Below are positions 1 to 64,000 of a DNA stretch of 64,000 nt, piece by piece. A program made the position numbers and the translations under genes. Source of the DNA: Betaproteobacteria bacterium (GTDB lineage: Bacteria; Pseudomonadota; Gammaproteobacteria; Burkholderiales; Ga0077523). Below the pieces are notes generated by a model. The model was given only the letters and a program-made list of their open reading frames with translations. It did no database searches and was not told where the DNA came from. The DNA lies in the NCBI GenBank assembly GCA_025350245.1, contig JANXYG010000056.1, forward strand, positions 1 through 64,000. The letters run 5' to 3'. Numbering within the stretch: the first letter of the stretch is position 1; each line of letters starts with the position of its first letter.

Positions 1-99
1 CCGAAGAGCGCCGCTACGATCAGCCATGAGCGCCGCCGGGCCGCCCCAAGGCGCGAATTACGCCCCCTCGGGGGGTGTGGGGGCGCATCATCCGAGCGC

Positions 100-996
100 T
101 TACGCACGGGCGCTTCCCCTGCCGCCGCCGCGGCCCACCCACGCCGCCAGTCCGGCCAGTGAGAGCGCCGCGACCGTCAGCACGATCGACAGCACGCTGC
201 CGAACGGCCAGTCGCGCGTCTCCAGGAACTGCTGCTTGATGACGTTGCCGATGAGGCTGTCGTCGGGGCCGCCCAGGATGTCGGGGATGGCGAAGATCCC
301 CAGCGCGGGAATGAAGACGAGCGCGGCGCCGGCATAGACGCCCGGCAGCGAAAGAGGGAACGTAATCCGCCAGAAGCGCTGCCAGGCGTTGGCGCCGAGA
401 TCACGTGCGGCGTCGAGCAGCGCCGGGTCGTGCTTCTCCAGGTTTGCATAAAGCGGCAGCACCATGAATGGCAGATGCACGTACACGAGGCCGATGACGA
501 CGGCGATCGGCGAGAACAGCAACGGTACCGGCTCGAAACCGACGGCCCCGAGCATGGTGTCGAACATCCGGGCGAACGCCGACTGGGGCCCGAGGATGAT
601 CATCCATGCATACACCCGGATCAGGAAGTTGCTCCAGAACGGGAGTATCACCAGCAATACCAGGACTTCACGGTAACGCTTGGCGCTGCGGGCGATGGTC
701 AGGGCCAACGGATAGGCCAGCAGCAGGCACAGCAGCGTGGTCACCGCGGCGTAGCAGAACGACTTGAAGAAAAGCTCGACATAGATAGCGTCGGTGAAGA
801 AGCGCTGATAGTTCTCGAAAGTGAGGCCGGCGAGTTCGTCCGGGTCGCCGATGCCGAACAGCGGGGCGAGTCCGCCGAGCTCGCCCGGAAAACGAAACGA
901 CGCCATCACCATGATCAGCGCCGGCATCGCGAAGAACAGCGCCAGGTAAACGATCGGCGGCCCGCTGATCAGCCACTTGTTCGAGAGTCGGCTCAT
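100..996 (-). CDS. potB: ABC transporter permease, spermidine/putrescine PotB/PotH type
   Basis: 298 aa multi-spanning protein with the EAA-like motif 'LLDAARDLGANAWQRFWRITFPLSLPGVYAG', directly downstream of a PotA-like ATPase. Confidence 0.85.
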   Translation of the reverse strand: MSRLSNKWLISGPPIVYLALFFAMPALIMVMASFRFPGELGGLAPLFGIGDPDELAGLTFENYQRFFTDAIYVELFFKSFCYAAVTTLLCLLLAYPLALTIARSAKRYREVLVLLVILPFWSNFLIRVYAWMIILGPQSAFARMFDTMLGAVGFEPVPLLFSPIAVVIGLVYVHLPFMVLPLYANLEKHDPALLDAARDLGANAWQRFWRITFPLSLPGVYAGAALVFIPALGIFAIPDILGGPDDSLIGNVIKQQFLETRDWPFGSVLSIVLTVAALSLAGLAAWVGRGGGRGSARA

Positions 997-1060
997 CGAT
1001 TCGGATCACCAGAGGGGCCGACGCGGGAACGGCACGGATGAACCGGGCAGGCCGAGATCA

Positions 1061-2149
1061 TCAATCGCGCAAAAAGCTGGCGGCGTCGTCGCGCCAGCCG
1101 ATCTGCACCGCATCGCCGGGCTCGAAGAACTTCGAAGAGCGGCCGATCGCGTTGTTGGGCAGCATGACCTCGACCCGCGAACCGCCCTCGACCTCGACAA
1201 TGTAGAGCGTGACATCGCCGGTGTAGAGATAGTCGAACACCTTGCCTGAGAAACGATTGACGCAGTCGGCGCCCGCCAGCTCGCGGCCGATCGACACCTT
1301 CTCGGGCCGCAGCGCGAGCGTGCCCTTCGCGCCGGCGACGGCGCCATCGGCGCCGGACGCCATCACCGTGCCGAGATCAGCCACGTCGAGGGTCAACCGG
1401 CCCTCGACGGCAGCGGTGACGCTGCAGTCCATCAGGTTGCACTCGCCGATGAAGTCGGCGACGAAGCGATTTTTGGGAAAGCTGTAGATCGTCGCCGGCT
1501 CGTCGAGCTGCTCGACCCGGCCATGGTTCATGACCGCGATCCGGTGCGAAAGCGCAAGCGCCTCTTCCTGGTCATGGGTCACATAGATGAAGGTGACGCC
1601 GACTTCCTTCTGCAGGGTGATCAGCTCGAGCTGCATGCGCTCCTTGAGCTTGGCGTCGAGCGCTGCCAGCGGTTCATCCAGCAACAGCAGGCGCGGCCGG
1701 TTGACCAGCGCCCGTGCCACGGCCACTCGCTGGCGCTGGCCACCGGATAGCTCGCTCGGATAGCGCTTCTCCATGCCCAGCAAGGAAACATCGTCGAGTG
1801 CTTCATGCACGCGGGCGGCGATCTGCTCGGCCGAAACGCCGTTCATCCTGAGCGGGAAGGCGATGTTCTGTGCCACGGTCATGTGGGGGAACAGGGCGTA
1901 GCTCTGGAACACGGTGTGGACGTTGCGATCCTCCGGCGGCACCCCGGCCATGTCCTTGCCGTCGAGGAGAATGCGGCCGCCATCGGGCTGGTCGAAGCCC
2001 GCGATCATGCGCAGCAGCGTGGTCTTGCCGCAGCCGGAGGGTCCGAGGAGGGTGAAGAACTCGCCGGCCTCGATCGAGAGGCTGACCGCGTCTACCGCGA
2101 CAAAGTCTCCGAAACGCCGGGAGACCTGCTGAATCTCGAGAAGGGCCAT
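1061..2149 (-). CDS. potA: ABC transporter ATP-binding protein, PotA type
   Basis: Walker A 'GPSGCGKTT', signature 'LSGGQRQRVAVARAL', Walker B 'LLLLDEPLAALD', C-terminal TOBE-like region. Start moved from 2374 to the internal ATG (MALLEIQQVSRRFG). Confidence 0.88.
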   Translation of the reverse strand: MALLEIQQVSRRFGDFVAVDAVSLSIEAGEFFTLLGPSGCGKTTLLRMIAGFDQPDGGRILLDGKDMAGVPPEDRNVHTVFQSYALFPHMTVAQNIAFPLRMNGVSAEQIAARVHEALDDVSLLGMEKRYPSELSGGQRQRVAVARALVNRPRLLLLDEPLAALDAKLKERMQLELITLQKEVGVTFIYVTHDQEEALALSHRIAVMNHGRVEQLDEPATIYSFPKNRFVADFIGECNLMDCSVTAAVEGRLTLDVADLGTVMASGADGAVAGAKGTLALRPEKVSIGRELAGADCVNRFSGKVFDYLYTGDVTLYIVEVEGGSRVEVMLPNNAIGRSSKFFEPGDAVQIGWRDDAASFLRD

Positions 2150-2261
2150 CGAGGTGCGCTGGGGTGCGCTGCACAATGAACGGTTGATTGTACAAAAAAC
2201 GCATCGGCAGAAGGGATCCGTATACATCCGGCGACCGGAAGGCCGGCCGCACGCCAGCGGA

Positions 2262-3516
2262 TCAGGAACCTGGTGGCGGCGGGACCCCTGCCAGCCCTCC
2301 CGGCATCCACCCACCCCCGAGCGCCCGAACCAGGCCCACGGTGGCCCCCAACTGCTGACCACGAAGCTGGGCATCCGCGCGGGCCAGCGACAAACGGGTA
2401 CGCTCGACGTCGATCACATCGAGCATCATCGCGAGCCCAGCGCGATGCCGGGTCTCGACCAACCGGGATGCTCGCACTGCGCCGTCCATGGCACGTTCCT
2501 GGGCGGCCCGCTGTTGTGCCAGAAGACGCAGCGTACTCAACTGGTCTTCGACCTCGCGAAAGGCCACCAGGAGGCGCTCGCGATAGCGCGCCACGTTCTC
2601 GCGATAGGCCGCCTCCGCGCGCTGGAGGTTCGCCCGATTGCGCCCACCGTCGAAGAGTGGCAGCGACACCGCGGGAAACAGGGCCCAGACCACGCTCTCG
2701 GGTCGCAGCAGCAGGCCCTAGAACGAAGTCCTCCGGCGTGGCGCCGACCAGGATCGCGAGCGCGTGCTCCTGGTCGGCGCGGGTCCGCAGCACCACCGCA
2801 ACCTCGGCCTCGGCCGCCGCCAGTTCGGTCGCGGTGCGCGCGAGGTCGAGATCGGATGCCAACCCGCCCCGTTTCCTGGCGGCGACCAGACCCGCCGTTC
2901 GTTGCCGCAGATCGATGGCGTCGCGCAGCAACCGCTCTTCGGCCTCCAGCGTGCGCAATGCAAAGTACGTGTTGGCGATGTCGGCGGCCAGCGCCAGCCG
3001 CGCCACGTGCCATGCTGCCTGGCTCGCCTCCAGCCGGGCCGCGGCCGCCTGGTTCGCCCGCCGCACACGCCCCCACAGGTCGACCTCGTAACTCATGGTG
3101 GCGGGCACCAGATACCGCCTGGCTTCGTACTCGAACACCCCCTTGCCGGGCTGGTCGGGCCGGTTGCCCGAGAATCGCTCCCGGCCGGCGCGCGCGTCGA
3201 GCGTCACGTTCGGCAGTTGTTCCGCCCGGGCGAATCCCGCCGCTGCGCGGGCCTAGTCGACCCGCGCCGCCATGGCCAGCAGGCCCGGATTCGACGCCAG
3301 GCCGCGTTGCTCCAGATCGTCGAGCGTGGCATCGCCAAACATGCGCCACCAATCGCCACGAGTGCTGTCGTCGGCGGGGCGGGCCTCGCGCCACGGCCCC
3401 TGCTCCTTGAACGCGACCGGGATCGATTCAGCGGGGCGACGATAGTCGGGACCGACGATCGTGCAGGCACCCGCCATCGCGACGCAGGCGACGACGACAG
3501 CCCGACGGGCGATCAC
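2262..3516 (-). pseudogene. Degraded RND outer-membrane channel (OprM/NodT family)
   Basis: N-terminus MIARRAVVVACVAMAGACTIVGPDYRRP..MAARVD ends at an in-frame TAG (3253-3255). Homology continues in frame as ARAAAGFARAEQLPNVTLDARAG..ATPEDFVL. It then shifts frame near 2700-2718 to LLLRPESVVWALFPAVSLPLFDGGR, and about 69 residues present in the paralogue at 12807-14297 are missing. Confidence 0.85.
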
Positions 3517-4748
3517 GGCTTGCCGCCGCTCGCCGGCGCCGATACGGTTGCGGCCGACTTGCCGTCGCTCTTCTTCTCCTCCTTCTTCTCGTGTCGCTCG
3601 ACCAGGACCGCTTTCACCCTGGTGCCGTCGTGCAGGTCATCGCGCGGGTTGTTGACCACCCGATCACCGTTGGCGACACCCTCGATCACCTCGACTTCCT
3701 TGCCGAAGTCGCGGCCGAGCTTCACCTTGCGAATGTGGACCACATCGTCCGGCCCGACCATCGCGACCCGGATCCCGTCGCCACCGATGAGGACGGCATT
3801 GACCGGGACCGTCACCGCCGGCGCGGCCTGAGTCAGCTGGAACCTGACCTGGGCATACATGCCCGGCAACACGCGTCCGTCGGGATTGGGCAGGTCGAGC
3901 TGTACCATCATGGTCCGGGTCGCGGGATCGAACGCGCCGGCGCGTCGCGTGACCTGGGCGGCCAGCGCCGCATCGCCCAGCTCACGCACGATGACCTCGC
4001 CCTTGACGCCCGCCTTCACCAGCGCGACGTGGCTCTGCGGAACACTCACCATCACACGCAACGTGTTCGACTGCGCCAGCTTGAACAGCCAGGGTGAAGA
4101 CGCGGAGGCGCCGGAGACCAGGGTCCCGAGATCGACGTTGCGGGCGGTGATGGTCCCCGCGAAGGGTGCTACCAGCTTGAGGAACGTGCGCTGTTGTTCG
4201 AGCTGACGCTGGTGCGCCGTCAATGCCGCGAGATCGGCGGTCCGCGAGCGCAATGCGCCGTCTCGTTCGTCGGCTTCCTGCGCCGACACCGCTTCCTGCA
4301 GCGCCAGCGACCGATAGCGATCCGACGTGGTTCGCGCCAGTTCGAGCTGTGCGCGGATCTGGTCCACCTGGGCCCGGGCTTCGTCGATCTGGCGATCAAT
4401 GTCGGGCGCCTCGAGTTCGGCGAGCAGTTGTCCGGCCTTGACTTCGTCGCCGATGTCCACCAGCCAGCGCTTCACATAGCCGGTGGTGCGGGCATACAGC
4501 GTGGCTTCCTGGTAGGCGAGGATGCCGGCCGGCAGCGTCAGGTCTGCCTTGCCCTTGCCGGGCGTTGCCTTGATCACGGCGACGACGGGCAGGTCGCCCG
4601 CGCCAGTACCGGCGGCAAGGGCCGCTACGGAATGACGCCACATGCCCAGGGCGAACAAGACCACGAGGCCAACCGCAAGCGCCGCCAGCAAAAGGATTCC
4701 GCCGCCGCGGTTCGGTGGCGACTTGGTCAGTGGTCGTGGTGATTGCAT
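3513..4748 (-). CDS. RND efflux periplasmic adaptor (membrane fusion protein)
   Basis: HlyD/AcrA-like 'YVKRWLVDIGDEVKAGQLLAELEAPDIDRQ' and 'FAGTITARNVDLGTLV'. Start placed at MQSPRPLTKSP; 4-nt overlap with the downstream OMF pseudogene. Confidence 0.88.
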   Translation of the reverse strand: MQSPRPLTKSPPNRGGGILLLAALAVGLVVLFALGMWRHSVAALAAGTGAGDLPVVAVIKATPGKGKADLTLPAGILAYQEATLYARTTGYVKRWLVDIGDEVKAGQLLAELEAPDIDRQIDEARAQVDQIRAQLELARTTSDRYRSLALQEAVSAQEADERDGALRSRTADLAALTAHQRQLEQQRTFLKLVAPFAGTITARNVDLGTLVSGASASSPWLFKLAQSNTLRVMVSVPQSHVALVKAGVKGEVIVRELGDAALAAQVTRRAGAFDPATRTMMVQLDLPNPDGRVLPGMYAQVRFQLTQAAPAVTVPVNAVLIGGDGIRVAMVGPDDVVHIRKVKLGRDFGKEVEVIEGVANGDRVVNNPRDDLHDGTRVKAVLVERHEKKEEKKSDGKSAATVSAPASGGKP

Positions 4749-4848
4749 GAGCCCTCCCCGGTGGCCCGGCGCGTAGCCATCCGGTCCCATCGAACCTGCC
4801 GGATGGTGCGTCGCATGAACCATTGTGGCTATGCGCGGGACCCGATCT

Positions 4849-4866
4849 TTGTAACACTACTGTCAC
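4849..4866 (+). promoter_or_regulatory. Candidate Pho box upstream of RND pump 1
   Basis: TTGTAAC-ACTA-CTGTCAC, two half-sites 11 bp apart; 13/18 by eye to the E. coli consensus CTGTCATAWAWCTGTCAY; no obvious -10 at the expected spacing. Confidence 0.4.
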
Positions 4867-4900
4867 AAAACAACAAACGGCAGGCAGAGGAGAACACGGC

Positions 4901-7900
4901 ATGTGGCTTGTGAGACTGGCGCTGGCGCGGCCGTATACGTTCGTGGTCGCGGCGCTTGCCGTGCTGCTCGCCGGCTCACTCCAGATCGTCGGCGCGCCGG
5001 GCTGGCGCGCGATGCCCAAGGACATCTTTCCCGAGATCGCCGAACCGGTCGTCACCGTCATCTGGCAGTACGTCGGCATTCCCGCCGACGCGTTCGAGAA
5101 ACAGATCACCCTGTTCGCGGAGCAGCAGATCAACACCACGGTGAGCAACGTGCGCCGGATCGAGTCGCACACGATCTACGGCAAGAGCCTCATCCGCATC
5201 TACTTCCAGCCCGGCGTCCGCATCGACCAGGCGCTGGCCGAGATCACGGCGACCTGCCAGACCATCCTGCGCCGCATGCCGCCCGGGCAGACACCACCGC
5301 AGATCGTGCAATACAACGCGTCGAGCGTGCCGATCCTCCAGATCGCGCTCGGCAGCGACACACTCACCGAGCAGGAGCTTTACGACAAGGGCCTGTGGCT
5401 GGTGCGCAACAACGTGATCCCGGTTCCGGGCACCACCGTGCCACTGCCATACGGCGGCCGGCCGCGGCTGATCATGATCGACTCGGATCCGGCGCGCATG
5501 GCCGCGCGCGGCGTCACGGTCAAGGACATCAACGACGCGCTCCTGCGGCAGAACGTGAACCTGCCCACCGGCTCGACCCAGATCGGTAGCCGCGAGTACG
5601 TTCTCGGCATCAACAACAGCCCGGAGAAGATCGAGCAGATCGGCGACATGCCGATCCGCACCGCAAACGGCGCCGAGATCTTCATCCGCGACGTCGCCGA
5701 TGTGCGCGACGGCTACAACGAGCAGACCAGCCTGGTGCGCCACGACGGTCGCAAATCGAGTCTGCTAACCGTGCTCAAGAGTGGCGGTGCCTCGACGCTG
5801 GATATCATCCGTGAAGTGCGCGAGCGCATCGCCGCGGTCGAACTGCCCGAGGGGATGCAATTGTCGTTTCTCTTCGACCAGTCGGTGTTCGTGGTCGATG
5901 CCATGCGCGCCGTGGCGGTCGAGGGCGTCATCGCGGCCGGGTTCACCGGGCTGATGGTGTTTGCGTTCCTGGGCAACCTGCGATCGACGCTGATCGTGGT
6001 GGTGGCAATCCCGCTGTCGGTGCTGTTCTCGGTCATCCTGCTCGGTGCGTTCGGTCACACCCTGAACCTGATGACGCTCGGCGGACTCTCGCTTTCGGTC
6101 GGCATCCTGGTCGACGACGCAACGGTCGCCGTCGAGAACGTGCACCGCCATCTGGCCATGGGCAAAGCGCTGCGCGAGGCGATCCTCGAGGCGGCGCGAG
6201 AGGTGGCGGTACCCGCCTTCGTCGCCATGCTCTGCATCTGCATCGTGTTCCTGCCGGTGCTGCTGCTAACCGGCGCGCCGCGCTACCTGTTCGTGCCCCT
6301 GGCCCTGGCCGTGGTGTTCGCGGTGGTGGCGTCCTGGTTCGTGTCGCGCACGCTCGTGCCGGTCATGAGCCGCTACCTGTTGTCGGCTGAGCACGCGCCG
6401 ACGGATGACAACCACGTTCGCGCGACCGGGTTCGCCAGGATGCATGCGGCCATCGAATCCGGATTCGGCCGCCTGCAACGACGCTACGATGGCATCCTCG
6501 ACTGGGCCCTGGGCCGCCCGGCGATCGCGACCATCGCCTTCGCGCTGGTGGTCGTCGCCGGTGCCGCGGCGATACCGTTCGTGGGGCAGGACTTCTTCCC
6601 GGTCGTGGACGCGGGCCAGATCCGCCTGCACATCACTGCCCCAGTGGGCACTCGACTCGAGGAGACGGGTACCATCTTCTCGGAAGTGCAGAACGAGATC
6701 CGGCGGTTGATCAGTGCCGACGACCTCGATGTGATCATCGACAACATCGGGATTCCGCCGTCGACCAATCTGGCTTACAGCGACAACGTCACCATCACGT
6801 CAGCCGATGGCGAGATGCTGGTCGCACTCAAGCCCGAACACGGCACCTCCACCGCAGAGTACGTGCGGCGCCTGCGCCAGCAACTGCCGAAGCGCTTCCC
6901 GGATTGCGCGTTCTATTTCCAGCCCGGGGACATGATGAATCAGATCCTCAATTTCGGGCTGCCGGCGCCGATCGACGTGAGGGTGCTGGGCGGGGACCTC
7001 GGCAACTACGCGCTGGCGCGCAAGCTGGCAGCTGCGATCCGCGCCGTGCCCGGGGCCGTCGACGTGCATATTCACCAGATCATGAACCAGCCGGCGCTGC
7101 GGCTGGAAGTCGACCGCACCCGCGCGCACGAACTGGGCATCAGCCAGCGCGAGATCGCCGAGAACTATCTGATCTCGTCGAGTTCTAGCGTGGTGCTGAC
7201 GCCCACCTACTGGAACGATCCCAAGTCCGGCCGACCCTACCAGGTGGTGGTGGTGCAGCCGCACCACACCGCGCTCGATTCGCTGGACGCGATTCTCGGC
7301 ATCCAGTTGCCGGGACGAGGCCAGTCGCCGACGATTCCACTGGGCAACGTGGCCACCATCAAGCGCACCGAGGTGCCGGCGATCATCAACCACGTCAACA
7401 CCGAGCTTGCGTTCGACGTGTATGCCAATGTGCAGGGCCGCGACCTCGGAGGCGTGAGCCGCGACGTGCGCGCCATCGTCGCCGACTTGCAGGTCGCGGC
7501 CACGGCGCTCAAGAACAACACCCGCATCGAGCTGGCCGGCCAGGCGCAGAGCATGGCCGACACGTTCGTGCGCATGGGCCTGGGCATGGCGTTCGCGACG
7601 CTGCTGGTCTATTTCGTCCTGGTGGTCAACTTCCAGTCGTGGACCGACCCCCTGCTCATTCTTGCGGCGCTTCCCGGCGCACTGGCGGGCGTGGTCTGGA
7701 TGCTGTTCCTGAGCGGAACCACCTTCAGCGTGCCGGCGATGCTCGGCGCGATCATGACCATCGGCGTGGCCACCGCCAACAGCATCCTGATGATCAGCTT
7801 CGCCAATGCGGAACTGGCGGCCGGCCGGGATGCGCGCTCGGCAGCACGAGAAGCCGGCCGGACCCGGTTGCGCCCCGTGCTGATGACGGCGGCAGCCATG

Positions 7901-8095
7901 ATCGCCGGCATGCTGCCGATGGCGTCAGGCCTCGGGCACGGCGGTGAGCAGAACGCCCCGCTCGGCCGTGCGGTGGTCGGCGGCTTGTTGCTCGCCACGG
8001 TGACCACTTTGCTGTTCGTGCCGGTGGTGTTTGCCTGGCTCCGCCGCCACGGCCCGGCGAAACTCAGATTTCCGCTGGATCGCCAGCTCGCCTGA
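4901..8095 (+). CDS. RND efflux transporter permease subunit (AcrB/HAE1-like superfamily)
   Basis: About 1064 aa. 'MWLVRLALARPYTFVV..PKDIFPEI', 'GGLSLSVGILVDDATVAVENVHRH', 'TIGVATANSILMISFAN', 'GMLPMA'. ATG at 4901 preceded by AGAGGAGAA; ORF opens at 4823. Confidence 0.92.
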   Translation: MWLVRLALARPYTFVVAALAVLLAGSLQIVGAPGWRAMPKDIFPEIAEPVVTVIWQYVGIPADAFEKQITLFAEQQINTTVSNVRRIESHTIYGKSLIRIYFQPGVRIDQALAEITATCQTILRRMPPGQTPPQIVQYNASSVPILQIALGSDTLTEQELYDKGLWLVRNNVIPVPGTTVPLPYGGRPRLIMIDSDPARMAARGVTVKDINDALLRQNVNLPTGSTQIGSREYVLGINNSPEKIEQIGDMPIRTANGAEIFIRDVADVRDGYNEQTSLVRHDGRKSSLLTVLKSGGASTLDIIREVRERIAAVELPEGMQLSFLFDQSVFVVDAMRAVAVEGVIAAGFTGLMVFAFLGNLRSTLIVVVAIPLSVLFSVILLGAFGHTLNLMTLGGLSLSVGILVDDATVAVENVHRHLAMGKALREAILEAAREVAVPAFVAMLCICIVFLPVLLLTGAPRYLFVPLALAVVFAVVASWFVSRTLVPVMSRYLLSAEHAPTDDNHVRATGFARMHAAIESGFGRLQRRYDGILDWALGRPAIATIAFALVVVAGAAAIPFVGQDFFPVVDAGQIRLHITAPVGTRLEETGTIFSEVQNEIRRLISADDLDVIIDNIGIPPSTNLAYSDNVTITSADGEMLVALKPEHGTSTAEYVRRLRQQLPKRFPDCAFYFQPGDMMNQILNFGLPAPIDVRVLGGDLGNYALARKLAAAIRAVPGAVDVHIHQIMNQPALRLEVDRTRAHELGISQREIAENYLISSSSSVVLTPTYWNDPKSGRPYQVVVVQPHHTALDSLDAILGIQLPGRGQSPTIPLGNVATIKRTEVPAIINHVNTELAFDVYANVQGRDLGGVSRDVRAIVADLQVAATALKNNTRIELAGQAQSMADTFVRMGLGMAFATLLVYFVLVVNFQSWTDPLLILAALPGALAGVVWMLFLSGTTFSVPAMLGAIMTIGVATANSILMISFANAELAAGRDARSAAREAGRTRLRPVLMTAAAMIAGMLPMASGLGHGGEQNAPLGRAVVGGLLLATVTTLLFVPVVFAWLRRHGPAKLRFPLDRQLA

Positions 8096-8145
8096 AGCAC
8101 CCGGCGCGCACAGGCCGCACGATGATTCCGGAAGACGCTGCGCCG

Positions 8146-11100
8146 CTAACTGGCCAGGAGCAGTTCCGCGCCCTCTTCCGGGCGGGCCGGCTCCCAGCGA
8201 CGCCTCAGCAAGCTGAAGACGACCGGGACGAAGATCAGCGTCGCGAGCGTCGCCATCACCAGCCCGCCGATCACCGCGCGGCCGAGCGGGGCGTTCTGCT
8301 CGCCGCCTTCGCCCAATCCGAGGGACATCGGAATCATGCCCACGATCATGGCGAACGCGGTCATCAGGACCGGGCGAAGCCTGGCGAAGCCGGCTTCAAT
8401 GGCAGCTTCCACGGCGTTCTTGCCGCTTGCGAGCTGATCGTTGGCGAACGCGATGACCAGGATGCTGTTCGCCGTTGCCACGCCCACGGTCATGATCGCG
8501 CCCATCAGGGATGGGACGCTGAACGTGGTGCCGGTTGCGACCAGCAGCCAGACGATGCCGCAGAAGGCCCCCGGCAAGGCCATGATGATGATCAGCGGAT
8601 CGGTCCAGGATTGAAAATTGATGACCATGATGAAGTAGACCAGCAACACCGCGCCGATCAGCCCGAGGCCGAGACGAAGGAAGGTGTCGTCCATGGTCTT
8701 GGCCTGCCCCGTGATGTCGACCGTCACACCCTTCGGCAGCGACGGCGCCAGTTCGTCGACGACCTTGCGAAGGTCGGCGGCGACGCCGCCCAGATCGCGG
8801 TCCTGGACATTTGCCATGACATCGAAGGTGGTCTGCACATTGGTGTGCGTGACCAGCGTGGACACCTGGCCCTTGTGGATCTGGGCGACGCTGGACAGGT
8901 ATTGGACGGGGCTCTGCCCCTGGCCCGGCAGGGGCGTATTGGCAAGATCCTCGAGGGTCTCCAGGTTGTGCGGCGGTGTCTGCACGACAAGGCTGTAGTT
9001 GCGCCCCGAGCGCGGGTCGGTCCAGTAGTTGGGCGACACCATCAAGCTCGAGCTCGCCGAAATGAGGAGGTTGTCGGACACCTCGCGCTCGGTCATGCCG
9101 ACCTCCGCGGCCCGGGACCGGTCCACGTCGATCTGCAGTGCAGGTTGATCGAGTCGCTGTTGCAGATGGACATCGACGGCACCCCTGATTGCCGCAAGGC
9201 GATCCTTCAGCTTGGTCGCGATGGCGTACAGATCGGCATCCTTGGCGAGGCCGAAGACCTTGACGTCGATCGGCGCGGGCAGGCCGAAGTTCAGGATCTG
9301 GTTCATCATGTCGGCGGGCTGGAAATAGAGTTGCAGGGTCGGAAACTCGCGTGGAAGCACCCGGCGCAGCTCGCTGATATAGGCCTTTCCTCCCTTCGAA
9401 CTCTCGGGCTTCAGGGCGATCAGCAGCTCGCCGTCGGCCGAACTGCTGGTCACGTTGTCGCTGGTGGCGAGGTTGGTTCCGGGCGGGATGCCGATGTTGT
9501 CCACGATCACGTCGAGATCCTCGCCCACGACCCGCCGGATCGCATCGGACACGCGGGAGAAATACACGCCGGTGTCCTCGATGCGTGTGCCGGTCGGCGC
9601 GGCGACGTGCAGTCGTATCGCGCGCGCATCAACCACCGGAAAGAAATCGCGTCCGGCGAACGGGACCAGCACGGCGGCGCTTGCCACCGCGATCGCGAAG
9701 ACCACGATCACCAGCACCGGACGTCGCAGGCACAATCGGAGAAATGCCACGTACCGGCGGCGGAAGGCTTCGAAGCGCCGATCGAATCCCAGGTAGAGCC
9801 TGCGGCCGAACCCGGGCGTCTTGCCTTCGTGCGCATGCCCGTGCCCGGCATGCCGAAACAGGTAGTGCGTCATGACCGGCACCAGCGTGCGCGAGAGGGC
9901 GAACGAGATGCCGACGGAGAACACCACCGCCAGCGCCATCGGGATGAACAGGTATTTCGGCGCGCCCGACAGCAGCGCCACCGGCAAAAAGACGACGCAG
10001 ATGGACAACGTGGCGACAAACGCCGGCACGGCGATTTCGTTCGATCCGTCGAGGATAGCCTGGATCAGGCCCTTGCCCATATCCATGTGGCGATGGATGT
10101 TTTCGACTGTCACCGTCGCGTTGTCCACGAGAATGCCCACGGACAGCGCGAGACCGCCGAGCGTCATGAGGTTCAGGGTGTGCCCGAAAGCGGACAGGCA
10201 CACGATGCCGGCCAGGACCGATACCGGTATCGACACGACCACGATGACCGTGCTGCGCCAGCTGCCGAGAAACAGCAGGATGAGCAGGCCGGTGAGGCCC
10301 GCCGCGATCAGGCCTTCGGTGACCACTCCCTTCATCGCGGCAACGACGAACGTCGACTGGTCGAACAACACGGTGAGTTTCAGGTCACCGGGAAGCGGCA
10401 CGCTGTCGAGCATCGCGCGTGCATCTTCGACGACATCCAGGGTCGATGCCTGACCGGTCTTGAGAACCGACATCAGCACGGATTTGTGGCCGTCGTAACG
10501 CACGAGATTGGTCTGCGGCATGTAGCCGTCGCGCACGTTGGCGACGTCGCGGAGATAGATGGTCCGGCCGTTGACGCGCTTGAGCGGGATCTCGTTCAGC
10601 AGCGAGACCTGCGCGGGACTGGTGTTGAGCCGCAGCACATATTCCGTCGGGCCGATGAAGACGGAGCCGGTAGGCCCCACCAGATTCTGCTGGTTGAGCG
10701 CCCGATTGACCTCGCTTGGGGTCAAGCCCTGAGCCGCCAGCCGCCCAGGGTCCAGGTCGGCCACGATCACCCGCGGATTGCCACCATACGGCGTTGGCAG
10801 GAGTGCACCCTGTACCGGGGCGAGCGCCTGCCGCACCGTGAACTGAGCGAAGTCGAACATCTCGGCTTCGGTCTTGGTCTGACTGCCGAGCGCGACCTGC
10901 ATGATCGGCACGCTCGAGGGATCGTAGGCGAGGATGATGGGGGGCGTGGTGCCGACCGGCATGCGCTTCAGCACCGTCTGCGACGTCGCGGTCACCTGCG
11001 CCACGGCCTGGTCGATGTGAACGGTCGGCTGGAAATAGATCCGGATGACGCTCTTGCCGAAGACGCTTTGCGACTCGATGCGCTTGATGTCGCTCACGAA

Positions 11101-11319
11101 CTGCGTGAGCGTGAATTCGCTGAACTGGGTGATCTGGTTGGCCATGTCCGGCGCGGGAAAGCCGTTGAACTGCCAGATCACGGTGACGATGGGTTCGTTG
11201 ATCGACGGGAAGATGTCCTTCGGCGTACGCAGTATCGCGAGCGCACCCGCGAGGACGACGACCAGACCAACGACGATGAACGTGTAGGGTCTGCGCAGTG
11301 CGAGCTTGACGATCCACAT
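8146..11319 (-). CDS. RND efflux transporter permease subunit, paralogue of 4901-8095
   Basis: 1057 aa 'MWIVKLALRRPYTFIVVGLVVVLAG..PKDIFPSINEPIVTVIWQF', 'GGLALSVGILVDNATVTVENIHRH'. Clearly co-linear with the other RND by eye. Confidence 0.92.
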   Translation of the reverse strand: MWIVKLALRRPYTFIVVGLVVVLAGALAILRTPKDIFPSINEPIVTVIWQFNGFPAPDMANQITQFSEFTLTQFVSDIKRIESQSVFGKSVIRIYFQPTVHIDQAVAQVTATSQTVLKRMPVGTTPPIILAYDPSSVPIMQVALGSQTKTEAEMFDFAQFTVRQALAPVQGALLPTPYGGNPRVIVADLDPGRLAAQGLTPSEVNRALNQQNLVGPTGSVFIGPTEYVLRLNTSPAQVSLLNEIPLKRVNGRTIYLRDVANVRDGYMPQTNLVRYDGHKSVLMSVLKTGQASTLDVVEDARAMLDSVPLPGDLKLTVLFDQSTFVVAAMKGVVTEGLIAAGLTGLLILLFLGSWRSTVIVVVSIPVSVLAGIVCLSAFGHTLNLMTLGGLALSVGILVDNATVTVENIHRHMDMGKGLIQAILDGSNEIAVPAFVATLSICVVFLPVALLSGAPKYLFIPMALAVVFSVGISFALSRTLVPVMTHYLFRHAGHGHAHEGKTPGFGRRLYLGFDRRFEAFRRRYVAFLRLCLRRPVLVIVVFAIAVASAAVLVPFAGRDFFPVVDARAIRLHVAAPTGTRIEDTGVYFSRVSDAIRRVVGEDLDVIVDNIGIPPGTNLATSDNVTSSSADGELLIALKPESSKGGKAYISELRRVLPREFPTLQLYFQPADMMNQILNFGLPAPIDVKVFGLAKDADLYAIATKLKDRLAAIRGAVDVHLQQRLDQPALQIDVDRSRAAEVGMTEREVSDNLLISASSSLMVSPNYWTDPRSGRNYSLVVQTPPHNLETLEDLANTPLPGQGQSPVQYLSSVAQIHKGQVSTLVTHTNVQTTFDVMANVQDRDLGGVAADLRKVVDELAPSLPKGVTVDITGQAKTMDDTFLRLGLGLIGAVLLVYFIMVINFQSWTDPLIIIMALPGAFCGIVWLLVATGTTFSVPSLMGAIMTVGVATANSILVIAFANDQLASGKNAVEAAIEAGFARLRPVLMTAFAMIVGMIPMSLGLGEGGEQNAPLGRAVIGGLVMATLATLIFVPVVFSLLRRRWEPARPEEGAELLLAS

Positions 11320-11634
11320 GGATGGGTGACCTCGGAGTCAGTCGCGTTGATGAGCATCGCGGGAACGGCTCGAAATCATCGTGATCTCTCGATTGAAGGT
11401 CAAGGCGATGAGCCGAACAATATTTGCCTGGCCGAAAGGCTGAAGTAAGGTTGCATCCTGATCATTCATACGCCTTTGTCGGCGAGGCGCGGTCGCGCGC
11501 ATTCGCACATTGCCGCTGGCACATGCAGGTCGATATATTTGACGTGAAATAGCGACGGCCGCAAGCTGCTCATCCGGCCGACAGCTGTTCGTTTGGCCAA
11601 CTAGGAGATCCCCATCCGAATACCTGCCGGACTC

Positions 11635-12810
11635 ATGCAATCTTCGCGAGAATTCGTTGCTGCATTGTTTCTGGGCATTCTCGTACCGGCAATCGGCATG
11701 TCATGGTCTTGTGTTGCCGGATCTGCCGGGTTTGTGCAGGAGCCACCTCTGGTCACGGCGGTGAAGGCTTCGCGCGGAGTGCCCGAGCGAACGCTGCGCT
11801 TGCCCGGAACCGTTCACCCATTCGAGGAAGCCGTCATCTTTCCCCGGGTGAGCGGCTACCTGAAACGCTGGCTCGTGGACATCGGTGATCAGGTGAAGGC
11901 CGGGCAGGTGATCGCGGAGGTCGACACACCCGAACTCGACCAGCAGCTTGCCGAAGCGCAACAGCGCCTGGCCCAGGCGGAAGCGAACCTGCAACTCGCG
12001 CGAGTGACAGCGGAACGGTATCGCTCATTGCGCGCGCAAGATGCGGTATCGGCGCAGGAAGTAGACGAACATTCGTCCGATCTCGAAGCCAAGACGGCGA
12101 TGTTCCGCGGGGTGAAGGCGGAGATCGAGCGATTGCGCGACTTCGCGGCGTTCAAACATGTGCGAGCCCCGTTCGCGGGTGTCGTGGGGGCGCGCAACCT
12201 CGAAAAGACCGCGCGCGGTGCTTTGCTCGATGCCGGTAGCCGGGACGCGGCGGCGTGGCTCTACAAGATCAACCTCATCGATCCGCTGCGGGTCTACGTC
12301 GCGGTCCCCCAGACCTACATGACCCTGATCCGCAAGGGCACGGACTCCGAGATCGAGATCCGCGAGTTTCCGGGGCGCGTCTACAAGGGAACGGTCTCGC
12401 GCACCAGCCAGACGCTCGATGCGGCGTCGCGCACGTTGCTCACCGAGGTCCAGATTCCGAATCCGAAGGGGCAGTTGTACCCCGGACTCTACGCGAACGT
12501 GAAGTTCGTCCTCACCGATGAGATCGCTCCGGTGGTGGTGCCAGGGTCCGCCGTTCTGTCGAGTTCAGGCGCTGCGCGTGTCGCGGTTGTGGATGAGCGA
12601 GGGCACGTGAGCATGCGCAAGGTTGTGCTCGGTCGCGATCTCGGCAAGGTGGTGGAGATCATCGAAGGCGTGAAGGAAGGCGAGCGGGTGATCTCAAACC
12701 CTGGAGACACCTTGGCTGACGGCGCGCCGGTCCGGCTGGTCAATGAAGGCGGACGGCCGCCCGCACCTGCGGTCCCGTCTTCCGTCAACAAGGCAAAACA
12801 GCAACAATGA
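11635..12810 (+). CDS. RND efflux periplasmic adaptor subunit
   Basis: 'YLKRWLVDIGDQVKAGQVIAEVDTPELDQQLAEAQQRLAQAEANLQLARVTAERYRSL', same family as the 3513-4748 adaptor. Confidence 0.9.
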   Translation: MQSSREFVAALFLGILVPAIGMSWSCVAGSAGFVQEPPLVTAVKASRGVPERTLRLPGTVHPFEEAVIFPRVSGYLKRWLVDIGDQVKAGQVIAEVDTPELDQQLAEAQQRLAQAEANLQLARVTAERYRSLRAQDAVSAQEVDEHSSDLEAKTAMFRGVKAEIERLRDFAAFKHVRAPFAGVVGARNLEKTARGALLDAGSRDAAAWLYKINLIDPLRVYVAVPQTYMTLIRKGTDSEIEIREFPGRVYKGTVSRTSQTLDAASRTLLTEVQIPNPKGQLYPGLYANVKFVLTDEIAPVVVPGSAVLSSSGAARVAVVDERGHVSMRKVVLGRDLGKVVEIIEGVKEGERVISNPGDTLADGAPVRLVNEGGRPPAPAVPSSVNKAKQQQ

Positions 12811-14297
12811 CCGTTGCCGCATGTGCGACCCGGACGGCCCGCACGATCGCTGCCGCGTCTGCGCTGGTCTGCACGGTGCTGTCTGGTTGCGCAAGTGTCG
12901 GACCGGACTACCAGCGACCTGTGGTCCAGACACCGGCGACGTTCAGCGAGCAGGGTCCGTGGAAGGCAGCGACACCGGGTGACCTGATCGCCCGCGGCGA
13001 CTGGTGGGCGGTGTTTGGCGACCCGGTCCTCGATGGTCTCGAGAAACGTGCACTGAACGACAGCCCGACCCTCATGGCCTATGCAGCTCGGGTCGACCGG
13101 GCGCGAGCGGTGGCGGGCATAGCGGGCTCGTTCATGAGTCCCGAAGTGGCCATCGGCGGGACCGCGGGTCGCTACCGCGCCTCGCGCAACCGGCCCGATC
13201 AGCCGGACAAGACCCCCAACAACCGGGATTACGAGAGCAATGTCTTCCGTGCTCCCCTGGTGGCCTCTTACGAGGTGGATGTCTGGGGCAGGGTGCGACG
13301 CATCGTCGAATCGGCACGGGCGCAAGCGCAGGCGTCGGTGGCGGAGTACCAGACCGTGGCGCTCACGCTGGAAAGCGAGATCGCGGGAACCTACTTCCGT
13401 CTCCTCCAGACCGATGAGGAACACCGGATCCTGGGGCAAAGCATCGTGTTGCAGCGGCGTGGGCGCGATCTCGTCGCCACTCGCAAGGCGGGCGGACTGG
13501 CGAGCGAACTGGACCTCACCCGTGTGGAAACCGAATTGGCATTGACCGAAGCCGGTGCCGAGGACGCCAACCGCCGCCGCGACGATCTCCAGCTCGCGCT
13601 CGGCCTGCTCGTCGGGGCGTCGGCCGGATCATTCCAGTTGCCCGCAGCGAGCTTCGAGGCATCGCCACCGCCCATCCCGATCGGTCTTCCCTCCGACCTG
13701 CTCGAACGCCGGCCAGACGTGGCCGCTGCCGAACGCACCCTCATGGCAAGGAACGCGGAGATCGGTGTCGCGACGGCGGCGTACTACCCCTCGTTTCGCC
13801 TGACAGGCGGCGCAGGGTTCGAAAGCAGTGACCTCAGTCAGTTTCTGCAGCCCGAGAGCCTGATCTGGAATCTGGCCGGCTCCGTATTTCAGCCGGTTTT
13901 CAATGGCGGGCGGATCGGATTCGACGTCGCGCGGGCGAAGGCGGCTTACGCGGAAAGCGAGTCGAATTACCGAGGCCGTTTGCTGCAGGCATTCCGCGAA
14001 GTCGATGGATCGCTGGCCGGATTGCGCAATCTCGACACCCAGGCGCAGTTTCAGACGACGGCGCGACAAAAAGCCACGCGCTCGGTGCAACTCGCGGAGA
14101 TCCGCTATCGGGCCGGGCTGGTGAATGTCCTCGAAGTCATCGACGCACAGCGCACCGCGCTGCGGGCGGAACGCGAAGCCCTGTCGGTAAGGGGCGACCA
14201 GTTCGCGTCCACCATATCGCTCGTGAAGGCCTTGGGGGGTGGTTGGTCGCAACGCGCCGCGGCCGCAGTCAACGGGCCGGTGGCGCTTCAGAAATGA
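12807..14297 (+). CDS. RND efflux outer-membrane factor, NodT/OprM family lipoprotein
   Basis: Lipobox-like 'LVCTVLSGCASVGPDYQRP', 'RGDWWAVFGDPVLDGLEKRAL', 'LPSDLLERRPDVAAAERTLMARNAEIGVA'. Intact; 4-nt overlap with the adaptor. Confidence 0.92.
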   Translation: MTVAACATRTARTIAAASALVCTVLSGCASVGPDYQRPVVQTPATFSEQGPWKAATPGDLIARGDWWAVFGDPVLDGLEKRALNDSPTLMAYAARVDRARAVAGIAGSFMSPEVAIGGTAGRYRASRNRPDQPDKTPNNRDYESNVFRAPLVASYEVDVWGRVRRIVESARAQAQASVAEYQTVALTLESEIAGTYFRLLQTDEEHRILGQSIVLQRRGRDLVATRKAGGLASELDLTRVETELALTEAGAEDANRRRDDLQLALGLLVGASAGSFQLPAASFEASPPPIPIGLPSDLLERRPDVAAAERTLMARNAEIGVATAAYYPSFRLTGGAGFESSDLSQFLQPESLIWNLAGSVFQPVFNGGRIGFDVARAKAAYAESESNYRGRLLQAFREVDGSLAGLRNLDTQAQFQTTARQKATRSVQLAEIRYRAGLVNVLEVIDAQRTALRAEREALSVRGDQFASTISLVKALGGGWSQRAAAAVNGPVALQK

Positions 14298-14318
14298 ACC
14301 CCCGAAACGCCTGATCCC

Positions 14319-14774
14319 ATGGCCGTCTATCGGCGGATCCTCGTCGCGATCGACGCGAGCGTGCAGAGCGAGCGCTGCCTCGACCACGCGATCACGCTGG
14401 CACTTGATCAGGGCGCGGTGCTGCGCATCGTTCATGCAGTGGACTACATTGCTCCACCCTTCGACACGACGAACGTGGCGGAGGGGCAGCTCCACGACGC
14501 CTACATCGATGCCGGAAATGCAGTGGTGGCATCCGCCCTGGCGCGGGCAGGCGCCAGGGGCTTGACCGTGGACGCGGTGGTCATCGATACCAACGATCCC
14601 CGCAGGCCCGCAGCGGAGACCATCCTTCGCGACGTCGCGGACTGGCAGCCGGACATCGTGATCGTGGGATCCCACGGCCGCACCGGGCTGGCCCGGATGT
14701 TCCTCGGCAGCGTGTCCGAGTCGATCCTGCGGACGGCACCGGTGCCGGTTCTCGTCCTGCGGACGGCGGGCTGA
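14319..14774 (+). CDS. Universal stress protein (UspA family)
   Basis: 151 aa 'YRRILVAIDASVQSERCLDHAITLA', 'DIVIVGSHGRTGLARMFLGSVSESILRTAPVPVLVLR'. Confidence 0.92.
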   Translation: MAVYRRILVAIDASVQSERCLDHAITLALDQGAVLRIVHAVDYIAPPFDTTNVAEGQLHDAYIDAGNAVVASALARAGARGLTVDAVVIDTNDPRRPAAETILRDVADWQPDIVIVGSHGRTGLARMFLGSVSESILRTAPVPVLVLRTAG

Positions 14775-14780
14775 GCTTCC

Positions 14781-16334
14781 CTAAAAGTCGTAGTTGGCGC
14801 GCACCGTGATCGCCCGCTCGCGATCGGTCACGAAACTGGTCAGCCCGCCATAGTTGGGATTCACCGTGACCGGCGTGTCGAACCGGGTATCGACGTAGTT
14901 CAGATAGAACCTGAGGTTCGGCGTCCAGGTCCATTTCAGCTGGGCGGTGAGGGCATTGGCCCGGTTGGTCGACACGGCTGCAAACGCGACATTCGTTGCA
15001 CCGGTACCGGTCCCCAGGCGTCCCGTGCCGACCGCATTTGCCGTGGTGAAATCCGATCCGTCATACGATGACAGCCGCAGGCCAAGCTCCCAGGCGCCCA
15101 GGCTCTTGCCACCCGGCGTGTAGTTCTGGATCGGCACGATGCGTCCGAACACGCCATTACGATACGCCTCGGCGTAGCGTTCGCCGGTGAGCATCCACAG
15201 GACCTCTACGTACGATGCCCGGATGTTGCGGTCATACGATCGATTGGCGATCGACGTTCCGGAAAAGTTCGACATGACGTACTCGCCCTGCACCTTGACC
15301 GGGCCATACGCGATCGCCGCTTCGACGCCTGCGCGGGTACGGGTGACAGACTGACCGCTGAACGGTTGCGTGTTGAAGAACGTGATGCCGCGACCCTCGG
15401 TGCGCTGGTTCAGACCGAAGCCGGTCGGCAGGTCGCCGACCGAGAACGCGCCAGCGAAATGCAGCACCGAGTTCGCTTCGATTCCAGCCAGTTCGGAAAT
15501 GTTGATGGTGGCACGACCAATGACATCGTTGTTGGCCTTGACCGCGACCGCGTCGTTGTTGTTTTTCCCCTGACCGGTCGAGAGGGCAAGTCCGTACGTC
15601 AGGCCGGGCATCGGAACGCCGTGCATCATGAAACCGCGCTCCTTCTGCGGCACCAGGTTGTTCACCAGTGACCGTTCCTGGAAATCCAGCCAGCGATCGC
15701 TTTGCTGTTCCTCCATCGAGAACGGCATCGTGAACTGACCCATGCGGAACTGAAGCGAATCGTTGTAGGCGATGTTGACCCAGGCAAATTCCAGATGGGA
15801 ATTGTTCACGAGATTGGCCAGGTCCCCGGTGATATCCCAGGTGAGATACTCGTTCCACTTGCCCTGGAGCGTAACGAAGGCCCGACGCACATCGAAGGTG
15901 TCGGCAGAGGTGTTTTCGGAGAACCTCCGGTAGTCGGCCTGGACCCGGCCGCTCAGTGCGAACGCGTTGCGGCCATCGCCGGACTGGAAGTTGATGCCGT
16001 TGTTGAATCGTCCGGCGAACTGCTCCTTCTGCGCCTCGGCCTGACTTTGCTGCTGGGCCTCCTGGAACGCCTTGCGGCGGCGTTCGGCGCGGGTGGTGGC
16101 GGATTCATCTCCGGTTTCGCCGGCGACCTCGTTGAACTCTTCTTCGGTGATGATGCCCTTGTCGCGAAGCTTCTCCAGCAAGCGGACGGTCTTGTCGCGC
16201 TTGGGTGGCGGCGTCGCGGGCTCGTCTTCAGCGAGCGCGCTCAGCGGCGACAGGATCAGACCGACCACGGCCGCGATGATGGTCCGGTAAAAAAACTTCG
16301 TTTGGGGCTTCGCCACTGGATATTTCCGCTGCAT
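14781..16334 (-). CDS. Porin of the OprO/OprP (phosphate-selective porin O and P) family
   Basis: N-terminal coiled-coil-like region after signal peptide, 'SGRVQADYRRFSENTSADTFDVRRAFVTLQGKWNEYLTWDITGDLAN..', C-terminal 'ITVRANYDF'. Start chosen at MQRKYPVAKPQ (ORF opens at 16388). Confidence 0.8.
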   Translation of the reverse strand: MQRKYPVAKPQTKFFYRTIIAAVVGLILSPLSALAEDEPATPPPKRDKTVRLLEKLRDKGIITEEEFNEVAGETGDESATTRAERRRKAFQEAQQQSQAEAQKEQFAGRFNNGINFQSGDGRNAFALSGRVQADYRRFSENTSADTFDVRRAFVTLQGKWNEYLTWDITGDLANLVNNSHLEFAWVNIAYNDSLQFRMGQFTMPFSMEEQQSDRWLDFQERSLVNNLVPQKERGFMMHGVPMPGLTYGLALSTGQGKNNNDAVAVKANNDVIGRATINISELAGIEANSVLHFAGAFSVGDLPTGFGLNQRTEGRGITFFNTQPFSGQSVTRTRAGVEAAIAYGPVKVQGEYVMSNFSGTSIANRSYDRNIRASYVEVLWMLTGERYAEAYRNGVFGRIVPIQNYTPGGKSLGAWELGLRLSSYDGSDFTTANAVGTGRLGTGTGATNVAFAAVSTNRANALTAQLKWTWTPNLRFYLNYVDTRFDTPVTVNPNYGGLTSFVTDRERAITVRANYDF

Positions 16335-16416
16335 TGCGCTGGCTCCGTCGATGGGATCGGGTGGTGCCGGCATCCGAGGAGCCGACAACCAATGCGCAGG
16401 ATTCTGATTTCCGAAT

Positions 16417-16434
16417 ATGACGACTTAATGACAA
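16417..16434 (-). promoter_or_regulatory. Candidate Pho box upstream of the OprO/P-like porin
   Basis: Minus strand TTGTCAT-TAAG-TCGTCAT, half-sites 11 bp apart; CAGAAT as candidate -10 ten bp downstream. Confidence 0.55.
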
Positions 16435-16539
16435 ACAACTTCTTGATAGGCTGAAAGGCCCATGGATTCGGCGGGAATCGCCCCCAGGCATCCCTTGAAT
16501 CCTCGGCTTGGCGCTACCGGGAGATGCAATTGGCGCGGG

Positions 16540-18066
16540 TCAGCGCAGCCAGAGCATCAACAGCAGGAACGAGACGGCGGCAAGCAGGCCCGACATCACC
16601 AGCAACAGGCGGGCAAGCCTCGCCTGTTGCCGGACCAGCCGGATGACCGTGGCATCGAGCGGGTGGCCGGCCGACGCCGACAGGGCGCGATGCACCAGGC
16701 GCGGCAACTGCGGCAGCAGCACTCCCCACTGGGGCGCTTCGTCCTTCAAATGCCGCAGCAGGCCGCGCCATCCGATCTGGTCCGACATCCAGCGCTCCAG
16801 GTACGGCTTGGCGGTTTTCCACAGATCGAGATCGGGATCGAGTTCACGTCCGAGGCCTTCGATATTGAGAAGGGTCTTCTGCAGCAGGACCAGTTGCGGC
16901 TGCACCTCGAGGTTGAAGCGGCGAGCCGTCTGGAACAGGCGCAGCAGCACCTTGCCGAACGAGATTTCCCGTAGCGGCTTGTCGAAGATCGGTTCGCAAA
17001 CCGCCCGGATCGCCGACTCGAACTCATCGACACGGGTATCGGCCGGCACCCAACCGGCGTCGAGATGCGCCTGGGCGACCCGCCGGTAGTCCCGCCGAAA
17101 GAACGCCAGAAAATTTTGCGCGAGGTAGTTCTTGTCGGTCTCGGTCAGCGTTCCCATGATGCCGAAATCGAGCGCGATGTAACGCCCGTCGGCACCGACC
17201 ATGATGTTTCCGGGGTGCATGTCGGCGTGGAAGAAGCCGTCGCGAAACACTTGCGTGAAAAAAATCTCGACCCCGGTGCGCGACAGCATGGCGATATCGA
17301 TTCCCTGGTCGCGCAGCGCCCCGACTTGGGAGATCGGCGTGCCGTGCATGCGCTCCATCACCAGCACCTCGGTATGGCACCAGTCCCAGTGCATCTCGGG
17401 CACGACCAGCAATGCCGAGTCACGGAAGTTGCGCCGAAGCTGGCTTCCACCCGCCGCCTCGCGCAGCAGATCGAGTTCATCGTGCAGGTACTTGCGGAAT
17501 TCGCCGATGACTTCGCGCGGCTTGAGCCGTTTGCCATCGGCCCACATCGCCTCGACCAGCCCGGCAGCGGTGTCGAGCAGGGCAAGATCACGGTCGATGA
17601 CGCGGGCGATGCCCGGCCGCAGGATCTTCACCGCCACCTCGCGGCCGTCGGGCAGCGTCGCAAAATGGACCTGCGCGACCGAGGCGCTCGCCACCGGCTC
17701 GCGCTCGAACGCGGCAAACACCTTGTCCACGGGTTTGCCATATACCCGTTCCAGAACGGCGAGCGCCTGGGCGGAAGGAAACGGGGGCACGCGGTCCTGC
17801 AGGGCGGCCAATTCATCGGCTATGTCGTGCGGGATCAGGTCACGCCGCGTCGACAGCACCTGACCGAACTTGACGAAGATCGGACCCAGACTCTCCAGCG
17901 CCTGACGCAAACGTTCGCCGCGGGGGCGATCGAGCCGGCGCCAGAAGAAAACCACCCCCACCACCGGGCGCAGCCAGCGCAGACGGACGTGTCCGAGCAC
18001 GAATCCATCGAGCCCGAACCGAAACACCACGAGCAGGATGCGCGCTAATCGCAGGAGACGCAGCAC
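16540..18066 (-). CDS. ubiB: Ubiquinone biosynthesis protein UbiB (ABC1/ADCK atypical kinase)
   Basis: '[37 protein letters not shown]', '[13 protein letters not shown]', C-terminal transmembrane segments. Confidence 0.95.
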
Positions 18067-18088
18067 GATCCCCGCGCCGTCTGAAGCT

Positions 18089-18694
18089 TCAGACGGCGCC
18101 GGGCGTTTCGAGAAGCGCGAGACGCTTTTCGAGCCGCTCGACAGCGTCGCGGAGTTGGTCGACGTCGTCGAACCAGGATTCGACCTCGGCGCGCGGCGGC
18201 AGGATCCGCGCTTCCTCGGTCATGTATTCAGCCGCGCCCTGAGACCAGCGAACGGCTGCATCCCGCCCCCAGAGATTGGCGCTGCGGCCCGCGTTGGCAA
18301 TGCGGTGAGCCGCGATATCGCCAACGACCCGCGACAGGCCTTCCTCGAGATCACAGCGGCGTTGTCCGGCCAGTCGCCGCACCGTGGCGGCAAACGCGGC
18401 ATCGCCATCCACATCGGCGATCTCGGCAGCAGCCCTGTCGCCGGCAAGCACGCGCAGTGCCGATGGCACTGTCAGACGAATACGCAGGTCCGGCTTCGCA
18501 TCCGCGTTCGCGGGAGTGACCGTGCCGTCGCCCATCACCGATAACACGATCGCCACCGGCGGGATGGCGAACGCCGCAGTCTGGCCGACATGCGCGACCA
18601 GCGCCGTCCGTGCCTGCTCATCCGCGGCAAGCAGACGATTGACCAAACGCGCGGCCACCAGCGACAACATCAGCGCCCGCCGGGCCGATACCAA
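18089..18694 (-). CDS. ubiJ: UbiJ (SCP2-domain ubiquinone accessory factor)
   Basis: SCP2-like region and C-terminal coiled coil '[21 protein letters not shown]', located between ubiE and ubiB. Confidence 0.85.
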
Positions 18695-18715
18695 GAGCGC
18701 TGACCGATAGCCACC

Positions 18716-19447
18716 TCAGCTTGCCCAGCCTCGATGAACGGCAACCACGCCGGCGCTCAGATTGAAGTATTCGACACCGCCGAAACCCGCCTGCCGCATC
18801 AGTGCGGCCAGCGTTTCCTGGTCGGGATGCATGCGGATCGACTCGGCCAGGTAGCGGTACGAATCGGCGTCGCGGGCAATGGCCTTTCCGATGCGCGGCA
18901 ACACCGAGAACGAGTAGAAGTCGTAGATCTTTTCGAGCGGCTTCCATACGCGCGAGAACTCCAGTACCACCAGGCGGCCGGCCGGTGCCAGCACCCGGCG
19001 GAACTCGGCCAGCGCCATTTCCTTGTGGGTCATGTTGCGAAGGCCGAAGGCAACGCATACGCAGTCGAAGGCGGCATCCGGAAATGGCAGTGTCTCGGCG
19101 TCACAGCGAACAACCGGCACGAGGCGTCCGGCGTCGGCCAGCCGGTCTCGACCCGTCGCCAGCATCGGCCCGTTGATGTCGGTCAACCAGACCCGACCTT
19201 CCGGGCCGACCCGGTCGAGCAGCAGACGGGTCATGTCGCCGGTGCCACCGGCGACGTCCAGTACCCGGTGGCCGGGGCGAACCCGCGCGACATCGACGGC
19301 AAATCGCTTCCAGAGCCGATGCAGGCCGACCGACATGACGTCGTTCATCACGTCGTAGCGGGGTGCCACCGAATCGAATACGCCACGGACCCGACGCGCC
19401 TTGTCGCCCGCGTCGACCTGGGTGAAACCAAAGTGGGTCTTACTCAT
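18716..19447 (-). CDS. ubiE: Ubiquinone/menaquinone methyltransferase UbiE
   Basis: '[45 protein letters not shown]', '[11 protein letters not shown]', '[34 protein letters not shown]'. Confidence 0.96.
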
Positions 19448-19961
19448 CGGAAGGTGGGCGCTTGAACCGCACGGGGGGATCCATGCGTCGCAGCTTGTGC
19501 ACCTCTACCCGGGCCGATGCCTCGCGGCTCGCGCCGGCGGCCTTCAGGCGTTGCAGGTACTGCTGCCACAGGGCATCGGCATCGACCCCGAGATGATGCA
19601 GATAGTCCCAGGTGTACAAGCCGGTATCGTGGCTGTCGGAAAACCTCAGCTTCACGGCATAGGCGCCGACCGGTTCGATTGCGGTGATGTTGACGTCACG
19701 CTTGCCGGTCTGCAGCACCTCCTGCCCCGGACCATGACCCCGCACCTCGGCTGACGGACTATAGACGCGCAGCAGCTCGCAGGGCAGCTGGAACCGGGCG
19801 CCGTCGTCGAAAGCCACCTCGAGCATGCGCGACTGCTGGTGCAGCACGATGTCGGTCGGCAGAGGCGACGCCTTATGGATAGGGGCCAAAGACAGGAACT
19901 CCGAAGCGGGAACAAGGCGACGCAACAGCGGCGCCTCACAGTGGCGGATGATAACCTGCAT
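19440..19961 (-). CDS. DUF971 / gamma-butyrobetaine hydroxylase-like N-terminal domain protein
   Basis: '[30 protein letters not shown]', '[28 protein letters not shown]'; upstream of ubiE. Confidence 0.85.
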
Positions 19962-19976
19962 GCTGGTCGCGCCGAC

Positions 19977-19994
19977 ATGTCATGGCCTTGTAAC
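19977..19994 (+). promoter_or_regulatory. Candidate Pho box upstream of phoB
   Basis: ATGTCAT-GGCC-TTGTAAC, half-sites 11 bp apart; TAGCAT as candidate -10 ten bp downstream. Confidence 0.6.
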
Positions 19995-20041
19995 AATCGT
20001 TACATAGCATCGCAATTAACTTAAAATTCAAGGAGTGATGC

Positions 20042-20728
20042 ATGGCTGCGACCATTCTAGTCGTCGAGGACGAGCCTGCGATCCAGGAACTGATCTCGTA
20101 CAACCTGAAGCAGGCGGGACACCAGGCGCTGAAAGCCGACAACGCCGAGCAGGCGATGAACCTGGTGCAGAACGAGCTGCCCGACCTGATCCTTCTCGAC
20201 TGGATGCTGCCGGGCATGTCGGGCGTCGAACTGGCCCGGCGCCTTCGCACCGACAAGCGCACCCGTACCATTCCGATCATCATGCTGACCGCTCGGTCCG
20301 ATGAGCAGGACAAGCTGACCGGCCTCGAGACCGGCGCCGACGACTACATCACCAAGCCGTTTTCGCCGCGAGAACTCAACGCGCGGGTCAAGGCGGTGTT
20401 GCGCCGGCGCGCACCGCAGATGACCGATGATGTCGTACAGGTCGGCGCCCTGAAACTCGATCCGGCCAGCCATCGCATCACCGGTAACAATGTGCCGGTG
20501 GAGCTCGGTCCGACCGAATTCCGGCTGCTTCACTTCCTGATGACGCACCCCGAGCGGGTGCACTCGCGCACCCAGTTACTCGATCAGGTGTGGGGCGACC
20601 ATGTGTTCGTCGAGGAGCGCACGGTCGACGTCCACATCCGGCGCCTTCGCAAGGCCCTTGAACCGACCACGCTCGACAGCCTCATCCAGACTGTCCGCGG
20701 CACCGGCTACCGGTTGTCGCCGAACTAA
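20042..20728 (+). CDS. phoB: Phosphate regulon response regulator PhoB
   Basis: 'ILVVEDEPAIQELISYNL', 'DWMLPGMSG', winged-helix output domain 'VHIRRLRKALEP..IQTVRGTGYRLS'; SD AAGGAG. Confidence 0.94.
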   Translation: MAATILVVEDEPAIQELISYNLKQAGHQALKADNAEQAMNLVQNELPDLILLDWMLPGMSGVELARRLRTDKRTRTIPIIMLTARSDEQDKLTGLETGADDYITKPFSPRELNARVKAVLRRRAPQMTDDVVQVGALKLDPASHRITGNNVPVELGPTEFRLLHFLMTHPERVHSRTQLLDQVWGDHVFVEERTVDVHIRRLRKALEPTTLDSLIQTVRGTGYRLSPN

Positions 20729-20787
20729 GGTGACGGCCACCCCCATTCTGGGATAATCCGGGTCCCTCCCATCCGGGCTGCCTTCGC

Positions 20788-22131
20788 GTGAACGGGCACT
20801 GGCGCAAGCCGCTACTCACCGCAACGCTGATCGTCTTCAGCGCCTTGGTCCTGTGGCCGATCGCCGGGGCAACGGCAGCATCGTTGGCCGCGGCCACCGC
20901 GTTCGGTCTGCTGCTGGTCCACCACCTGCACAATCTCTCCGAGTTCCATCAGTGGCTGCTCGCGCCGAAGCTCGAGAACCTCCCGAATGGCAGCGGCAAA
21001 TGGGAACAACTGTTTTCTTATCTCGCCCGAATGATGCGGCGGCAGGGGCAGATCGAAGCCCAGCTTCAGGAAGCCCTCACCCGTTTCCAGAAGGCTGGCG
21101 CCGCGTTGCCGGAAGCCGTCGTCATTCTCGACAACGACAACCGCATCGACTGGTGCAACCCGAAGGCCGAGGCTTATTTCGGACTCGATCTCGACCGCGA
21201 CCGTGGCCAGCAGGTCACCTCCCTGATGCGCCAGCCGCAATTCGTCGAATACCTGCGGCAGACCGATTTCTCACTGCCCCTCAACCTTCGCGTGTCGCCG
21301 GCCGGCATCGGTGATGCCACGCTGTCGATCCAGATGGTGCCCTACGGCGACCGCGAGACCCTGTTGCTCGGTCGTGACATCACCCGTTGGGAACGCCTCG
21401 AGATCACGCGCCGCGATTTCGTGGCCAACGTGTCGCACGAACTGCGGACCCCGCTGACGGTGCTCAACGGATTTCTCGAGACGCTTTCCGACATGGAGCG
21501 CCCGGATCCCGAAATGACCGCACGGTCGCTGCTGCTAATGTCGCAACAGTGCGTGCGCATGAATCGGCTGGTGGAAGACCTGCTCACCCTGTCGAGGCTG
21601 GAAAGCTCGGTCGCGCCCCTGCGCGAGGAGACGGTGAACGTCCCTGAACTGGTGCAGCACCTGTACCAGGACGCACTATCGCTTTCCAATGGCAAACACG
21701 AGATCCACCTCAAGCTGGCGGATCGCGCCTGCGTCAGGGCCAACGCCGACGAAGTCCGCAGCGCTTTCGGCAACCTGGTCAGCAATGCCATCCGCTACAC
21801 GCCGGAAGGCGGGCGCATCGAACTTCAGTGGACCCTGCGCGGTGATGAGGGCATGTTCTCGGTCACCGACACCGGGATCGGCATCGAGATGCATCACATC
21901 GATCGCCTGACCGAACGCTTCTACCGGGTCGACCGCAGCCGGTCGCGCGAAACCGGCGGCACCGGTCTGGGACTCGCCATCGTCAAGCATGTATTGTCGC
22001 GCCATCAGGCGCATCTTGAGATCGTCAGTGAACCCGGCGAGGGTAGTATCTTCTCGGCGGTGTTTCCCGCCGATCGGATGGAGGCCGCACCGGTCGCGGC
22101 CAGGCCGAGCCAGGCAGTGGCTGTTTCGTAG
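20788..22131 (+). CDS. phoR: Phosphate regulon sensor kinase PhoR
   Basis: GTG start; PAS-like region; 'DFVANVSHELRTPLTVLNGFLETL', 'GGTGLGLAIVKHVLSRHQAHLEI'; adjacent to phoB. Confidence 0.92.
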   Translation: MNGHWRKPLLTATLIVFSALVLWPIAGATAASLAAATAFGLLLVHHLHNLSEFHQWLLAPKLENLPNGSGKWEQLFSYLARMMRRQGQIEAQLQEALTRFQKAGAALPEAVVILDNDNRIDWCNPKAEAYFGLDLDRDRGQQVTSLMRQPQFVEYLRQTDFSLPLNLRVSPAGIGDATLSIQMVPYGDRETLLLGRDITRWERLEITRRDFVANVSHELRTPLTVLNGFLETLSDMERPDPEMTARSLLLMSQQCVRMNRLVEDLLTLSRLESSVAPLREETVNVPELVQHLYQDALSLSNGKHEIHLKLADRACVRANADEVRSAFGNLVSNAIRYTPEGGRIELQWTLRGDEGMFSVTDTGIGIEMHHIDRLTERFYRVDRSRSRETGGTGLGLAIVKHVLSRHQAHLEIVSEPGEGSIFSAVFPADRMEAAPVAARPSQAVAVS

Positions 22132-22151
22132 CCGCCCCTGCCCGAGACATC

Positions 22152-23078
22152 ATGCCCGCCCGGTTGCCCGACCTGCAAGGCGTCATTCCGATCCTCGTGA
22201 CGCCATTTCACGTGGACGAGTCCGTCGACCTCGAATCACTCGATCGTATGGTACGGTTCATGATCGATGCCGGTGCCGACGGCATGACCGTTCTTGGCGT
22301 CCTCGGCGAGTCGAACCGCCTCGGCGACCGAGACCGTGAAGCGGCCATTCGCTGCGTTGTCGGGGCAGCGGGCGGACTGATACCAGTGATCGTCGGTGCC
22401 AGCCACGCCGGCACACAGGCCACGATCGATCTGGTGGCGATGGCGGCCGATCTGGGGGCGTCCGCCGTGATGATCGCCCCTACCGCGGAGGCGGTGCCGA
22501 ACGACGATCGCGTCCTCGAGTACTTCCGGCGTGTCGGCGAAAGGACCCGCCTGCCGATCGTGTTGCAGGATCACCCTGCCTCCACGGCGGTCCACATGCC
22601 GCTGCCGCTGATGCTGAAGATCGTGCGCGACGTCGGTCACGTCGTCGCCATCAAGGAAGAAGCCGTACCGACGGCGCCCAAGGTGCGCGCGTTGATCGCC
22701 GGCATGAGCGACCGCAAGGTACGTTTGCTCACCGGGCTCGGTGCCCTCTACGGCCTGTTCGATCTCGAAGCCGGCAGCGATGGCTTCAACACCGGATTCG
22801 CGTTTCCCGAGGTGTTGAGCGCGATCGTGCGCGCCGCGCGCGAACAGGATTGGGATCGCGCCCGAGCCTTGTACACGCGCTTCCTGCCGCTCATCGTGTT
22901 CGAACAGCAGCCCGGAGTGGCCGTTCGAAAGGAGATTCTCCGGCGGCGCGGACTCCTTTCCGCCGCCACCGTGCGGCATCCGGGTGGGGCGCTGCCACCG
23001 GGGGCCGATCGCCAGCTCGATGCACTGATCGCCGCGACGCTGGGCACAATCGACATCACCCGCCCGATCGCTCTCTAG
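22152..23078 (+). CDS. Dihydrodipicolinate synthase (DapA) family protein
   Basis: 'LQGVIPILVTPFHVDESVDLESLDRMVRFMIDAGADGMTVLGVLGE'; not clearly the housekeeping DapA. Confidence 0.85.
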   Translation: MPARLPDLQGVIPILVTPFHVDESVDLESLDRMVRFMIDAGADGMTVLGVLGESNRLGDRDREAAIRCVVGAAGGLIPVIVGASHAGTQATIDLVAMAADLGASAVMIAPTAEAVPNDDRVLEYFRRVGERTRLPIVLQDHPASTAVHMPLPLMLKIVRDVGHVVAIKEEAVPTAPKVRALIAGMSDRKVRLLTGLGALYGLFDLEAGSDGFNTGFAFPEVLSAIVRAAREQDWDRARALYTRFLPLIVFEQQPGVAVRKEILRRRGLLSAATVRHPGGALPPGADRQLDALIAATLGTIDITRPIAL

Positions 23079-23101
23079 CTCGACCCGCGCCGGCCTGCGT
23101 T

Positions 23102-23512
23102 TCAGGACAAGACCCGCAGACGTTCCGAGACGCGAACCGCAAAGTCCGCGGGAACCCCTCGCACCGTATCGCGCCGCCGCGGCCCCCAGATCGGATCCGG
23201 GAAGTGCGGATCGTCGCGGTACCGGGGAACGACGTGCCAGTGCAGATGCGGAACCACGTTGCCCAGGCTCGCAACATTGATCTTGTCGGGCTGCAACACG
23301 TCGCGCAGGACGCGCTCGCACGAGAACACGGCGTGAAGACATGCCGCCCGGTCGGCGGCGTCGAGGTCGGTCATCTCCCTGACGTGACGGTTCCAGATCA
23401 CGCGCAGCATGCCGGGGTGGTTCGTCTCGCCGGGCGCGACGATGCGCAGCTGGTCGTCGCGCCACAGCACGGCTCCGCCGTCACCGTTGCAGAGCGGGCA
23501 ATCGGCGTTCAC
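23102..23512 (-). CDS. HIT (histidine triad) family protein
   Basis: '[11 protein letters not shown]' triad; N-terminal 'CPLCNGDGG'. Confidence 0.9.
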
Positions 23513-26500
23513 AGCAGGACGCGCTCGATGCCGCCGTTGTTGGCCTTGCGAACGAAATCGTCGAGCCAGTCGGCGCCGAGCGTGTGTTTCGCCAGTTCGA
23601 CCACGAGGTAGTCGGCCGACGTGCCCGAGTCATCGTTGAAGCGGGACAGTCCCTGGAGACAGGAAGGACAGGACGTGAGCACCTTCACCTCGCCGCCGAA
23701 ACCGTCGGCACGCAAGGCGTCGGCGCCCTTGCGCATCTCCGCCTCCTTGCGAAATCGCACCTGAGTCGATATGTCCGGTCGCGTCGCCGCGAGCGTTCCC
23801 GACTCGCCGCAACAGCGTTCGTTCAGGGTCACGGGGGCACCGAGCAGACGGGTGGCCACGTCCAGTGGCTTGTGGGTCTTCATCGGCGTGTGGCAAGGGT
23901 CATGATAGAGGTAGCGCACGCCATCGACACCATTGAGCCGGACCCCTTTCTCCATCAGGTATTCGTGGATGTCGAGCAGGCGGCAGCCAGGGAATATGCG
24001 ATCGAACTGGTACCCGGCGAGCTGATCCATGCAGGTGCCGCACGACACGATCACGGTCTTGATGTCGAGATAGTTGAGGGTGTTGGCGATGCGATGGAAC
24101 AGCACCCGGTTCTCGGTGGAGATCGCCTGGCCCTTGTCGGCTTCGCCGGCCGAAGTCTGCGGATAGCCGCAGCACAGGTAGCCCGGCGGCAACACCGTGA
24201 TCGCGCCGACCTCGAACAGCATGGCCTGCGTCGCCAGACCGACCTGACTGAACAGCCGTTCCGAGCCGCAGCCGGGAAAATAGAATACGGCATCGGACTC
24301 ATCGGTCACCCTGGCGGCGTCGCGGATCACCGGCACGATGTGCTTGTCCTCGATGTCCAGCAGCGCGCGCGCCGTTCGGCGCGGCACCGTCTTGGGCATG
24401 GGCTTGTTGATGAAGTGGATGACCTGCGCCTTGATCGACGGCTTGCCCAGCGTCGGTGGCGGCTGCCGCACCTGCGCCTGGATCAGGCCCAGACGCTTGC
24501 CCACCGCGTGGGCTGCGCGCTGCACCTTGTAGCCGACGCCGATCATCGCCGCGCGCACCAGCTTGATGGTCATGGGGTCGGTTGCATTCAGGAACAGCAT
24601 CGAGGCCGCGGTGCCGGGATTGAACTTCTTCTTGCCGTGCTTGCGCAGGAAGTTGCGCATGGCGATCGACACTTCGCCGAAGTCGATGTCCACCGGGCAC
24701 GGGTTCAGGCACTTGTGGCACACGGTGCAATGGTCGGCGACATCGCTGAATTCATCGAAGTGCGCCAGCGAAACCCCACGCCGTGTCTGTTCCTCGTAAA
24801 GAAACGCTTCGATCAGCAGCGAGGTCGCGAGAATCTTGTTGCGCGGGGAGTACAGCAGGTTCGCCCGCGGCACATGAGTGGCGCAGACCGGCTTGCATTT
24901 ACCGCAACGCAGGCAGTCCTTGATGGAATCCGAGATGCCACCGATCTCGCTCTGCTCGAGGATCAGGCTCTCGAGTTCGAGCAGTCCGAACGAGGGGGTG
25001 TAGGCGTGGTCGAGGTTGGCGCCAGAGAGCAGCTTGCCGCGATTGAACCGGCCCTTCGGATCGACCTCGTTCTTGTAGCGCCGGAAGGCGTCGATTTCGT
25101 CCGTATCCAGATAGTCGAGCTTGGTGATGCCGATGCCATGCTCGCCGGAGATCACGCCGCCGAGCGCCTTCGCCAGGCGCATGATCCGGGCGACCGCCGC
25201 GTTGGCCTCGCGCAGCATCTCGTAGTCGTCCGAGTTCACGGGGATGTTGGTGTGGACATTGCCGTCGCCGGCATGCATGTGCAGGGCAACGAACAACCGG
25301 CTTTTCAGCACCCGCTTGTGAATCGCGTCGATCTCGGCACGCACGGCATCGAAGTCGCGGCCGTCGAAGAGTTGCATCAGCGGCTCGCGCACCTCCTGTT
25401 TCCACGACACGCGCAGCGCATGTTCCTGCAGCACATGAAAGACCGTGCCTTGTCCAGCAGTCTCGATGCCGAGGTCACCGGCCGATGGGTCGCGAGCCGA
25501 TTGCGCCGCAAGCCATATAGGGAATCCGGAAAACGGTTGATCGAGGTGCTCCAGCAACCACTGCCAGCGCGAGCGGGCGGTGAGCAAAAGTTCGCGCGCC
25601 GTGACCGCGGGGCCATCGGGAGCCGTCGCATCGACGTCCGAAGCGCCCTTGGCGACCCCGGCCACGTACTCTTCCAGTTCGTCCATCAGCCGGATCTTGT
25701 TCCGCAGCGACAGCTCGATGTTGAGGCGCTCGATGCCATCCGAGTAGTCGCCAAGACGCGCCAGCGGGATAACCACATCCTCATTGATCTTGAACGCGTT
25801 GGTGTGTCGGGCGATCGCCGCCGTGCGGGCCCGGTCGAGCCAGAACTTGCGCCGCGCCTCGGCGGATACGGCGATGAAGCCTTCGGCACCACGGGCATTG
25901 GCGATGCGCACGACGCGCGACGCGGCATCGCCCACGGCGGCTTCATCGTCGCTAGCGAGATCGGCCAGCAGCACCATCTTGGGCCGCACCCCGCGCTTGG
26001 CCTTGGTGGCGTAGCCGACCGCCTTTACATAGCGCTCGTCAAGATGTTCGAGGCCCGCGAGCACGGCGCCCGGGTGTTGGTCCATCATCGCCTTGATCTC
26101 GACGATCGACGGGACGGCGTCGCGTACTTGGCCGAAGAACTCGAGGCACACGGTGCGGACGTGACGAGGCATCCGATGCAGGATGAAGGTGGCGCTGGTG
26201 ATGAGCCCGTCGCAACCCTCCTTCTGAACCCCTGGCAGCCCGGCCAGAAACTTGTCGGTCACATCCTTGCCCAGACCCTGTTTGCGGAAGCCGCCCCCAG
26301 GAATGTCGAGCATGCGCGCGTCACCGTCAGGGGTGACGCCATCGTCCCGATAGCGCTGCACCGAAAAGCGGGCACGGTCGGCGTCGTGGATCTTGCCCAG
26401 GTTGTGTCCGATCCGGGTGATCTCCACCGGACGACCGTCGGGGTCGACCATCCGCCAGGAGGCGAGGTTGTCGATGGCCGTTCCCCATAGCACGGCCTTT

Positions 26501-27378
26501 TTGCCGCCGGCATTCATCGCGACATTGCCGCCGATGCAGGAGGCATCGGCCGAGGTCGGGTCGACCGCGAACACCAGGCCAGCGGATTCCGCTGCCTCCA
26601 TCACGCGGCGGGTCACGACACCCGCCCCGCAACGGATGACGTCGACCGGTTCAGCGACGCCCGGCAGTGCAACACGTTCCGGGGCACCGAGCTGTTCCAG
26701 CTTCTCGGTGTTGATGACCACGGCGTCGCGCGTCAACGGAATGGCGCCACCGGTGTAGCCGGTACCGCCGCCGCGCGGGATGATGGTCAGGCCCAGTTCG
26801 ATGCTGGCGCGGACCAGAGGCGCGATCTCCTCTTCGCTGTCGGGATAAAGCACGACGAACGGATACTCCACGCGCCAGTCGGTGGCATCGGTCACGTGGG
26901 AAACCCTTGCCAGCCCGTCGAACGCGATGTTGCCGCGACTGGTGTGGCGCCCGAAGTATTTCAATGCCTTGCGCCGCAAAGTGAGCGTCTGGTCGAAACC
27001 GCTCGCGAAGGCCGCGACGGCGGTCGCCGCGGCGGTCAGCAATGCAACCACACGCTGGTCGTCGGCGTTGCGCCGGATCTCGATCTCGTGCAACCGGTGT
27101 CGCAACGCCTCGACCAACGCGAGGCGGCGCTTGCGGTTGGCCAGCAGGTCATCCTCGAGATACGGGTTGCGGCTGACCACCCAGATGTCGCCGAGCACTT
27201 CGTAGAGCATGCGCGCGGAGCGGCCGGTGCGTCGCTCGCTGCGCAACTGGTCGAGCAGCTCCCAGCTGTCCGGGCCGAGTAGCCGGATCACGATCTCGCG
27301 ATCGGAGAACGAGGTGTAGTTGTACGGGATTTCGCGTAGCCGCGGCGTGATGGCGGGCGCGTGTTCGACCAGATTCAT
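23509..27378 (-). CDS. DUF3683 FAD-linked oxidase fused to 4Fe-4S and CCG domains (GlcD+GlcF-like dehydrogenase)
   Basis: 1289 aa. FAD-binding '[25 protein letters not shown]'; Fe-S motifs '[11 protein letters not shown]' and '[12 protein letters not shown]'; CCG motifs 'ERCCGESG' and 'CPSCLQGL'. Confidence 0.88.
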
Positions 27379-27572
27379 GGATCAGGCACCGGTTGGGCCA
27401 GCGCGGCGCGCAACTGGATGGTGATTCTAGCTTCCGCTTCGCACCAACGGGGGGTCGGACATTCACCTGCCACGGCCGAACCGATCGTGAACCGGCCGCG
27501 CTACCACCCGGACGGCGCCAACGAACTCAACCACCGCAATACTTTACGAACAAGGTCACATCAAGGAAAATA

Positions 27573-27591
27573 GATCGATATGATATCGATC
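27573..27591. promoter_or_regulatory. 19-bp perfect palindrome in the LysR / DUF3683 divergent intergenic region
   Basis: GATCGATAT-G-ATATCGATC (9+1+9), suited to a LysR operator or other dimeric regulator. Confidence 0.55.
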
Positions 27592-27662
27592 ATAGTTTTT
27601 AATCTATGAAAAAATCGCCACCCGTCCCTGCGTCATTGCACAGCGCCCCCAGCCGCCCTTCG

Positions 27663-28622
27663 ATGCATGTGACCCTGCGCCAGCTCAAGGTGTTCGAGAC
27701 CGTGGCACAGCTCAGCAGCTTCACCCGCGCAGCCGAAGCGCTGTTCCTGTCGCAACCGACGGTCTCGATGCAGGTGAAGCAGCTGTCGGAGGCGGTGGAA
27801 CAGCCGCTGTTCGAGCAGTTGGGCAAGAAGATCTTCCTGACCGACATGGGTCGGGAGTTGCACGCCACCTGCCGCGAGATGTTCGATACGTGGTCACGGT
27901 TCGAGATGACGGCGGCCGACATGAAGGGTCTCAAGCGTGGCCGCCTGCGCCTGGCATGCGTCTCGACAGCCAAGTACTTCATCCCGCGCCTGCTGGGTCC
28001 GTTCTGCGACCGGTATCCGGGCATCGACGTCCAGCTGGAGGTCGCCAACCGCGACGCGGTGGTCGAGCGACTCGCGAAGAACCAAGACGATCTTTACATC
28101 ATGGGCATGCCGCCACAGCATTTCGACATCGCCCTGCACCCGTTCCTCGACAATCCGCTGATCCCGATCGCGCCGGCCAACCACCCGCTGGCGAACAAGA
28201 AGCGGGTGCCATTGAAACGTTTCGCCGAAGAACAGATGCTGCTGCGAGAGCGCGGGTCAGGCACCCGCATGGCCACCGAGCGCCTGTTTCGCGACCACGG
28301 GATCGTGATCAAGGCACGCATGGAGATCGGCTCGAACGAGGCCATCAAACACGCGGTGGCCGGCGGCTTGGGGGTCACGGTGATCTCCACCCATGCGCTG
28401 ACGCTCGAACCACTGCACGGGCAACTGGTGGTCCTCGATGTCGAAGGGTTTCCGATCCGGCGCTCGTGGTATGTGGTGCATCCCGGCAACAAGAAATTGT
28501 CGGTCGTGGCAAAGACATTCTTCGAATATCTGCAGAGCGAAGCGCCGCAGCACCTGCAGGAATCCATCGCCCTGCCACCGCACCGTACAGTGCGCACGAC
28601 CCCGGGCAAACGTAACGGCTGA
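27663..28622 (+). CDS. LysR-family transcriptional regulator (CbbR-like)
   Basis: 'MHVTLRQLKVFETVAQLSSFTRAAEALFLSQPTVSMQVKQLSEAVEQPLFEQLGKKIFLTDMG'. Start moved to MHVTL (ORF opens at 27606). Confidence 0.9.
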   Translation: MHVTLRQLKVFETVAQLSSFTRAAEALFLSQPTVSMQVKQLSEAVEQPLFEQLGKKIFLTDMGRELHATCREMFDTWSRFEMTAADMKGLKRGRLRLACVSTAKYFIPRLLGPFCDRYPGIDVQLEVANRDAVVERLAKNQDDLYIMGMPPQHFDIALHPFLDNPLIPIAPANHPLANKKRVPLKRFAEEQMLLRERGSGTRMATERLFRDHGIVIKARMEIGSNEAIKHAVAGGLGVTVISTHALTLEPLHGQLVVLDVEGFPIRRSWYVVHPGNKKLSVVAKTFFEYLQSEAPQHLQESIALPPHRTVRTTPGKRNG

Positions 28623-28678
28623 GCTGGTGGAGTCGGCGGGGGCTGCGCCGATCGCTATGCAGCCGCGGCGCGCAGCAG

Positions 28679-29107
28679 CTACCGGTCGAGTTGCGAGGCG
28701 AAGGCTTGGCGATCCGCCTTGCCGAAGCTCGCCGGTCCGCCGGTATCGACACCGCCCGCGCGCAGCGTATCCATGAAGTTTCTCAGGTCCAGCAGGCCAC
28801 GCACATTGTCGGTGGTGTAGATCTCACCGCGCGGATTCAGGGCTTCGGCACCGCGTTCCACCACGGCCGCCGCCAGCGGGATGTCGGCGGTGACCACCAG
28901 ATCCCGAGGTTGCACGAGTTCGACGATGCGGGCGTCGGCCACATCGAAGCCGCGCGGCACCTGCATTGCCCGGATCCAGGGCGATCGCGGTACCCGCAGT
29001 TGCTGGTTGGCAACCAGCGTGACCATCGTGAAGGTGCGCTCCGCGGCCCGGAACAAAATCTCCTTGACGGCGGCCGGACACGCATCGCCATCCACCCAGA
29101 TCGGCAT
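28679..29107 (-). CDS. YaiI/YqxD family protein (DUF188)
   Basis: '[22 protein letters not shown]', '[24 protein letters not shown]'. Confidence 0.93.
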
Positions 29108-29115
29108 CGCCGCCG

Positions 29116-29337
29116 CTACCGACCGACGGAAACCAGCACGAAGTCCTGCCCCGCGTAGTGCACCCGTTGCCCAGGCCGAAGCTTGGCTCGCTTGCGGGTC
29201 TCGACCTTCCCGTCCACGGTGACTTCGCCCGCCGTGGTGGCTGCGTGGGCCGCACCACCCGATGCGACCGCGGCTGTCGCTTTCAGCAACTGATCGAGCT
29301 GAATGTAGTCGCCACGGATCGCGAACTCGACGCTCAT
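29116..29337 (-). CDS. Small RNA-binding S4-domain protein (YbcJ-like)
   Basis: '[48 protein letters not shown]'. Confidence 0.88.
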
Positions 29338-29350
29338 CGAGTTGCGTCCA

Positions 29351-29929
29351 TCAACCGAACGGCTGCACGCCGATCAACCAACCGTGCAACGCAAAAGCGA
29401 ATGCGGCCCACGCCACCAGTCCCACGGCGATGGTCACGAGCGTCAGTGAGGCGGGCCCCGACGGATAGCGGGTGCCCGCGGCGCGGTCACGCCGCCGGGC
29501 GGCGCGAAATGCGAATACCGCCCAGACCAGGAAGCCGCCGAACAGGAACAGATCCGCCAGGTTGCCATTGGCGAGAAGGTGCGCCAGCGCCCAGACCTTG
29601 GTACCGAGGATCATCGGATGCCCGATCGCGGCCTTGATACGGTTGCGCGGCACATACGCGGCCGCGAGCAGGATGAACGCGGGGATCGTGAGTAGCGCCG
29701 CAACATGGCGGGTCCAGATCGGCGGATTCCACAGCACCACCGGGTCGGTCCGCGCGACGCCATAGCCATAGACGAGGAGCACGAAGCCGACCAGCGACAG
29801 GACGGAAACCATCCCTTTCCAGGGACCCTCGCCGAGTTTCGCGATCATCGATCCACGCCAACCATCGGCGACAGCGCGCGTCGAGTGAGCGCCGAGAAAC
29901 AGGACAAGACCGAGGATCAGGAGAGTCAT
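29351..29929 (-). CDS. NnrU family membrane protein
   Basis: 'LILGLVLFLGAHSTRAVADGWR', 'HPMILGTKVWALAHLLANGNLADLFLFGGFLVWAVFAFR'. Confidence 0.9.
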   Translation of the reverse strand: MTLLILGLVLFLGAHSTRAVADGWRGSMIAKLGEGPWKGMVSVLSLVGFVLLVYGYGVARTDPVVLWNPPIWTRHVAALLTIPAFILLAAAYVPRNRIKAAIGHPMILGTKVWALAHLLANGNLADLFLFGGFLVWAVFAFRAARRRDRAAGTRYPSGPASLTLVTIAVGLVAWAAFAFALHGWLIGVQPFG

Positions 29930-30155
29930 GGGTCAGCTTTCGGGGCGGGGCATGTGATCGAAGGTCGGACACGCGCGAACGGCGTCCGCGATCGCGACTC
30001 GCGGCCCGCGAACGACCGCCGCCGAATCGCGGCAACCGCGACGATACATCAAGCCAACCGCTGCCGATGCCGGATGCGGTGGTCGCAACCGTGAACGAAC
30101 CCCGCCGTCCACGCCGGCGCATCGCGCCGGGCACCACGGCTTCGCGGCCGTTGCC

Positions 30156-30404
30156 TTATTCGATCACGTCCCCCACCCACACCCGCTCGAACGGCGCGGC
30201 AGCCTGCCGCTGCACCTTGCGCACGGTCTCCGCGTCCGCCGCTTCGTACTCGCACACCATCCGCATCCTGTCGGCGGACAGGACACTGCGTTTCCAGGAG
30301 ACGTTGTAGATGCTCAGGCAGGGCCGCTCGCGATCGGCAACGACCTGCATGTCCTGGTCGGTCTGGGGCTGGGCGAATGCCCGTTCCACGATGATGCGTC
30401 TCAT
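30156..30404 (-). CDS. DUF4242-like small protein
   Basis: 'MRRIIVERAFAQPQ..SIYNVSWKRSVLSADRMRMVCEYEAADAETVRKVQRQAAAPFERVWVGDVI'; 4-nt overlap with the BTAD gene. Confidence 0.75.
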   Translation of the reverse strand: MRRIIVERAFAQPQTDQDMQVVADRERPCLSIYNVSWKRSVLSADRMRMVCEYEAADAETVRKVQRQAAAPFERVWVGDVIE

Positions 30405-33400
30405 GGTTCACCTCCGTTTGGGTTGCGACCCGGATACTCGCGCCGGACCGTTGAATCCAGCGTTGGAATTCCGCTTCCCTCGGCTTCGGCTTGCATCGAC
30501 GCGCCCAAGGCACGCGCATTGAGCCGGCCACTGGCGCCGGCTTCGTCCAGGCTTGCCAGCAGCGCGCGCACCCGCGACACGTCGCCGGTGCGCGCGGCGA
30601 CCCGGGCGAGCATCGCCGTGGCGACCGCCATCTCGGTCGGGCGATTCACTGCCCGGGCAAGGTCCAGCGCTTCTTCGGACATGGCCCGTGCTGCGTCGAG
30701 CGCCCCGGCGACAAGCTCAAGATCGCCCGCCGCGTTGAGTGCGTAGGCCAGGTGTGCCTTGTCGTCCGCATCCCGCAATGCAGCGAGGCCCGCCGTGAGT
30801 GCGGCCGCCACGGGTTCACCCCGATGGAGGCGGGCCAGCGCATCGAGTACCTCGGCAAACGGTGCGCCGGTATCCCACATGCGGCGGGACGCCTGCACTA
30901 CCAACTCGCAGAAACCGCAGACCGCGTCGAATTGCCGGTCCTCCAAGGCAAGTTGCGCGAGCCAGACCAGACACTCATATTCCCGCCAGCGATCCTCCTG
31001 CAAACGGGCCAGGGATACGGCCGCGCCCAACCGGTCGCGCGCCACGTCCATTTCGCCATCCACCCGTGCGAGCAGGGCGAGGCCCCAATCGAGCTCGATG
31101 AACCTGAGGTTCAGGGTCGCCGCGAGCCGGGCCGCCTCGTCCAGCAGATCGCGCGCGAGGGGCACGTCCGAGTCGACCTCGAGCAGACAGCGGCCGGTGT
31201 TGGCGAGCTGCTGGCATCGGGTGGCCTGATCGAGCGAGCGCGTTGCGCGTTCGGCCTCCAGCGTCGTTGCCAGCGCACGCTCGATGTCGTTCGACTGCTC
31301 GCGCATCCACGACAGGATGTGTAGCCCGGCCGCGGCGTCGGCGTGGAGCCCGAGCGCTTCGGCCGCGGCGACGGCATGCTCGAGCTGCGCGGCCAGCACC
31401 TGTCTCCCCTGGCGGGTTCCGGGGCTGGCGTCGGCAACGACACGAAGCTTGAGCAGGCCGATGGTGAGCTGTATCCGTTCCGCACCGGCGGCGATAGCCG
31501 GCAACTGGGCGATGCCTTGATCGGCAACCGCAATGGCCTGGCGATTGGCGAATACCCGCAGGCAATGCTCGCCCGCCGCCAGGCATGCCCGCGCCGTCAG
31601 CAAACGGTCCTCGGCGATGGTGGCGTGGCGCACCAGATCGCCATGCAACCGCGGGTCGCGAACGCGCGCTGCATCGAGCGCAAGCGCGATCTGCCGATGG
31701 ATGGTCTTGCGCCGCGTGCCCGAAAGACCGCGGTACACCGCATGCCGGATCAGGTCGTGCGAAAAGTCGAAATGATCATCCCCGGTGGGCTTCATCAATC
31801 CCCGCCGCTCCAGCCGCTCGTAGCGCGCGAGGATGTCGGCGACGCCAAGGCCGGACGCGTGCGCCATGAGTTCGGGCTGGATCTGCCGGCCCATGGCCGC
31901 GGCCCAGGCAAGCGTCTCCCGATCTTCCAGGCCGAGGGCTTCGAGCCGGTCCGCAACCAGGGCGTCGAGGCTGCGGTCCCCGGGGTTGTCCGCCCGCCCG
32001 CGGGCCCGCACCAGCTCGAGCAGGTAGAGCGGATTGCCGCCAGCCTCACCCAGGGCGAAGCTGGCATCGGTGGTGCCGAGCACGGCATTCACCAGGGCCG
32101 CCGCCTGATCGGGATCCAGCGGTGCAAGCGGCAACCGTTCGATCCGTTGCTCGCGTGCAAGCGACTGGACCAGCCCTCGGGCCCAGGGATTGTCATCGAT
32201 CTCGCCCGAGCGGGCAGCACCGGCCAGCATCAGCCGCCCGCCAAGGTCGGACGTGCGCGCGAGAAAATGCAGCAGCGCTGCCGAGCTTTCGTCGATCCAT
32301 TGCAGATCGTCGAGGGCGATCGCGAGTCCGCTGCTCCCGGCAAGCGATCGAACCAGCAGCGCCGTGGCGCTGAACAACTGTGAGCGATCGCCTGAAGGTG
32401 CGGCCACCGGCGACAAGCCCGCGTCGAGCAGCGGTGCGGCGGCAGCGGCCACTTGCTTCGACACGGAAGCCAGCGAAGCACCTCGCAACGCATCGACCCA
32501 CAACCCATAGGGTCGGACGGTCTCGGCCTCGAAACAGCGGCCCCGCAGGACCCGGAATCCGAGTGCGGCGGCGCGATCGCAGAAGTCATCCAGCACCCGT
32601 GTCTTGCCGATGCCGGGTTCACCCAGGAACAGGAGCATCGCGGCGGATGCCGTCGGTGCCTCCAGTGCCCGATCGATCGCCGCTCGTTCGACGCCACGCC
32701 CGACCAGCAATGGAACAGGTGGAATGTCGAGACCCGGCGACGCATCGGTAACCGCGGCAGCCTGCAGCGCGGGAGCGGCGGCACCGGCATCGGTGACTTG
32801 ACGGCGGACCATCCGGATGGCCGCGTCCAGCGGACCGCCGGGAGGCAACGACAACTCGCGGCGCAGGAGGTCCCGGGCGTACTGGTAATGCTCCTCGGCG
32901 GCACCGTATCGGCCGGCGGCGGCAATGAGCCGGACCACGTTCGCATGCGCAGCTTCGGCCAGCGGATCGAATGCCAGCAGGGCGCGGGCATGCTTCAGGG
33001 CGCGTTCGGGCTCGGACTTCAGTCGCTCCACCAGCGTGGCCAGCACGTCGCGGCGCAAGGCGCCATGGCGTTCGCGTTCGGCCATGCACCACTGGTGGAA
33101 GCGGTAGCACGCGGGCAACTCGAGGCCGCCGAGAAATTCACCGGCGAGCAACTGCGCCGCCTCTTCCAGCGCAGGCAACGCGACGTTCTCGCACCCGGCT
33201 TCGAGCAGGCGCTGCGCCCGTTCGATATCGACAACGGCACCGAGCGGCAGAAACGCCACTCTCTCGCGATCGGCGACCAGCCGGACCGCGTCAGGCGCAT
33301 CGACAACGCCACGCAACTTGGTGAGGCTCCATCGCAAGGCCGCGCGCGGATCGTCCGGGCCGTCCCACAACAGATCGCACAGCGCCTGGCGCGAATGCGC

Positions 33401-33607
33401 GCGTCCGGTGGCAACGAGATACCCGAGCAGCGCGCGCGTGCGGCGGGAGGCCGGCAACGCTGCCGACACGCCGTCGACCGCCACTTCGAGTTCGCCGATC
33501 AACCGCAATTGCAACGACGGCTTCGGCGTTGAAGCAACGAATGTCCGGGCTGCCACGCTCGCTCCAACGGTCGTTTCAACGATGCCAGCGGATCGTTCGC
33601 TCCGCAC
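30401..33607 (-). CDS. BTAD/SARP-like transcriptional activator fused to an AAA ATPase and TPR-like C-terminus
   Basis: N-terminal 'LRLIGELEVAVDGVSAALPASRRTRALLGYLVATGRAHSRQALCDLLW'; BTAD-like helical region; Walker A 'GEPGIGKTR'; Walker B-like 'LAIALDDLQWID'. Confidence 0.85.
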   Translation of the reverse strand: MRSERSAGIVETTVGASVAARTFVASTPKPSLQLRLIGELEVAVDGVSAALPASRRTRALLGYLVATGRAHSRQALCDLLWDGPDDPRAALRWSLTKLRGVVDAPDAVRLVADRERVAFLPLGAVVDIERAQRLLEAGCENVALPALEEAAQLLAGEFLGGLELPACYRFHQWCMAERERHGALRRDVLATLVERLKSEPERALKHARALLAFDPLAEAAHANVVRLIAAAGRYGAAEEHYQYARDLLRRELSLPPGGPLDAAIRMVRRQVTDAGAAAPALQAAAVTDASPGLDIPPVPLLVGRGVERAAIDRALEAPTASAAMLLFLGEPGIGKTRVLDDFCDRAAALGFRVLRGRCFEAETVRPYGLWVDALRGASLASVSKQVAAAAAPLLDAGLSPVAAPSGDRSQLFSATALLVRSLAGSSGLAIALDDLQWIDESSAALLHFLARTSDLGGRLMLAGAARSGEIDDNPWARGLVQSLAREQRIERLPLAPLDPDQAAALVNAVLGTTDASFALGEAGGNPLYLLELVRARGRADNPGDRSLDALVADRLEALGLEDRETLAWAAAMGRQIQPELMAHASGLGVADILARYERLERRGLMKPTGDDHFDFSHDLIRHAVYRGLSGTRRKTIHRQIALALDAARVRDPRLHGDLVRHATIAEDRLLTARACLAAGEHCLRVFANRQAIAVADQGIAQLPAIAAGAERIQLTIGLLKLRVVADASPGTRQGRQVLAAQLEHAVAAAEALGLHADAAAGLHILSWMREQSNDIERALATTLEAERATRSLDQATRCQQLANTGRCLLEVDSDVPLARDLLDEAARLAATLNLRFIELDWGLALLARVDGEMDVARDRLGAAVSLARLQEDRWREYECLVWLAQLALEDRQFDAVCGFCELVVQASRRMWDTGAPFAEVLDALARLHRGEPVAAALTAGLAALRDADDKAHLAYALNAAGDLELVAGALDAARAMSEEALDLARAVNRPTEMAVATAMLARVAARTGDVSRVRALLASLDEAGASGRLNARALGASMQAEAEGSGIPTLDSTVRREYPGRNPNGGEP

Positions 33608-33695
33608 CTACCGAAGGCAGGTTCCAAACACTTCCTGCCAACGACGGTAGCACATGCCGCTCGCGGCCCTCAACACGAAACCAAGGAGAGACAAC

Positions 33696-34001
33696 ATGCT
33701 CATTGCTCGCTGGCAGATCGATGCCCGGTTCGGGCACCGGCAGCAGGTCATCGACCGGCTGCAGTACTGGGCGGACGAGATCGCGCCGAAAGCCGGCCTC
33801 ACCCACGGCCGGATCCTGACCGGGTCGGTCGGCGCGCTCGAGGCCACCGTCATCCACGAATGGGAAATCGCCGACCTCGGCGCGCTCGGCAGCGCGTGGG
33901 ATCGGCTTGCCACCATCGACGCGCACGCCGTGTGGGGCAAGGAACTGGAGGCGGTCGTCGTTTCGGGAACGGCGCGGTGGGAAATCTTTCGGGTGCAGTG
34001 A
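33696..34001 (+). CDS. Small conserved-type protein, possible dimeric alpha-beta barrel
   Basis: 'MLIARWQIDARFGHRQQVIDRLQYWADEIAPKAGLTHGRILTGSVG'; SD AAGGAG. Confidence 0.6.
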   Translation: MLIARWQIDARFGHRQQVIDRLQYWADEIAPKAGLTHGRILTGSVGALEATVIHEWEIADLGALGSAWDRLATIDAHAVWGKELEAVVVSGTARWEIFRVQ

Positions 34002-34054
34002 CCGCATCCCGGTGCCCGCCGTTTTCGAACAACCAAATTCGAAGGAGTCCGAAC

Positions 34055-35113
34055 ATGAATATCGATGAAGCAAAGCTGAATGCGTTCATGGGCAGTTTCG
34101 TCCATGACCTCGGTGCCGTCATGCATGCCGCGACCATCGTCGTCGGCGACAGGCTCGGGCTGTACAAGGCACTGGCCGTGGAGCCATCGACACCGGAAGC
34201 GCTCGCAACCCGCACCGGAACCGACGCCCGCTATGTGCGGGAGTGGCTGTCGGCGCAGGCGGCGAGCGGCTACGTGCGGTACGAGGCGGACACCGGCCGC
34301 TTCAGTCTCGACGACGAACAGGCCTTCGCGCTCACCGTCGAAGGCGGGCCGGCCTTCATTCCCGGGGCGTTCGAGATCGCGGTCGCCCAATTCAAGGCGA
34401 TCCCGCAGATGATCGAGGCCTTCCGCAGCGGGCAAGGGCTCGGCTGGCACGAGCACGACGCGGCGTTGTTCCACGGCACCGAACGCTTCTTCCGTCCCGG
34501 TTACGCCGCGAATCTCGTCGCCAACTGGATTCCCTCGCTCGACGGTATCGAAGCGAAATTGCTCGCAGGCGCGTCGGTCGCCGATATCGGCTGCGGTCAT
34601 GGCGCTTCGACGCTGATCATGGCCGAGGCGTTTCCCGCGAGCCGGTTCGTCGGCTTCGACTACCACGAGCCATCGATCGGTCACGCGACCGACGCGGCGC
34701 AGCGCGCCGGTCTCGGCGACCGCGTGCAGTTTGCAGTCGCCAGCGCCAAGACCTTTCCAGGCAACGACTACGACTTCGTCGCCATGTTCGACTGCCTGCA
34801 CGACATGGGCGACCCGGTTGGCGCGTCGAGTCACATCCGGTCGGCATTGAAACCCGATGGCACCTGGATGATCGTGGAGCCGTTCGCGCACGACCATCTT
34901 GAGGAAAACCTGAATCCGGTCGGCCGGATCTTCTATTCCGCATCGACGTTCATCTGCACGCCCGCATCGCGCTCCCAGGAAGTCGGGCTCTGCCTCGGCG
35001 CCCAGGCCGGCGAGGCTCGGATACGCGACGTCGTGCGGCAAGGCGGCTTCGACCACTTCCGCCGGGCCACCGAAACCCCGTTCAACCTGGTCTACGAGGC
35101 GCGCCGCCATTGA
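34055..35113 (+). CDS. Class I SAM-dependent methyltransferase with N-terminal winged helix
   Basis: 'VADIGCGHGASTLIMAEAFPASRFVGFDYHEPSI', 'ALATRTGTDARYVREWLSAQAASGYV'; SD GAAGGAG. Confidence 0.85.
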   Translation: MNIDEAKLNAFMGSFVHDLGAVMHAATIVVGDRLGLYKALAVEPSTPEALATRTGTDARYVREWLSAQAASGYVRYEADTGRFSLDDEQAFALTVEGGPAFIPGAFEIAVAQFKAIPQMIEAFRSGQGLGWHEHDAALFHGTERFFRPGYAANLVANWIPSLDGIEAKLLAGASVADIGCGHGASTLIMAEAFPASRFVGFDYHEPSIGHATDAAQRAGLGDRVQFAVASAKTFPGNDYDFVAMFDCLHDMGDPVGASSHIRSALKPDGTWMIVEPFAHDHLEENLNPVGRIFYSASTFICTPASRSQEVGLCLGAQAGEARIRDVVRQGGFDHFRRATETPFNLVYEARRH

Positions 35114-35231
35114 CCGGGAACGGACCACGAACATCGTCGCCGGCGTCTTGCAACCGCAGATTCCGCCAGCGACGTTGCAGGCCCCGGTCCATCGGGGCGC
35201 GAGTCACCCCAACCATCAAGGAGATTTCGAA

Positions 35232-35639
35232 ATGAAAACGTTCACTTCCGTTCAGCGTGTCATCGCCGCAACGATCATCGGCCTGTCCGCCACCGCAGCC
35301 AGCGTCGCCGCCGCCGAGCCGGGCGCCCTTGACGGCAAGAAGTTCGAAGGCGTGTTCATCCAGCGCGGCAAGACCTCGGGAGACGCGGACACCGTCGTTT
35401 TCCAGGGTGGCCGCTTCCGATCGCAGGCCTGCGATCGCTACGGCTATTCGGATGCCGCCTACAGCACGACCACCCAGGGTGATTACGTCACCTTCGAAGC
35501 CCAGACCGAGAGCACCAAATACGGACGCCTGCTCTGGAAAGGTGTCATCCACGGCGACCAGTTCAGCGCGACCGCCACCATGGTTCGTCAAGGCAAGCCA
35601 CCGGTAGAAAACTGGGTCGTTGCCGCCGCGAAGCAGTGA
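35232..35639 (+). CDS. Small secreted protein of unknown function
   Basis: Signal peptide 'MKTFTSVQRVIAATIIGLSATAASVAAAEP'; SD AAGGAG; follows the methyltransferase on the same strand. Confidence 0.65.
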   Translation: MKTFTSVQRVIAATIIGLSATAASVAAAEPGALDGKKFEGVFIQRGKTSGDADTVVFQGGRFRSQACDRYGYSDAAYSTTTQGDYVTFEAQTESTKYGRLLWKGVIHGDQFSATATMVRQGKPPVENWVVAAAKQ

Positions 35640-35762
35640 TCCGGGGACGGTCTCTCGACGGGCAAAACCGCGAAAGGGCTGCTCAAATTGCTTGCCCCCC
35701 AAGCTCTCTTCGTTCGCTACCCCCGGGTCGGGGGGGCCTTTGGGAGCGGCCCGTCAGGCGCC

Positions 35763-35793
35763 AAACAGGCTGGGCGCGATGCCCAGCCTGTTT
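35763..35793 (-). terminator. Hairpin just 3' of tRNA-Arg
   Basis: AAACAGGCTGGGC-GCGAT-GCCCAGCCTGTTT, perfect 13-bp stem; no clear U tract. Confidence 0.55.
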
Positions 35794-35798
35794 CGGAT

Positions 35799-35875
35799 TG
35801 GTGCGCCCGACACGATTCGAACGTGCGACTTCTGCCTTCGGAGGGCAGCACTCTATCCAACTGAGCTACGGGCGC
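35799..35875 (-). tRNA. tRNA-Arg (anticodon CCG)
   Basis: GCGCCCG/CGGGCGC acceptor, CTGCC-CTCCGAA-GGCAG anticodon arm, TTCGAAT T-loop, encoded CCA. Confidence 0.95.
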
Positions 35876-36014
35876 CTTGTGCAACAAGTATAGCCCCAGG
35901 CCGGTAGGCCCACCGAAACCGTCCGGCGTCGCCTGCGCAGCGCGCTTCTGCGAGGCGTTGGCGTCCCCTATAATCATGGGCCACTCCGGAATCCCCGCAT
36001 CTTCAGAGGCAGCC

Positions 36015-36539
36015 ATGGCCAACCCCGTTCACGCAGAAGAATCCTTTATCAAGACGCCCAAGCAGCTCGCGATCGTCGTCGTGGCGGCGTTCGCTGTGCC
36101 GGTGATCGTCATCGTCGCGCTGGCGCAATACTTCACCGGCGGCCTGCACATCAAGGATGACGACCCTGCGTTCACCGCGGCAGCGACCGCGAAGCGGATC
36201 AAGCCGGTTGGTGACCTCGTTTTCGGCGCGGCCCCGCCACCGCCATCGGCGCCGACAGCGGCGCCCGCCGGCGCGGTCAAGGTGGCGGCGGCCGGACCGA
36301 CCGATGGCAAGGGTGTGGTCGAGAAAGTCTGCAACGTGTGTCATGGCGCAGGTATCGCCGGTGCCCCCAAGGCGGGCGACAAAGTCGCGTGGTCGCCCCG
36401 GATCTCACAGGGCAAACCTGCGCTGTACGAACACGCGATCAAGGGCATCCGCATGATGCCGGCCAAAGGCGGCAATGCGGCACTTGCCGATGGCGAGGTC
36501 AAGGCGGCCGTCGACTACATGGTCGGCATGGCGAAGTAA
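36015..36539 (+). CDS. Membrane-anchored cytochrome c5-family protein
   Basis: N-terminal TM segment; single heme motif 'CNVCHGAGIAGAPKAGD'; 'GIRMMPAKGGNAALADGEVKAAVDYMV'. Confidence 0.9.
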   Translation: MANPVHAEESFIKTPKQLAIVVVAAFAVPVIVIVALAQYFTGGLHIKDDDPAFTAAATAKRIKPVGDLVFGAAPPPPSAPTAAPAGAVKVAAAGPTDGKGVVEKVCNVCHGAGIAGAPKAGDKVAWSPRISQGKPALYEHAIKGIRMMPAKGGNAALADGEVKAAVDYMVGMAK

Positions 36540-36565
36540 GCCCACATGCGGGTTTGGCCAAGAAC

Positions 36566-36594
36566 AGCGCAGCCGGCGGCTGCGCTTTTTTTTT
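36566..36594 (+). terminator. Rho-independent terminator after the cytochrome c gene
   Basis: AGCGCAGCC-GGC-GGCTGCGCT followed by TTTTTTTT. Confidence 0.92.
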
Positions 36595-36647
36595 CCTGCG
36601 GCGAGACTGTCGCGTTCCCCCTTTCAGGCTGATACGCCGCGCTGGCC

Positions 36648-37475
36648 ATGGCCACCTACGCCATCGGTGATCTGCAGGGTTGTTTTGCGCCGCTGCAGCA
36701 GTTGCTCGGCGAGATCGGCTACTCGCGCTCGCGTGACCGGCTGTGGTTCGTCGGTGACGTGGTCAACCGCGGGCCCGCCTCGCTCGAAGCATTGCGGTTC
36801 GTCCGTGATCTGGGCACGGACGCGGTGATGGTGCTGGGCAATCACGACCTGCACCTCCTGGTCTCGGCCTGGGGTGGCCGCAAGATCCACAAGGACGACA
36901 CGCTCGACGACATTCTGGCGGCGCCCGATCGCGTCGAACTGCTCGACTGGTTGCGGCGGCAGCCGCTGATGCACGTCGAGGACGACTATGCCATGGTGCA
37001 TGCCGGTCTGTTGCCGCAATGGACCATCGGCCAGGCCAGCGACCTGGCCCGCGAAGCCGAGGTCGCGCTGCGCGCCGACGACTACGAAGCGTTCTACGCT
37101 CGCATGTATGGCAACGACCCCGAGCGCTGGCACGATTCGCTCGCGGGCTGGGACCGGTTGCGCGTGATCGTGAATGCGATGACGCGACTGCGCATCTGCA
37201 CACCCGATGGCGTGATGGAGTTCGCGCACAAGGGCGAACTAGCCGACATTCCCGAGGGCTACCTGCCCTGGTTCGACGTGCCAGCGCGGCGCAGCACGTC
37301 GCACACGATCGTGTGCGGGCACTGGAGCGCGCTCGGACTCAGGTCCGGGTCACGGCTTCTGGCGCTGGATACGGGGTGTCTCTGGGGACGAGCCTTGACG
37401 GCGGTTCGACTGGAAGACCGGAAGCTTTTTTCCGTCGCGTGCCCGGCGCCGGCAAAGAAAGCGCGGCAGCAATGA
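36648..37475 (+). CDS. apaH: Symmetrical diadenosine tetraphosphatase
   Basis: '[20 protein letters not shown]', '[14 protein letters not shown]', 'LGNHDLHLL'. Confidence 0.94.
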
Positions 37476-38214
37476 GCGCGGCGGACTGCTCCGCCAGGTC
37501 GCGGCGGTGCAGTCCGAGCGTCGCGACCGGTTCGCAGAACGCGAGTTCGGCAACGGTCTCGCGCTGGCTCGCAAGCAATCGCATCGATTCGAGCAGGGAT
37601 CGCGTTCCGGTGTAGGTGGCGTGCTCGCTGCGGCGGCCATCGGGATAGAGATAACGCATGGCCACCGGTACCGCCGTGCCGCCGGTGGCCACGATGGGTT
37701 GCAGCAACGAGGCATGGAACGGCAGGACTTCGGTGCCATCGGTGGTCGTGCCCTCGGCAAAGACCACCACGCGGTCACCGGCGCGCAGCGCATCCGCCAC
37801 CGAATCGTTGATGCGAGCGGTATCGCGCCGCCGCTCGCGCTCGATGAACAGCGTGCCGCTGCGTGCGCTCAGCCAGCCGACCACCGGCCACTTGCGGATC
37901 TCGGACTTGGCGACGAAACGTGCCGACCATGCCGTGTTGATCAGGAAGATATCGAGCCACGAAACATGGTTTGCGACCAGCATCAGCGGCCCGTCGACAC
38001 GAGGTGGCGTGCCGATGATGCGCAACCGGATGCCGAGAATGCCGAGGCCGTTGCGGCACCACCGACACTTGAGCCGGACGCGCGCCTCGGGACCGACCAG
38101 CGGAAAGAACAATGCCGTGGTGAGCACGCCCTCGGTCAGATGCAGACCGAGGCGCAGCATGCGCCAGGCGCGAACGGCAGGACTGGTTTCCAGGGTGCCG
38201 GTATCAGTGTTCAT
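37339..38214 (-). CDS. 1-acyl-glycerol-3-phosphate acyltransferase-like (PlsC/OlsA-like)
   Basis: '[14 protein letters not shown]', '[23 protein letters not shown]'; overlaps the OlsB-like gene by 11 nt. Confidence 0.87.
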
Positions 38215-38962
38215 GCTTCATGAAGTGCCTCGCATACCGGCCATCGAGCCGGGACATCGGCAGCAGCATGAGCAGATCGGCGGTATTGAATTCGGGGTCC
38301 CAGGCGGGCGCGCCGCATACATAGGCGCCGCAGCGCACGTAACCCTTGATGAGCGGCGGCACGTCGGCGTCCAGCCGGCCGTTCAAGCGCGCCAACGGCA
38401 GCGGATGCCGGGGAAACACCCGGTACTCGATCGGGCTCATGCTGGAACCCGAAAGGGCATTGTAGATGCTCGCCGCGCCATGTCCTCCGTCGGCCATGCC
38501 GATGGAGGCGCAGCCGAGCATGTATTCGTAGTGATGCGAGAGCATATATTGCGCGAGCCCGTGCCACAGCATGGCGATGGTGCCGCCGTTCCGGTGCTCC
38601 GGATGCACGCACGAACGTCCGACCTCGACGGCGCGATCCCGCAGATGATCGAGCCGCGTCAGATCGAACTCGTTGTCGGAGTAGAAGCCGCCGAGCTTGC
38701 TTGCCTGGGCGCCGGTCAGGATGCGGTAGGTGCCGACCACCTCTCCCGACGCGACATCCCGCACGATCAGGTGCTCGCAGTGTGGATCGTAGCGATCGCG
38801 GTCGACACCGGGTTCCGGGCTGTCGAGCCTGGCACCCATCTCATCGGCAAACACCCGCCAACGCAGTTTCTGGGCTTCGCGCACTTCGGCTTCGGTCATG
38901 GCCAAGTGTACGCTGAGGCGGTTGCCGTGAGCCTTGCGGGTCCGCGGCAGTGTGCGCAACAT
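38204..38962 (-). CDS. olsB: OlsB-like N-acyltransferase (ornithine-lipid type GNAT)
   Basis: 'LRWRVFADEMGARL', 'EHLIVRDVASGEVVGTYRIL', 'EVGRSCVHPEHRNGGTIAMLWHGLAQYML'; partner PlsC-like gene downstream. Confidence 0.8.
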   Translation of the reverse strand: MLRTLPRTRKAHGNRLSVHLAMTEAEVREAQKLRWRVFADEMGARLDSPEPGVDRDRYDPHCEHLIVRDVASGEVVGTYRILTGAQASKLGGFYSDNEFDLTRLDHLRDRAVEVGRSCVHPEHRNGGTIAMLWHGLAQYMLSHHYEYMLGCASIGMADGGHGAASIYNALSGSSMSPIEYRVFPRHPLPLARLNGRLDADVPPLIKGYVRCGAYVCGAPAWDPEFNTADLLMLLPMSRLDGRYARHFMKHEH

Positions 38963-39010
38963 GAAGGCCTCCGTGATCTGTTCGGATGGCCAACAGGTTA
39001 CGAAGCGCCG

Positions 39011-39050
39011 GTGACGACCGCGTTACCTCAACGTGAAGCTTAGGTTAAAG
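39011..39050 (-). promoter_or_regulatory. Candidate tandem Pho boxes upstream of the olsB-like gene
   Basis: Plus-strand GTGAC, GTTAC, GTGAA, GTTAA at 39011, 39022, 39033 and 39044, exactly 11 bp apart (minus strand GTCAC/GTAAC/TTCAC/TTAAC). Confidence 0.5.
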
Positions 39051-39057
39051 CGATGGA

Positions 39058-39993
39058 TCAGCAGAAGGCGGTGCCGAACTCGTCCTTGAAACGGGTCTCG
39101 ATCTCGGCGCGGGTGAAATGGTGGTTCTGCGCGCCCCGCTTCGCGATCTTGAGAGCACCGATCAGCGATGCGAGCCTGCCGGTGAGTTGCCAGTCGATGC
39201 CGTTGACGATGCCGTAAAGCAGGCCGGCACGATACGCATCACCGCAACCGGTGGGATCAACGACCGCTTCGGGTTCGACGCTGGGAATCTCGTGCCGCAC
39301 ACCGCCGGTCCATACGGTCGAGCCCTCGGCGCCGCGGGTGACGATGAACGCTTTCACCTTTCGCGCCAATACCTCAATGCTCTCGCCGGTGCGCTCCTCC
39401 ACCAGCCGCGCTTCGTAGTCGTTGACGGTGACGTAGGTGGCCATGTCGATGAAGCGGCGCAGGTCGTCGCCGTCGAACATGGGCAGGCCCTGGCCCGGAT
39501 CGAAGATGAACGGCACGCCCGCTTCGTGGAACTCGCGCGCGTGCTGGACCATGCCGTCGCGCCCGTCCGGGGCCACGATGCCGACGCCGACATTCTTCGC
39601 TTCGGCGACATGATTGTCATGCGACTGCATCATCGCGCCGGGATGAAAAGCGGTGATCTGGTTGTCATCGAGATCGGTGGTGATGAAGGCCTGGGCGGTG
39701 AACGCGCCGGGCACTTCACGCAGGTGCGTCCGCGGAATGCCCAGGCTGTCGAGCCGCGCCGCATAGGGTGCGAAATCCTGGCCGACCGTGGCCATCATCT
39801 GCGGCGACCCACCGAGCAGATGCAGCGAATAGGCGATGTTGCCGGCGCACCCGCCGAACTCGCGCCGCATCTCGGGCACCAGGAAAGACACGTTCAGGAT
39901 ATGGATCTGGTCGGGCAGGATGTGGTTCTTGAACCGGTCCTGGAACACCATGATCGTGTCGTAAGCGACGGAACCGCAGATGAGAGCGTTCAT
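39058..39993 (-). CDS. PfkB-family carbohydrate/adenosine kinase
   Basis: 'ALICGSVAYDTIMVFQDRF', 'GGCAGNIAYSLHLLGG', 'VVDPTGCGDAYRAGLLYGI'. Confidence 0.93.
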   Translation of the reverse strand: MNALICGSVAYDTIMVFQDRFKNHILPDQIHILNVSFLVPEMRREFGGCAGNIAYSLHLLGGSPQMMATVGQDFAPYAARLDSLGIPRTHLREVPGAFTAQAFITTDLDDNQITAFHPGAMMQSHDNHVAEAKNVGVGIVAPDGRDGMVQHAREFHEAGVPFIFDPGQGLPMFDGDDLRRFIDMATYVTVNDYEARLVEERTGESIEVLARKVKAFIVTRGAEGSTVWTGGVRHEIPSVEPEAVVDPTGCGDAYRAGLLYGIVNGIDWQLTGRLASLIGALKIAKRGAQNHHFTRAEIETRFKDEFGTAFC

Positions 39994-40041
39994 TTTTCTC
40001 GGTAGGTTGGATGCAGGGAAAAATTCGAGACTGCCGTGGCG

Positions 40042-40995
40042 TCAACGAACGGTCACGAATGGCTTCAGCCCGAGGCGTTGCTCGATACGGGCGGCGGCGC
40101 CGAGGGCGGCCGCGCGGTCGAGATATGGGCCACTCTGCACTCGGAACACATTGTCGCGCGCGTGGATAATCGGCGAAACCCCGACGCCATCGAGTTCGAC
40201 GCGCATCTTGCGCAGGAAATCATCGGCGGCATCGTGGGCACCGAAGGCACCGAGTTGCAGAAAGATGCCCGTCTCACCGGTATCGCCCGCGACTGGTGCC
40301 GCCACGGCGGGCGCGGGCATCTCGACCGAACGGGCGAGGCCACGATCCGATTCGGGCAGGAGCGCCTCGACCTCGACCGGGCCGCTGCCACCGCCGATCA
40401 ACCCCAGTTTCCACGCCGCCACATAGGAGAGGTCGATGATCCGGTCGGCGTGAAACGGCCCGCGGTCGTTGATCCGAACGACCAACGTCTTGCCGGTGGC
40501 AAGGGCGGTCACGCGGGCATAGCTGGGGATCGGCAGAATGGTATGTGCCGCGGTCATGCCGTACATGTCATAAGTCTCGCCGCTGGAGGTCGCCTTGCCG
40601 TGGTAGCGACGACCGTACCAGCTGGCCGTGCCGCGCGCCTTGTAGGCGCCGAGCGCAGTCATGGGGGTATAGCTGCGTGCCATCGCGACATACGGACGTG
40701 CCGCCCCGCGAGCCAGCGGTTCCACGCGCGGGATGGCATCCGGAATCGAGGCCATGTCGGCGGGAGCATTGTCGCCCGGGCCATCGTCGAGATAGTAGCC
40801 ACCGGGGCGGCCCGACGACCCCGCCGGTGCCTGTGTGCTTGCGCCAGACCCGCGGTCGGAAGGCGCGGCACCGCTCTGGCGAATCGGCGTGCCCGAACAA
40901 CCGGCCAGCAATACCAGCAATCCCACAGCGGAAAACGCGAGCGGCACGGCGGGCAGACGCGCGCAACCGAAAAACCGCTCGCGGTCCGCGTTCAC
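40042..40995 (-). CDS. rlpA: RlpA-like septal ring lytic transglycosylase with SPOR domain
   Basis: GTG start overlapping the rodA stop; lipobox 'LLVLLAGCSG'; DPBB 'GTASWYGRRYHGKATSSGETYDMYGMTAAHTILPIPSYARVT'. Confidence 0.92.
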   Translation of the reverse strand: MNADRERFFGCARLPAVPLAFSAVGLLVLLAGCSGTPIRQSGAAPSDRGSGASTQAPAGSSGRPGGYYLDDGPGDNAPADMASIPDAIPRVEPLARGAARPYVAMARSYTPMTALGAYKARGTASWYGRRYHGKATSSGETYDMYGMTAAHTILPIPSYARVTALATGKTLVVRINDRGPFHADRIIDLSYVAAWKLGLIGGGSGPVEVEALLPESDRGLARSVEMPAPAVAAPVAGDTGETGIFLQLGAFGAHDAADDFLRKMRVELDGVGVSPIIHARDNVFRVQSGPYLDRAAALGAAARIEQRLGLKPFVTVR

Positions 40996-42086
40996 TGCTG
41001 CACCAGCCGCTTGTGGGTGTGGATACTCATCAGGATCCCGATGCCGAACAGGATGGTCACGAGCGAGGTGCCGCCGTAGCTGATCAGCGGTAGTGGCACG
41101 CCGACCACGGGCAGGATGCCGCTCACCATGCCCATGTTGACGAACGCATAGGTGAAGAAGGTCATGGTCACAGCCCCCGCCATCAGGCGCGAGAACAGCG
41201 TCGAGGCGTTGCCGGTGATGTAGAGCCCGCGACCGATCAGCAGCAGGAACAGCGTGAGCAGGATCAGGTTGCCGAACAGGCCGAACTCCTCGGCATAGAC
41301 CGCGAACACGAAATCGGTGGTGCGCTCGGGCAGGAAGTCGAGCCGGGCCTGGGTGCCGTTGAGCCACCCCTTGCCGAAGACGCCGCCCGATCCCATCGCG
41401 ATGGTCGACTGGATGGTGTGATATCCGGTGCCGAGCGGATCCTGAGACGGGTCGAGCAGGGTACGCACCCGCTGCCTCTGGTAGTCATGGAGCATGCCCC
41501 AGAGCAATGGCATGGATGCAGCCGCCGCCACGCCGAGCGCGACCATCACCTTCCAGGACAATCCGGCGAGGAACAGCACGTAGAACCCGGCCGCGGTCAC
41601 CAGCAGCGCCGTGCCCAGATCGGGCTGACGCGCGATCAGCAATACCGGCACGGCCACCAGCACGCCGCCGACGATGAAATCGCGAAACTTCAGGATCGCC
41701 TCGTAACGGTCGAAGTACCACGCGAGCATGAGCGGCACGCCGATCTTCATGATCTCGGACGGCTGTATACGGGTGACGCCCAGATGCAACCAGCGGCGCG
41801 CACCATTGCTGACTTCACCGAACAAGGCCACGCCGATGAGCAGGACCAGGCCGAGGATGTAGACCGGGAGCGCGAGCCGCAGCAGATGCTGGGGCGCCAC
41901 GTTGGCGATCGCCCACAGCACGGCGGCCGCGACGGCGATGTTGATCAACTGGCCACCGACCCGCCCGAAACTTTCGCCCGACGCGCTGAACAGGACCACG
42001 AGGCCGATCGACAGGAGCATCCCCACCACGGCCAGCAGGAACGGATCGAGGTGCCGTGTCAGCAGCACGATCAGACGGTTAATCAT
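40992..42086 (-). CDS. rodA: Rod shape-determining peptidoglycan polymerase RodA
   Basis: 'SNGARRWLHLGVTRIQPSEIMKIGVPLMLAWY', 'GMVSGILPVVGVPLPLISYGGTSLVTILFGIGILMSI'. Confidence 0.95.
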   Translation of the reverse strand: MINRLIVLLTRHLDPFLLAVVGMLLSIGLVVLFSASGESFGRVGGQLINIAVAAAVLWAIANVAPQHLLRLALPVYILGLVLLIGVALFGEVSNGARRWLHLGVTRIQPSEIMKIGVPLMLAWYFDRYEAILKFRDFIVGGVLVAVPVLLIARQPDLGTALLVTAAGFYVLFLAGLSWKVMVALGVAAAASMPLLWGMLHDYQRQRVRTLLDPSQDPLGTGYHTIQSTIAMGSGGVFGKGWLNGTQARLDFLPERTTDFVFAVYAEEFGLFGNLILLTLFLLLIGRGLYITGNASTLFSRLMAGAVTMTFFTYAFVNMGMVSGILPVVGVPLPLISYGGTSLVTILFGIGILMSIHTHKRLVQQ

Positions 42087-43989
42087 GCTCGGGCTCCTCC
42101 GCGGCAGCAGGCTGCGGCTCCGACTCCTTGGGCAACTTCGGCTCCTTGCCGAGCAGGAGGTAGTCGAACAGCGCGCGGGCGATCGGCGCCGCCACCGCAC
42201 CGCCGTGCCCGCCGTTCTCGACCAGGATCGCCAGCGCCATTCGCGGCGCATCGGCCGGCGCATAAGCGATGTACAGGGCATGGTCGCGGTTGCGTTCCGC
42301 GACCTTGGACTCGTCGTACTTCTCGTTCTGCTTGATGACGACGACCTGGGCCGTGCCGGTCTTACCCGCCACCGCATATGGCACGCCGGCGAACGCCGCA
42401 GCGGCGGTACCGCCAGGTCGGTTGACGTCGGTCATGGCATCGCGCACGCGGCCCAGATTCTCGGCCGAGATGGTGAACGAGTTGAAGGGTTTGGCCTCGA
42501 TCGTGCGGCGTTCGCCAGTCTGGCTGTCTTCTACCTGTCGTACCAGGTGGGGACGATAGACCACGCCGCTGTTGGCGAGAATCGCGACGGCAAACCCGAG
42601 TTGCGCCGGCGTGGCCAGGTTGTACCCCTGGCCGATACCCACCGAGATGGTGTCGCCCAGATACCATTTTTGCTTGAACCGCTGCTGCTTCCACTCCTGC
42701 GAGGGCAGCAGGCCGCGGGATTCACCGGCGATATCGATGCCGGTTGCCTTACCGAAACCGAACTGGCCGATGAAGCGAAAGATGTTGTCGATGCCCAGAT
42801 CCTGAGCCAGACCGTAGTAGTAGGTGTCGCATGAGATGACAATCGAGCGATGCAGGTTGACCATGCCATGGCCACCCACCTTCCAGTCGCGAAAGCGATG
42901 CGCCGCACCGGCAATGACGAAGTAGCCCGGGTCCGATATCGTGTACTCCGGAGTGCGCTTGCCCAGTTCGAGACCCGCCAGCGCCATGAACGGCTTGAAC
43001 GTGGAGCCCGGTGGATACATCCCCTGGAGGGCCCGGTTGTTGAGTGGCTTGTCGGGGTCCGTGTTCAACGCCTCCCAGTTCTGGGCGTCGATACCTTCCA
43101 CGAACATGTTGGGGTCGAAGCCGGGCTTGGACACCATCGCGAGCACGCCGCCGGTGGCGGGTTCGATCGCCACCAGGGCGCCGCGTCGGGTACCGAACAG
43201 ACGCTCGGCGATCTCCTGCAGGCGCAGGTCCAGCGCCAGATGCAGATTGTTGCCCGACACCGGGAGCCCACGCCGAAGCGTTCGCACCGCCCGCCCGCCC
43301 GCGTCGGTTTCGACCTGCTCGAAACCCGTGGTGCCGTGCAGGTCGTCTTCGTAGAAACCTTCCAGTCCGATCTTGCCGATGTAGTCGGCACCGCTGTAGT
43401 TGGCGGCCGTGCCCTTGTCTTCGAGCCGGGCACGATCGCGATCGCTCAGTCGGCCGATATAGCCGATGACATGCGACGCGATATCGCCATTCGGATAGTG
43501 CCGGAACAGTCGCTCATTGATCTGCACGCCCGGAAAGCGATAGCGGTTGACGGAAAAGCGGGCGACTTCCTCATCGGTCAGGCGGGTGCGGATCGGCAAG
43601 GCGTCCAGATCGTGGCGCTCCTCCAGCAGCTTGTGAAAGCGCTTGCGGTCCTTGGGCTGGATATCGATGATCGCGGCGAGTTCATCGATCACGTGCTCGA
43701 CGTCGCCTGCCTCCTTGGAGGTGATCTCGAGCGTGAATGCCGAATAGTTATGCGCGATCACCACGCCGTTGCGGTCGAGGATCAGACCGCGATTCGGAAT
43801 CACCGGCAGCAGCGTGATGCGGTTGGCCTCCGCCAGCGTTAGGTAGTAGTCGTGCTGCACCACCTGCAGGTAGCAGAAGCGCAGCAGCAGCAGGAAGAAC
43901 ATGAACAGCACCCCGCCCGCACACACCGCCAGCCGCCACTGGAAGCGGCGCAGATCACGCGCCAGGTCGCGCATCTCGACCCCGCGCAT
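42079..43989 (-). CDS. mrdA: Penicillin-binding protein 2
   Basis: 'YPPGSTFKPFMALAGLE' (SxxK), 'SCD', 'KTGTAQ'. N-terminus reset to MRGVEMRDLARD. Confidence 0.94.
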   Translation of the reverse strand: MRGVEMRDLARDLRRFQWRLAVCAGGVLFMFFLLLLRFCYLQVVQHDYYLTLAEANRITLLPVIPNRGLILDRNGVVIAHNYSAFTLEITSKEAGDVEHVIDELAAIIDIQPKDRKRFHKLLEERHDLDALPIRTRLTDEEVARFSVNRYRFPGVQINERLFRHYPNGDIASHVIGYIGRLSDRDRARLEDKGTAANYSGADYIGKIGLEGFYEDDLHGTTGFEQVETDAGGRAVRTLRRGLPVSGNNLHLALDLRLQEIAERLFGTRRGALVAIEPATGGVLAMVSKPGFDPNMFVEGIDAQNWEALNTDPDKPLNNRALQGMYPPGSTFKPFMALAGLELGKRTPEYTISDPGYFVIAGAAHRFRDWKVGGHGMVNLHRSIVISCDTYYYGLAQDLGIDNIFRFIGQFGFGKATGIDIAGESRGLLPSQEWKQQRFKQKWYLGDTISVGIGQGYNLATPAQLGFAVAILANSGVVYRPHLVRQVEDSQTGERRTIEAKPFNSFTISAENLGRVRDAMTDVNRPGGTAAAAFAGVPYAVAGKTGTAQVVVIKQNEKYDESKVAERNRDHALYIAYAPADAPRMALAILVENGGHGGAVAAPIARALFDYLLLGKEPKLPKESEPQPAAAEEPEHD

Positions 43990-44123
43990 CCCGGGCCGGA
44001 ACCCGGCCCGGGGACGCCCGAAGGGAAACCTCAGCGACAGCCGCAACAGCATGTCAGGCGCCGGCCTGTGCGCATGACACCTCCCGCCCCATGTACATCG
44101 TGAACAAAGGGCTTCCGGCGACC

Positions 44124-44212
44124 GGAGGGGCAGCGCCCACAGGGTCCCCCGAGGACGCTGCTGCCCCCTTGAGGGGGAAGGCGGAGCGCAGCGTAGCCTG
44201 GGAGTGGGCGTC
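44124..44212 (+). repeat. Dispersed intergenic repeat, copy 1 (mreD/mrdA spacer)
   Basis: GGAGGGGCAGCGCCCACAGGGTCCCCCGAGGACGCTGCTGCCCCCTTGAGGGGGAAGGCGGAGCGCAGCGTAGCCTGGGAGTGGGCGTC. Confidence 0.9.
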
Positions 44213-44219
44213 CACTCAT

Positions 44220-44753
44220 CTAGACATCGTCCGGATTCGAGCGCTGCTGGAGTGGGATTTTCAGTACTGCCACCAGCACCGGCCACAGCGCGGCGCCCGT
44301 CAGGCTCGCGGCAAACCACACCATCCCCGGGAACTCGGCACCCGCCACCAGCCGCACCAGCAACTGCAGCAACTGCTGCGCGATGAGCATCACGGCAACG
44401 TGCGCTATCTGATAAGGCAGGGCGAACATCCGGATACGCCGATGCAGGAAGATCGCGCCGAACATCAGCACCGAGTAGGCCAGCGCATGTTGGCCGAACA
44501 GGCTGGCGTCGGCGACGTCCATGACCAGTCCGAGCAGCCACGCCGACACCAATCCGAGCCTGCGGGGTTGAAACACCCCCCAGTAGACCAGCAGCAACGC
44601 GACGAAATCGGGCCACACCCAGGCCACGAACCTCGGCATCGGCACCAGTTGGAGTAGAACCGCGGCAAAAACGGTGAGCAGGATGTAGCGGGAAGCCACC
44701 GGCAGCAGAATTTCGCTGCCGTGAATGTTGTCGCCGATGCTGTTCCGGGTCAT
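44220..44753 (-). CDS. mreD: Rod shape-determining protein MreD
   Basis: 177 aa hydrophobic protein immediately after mreC (ATGA overlap). Confidence 0.93.
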   Translation of the reverse strand: MTRNSIGDNIHGSEILLPVASRYILLTVFAAVLLQLVPMPRFVAWVWPDFVALLLVYWGVFQPRRLGLVSAWLLGLVMDVADASLFGQHALAYSVLMFGAIFLHRRIRMFALPYQIAHVAVMLIAQQLLQLLVRLVAGAEFPGMVWFAASLTGAALWPVLVAVLKIPLQQRSNPDDV

Positions 44754-45655
44754 TGTTCGCGATCCATTGGCTTCCGCGCCTTGGTCGGCGGCGCATCCTT
44801 CTTCAGCGGGTTGTCCGGCAGGTCCGGGGCCGCCGACAGCACCGAAACCTGGGTAAAGCTCGACACGCCGGCGATCGGTTTGCAGGTGATGCGGGCAAAC
44901 GGAAAGGCAGCGTTGCGCTCGATGTTCGACACCACCGCCACCGGCAGCCCCGGGGGGAAAGTGCCGTCAATGCCGGAGGAGACCAGCACATCGCCGTTCT
45001 GGATGTCGGCATTGACCGGAATGAAGCGCAGTTCCAGGCCGCCGTCATGACCGAGGCCGAACGTCACCGCGCGCAAGCCACTGCGGACGTCCTGGACCGG
45101 CACCGACTGACTCTTGTCGGTCACCAGCGAGACTTCGGACACGAACGGAAACACGCGCGTGACCTGGCCGAGCACGCCGAGGTGGTCGATAACCGCCAGC
45201 CCGGGCCTCAGATCGTGGGCGCCGCCACGGTCGATGATCACCTTGCGGGTGAAGGCGTCACGGCTCTCGTACAGGATGGTCGACAACTGCGGCGTCCGGT
45301 CGGGTGCGAGCCGGGAATCGATCATGCGGCGCAGTTGCCCGTTCTCGGCCTCCAGCGCCTCGAGCCGCAGACTGCGGCCTGCGTTCTGCAACGCCTCGTG
45401 CCTGAGGCTTTCGTTCTCGCGGTACAGCGATGACTGGGTGACGAAGAAGTCGCCGGCCCGTCCAAGCAAGGCTCCGGGAAGACCCGCCAGCCGCTGCAGC
45501 GGATAGAGCACTACCGAGAACGTGCTGCGAATGCTTTCCAGGTAGCGAAAGCGGGCATCCGACACCAGCAGGATCAGTGACAGCAGCGCGAAGAATGCCA
45601 GTCGCGCATGCAGACTCGGGCCACGCTTGAAGATCGGCGTCGGCGTGGCTTGCAT
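44750..45655 (-). CDS. mreC: Rod shape-determining protein MreC
   Basis: 'ENGQLRRMIDSRLAPDRTPQLSTILYESRDAFTRKVIIDRGGAHDLRPGLAVIDHLGVLGQV'. Confidence 0.95.
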   Translation of the reverse strand: MQATPTPIFKRGPSLHARLAFFALLSLILLVSDARFRYLESIRSTFSVVLYPLQRLAGLPGALLGRAGDFFVTQSSLYRENESLRHEALQNAGRSLRLEALEAENGQLRRMIDSRLAPDRTPQLSTILYESRDAFTRKVIIDRGGAHDLRPGLAVIDHLGVLGQVTRVFPFVSEVSLVTDKSQSVPVQDVRSGLRAVTFGLGHDGGLELRFIPVNADIQNGDVLVSSGIDGTFPPGLPVAVVSNIERNAAFPFARITCKPIAGVSSFTQVSVLSAAPDLPDNPLKKDAPPTKARKPMDREQ

Positions 45656-45816
45656 CAGCGATACGGTTCCGCGGTCGGAGCGTCAGACGCCGGTCCGGGC
45701 GCGCCGGACGCAGCGTTCAACGGCGGGCGTCAGCATCCGCAGGGCTACCAGACAAATGCTGTGCCCCGGATGGGAAGCAGGCCCGGCATTCTTCGAACGG
45801 AGGAACATTCGAAAGC

Positions 45817-45905
45817 GAAGGGGCAGCGCCCACAGGGTCCCCCGAGGACGCTGTGCCCCCTTTGAGGGGGAAGGCGAAGCGAAGCGTAGCCTGGGGGTGG
45901 GTGTC
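45817..45905 (+). repeat. Dispersed intergenic repeat, copy 2 (mreC/mreB spacer)
   Basis: GGGGCAGCGCCCACAGGGTCCCCCGAGGACGCTGTGCCCCCTTTGAGGGGGAAGGCGAAGCGAAGCGTAGCCTGGGGGTGGGTGTC. Confidence 0.92.
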
Positions 45906-45908
45906 ATT

Positions 45909-45970
45909 GCAGCGCCCACAGGGTCCCCCGAGGACGCTGTGCCCCCCCAGGAGGAAGCCGAAGCGCAACG
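45909..45970 (+). repeat. Dispersed intergenic repeat, copy 3 (mreC/mreB spacer, 3' degenerate)
   Basis: GCAGCGCCCACAGGGTCCCCCGAGGACGCTGTGCCCCCCCAGGAGGAAGCCGAAGCG. Confidence 0.88.
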
Positions 45971-45997
45971 AATCGCAAACGAAGGGCTCTCGTGAAC

Positions 45998-46077
45998 GGA
46001 GGGGCAGCGCCCACAGGGTCCCCCGAGGACGCTGTGCCCCCCCGGGGGGAAGGCGGAGCGCAGCCTGGGGGGGACGT
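45998..46077 (+). repeat. Dispersed intergenic repeat, copy 4 (mreC/mreB spacer)
   Basis: GGAGGGGCAGCGCCCACAGGGTCCCCCGAGGACGCTGTGCCCCCCCGGGGGGAAGGCGGAGCGCAGCCTGGGGGGGACGTC. Confidence 0.92.
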
Positions 46078-46081
46078 CCTG

Positions 46082-47209
<1,128 letters not shown>

Positions 47210-47264
47210 CTATCCCTAACAAAGATTCGTCGCCTTTACTCGCTTCGGTCCACCCGGCTACCGC

Positions 47265-47552
47265 ATGTCTCTCTCTCTCGCTGACGTCGCACGCATCGCC
47301 CATCTCGCGCGCATCGAGATCACCGCGACCGAGGCCGATCGTACCCTGGCCCAGCTGAACGACATCTTTTCGATGATCGAGAAGATGCAGGCAGTCGACA
47401 CCACCGGCATCGAACCCATGGCCCATCCGCTCGGCGGCCACCAGCGCCTGCGGGAGGACCTGGTGACCGAAACTGGCCGGCGCGAGACCAGCCTCGCCAA
47501 TGCGCCGGCCCAGCGCGATGGCCTGTTTCTGGTGCCGAAGGTGATCGAGTGA
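47265..47552 (+). CDS. gatC: Asp/Glu-tRNA amidotransferase subunit C
   Basis: '[53 protein letters not shown]'. Confidence 0.95.
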
Positions 47553-47658
47553 GCCACCGAGCAGGGGCCCCACTGGTGGGGATACGAGTCACGCGAACGC
47601 GATCGGAGGCCGACTTGTGCTGCCTGCGCGCCCCCACTCTCGCAATGAGGCCGGTCGA

Positions 47659-49125
47659 ATGATCGGGGATGCCCTCCATCGGAGCACGATCGCCGACCTT
47701 TCCCGGCTTCTCAGCGCCCGTGAAGTCTCGGCGGTCGAGTTGGCGCATCTCTATCTGAACCGTATCGACGCGCACCGCGACCTGAACGCCTTCCTCGACG
47801 TCCGGCCCGAAGTGACGCTGGCCCAGGCCGCCGCCGCCGATGCGAGGCTCGCCTGCGGCGACGCCACGCCGCTGACCGGCATCCCGGTCGCCCACAAGGA
47901 CATCTTCGTCACCCGCGACTTCGCGTCGACAGCGGGCAGCCGGATGCTGGCCGGCTACATGAGTCCGTTCGACGCGGCCGTGGTGGAAAACCTCGGCGCT
48001 GCCGGCATGGTGACGCTGGGAAAGCTCAATTGCGACGAGTTCGCGATGGGATCTTCCAACGAGAACAGCGCCTACGGCAACGTACTCAACCCCTGGGACA
48101 AGAGCGCTGTCCCGGGAGGCAGTTCCGGTGGCTCGTCGGCGGCGGTCGCAGCGCGTATCGCCCCGGTGGCCACGGCCACCGACACCGGTGGCTCGATCCG
48201 CGAACCGGCCGCGTTCACCGGCATCACCGGCACCAAACCCACCTACGGGCGGCCGTCGCGCTGGGGCATGATCGCCTTCGCCTCCAGCCTGGACACCGCC
48301 GGCTTGATGACCGGCTCGGCCGAAGACGCCGCCCTGGTCCTCAATGCCATGGTGGGGTTCGACGCCAGGGACTCGACCAGCATCGACCGACCACCCGAGG
48401 ACTACACCCGTTCGCTCGCGCAGCCGCTGAACGGCATGCGCATCGGCGTGCCCGGGGAGTTTTTCGGGGCCGGCCTCGCCGCCGATGTCGAGAGCGCCAT
48501 TCGCACGGCCCTCGACACCTACCGCGGGCTCGGGGCTACGCTCGTCGACATCTCGCTGCCCAACGCCGAGCTGGGAATACCGGTCTATTACGTGGTGGCG
48601 CCCGCCGAATGCTCGAGCAATCTGTCACGCTTCGACGGCGTGCGCTACGGCCACCGGGCGAAGAACTACAGCGACCTGACCGACATGATTAAGAAGTCGC
48701 GCGCGGAAGGGCTCGGACCCGAGCCGAAGCGCCGCATCCTGATCGGTGCCTATGTTCTGTCGCATGGCTATTACGACGCGTACTACATCAAGGCGCAGCA
48801 GGTCCGGCGCCTGATCGCCGATGAGTTCCGCGAGGCGTTCCGACTCTGTGACGTGATCGCCGGTCCGGTCACCACCAGCGTGGCCTTCGGTTTCGGCGAG
48901 AAGGCCGCCGATCCGGTGTCGATGTACATGTCCGACCTGTACACCATTCCCGGCAGTCTCGCCGGCATCCCCAGCATGAGCATCCCGTGCGGCTTCGGCG
49001 CGCACCAGCGTCCCGTAGGGCTGCAGTTGATGGCCAACTACTTCGACGAGGCGCGCATGCTCAACGCCGCACACCAGTACCAGCTCGCGACCGACTGGCA
49101 TCGGCTCGTGCCGCCGGGGTTTTAG
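47659..49125 (+). CDS. gatA: Asp/Glu-tRNA amidotransferase subunit A
   Basis: Amidase signature '[35 protein letters not shown]'. Start moved to [10 protein letters not shown]. Confidence 0.96.
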
Positions 49126-49128
49126 GCC

Positions 49129-50562
49129 ATGCTGTGGGAAACCGTGATCGGGCTCGAGACCCATGCCCAGTTATCGACGCATTCGAAGATCTTCTCCGGC
49201 GTCTCGACCAAGTTCGGCGCCGAACCCAACACCCAGGCGAGCGTCATCGACTTCGCGCTGCCCGGCGTGTTGCCGGTGCTCAACCGCGGCGCGGTCGAAC
49301 GCGCCATCCGGCTCGGGCTGGCGGTCGGCGGCAAGATCAACCGCCGCTCGATCTTCGCCCGCAAGAACTACTTCTACCCCGATCTCCCCAAGGGCTACCA
49401 GATCAGCCAGTACGAGATACCGGTGGTCGAGGGCGGCGGTCTCACGATCCGCGTCGGCGATGTCGAGAAGTTCATCCGGTTGACCCGTGCGCACCTCGAG
49501 GAAGACGCCGGCAAGTCGCTGCACGAAGACTTCGCGGGCATGAGCGGCATCGACCTGAATCGCGCCGGGACCCCGTTGCTCGAGATCGTGTCCGAACCCG
49601 ACATGCGTTCATCCGCCGAGGCCGTCGCCTACGCCCGAAGCCTGCACACGCTGGTCCAGTGGATCGGCATCTGCGATGGCAACATGCAGGAAGGCAGCTT
49701 CCGCTGCGATGCGAATGTGTCGGTCCGGCCCCTGGGCAGCGACCGCCTGGGCACCCGCTGCGAGATCAAGAACCTGAACTCGTTCCGGTTTCTCGAACGC
49801 GCCATCGAGTTCGAGGTACGCCGCCAGATCGGGTTGATCGAGGATGGCGGCAGAGTGGTCCAGGAAACCCGCCTGTACGACCCGGATCGTGACGAAACCC
49901 GATCGATGCGCTCCAAGGAAGATGCGCAGGACTACCGGTATTTTCCCGATCCCGATCTGCTGCCGCTCGAGATCGCCGACGACTGGGTGGAAGCCACGCG
50001 CCAGGCCATGCCCGAACTGCCGGCCGCGATGCGAGAGCGTTTCGTGACCGACTACGCCCTCGCGCCCTATGACGCCGCGGCGCTCACCGGCGGGCGCGAT
50101 ATCGCGGATTTCTTCGAAGCCATGGTGCGGCACCTGCCGACCGAACCGAAGCTATGCGCGAACTGGCTCATGGGCGAAGTGTCCGCCCGCGTCAATCGCG
50201 ATCAGATCGGCCTCGGTGCGGCGCCGGTTTCGGCTCAGGCGCTGGCCGGCCTGCTGGCCCGCATCGCCGACGGCACATTGTCCGGCAAGATGGCGAAGGA
50301 GGTGTTCGATGCCATGTGGGAGGGCGGCGAGAGCGCCGATGCGCTGATCGAACAGCGTGGGCTCAGGCAGATCTCCGACGGCGGGGCAATCGAAGTCATG
50401 GTCGACGAGGTGCTGGCCGCCAATCCGAAATCGGTGGCCGAGTTTCGCAGTGGCAAGGACAAGGCCTTCAACGCCCTGGTCGGGCGGGTCATGAAGGCGG
50501 CTCGCGGCAAGGCCAATCCGGCCCAGGTCAACGAGGTACTGAAGCGCAAGCTCGACGCCTGA
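49129..50562 (+). CDS. gatB: Asp/Glu-tRNA amidotransferase subunit B
   Basis: '[22 protein letters not shown]', '[22 protein letters not shown]'. Confidence 0.97.
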
Positions 50563-50568
50563 GGTGAG

Positions 50569-50651
50569 GTCCACCCCCAGGCTGCGCTGCGCTGCGCCTT
50601 CCCCCTCCAGGGGGCGCAGCGTCCTCGGGGGACCCTGTGGTGCTGCCGCCC
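50569..50651 (-). repeat. Dispersed intergenic repeat, copy 5 (gatB/DUF4124 convergent spacer)
   Basis: Minus strand GGCAGCACCACAGGGTCCCCCGAGGACGCTGCGCCCCCTGGAGGGGGAAGGCGCAGCGCAGCGCAGCCTGGGGGTGGAC. Confidence 0.9.
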
Positions 50652-50655
50652 GCCG

Positions 50656-51288
50656 TTACTTCTTCAGCAGTTCGGCCAGCTCGCGATAACGGACCTTGTC
50701 GGCCGCGTACTTGTCGGAGATGCGCTGGATCTCGGCCTGCTTGGCCTTGTATTCGGCGTTGATCAGTTCCAGTTCGCGCTCTGCCGCCGCCAGGTCTTCC
50801 TTGGCGACTTCGGGCACCGGCTTGCCGGCCTTCACCAGCGCATCGGCATTGCGTTTCAGGCCGTCGAACCGCGTCTGGACCACCTTGATGCGGGGTTCGA
50901 GACCCTTGATCATCGCCGTCGGCGCGCTCACGTTGCGCTCGCGCGCGGTTTCGATCTCGGCCTCGCTGGTGTAGGTGTTCATCAGCGCGTTGTCGCGCCG
51001 GTGCTGCTCGTAGGCTTTCTTCTCATCGATCTTGCGCTGCTCGGCCTGATCCTGCGCGGCCTTGATCTCCTCGGGCTTGGGCGCAGATTGGTTCTGCTTG
51101 AGCTGGCGGCCGCGCCGATCGAGCTCGGTCGAACCCTTGTTCACGGCCTCCGGCGGAATGGTTTCGGTGTAGTGGGTCTGGCCCTTGTCGTCGACCCACT
51201 TGTAGAGCGTCTTGGCGGCATGCGCGATGCCGGCGGCGCCAAGGGCGGTCAGGACGGCAAACGCGACGGCGATAATCGGGGCTTTCAT
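50656..51288 (-). CDS. DUF4124-containing secreted coiled-coil protein
   Basis: Signal peptide then '[23 protein letters not shown]'; long charged helical region. Confidence 0.85.
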
Positions 51289-51947
51289 GTCTGTGCAACT
51301 CCGTACTGTTGGCGGTACGCGCGCATCGACTGCAAGTGATGTACCAAATCGGGGCGAGCGGTGACGGTGGCGATCACGTCGGCGAGCGTGCAGATCGCAA
51401 ACACCGGAATACCGAACGTTTCGTGAACTTCCTGCGTTGCCGACAACGCCGACTGCCCTCGCTCCTGGCGATCGAGCGCAATCACCACGCCCGCGGGAAC
51501 GGCGCCGGCTGCTCGAATCAGCTCGACCGACTCGCGCACCGAGGTGCCGGCCGATATCACGTCATCGACGATCATCACCCTGCCACGAACGGGGGCGCCG
51601 ATGGTGTTGCCGCCCTCGCCATGGTCCTTCACCTCCTTGCGGTTGAAGGCGAACGGCACATTACGCCCAATTTCAGCAAGCGCTGCCGCGGTGGCTGACA
51701 CCAGGGGAATGCCCTTGTAGGCCGGGCCGAACAGCAGATCGAACCCGGCACCCGAGGCAACCAGGGCCTGCGCGTAGAATCGGCCGAGTCGGCACAGACT
51801 GTCGCCATCGTTGAACAAGCCGGCATTGAAGAAGTAGGGCGACAACCGGCCGGCCTTGGTCTTGAACTCCCCGAACAGGAGCACGCCCTTGCCAAGGGCA
51901 AACTCCACGAACTCCCCCCGAAACGAATCCACCGATCCCGACTCCAT
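51285..51947 (-). CDS. pyrE: Orotate phosphoribosyltransferase
   Basis: '[33 protein letters not shown]', PRPP motif '[14 protein letters not shown]'. Start uncertain: ATG 51947 or in-frame GTG about 51932. Confidence 0.94.
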
Positions 51948-52722
51948 GTTGCGCATCATCAATCTTAATCTCAACGGCATCCGTTCGGCGGCCGCCAAAG
52001 GCTTCTTCGACTGGCTCGGCCAGCAGGGTGCCGACGTCGTCTGCGTGCAGGAAATCAAGGCCCAGGCCGCGGACCTGACCGATGCCCTGCGGGCTCCCGC
52101 CGGCTTCGCCGGGCATTTCCATCACGCCGAGAAGAAAGGCTACAGCGGCGTGGGACTGTACTGCCGCCGCGCCCCCGATCGTGTCGTCGAAGGCCTCGGC
52201 ATCGCCGACATCGACGCCGAGGGCCGCTACCTGCAGGCCGACTTCGGCGATCTCAGCGTCGTCTCACTTTACCTGCCTTCCGGCGCCTCGTCGGAACAAC
52301 GTCTCGGCATCAAGTTCCGCTTCCTGGAGCGCTTCATCCCGCGACTCGACCAACTCGCGAACAGCGGCCGGCAGGTCGTGCTGTGTGGCGACTGGAACAT
52401 CGCCCATAAGCCGATCGACCTCAAGAACTGGAAATCGAACCAGAAGAATTCCGGCTTCCTGCCCGAGGAAAGGGCCTGGCTCGACGGGGTCATCGACACC
52501 CTCGGCTATGTCGATGTCTTCCGCACCCTTGACCCGCGACCGGAACAATACACATGGTGGTCCAACCGCGGCCAGGCCTGGGCCAAGAACGTGGGGTGGC
52601 GACTGGACTACCAGCTTGCGACGCCCGCCCTGGCCGGTCTGGCGCGCGGGGTATCGGTCTACCGCGATGCGCGCTTCTCCGACCACGCGCCGGTCACGGT
52701 GGATTACGACTACCGGTGGTAG
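51946..52722 (+). CDS. Exodeoxyribonuclease III (AP endonuclease)
   Basis: '[39 protein letters not shown]', '[18 protein letters not shown]', '[16 protein letters not shown]'. Confidence 0.95.
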
Positions 52723-54016
52723 CGGAGGTCGGCGCCGGATTACCGCTGGCACCGTCTTCCAGCAGCCTCCACGGGGCCACCCAAGCCAGAAGCGCCATCC
52801 CGGGCAACGCCAGCAGCACGCACAGCCAGAAGAAACCGAACCAGCCCGCCTGTTCCACCAGCCAGCCGGCGCCCGCATTGAACACCGTGCGCGGCACTGC
52901 CGCGAGGCTGGTGAACAAGGCGAATTGCGTGGCCGTGTAGGCGGGGTGCGTCGCGCGCGCGATGAAGGCGACGAACGCGGCAGTGCCCAGGCCCACGCCC
53001 AGCGCTTCGAAGCCGATCACCGCCGCCAGCGATGCCAGCTCCGTGGCGCCGATCGAGGGAAACGGGCCGACGCTGGCGAGCCAGGCGAAACCGATGATGC
53101 TCGCCACCTGCACCACGCCGAAGATCCACAGCGCGCGGTTGATGCCCAGACGCACCATCCACAGGCCGCCGAGCAGGCCACCGATCACGGCCGGCCACAG
53201 CCCCGCGTTCTTCGCCACCAGTCCGATGTCGGATTTGGTGAAGCCCATGTCGAGATAGAACGGCGTCGCCAGTGCCGTCGCCATGCTATCGCCGAGCTTG
53301 TAGAAGAACACGAAGCCCAGCACCAGCGCGGCACCCTGCCACCCGGCGCGCCCGACAAACTCGCGAAACGGTTCGATCACAGCGAGCCGGAGCGTCTTCG
53401 GCTGCACCCCGGTGATCGCCGGCTCGCGGACCAGCAACGCCATGACCGTGCCGGGCAGCATGAACAACGCCGTCACCAGGAACACGGTGGGCCAGGGCAG
53501 GCGGTCGGCGAGGATCAGCGACAATGAACCCGGCACCAGACCCGCCACCCGGTAGGCATTCACGTGCACCGCGTTGCCGAGACCAAGCTCCGTCTCCCGC
53601 AGCAGCTCGCGCCGATACGCGTCGAGCACGATGTCCTGGGTCGCGCTCAGGAATGCCAACGCCGTCGCGGCGTACACGATCAGGGGCAGATCGTCGCGCG
53701 GCGACAATGTTCCCATGAGCGGGATGATCGCCAGCAGCGCCACCTGCGTCGTCAGCATCCAGCCGCGGCGGCGGCCGAGCAGCGGCAGGGCGTAGCGGTC
53801 AAGCAGCGGCGCCCACAGGAACTTCCAGGTGTACGGAAACTGGATCAGCGCGAAGGCGCCGATCGCGCGCAGACTGATACCTTCGGTGCGTAGCCACGCC
53901 GGCACCAGGTTGAGCAGGATGTAAAGCGGCAGACCGGAACTGAAGCCGGTGAAGACGCAGATCAGCATGCGGCGCGACAGCAGCGCGGCAAGCACCGGCG
54001 GGCGGGCGGGCGTCAT
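52694..54016 (-). CDS. AmpG-family MFS permease (muropeptide transporter-like)
   Basis: 'FTGFSSGLPLYILLNLVPAWLRTEGISLRAIGAFALIQFPYTWKFLWAPLLDRY'. Confidence 0.92.
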   Translation of the reverse strand: MTPARPPVLAALLSRRMLICVFTGFSSGLPLYILLNLVPAWLRTEGISLRAIGAFALIQFPYTWKFLWAPLLDRYALPLLGRRRGWMLTTQVALLAIIPLMGTLSPRDDLPLIVYAATALAFLSATQDIVLDAYRRELLRETELGLGNAVHVNAYRVAGLVPGSLSLILADRLPWPTVFLVTALFMLPGTVMALLVREPAITGVQPKTLRLAVIEPFREFVGRAGWQGAALVLGFVFFYKLGDSMATALATPFYLDMGFTKSDIGLVAKNAGLWPAVIGGLLGGLWMVRLGINRALWIFGVVQVASIIGFAWLASVGPFPSIGATELASLAAVIGFEALGVGLGTAAFVAFIARATHPAYTATQFALFTSLAAVPRTVFNAGAGWLVEQAGWFGFFWLCVLLALPGMALLAWVAPWRLLEDGASGNPAPTSATTGSRNPP

Positions 54017-54034
54017 GTGCGAACCCGTCCGGGG

Positions 54035-54628
54035 TCAGTTGCCGCGGTCGAGCCTGCACACCGCGATGGCGCCCCGCATGTTCGGCCACGCGTGCACCGG
54101 ACGGCCGTCGGTGAGCACGATGCGCTCGACCACGCGGACGCCGAACGAGTCGCAGAAACGGTCGAAGTCGTCGATGGTGAACAGATGGATGTTGGGCGTG
54201 TCGTACCACTGGTACGGCAACTCGCGCGACACCGGCATGTGTCCGGCCAGCAACTGGATGCGCGCGCGCCAGTAGCCGAAATTGGGAAAGCTCACGATGC
54301 CTTCCCGACCCACGCGCAGGATCTCCTTGACGATGGATTCGGTCTGCTGGACCGCCTGCAGGGTCTGCGACAGGATCACGTAGTCGAAGGATCCGGTCTC
54401 GAAGCCCGACAGGCCGCGCTCCAGATCGGCCTGGATCACGTTCACGCCGTTCTTCATGCAAGCCAGCACGTTCTGGTCGTCGATGTCGACGCCGTAGGCC
54501 GTGGCGCCGCGCGACTCCTTCAGGAACCGCAGCAATGAACCGTCGCCGCAACCGAGGTCGAGCACGCTCGCGCCCGGCCGCACCCACTTGGCGATGGCAT
54601 CGAAGTCGGCGCGTTTCGGTGAGTTCAT
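54035..54628 (-). CDS. metW: Methionine biosynthesis protein MetW
   Basis: 'VLDLGCGDGSLLRFLKESRGATAYGVDIDDQNVLACMKNGVNVIQADLERGL'; next to metX. Confidence 0.95.
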   Translation of the reverse strand: MNSPKRADFDAIAKWVRPGASVLDLGCGDGSLLRFLKESRGATAYGVDIDDQNVLACMKNGVNVIQADLERGLSGFETGSFDYVILSQTLQAVQQTESIVKEILRVGREGIVSFPNFGYWRARIQLLAGHMPVSRELPYQWYDTPNIHLFTIDDFDRFCDSFGVRVVERIVLTDGRPVHAWPNMRGAIAVCRLDRGN

Positions 54629-54740
54629 GCCCTCGGCCTCCGACCCATATCGCGAACGCTCCACTGCACCTGTCGGCCTCCGCTGGCCCTCGCCTGACCG
54701 TCGATCCCCATCCTGCGGATGGGGCCCCTCGCCGGGTGGC

Positions 54741-55883
54741 TCATGCCAGCAGCCGCTCCATCGCGGCAGCGATCAACCCGTGATAGCGCGGATCGGCCAT
54801 CAGGAAAGCGTCGTGGCCGTGGGGCGCGTCGATCTCGGCGTAGCTCACGTCGAGGCGATTGTCGAGCAGCGCCTTGACGATCTCGCGCGAGCGGGCGGGC
54901 GAGAAGCGCCAGTCGGAGGTGAACGACACGACGAGGAAGCGCGCCTGGGCCGGCGCCATTGCCGCGGTCAGCGATCCGCCATGCGCGAACGCCGGGTCGA
55001 AGTAGTCGAGCGCCTTGGTGATGCGCAGATAGGTGTTGGCGTCGAAGTAGGTGGAGAACTTGTCGCCCTGGTAGCGCAGATAGGACTCGATCTCGAACTC
55101 GACATCGAAGCCGAACTTGTAACCGCCACCGCGCAACTCGCGGCCGAATTTCTCGGCCATGGCGTCGTCGGACAGATAGGTGATGTGCCCGAGCATGCGG
55201 GCGAGTCGCAGACCGCGCCGCGGCACGACACCGTGCGCGTAGTAGTTGCCACCGTGGAAATCGGGGTCGGTCGTGATGGCCTGGCGCGCGACCTCGTTGA
55301 AAGCGATGTTCTGTGCCGATAACCTGGGCGCTGCGGCGCTGACCACTGCCAGCCGCACCCGATCCGGATAAGCGATGGTCCATTGCAGCGCCTGCATGGC
55401 GCCGAGGCTGCCGCCGATGACCGCCGCGAACCGATCGATGCCCAGCCTCGTGGCCAGCCGTGCCTGGGTCTCGACCCAGTCCTCGACCGTGACGACAGGA
55501 AAGTCCGCGCCCCATGGAACCCCGGTGGCGGGATTGACCGTGGCCGGACCGGTCGACCCGTGGCACCCGCCGAGATTGTTCACGCCGATGACGAAAAAAT
55601 GGTCGGTGTCGACCGGCTTGCCGGGCCCGATCAGGTTGTCCCACCAGCCGACGTTCTTAGGGTCGTCCGCGTACCAGCCGGCGACATGGTGCGAAGCGTT
55701 CAGCGCATGACAAACCAGCACTGCATTCGAACGATCCGCGTTGAGCTTGCCGTACGTCTCGTAGCGCAACGAATACGACGGCATGGTCGCGCCGCTCTTG
55801 AACGCCAGTGGCGTGTCGAACACGGCATCCTGCGGAACGACCGCGCCCACCGATCCGGGCGGCACTCCGACGCCGACGTTCAT
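54741..55883 (-). CDS. metX: Homoserine O-acyltransferase MetX
   Basis: '[34 protein letters not shown]', nucleophile '[15 protein letters not shown]', 'APHGHDAFL'. Confidence 0.95.
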
Positions 55884-55889
55884 GGCGCT

Positions 55890-56462
55890 TCAGCCTTCGT
55901 CGTCGTCGGCAGCGGTGGACGCGGGCCGGATCGCCTGCACCCGGCGCAACACCTGCGCCACCGCGTCGCTTTGCATGTTCTGGAACAACAGCGTCGCCTC
56001 CGCTTCCTTGGCGAGAATCGCGGTGTCGTCGTAGGTGAGATCGCGCAGCAGCACCACCTCGCTCGATTTAAGCCACTGCTTGCCCTTGCCGTCGTGCACC
56101 CGGAAACTGACCCGGTAGCGCAACTGGAACTCGCGCACGCGACCCCCGCCCGACACCGCGAGAATCTGGCGCTCCTGCGAGTCGCCCTGCAAGGTGAGGA
56201 TCGCCTGGGCCTCGCCTATGCTCGACGCGAGCCGGGTTGCGCTGCTGCTCTGGATCGCGCGCTTGAGCTGCCCGGCGAACACCGAGTAGTCCATACCTTC
56301 GACGTACAACGTCTCGAACGGCAGATCGGCCTTGCCGCGCAACTGGAAGCCGCAGGCGGTCAGGGTCAGCAGCGCCAGCAACAGGCCGACACGAACAAGC
56401 ATCGAGGGCGAAGGCGCATCACCGCGCAACCTGGAGGCCAACGTCATGCTGGACCCTCGCAA
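55890..56462 (-). CDS. lptE: LPS-assembly lipoprotein LptE
   Basis: Lipobox 'LLALLTLTACGFQLRGKADLPF'; follows leuS. Confidence 0.9.
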   Translation of the reverse strand: MRGSSMTLASRLRGDAPSPSMLVRVGLLLALLTLTACGFQLRGKADLPFETLYVEGMDYSVFAGQLKRAIQSSSATRLASSIGEAQAILTLQGDSQERQILAVSGGGRVREFQLRYRVSFRVHDGKGKQWLKSSEVVLLRDLTYDDTAILAKEAEATLLFQNMQSDAVAQVLRRVQAIRPASTAADDDEG

Positions 56463-56463
56463 A

Positions 56464-56543
56464 CGGAGGGTCGGCGTTCCGCAGGGGCCCCGAGAAACGC
56501 CGCGCCCCCTCGCGGGGGAAGGCGCAGCTTGGGGGCGGGCGTC
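56464..56543 (+). repeat. Dispersed intergenic repeat, copy 6 (leuS/lptE spacer, divergent)
   Basis: CGGAGGGTCGGCGTTCCGCAGGGGCCCCGAGAAACGCCGCGCCCCCTCGCGGGGGAAGGCGCAGCTTGGGGGCGGGCGTC. Confidence 0.8.
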
Positions 56544-56546
56544 ACT

Positions 56547-59156
<2,610 letters not shown>

Positions 59157-59265
59157 TTATGTCATTGGTCGGCGGTTAAGCCTTCGATTATAGCCACTGG
59201 CATCCGCGGACCCGCGTTTCGCGTATCAACCCGAAGCAGCGGTAACGAACCTCGAGGAGCCCGTC

Positions 59266-60150
59266 ATGAAAGTTGTATCCCTTGCCACTGCCAGCCTGCT
59301 TTGCGGCCTGGCCGGCACCGTCCAGGCCGCCACCCCGGACGTACTGGTGGAAGGCGTCAACATGCCCGCCTGGGTGACCCGCGGTGGCCGTATGGAGCCG
59401 CTCGGCATCGGCGCCCACTTGAAGGCGTCGGACGAAATCACCACTGCCGAGGGTTCTCGGGTGCTGCTGCGCCTGGCCGACGGCAGCGCGGTCAAGCTCG
59501 GCGAAAACGCCCGTTTCGTGGTCGGCGCCGCCGCCCAGAAGCGCGACGGCGCCAATCCGCTGTTCCAGGCAACCCTGCGGGTCATTGCCGGCGCCTTCCG
59601 GTTCACGACCTCCGCCCTGGCCAAGGTTCGCAGCCAGCGCGACGTGACCATCGAGTTCCCGACCGTGACCGCCGGCGTACGCGGCACCGATGTGTGGGGC
59701 AAGGCCGGTGCCGACCGCGATTTCGTGGTGCTCATCGAAGGCAAGATCGGTGTGAAACGGGGCGATGAAGCCGAAGTGGCGATGAACGAGTCGCGCAGCC
59801 TCTTCGATGCCCCGAAAGGCGCGCCGACCCCACCGTTGAGCCAGATCACCCCTGAACTGCTCGACAAATATGCCGCCGAAACCGAGATCAGTGCCGGCAG
59901 CGGTGCCGCACAGGCCGGCGGGCGATGGAAGGTGACGGTGGCGGCCTCGGAATCGCAGAGCGAAGCCCTGGGCGCCTACGACAAGCTGCGCGGCGCTGGT
60001 TATGCCGCCGCGATCGCGCCGCTCAACCGCGACGGCAAGACCCGTTTCATGGTGCGCATCGGCAACCTCGCCAGCGAGAAGGACGCCTTGCAACTGGCGC
60101 TGCGACTCAAGCTGCGGCTCGGGTTCGAGTCCGCGTCGGTGTCGATGTAG
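59266..60150 (+). CDS. FecR-domain protein with C-terminal SPOR-like domain
   Basis: Signal peptide; FecR 'VLLRLADGSAVKLGENARF..GVRGTDVWGKAGADRDFVVLIEGKIGV'; C-terminal 'RWKVTVAASESQSEALGAYDKLRGAGYAAAIAPLNRDGKTRFMVRIGNLAS'. Confidence 0.87.
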   Translation: MKVVSLATASLLCGLAGTVQAATPDVLVEGVNMPAWVTRGGRMEPLGIGAHLKASDEITTAEGSRVLLRLADGSAVKLGENARFVVGAAAQKRDGANPLFQATLRVIAGAFRFTTSALAKVRSQRDVTIEFPTVTAGVRGTDVWGKAGADRDFVVLIEGKIGVKRGDEAEVAMNESRSLFDAPKGAPTPPLSQITPELLDKYAAETEISAGSGAAQAGGRWKVTVAASESQSEALGAYDKLRGAGYAAAIAPLNRDGKTRFMVRIGNLASEKDALQLALRLKLRLGFESASVSM

Positions 60151-60186
60151 GCAACCGGATCAGCGCTCGCCAAGCCGCTCTCAAGC

Positions 60187-60272
60187 GAAGGGGCAGCATC
60201 CGCAGGGTTTCCCGAGGAATGCTGCGCCCCCTGGAGGGGGAAGGCGAAGCGCAGCGCAGCCTGGGGGTGGAC
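60187..60272 (+). repeat. Dispersed intergenic repeat, copy 7 (FecR/60279 convergent spacer)
   Basis: GGGGCAGCATCCGCAGGGTTTCCCGAGGAATGCTGCGCCCCCTGGAGGGGGAAGGCGAAGCGCAGCGCAGCCTGGGGGTGGA. Confidence 0.9.
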
Positions 60273-60278
60273 CAGACC

Positions 60279-60659
60279 TTATTCAGTGGGCGGTTTGCAG
60301 TAGCGGCTGCCCCAGTCGAGGATGGTGTCGAGCGCAGCCTTGCGGCGGATGCCGTACTTGAGGCCGCGCATCATCACGCCCTCGCCATTGGACTGCCGCA
60401 CCACCCGCCCGCTGTAATTGATGCGATCGAGGTCGCCGACCAGGACTTCGCCCTGCTCCAGTAGCACCGGCGTCAGCTTGAGCACGACCCCGTGGCCGTC
60501 CTGGTTCTTGGTCAGGACGAAATCGCAGCGTTCGCTGCTCCAGTCGACCATCACTTCGCTCGCCGCACCCGCGACACCAGTGGCCATGGACAAGCACGCT
60601 CCCAGAAGGGTCGCGTGCAACAGACGTGAAGCGGATGCAGCCATCGAGATCGTCTCCAT
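60279..60659 (-). CDS. Small secreted protein of unknown function
   Basis: Signal peptide 'LLHATLLGACLSMATGVAGAASEV', 'VDWSSERCDFVLTKNQDGHGVVLKLTPVLLEQGEVLVGDLDRINYSGRVV'. Confidence 0.65.
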   Translation of the reverse strand: METISMAASASRLLHATLLGACLSMATGVAGAASEVMVDWSSERCDFVLTKNQDGHGVVLKLTPVLLEQGEVLVGDLDRINYSGRVVRQSNGEGVMMRGLKYGIRRKAALDTILDWGSRYCKPPTE

Positions 60660-60728
60660 ACAGGGTCAAGAAGCCAGGGAAGGTACCAGGGTCGCCACTA
60701 TAATCGACAGCTGCTTCCCGGTGCGGTC

Positions 60729-62924
60729 ATGACTTCCTCCCTTCTCGACGGTCTCAATCCCCAGCAGCTCGAAGCGGTAACCCTGCCGCAGATGTCGGCG
60801 CTGATCCTCGCCGGCGCCGGCAGCGGCAAGACCCGGGTCCTGACCACGCGCATCGCCTGGCTGATCCAGACCGGGCAGGTGAGTTCGATGGGATTGCTCG
60901 CGGTGACCTTCACCAACAAGGCGGCGCGCGAGATGCTAACGCGCATCTCGGCCATGCTGCCGATCAACCCGCGCGGCATGTGGGTCGGCACCTTCCATGG
61001 CCTGTGCAACCGGCTGCTGCGGGCGCATCACCGCGACGCCCAGTTGCCGCAGGGCTTCCAAATCCTTGATTCAACCGACCAGTTGGCGCTGGTCAAGCGG
61101 GTCATGCGGGGGCTGGGTGTCGACGACGACAAGTATCCGCCGCGACAGGCGCAGTGGTTCATCAACGGCAACAAGGAAGCCGGGCTGCGGGCGGCGTCGG
61201 TGGAAACCACCGACGACTTCTCGCGCCGCTTCAACGACGTCTATGCCGCTTACGAACGGCAATGCCAGACCGAAGGCGTGGTCGACTTCGCCGAGCTGCT
61301 GCTGCGCTGCCACGAACTGCTCCAACGCAACGAAGTGCTGCGCGCGCACTACCAGGCGCGCTTCAGGCACATCCTCGTGGACGAGTTCCAGGACACCAAC
61401 AAGCTGCAGTACTCGTGGCTCAAGCTGCTGGCAGGGCGCGATGCGGCCGTGCTCGCGGTCGGTGACGACGACCAGTCGATCTACGCCTTCCGCGGCGCCG
61501 ACATCGGCAACATGGCCGCATTCGAGCGCGACTTCCGCATCGACAAGGTGATCAAGCTGGAGCAGAACTACCGCTCCCACGGCAACATCCTCGATGCCGC
61601 CAACGCGTTGATCTCGCGCAATCGCGAGCGGCTCGGCAAGAACCTCTGGACCGATGCGGGTCAGGGCGAACCGCTGCGCATCTACGAGGCGCCCACCGAC
61701 GGCGACGAGGCCCGCTTCATCGTCGAGGAATCGCGGGCGCTGCACCGCGATGGCATCCGCTTCGGCGAGATGGCGTTGCTGTATCGCTCGAACGCCCAGT
61801 CGCGGGTGCTCGAACACACGCTGTTCAGCGCCGGCATCTCCTACCGGGTGTACGGCGGCCTGCGTTTCTTCGAGCGCCAGGAAATCAAACACGCGCTGGC
61901 CTACCTGCGGCTGGTGTCGAATCCGGAGGACGACGGCGCCATGCTGCGGATCGTCAATTTTCCGACGCGCGGCATCGGCAACCGCAGCATCGAGCAGTTG
62001 CAGGAAGCGTCCAAGGTGCGCGGCACCAGCCTGTGGCAGACGGCATGCAGCAGCTCACTCTCGGGCAAGGCCGGCACCAGCATCGGCATCTTCGTGAAGT
62101 TGATCGAAGGACTCAAGCACTCGGTCACCGGCCTGCCGCTGTCCGAAATCGTCGAGCAGGTGGTCGACGGCAGCGGGCTCAAGCAGCACTACCAGACCGA
62201 GAAGGAAGGCACCGAGCGCCTCGAGAACCTGGATGAACTGGTGAACGCCGCCGCCACTTTCGTGGTTGAGGACGGATACGACCCGGCCGCCGAGCGGGGC
62301 GGCGCGGTCGATCCGAACGATCCGCTGTCGGCACTGAACTCGTTCCTCGCCCATGCCGCGCTTGAGGCCGGCGAGCACCAGGCCGGTGCCGGCGACGACG
62401 CGATGCAGCTCATGACCGTGCATTCGGCCAAGGGGCTCGAGTTCCAGTCGGTGTTCATCAGCGGTCTCGAGGAAGGTCTGTTTCCGCACGAGAACAGCAT
62501 CAACGAAGACAACGGCATCGAGGAAGAGCGGCGGCTGATGTACGTGGCACTAACCCGCGCGCGGCAGCGTCTGTATCTGTCGTACGCCCAATCGCGCATG
62601 CTGCACGGGCAAACCCGCTACGGCATGCCGTCGCGCTTCCTGGACGAGATTCCCGAGACGCTGATGAAGCGCCTCAACAGCAAGCCGGTATCGTCGTGGT
62701 CATCGCCGTCGATGCGCGGCTTCGGCTCGTTCCCGCCGGTGTCCACCGCCACGACGACCGCCGGCACCTGGCGCATCGGTCAGAACGTGACGCATCCGAA
62801 GTTCGGCGCCGGCGTGATCGTCAATGCCGAGGGCCGCGGCGCCGATGCGCGCGTGCAGGTGAATTTCAGGGATACGGGAATGAAGTGGCTGGCGCTGGAG
62901 TACGCGAAGCTGGCGGCGGGCTGA
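60729..62924 (+). CDS. uvrD: UvrD/Rep-family DNA helicase
   Basis: 'LILAGAGSGKTRVLTTRIAWL', 'ILVDEFQDTNKLQYSWLKLL', 'VGDDDQSIYAFRGADIGNM', 'LMTVHSAKGLEF'. Confidence 0.95.
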   Translation: MTSSLLDGLNPQQLEAVTLPQMSALILAGAGSGKTRVLTTRIAWLIQTGQVSSMGLLAVTFTNKAAREMLTRISAMLPINPRGMWVGTFHGLCNRLLRAHHRDAQLPQGFQILDSTDQLALVKRVMRGLGVDDDKYPPRQAQWFINGNKEAGLRAASVETTDDFSRRFNDVYAAYERQCQTEGVVDFAELLLRCHELLQRNEVLRAHYQARFRHILVDEFQDTNKLQYSWLKLLAGRDAAVLAVGDDDQSIYAFRGADIGNMAAFERDFRIDKVIKLEQNYRSHGNILDAANALISRNRERLGKNLWTDAGQGEPLRIYEAPTDGDEARFIVEESRALHRDGIRFGEMALLYRSNAQSRVLEHTLFSAGISYRVYGGLRFFERQEIKHALAYLRLVSNPEDDGAMLRIVNFPTRGIGNRSIEQLQEASKVRGTSLWQTACSSSLSGKAGTSIGIFVKLIEGLKHSVTGLPLSEIVEQVVDGSGLKQHYQTEKEGTERLENLDELVNAAATFVVEDGYDPAAERGGAVDPNDPLSALNSFLAHAALEAGEHQAGAGDDAMQLMTVHSAKGLEFQSVFISGLEEGLFPHENSINEDNGIEEERRLMYVALTRARQRLYLSYAQSRMLHGQTRYGMPSRFLDEIPETLMKRLNSKPVSSWSSPSMRGFGSFPPVSTATTTAGTWRIGQNVTHPKFGAGVIVNAEGRGADARVQVNFRDTGMKWLALEYAKLAAG

Positions 62925-62989
62925 CCACGATCGGGGACGACTGCTCCAGGCGCCGGCCGCTGCTGCCGCGGCCGACGCCTGCGGCAGGG

Positions 62990-63601
62990 TTACTTCTGGC
63001 CAGTGAGTGCCTTGACGACCTCACCCAGTTGCCGCAGCGACTCCTGGTCTTCCGCGGTCACCACATCGGAGCCCTTGCAGCGTGGGTCGGTACGCTGGAG
63101 AGCGCCGAACATGGCCTTGGTCACGGGAATCGGATCGCAGCCGTGCCCGGTTTCGCAGATGAAGTCGTACTGCGGTTCCGCCTTGACGTGACAGGTGAAG
63201 CAGTTGAGGTTGAGACGGTTGTTCACCTCGGCGAAACCGCGGGTGAATATCTTCGCGCCATTCTTGTCGACGTCGATCCAGAAAAATTCCCAGTCGCGCG
63301 TGGCCGGATTGAAACCCTTGTTCTGCTTGATCATGACCTCGTTGGGCATGAGTTGCACCACCGAGCCTTCCGGATAGTCTCCCTTGCCGGCGGTCGCCAC
63401 GGCAACGGTCTCGGCCAGCTTGCCTGACAGGTTGTCCACGTAGAAGTGGCGCACCTTGGTCATCTCGCTGATGCACTTGAAGCTGTTGTCGTCGACCTTG
63501 ACCCGGTCCTCGGCAGCGCCGGCCCCGACACCCCACACGAACAGCACCGCCGCGATGGCGGCCGACACACCGCCCGTTGCAAGTTTCTCGAAACGATTCA
63601 T
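62990..63601 (-). CDS. Secreted c-type heme protein, candidate cytochrome P460-like
   Basis: Signal peptide 'LATGGVSAAIAAVLFVWGVGAGAAED'; single 'CFTCH'; 'PNEVMIKQNKGFNPATRDWEFFWIDVDKNG'. Start moved to MNRFEKL. Confidence 0.65.
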   Translation of the reverse strand: MNRFEKLATGGVSAAIAAVLFVWGVGAGAAEDRVKVDDNSFKCISEMTKVRHFYVDNLSGKLAETVAVATAGKGDYPEGSVVQLMPNEVMIKQNKGFNPATRDWEFFWIDVDKNGAKIFTRGFAEVNNRLNLNCFTCHVKAEPQYDFICETGHGCDPIPVTKAMFGALQRTDPRCKGSDVVTAEDQESLRQLGEVVKALTGQK

Positions 63602-63834
63602 TGTTGATTTCCCCCTGGAATGGTTGGGCGGTTTTGATTGCCGTTCGAGTGCGGCTGGTCGCTCGGATGCCCCGATACGACAATGTAATATATAGCATAG
63701 GGCTGGGGCGGAAAGGTAGTAGCGGGGTCCTTCACCCACCCCCAGGCGGCGCGGCCGCCACTCGCTACCGCCGCGAGGCGGGGTAGCACCGCAATATCGG
63801 GCAGCCGACAAGCGCACCGGCACTGACGCGAAGC

Positions 63835-64000
63835 TCACCCGCCCACCTCACCCCCGAAGATATCCCGATAACTCACATACACGCTCGGCACCAGCACCGG
63901 CATCATCATCCAGACGGCGAGCGTGAATGCCTGGGGCGGCTCCATCACCGAAGCGAACAGGTGATACAGCCCGTAACCGGCGCCTGCGAACACGAGGCCG
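63835..64000 (-). CDS. Partial membrane protein running off the window edge
   Basis: C-terminal frame GLVFAGAGYGLYHLFASVMEPPQAFTLAVWMMMPVLVPSVYVSYRDIFGGEVGG*. Confidence 0.5.
   Translation of the reverse strand, partial: GLVFAGAGYGLYHLFASVMEPPQAFTLAVWMMMPVLVPSVYVSYRDIFGGEVGG

Follow-up and report, generated by a model that had tools for sequence, protein, structure and literature searches.

The four direct repeats in front of the olsB-like gene in the 64-kb stretch of DNA analysed here (the window) very probably constitute a double-length Pho box, that is, an activator site for phosphorylated PhoB (PhoB~P) in the promoter of the olsBA operon under phosphate starvation. The first-pass annotation had proposed PhoB control on the basis of the half-sites GTGAC (39011), GTTAC (39022), GTGAA (39033) and GTTAA (39044), all of which are present at these positions in exact 11-bp phase and read, 5' to 3' on the minus strand that carries olsB, TTAAC, TTCAC, GTAAC and GTCAC. 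The TAACCT that it regarded as a weak -10 is located downstream of the last unit at 39000-38995, with a gap of exactly 10 bp. At the sequence level, this proposal is supported by a match to a matrix derived from phoB and pstS promoters, the presence of phoBR in the window, a PhoB recognition helix identical to that of Escherichia coli PhoB, the exact -10 spacing, and the conservation of the array in 51 distinct olsB promoters; PhoB binding, the direction of regulation and the phosphate response at the olsB promoter are what we infer from them. The minus-strand array reads CTTTAAC-CTAA-GCTTCAC-GTTG-AGGTAAC-GCGG-TCGTCAC, followed by 10 bases, TAACCT, GGAGG, and the olsB ATG at 38962. The features of the locus are as follows:

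39058..39993, minus strand: PfkB-family kinase gene upstream of the array, in the same orientation as olsB
39044..39050, minus strand: Pho half-site unit 4 (distal), CTTTAAC, from sequence and matrix scan
39033..39039, minus strand: Pho half-site unit 3, GCTTCAC, from sequence and matrix scan
39022..39028, minus strand: Pho half-site unit 2, AGGTAAC, from sequence, matrix scan and genome-wide pattern
39011..39017, minus strand: Pho half-site unit 1 (adjoining the -10), TCGTCAC, from sequence, matrix scan and genome-wide pattern
38995..39000, minus strand: -10 element TAACCT, separated from unit 1 by exactly 10 bp, with TA...T at the same distance in most relatives
38968..38972, minus strand: Shine-Dalgarno sequence GGAGG of olsB, from sequence
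38204..38962, minus strand: olsB-like gene, 252 aa, GNAT Acetyltransf_5, with the two OlsB equivalog models as its best NCBIfam matches, each below its cut-off
37339..38214, minus strand: olsA-like gene, 291 aa, PlsC-type acyltransferase with NHVSWLD, overlapping olsB by 11 bp

The array begins 7 bp past the stop codon of the PfkB-family gene, within a 95-bp spacer in which we found neither an intrinsic terminator nor a sigma-70 -35/-10 pair nor any -35-type hexamer, and an ordinary sigma-70 promoter or terminator at this place was therefore rejected. What the spacer does contain are GTCA-type direct repeats with an exact 11-bp period, in four units, other periods failing, and a proximal half-site positioned 10 bp from a -10, a gap that is equal in the pstS and phoB promoters and in most related olsB promoters. 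TAACCT is a poor -10, and none of the units is strong on its own (each matches the E. coli consensus at 4-5 of 7 positions), so that the affinity of PhoB for the array may be low. According to the mechanism that we propose, PhoR would phosphorylate PhoB when phosphate is scarce, and four PhoB monomers, arranged as two head-to-tail dimers, would fill the four 11-bp direct repeats. The proximal dimer, in the place of a -35, would bring the sigma-70 polymerase to TAACCT, the -10 at a distance of exactly 10 bp, and OlsB and OlsA would then make ornithine lipid, which would replace phospholipid and save phosphate. The two proteins are likely to have this activity, as judged from an operon that encodes a GNAT (Acetyltransf_5) protein and then a PlsC-type acyltransferase. 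It should be noted that they score below the curated equivalog cut-offs (170 versus 320 bits for OlsB, and 136 versus 300 bits for OlsA), although OlsB and OlsA are still the top matches; the NCBIfam models are apparently built on alphaproteobacterial members.

The array was scored with a PWM consisting of a 7-bp unit matrix and a -10 matrix, trained on 49 phoB/pstS promoters (the phoB and pstS upstream regions of this genome and its relatives) and with olsB sequences excluded. The PWM scan covered the 64-kb window, and the genome-wide statements below rest on pattern searches of the 3.99-Mb genome. The four units plus the -10 at olsB score 25.8, which makes this the best four-unit site of the window on either strand. 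The alternative that GT-rich pentamers have lined up by chance in this short spacer, without any function, has a negligible probability. The units are degenerate, and when the looser form GTNAY x4 was searched with 2 mismatches the reversed control gave 1 match in the genome, as did the form itself, whose sole match is the olsB array. However, the observed score was never reached when the 95-bp spacer was put through 4000 dinucleotide shuffles (mean -26.7, sd 6.7, maximum 1.6), the array without the -10 term scores 19.8 against a shuffle maximum of 8.9, and the three-unit and four-unit scores were reached by 0/4000 shuffles. Apart from olsB promoters, nothing else in the window or in the 1.2 Mb searched on both strands matches the four-unit definition of the first-pass annotation.

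A chance origin is also contradicted by the conservation of the array. We compared olsB homologues from 23 named loci and from 46 of 60 relatives; the relatives are Betaproteobacteria and mostly belong to different families. All 53 related olsB upstream regions (51 distinct) have p<0.01 under the four-unit model, beating at least 99% of their own shuffles; of the 4464 control segments taken from these loci, only 15 score as high as the lowest olsB promoter and 2 as high as the olsB median. When periods of 7 to 15 were compared in the 51 distinct promoters, 11 bp gave a mean best score of 19.4 and the others gave -11 to -16; a gap of 10 bp to the -10 is preferred (39/51 promoters at a score of 12 or more, the next best gap reaching 16/51). 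The phasing, whose conservation in orthologous olsB promoters the first-pass annotation had named as a check, is thus kept across many families, and the periodic half-sites are not lost in close relatives, since all 51 distinct promoters carry the array. Because the sequences flanking it have diverged and the gene upstream of olsB is often a different one, it is the site itself that is conserved. The shuffles, the control segments and the period tests together led us to reject a chance origin. An uncultured Ferrovum sp. has another strong Pho-like array directly 3' of olsB, before the next gene (L017:4751-4818).

The upstream neighbour bears on another alternative, namely that PhoB binds the array as a repressor, or that the site is silent, and that olsBA is transcribed together with the PfkB-family gene. 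The two genes are codirectional and only 95 bp apart, with no terminator found between them, so some PhoB-independent transcription of olsBA is possible; moreover, many PhoB sites of E. coli are transcriptionally inert, though these are intragenic (PMC10294691). Against this, the array has the spacing of an activator site relative to a conserved -10, just as the pstS and phoB boxes do, and many relatives keep it despite having a different gene upstream of olsB, which makes a repressing or silent site a remote prospect.

The reading as an activator site for PhoB~P requires the regulator, and the genome encodes a PhoB with a conserved DNA-binding helix. Both phoB and phoR are present in the same window as olsB, whereas pstS, like the other genes of the pst operon, is on a different contig. 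An end-to-end alignment is obtained between the effector (DNA-binding) domain of this PhoB and that of E. coli PhoB (1gxp), including the identical recognition-helix stretch RTVDVHIRRLRKALEP. In two order-level genomes with olsB, G031 and G018, no PhoB above the curated cut-off was found, the best ones (280 and 288 bits) being close misses. In G031, the PhoB-like regulator of 280 bits, below the cut-off, is encoded about 2 kb from olsB (contig C1:109216-112716). The regulatory genes and the other Pho boxes of this genome are:

20042..20728, plus strand: phoB (TIGR02154, 368 bits, above cut-off)
20788..22131, plus strand: phoR (TIGR02966, 433 bits, above cut-off)
19977..20010, plus strand: Pho box and -10 of phoB (ATGTCAT, TTGTAAC, 10 bp, TAGCAT), from matrix scan and genome-wide pattern
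16401..16434, minus strand: clear two-unit Pho box of the Porin_O_P gene (TTGTCAT-N4-TCGTCAT, 10 bp, CAGAAT), from matrix scan
14781..16388, minus strand: phosphate-selective porin (Porin_O_P) gene (PF07396)
G000 contig C64:13402-13433 (L125/L128): Pho box before the btaA-like gene, 10 bp from TAGTCT, from genome-wide pattern
L128:6150-7400, minus strand: btaA-like (DUF3419) gene, from Pfam family membership

The same motif precedes phoB and pst genes of this genome. Under the two-unit model the promoters of phoB (26.5 bits), Porin_O_P (19.9) and olsB (16.8, third) lead the window; after these come a second, overlapping register of phoB (11.2) and then background at 9.5 or less, and the pstS promoter of the same genome reaches 25.8 bits. 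The pattern GTMAY-N6-GTMAY-N10-TANNNT has 3 matches in the 3.99-Mb genome and 0 in the reversed control. They are the promoters of phoB, olsB and the btaA-like gene, and the exact motif therefore marks the regulator itself and two phosphorus-free lipid loci; the pstS and porin boxes are missed because each deviates at one position. These observations also weigh on the view that the array is bound by another response regulator of the OmpR/PhoB family, in which case the signal would not be phosphate. Direct repeats with 11-bp spacing are common in that family, and the genome has at least five more of its members with a DNA-binding domain. Nevertheless, such a regulator is very unlikely, given that the matrix comes from phoB/pstS promoters, that the same motif marks the phoB, pstS and Porin_O_P promoters of the genome, and that the function of the genes fits phosphate sparing.

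Two further repeats were noticed in the window. A good two-unit Pho-like repeat, TTGTAACACTACTGTCAC, at 4849-4866 (plus strand), some 35 bp upstream of the ATG that starts an AcrB-type RND transporter, has no TANNNT at 10 bp. At 19999-20005 (plus strand), another half-site, the third in the 11-bp series (GTTACAT, or TTCAT in relatives), overlaps the phoB -10, as it does in about half of 30 phoB promoters versus 0-5% of the pstS, olsB and btaA promoters. In E. coli, a site for repression of phoB occupies the corresponding position, but on the other strand (PMC6194859), and comparison with it suggests possible autorepression here too.

The btaA-like gene encodes a 416-aa DUF3419 protein (PF11899, 382 bits) and has a methyltransferase gene downstream; DUF3419 is the family to which BtaA belongs, the enzyme that begins betaine-lipid (DGTS) synthesis. 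Very little space separates the -10 from the start codon, and the mRNA may therefore have almost no leader. Homologues of the gene in 13 relatives (10/11 same-genus genomes) also have Pho boxes. These lipid promoters differ from those of phoB (30) and pstS (19), in which unit 3 or 4 exceeds the background 95th percentile in only 3-16%. In the 51 olsB promoters, units 3 and 4 are kept in about 80% and unit 5 in 4%; by PWM, the 14 btaA promoters have unit 3 in 79% and unit 4 in 71%. Both extra units are present in 36/51 olsB, 9/14 btaA, 1/30 phoB and 1/19 pstS promoters, that is, in 45/65 lipid promoters versus 2/49 phoB/pstS promoters (Fisher p = 1e-13, a statistic that ignores kinship). Units 3 and 4 match the E. 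coli consensus at 4.1 and 4.6 of 7 positions in olsB, at 2.3 and 2.3 in phoB, and at 1.9 in random sequence. For btaA the four-unit structure is only partly true (9/14 by PWM, 0/14 by strict core), and unit 3 is lost in the btaA-like promoter of this genome. The proximal pair is slightly weaker in olsB than in phoB/pstS: the matrix first used for this comparison was trained on phoB/pstS and hence biased, and the untrained E. coli consensus gave the same result, though with a smaller difference (p = 8e-5).

Genes of E. coli to which PhoB binds less tightly are expressed more slowly, and phoB, for which the affinity is among the highest, is an early one (PMC6194859). Together with the weaker core pairs of the olsB and btaA promoters, this suggests that lipid remodelling may have a higher PhoB~P threshold than phoB/pstS. 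Tentatively, and with more doubt than confidence, the Pho regulon of this order may be split by architecture, phoB and pstS having one strong two-unit box, and olsBA and btaA having longer arrays of weaker units. The PhoB~P level would in that case set an order of events laid down in the DNA, with scavenging first and membrane rebuilding only in deep starvation.

In common with the E. coli Pho box (PDB 1gxp; PMC6194859, PMC3348028), the olsB array has head-to-tail half-sites with 6 bp between the GTCA-type tracts (11-bp period) and a proximal unit that is some 10 bp away from the -10, with no -35 hexamer. Compared with that box, however, the units have a higher G+C content and are more degenerate ([GT]T[AC]AC), and there are four of them instead of the two of a standard full site. 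Control of ornithine lipids by PhoB is already known, because putative Pho boxes have been reported before olsB in Burkholderia sensu lato (PMC7814305), in Agrobacterium (PMC3972451) and, together with a phoR deletion, in Acinetobacter (PMC11828411), and because OlsA/OlsB are phosphate-responsive in Pseudomonas putida BIRD-1 (PMC5082522). As far as the excerpts of the first three accounts go, gene, regulator and promoter position are the same as here, the boxes are single predicted ones, and a contrast between four and two units does not appear in those excerpts. A review covers the betaine-lipid route and its PhoB control in Sinorhizobium (PMC3972451), where btaAB are phosphorus-free lipid genes under PhoB; the putative counterpart here has a Pho box before it and is assigned by Pfam family only. 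The lineage differs from the published cases in being Betaproteobacteria mostly outside Burkholderia, and what seems less ordinary is that the double-length box is usually typical of lipid-remodelling promoters and not of the core phosphate genes phoB/pstS.

In summary, the analysis provides a usable GC-rich Pho-box matrix for this order, and its predictions place the ornithine-lipid synthesis of a betaproteobacterial group dominated by uncultured members in the PhoB regulon, and probably betaine-lipid synthesis as well. If the split between two-unit and four-unit boxes acts as proposed, it would be a simple way of encoding in the DNA the order in which the phosphate-starvation response unfolds.
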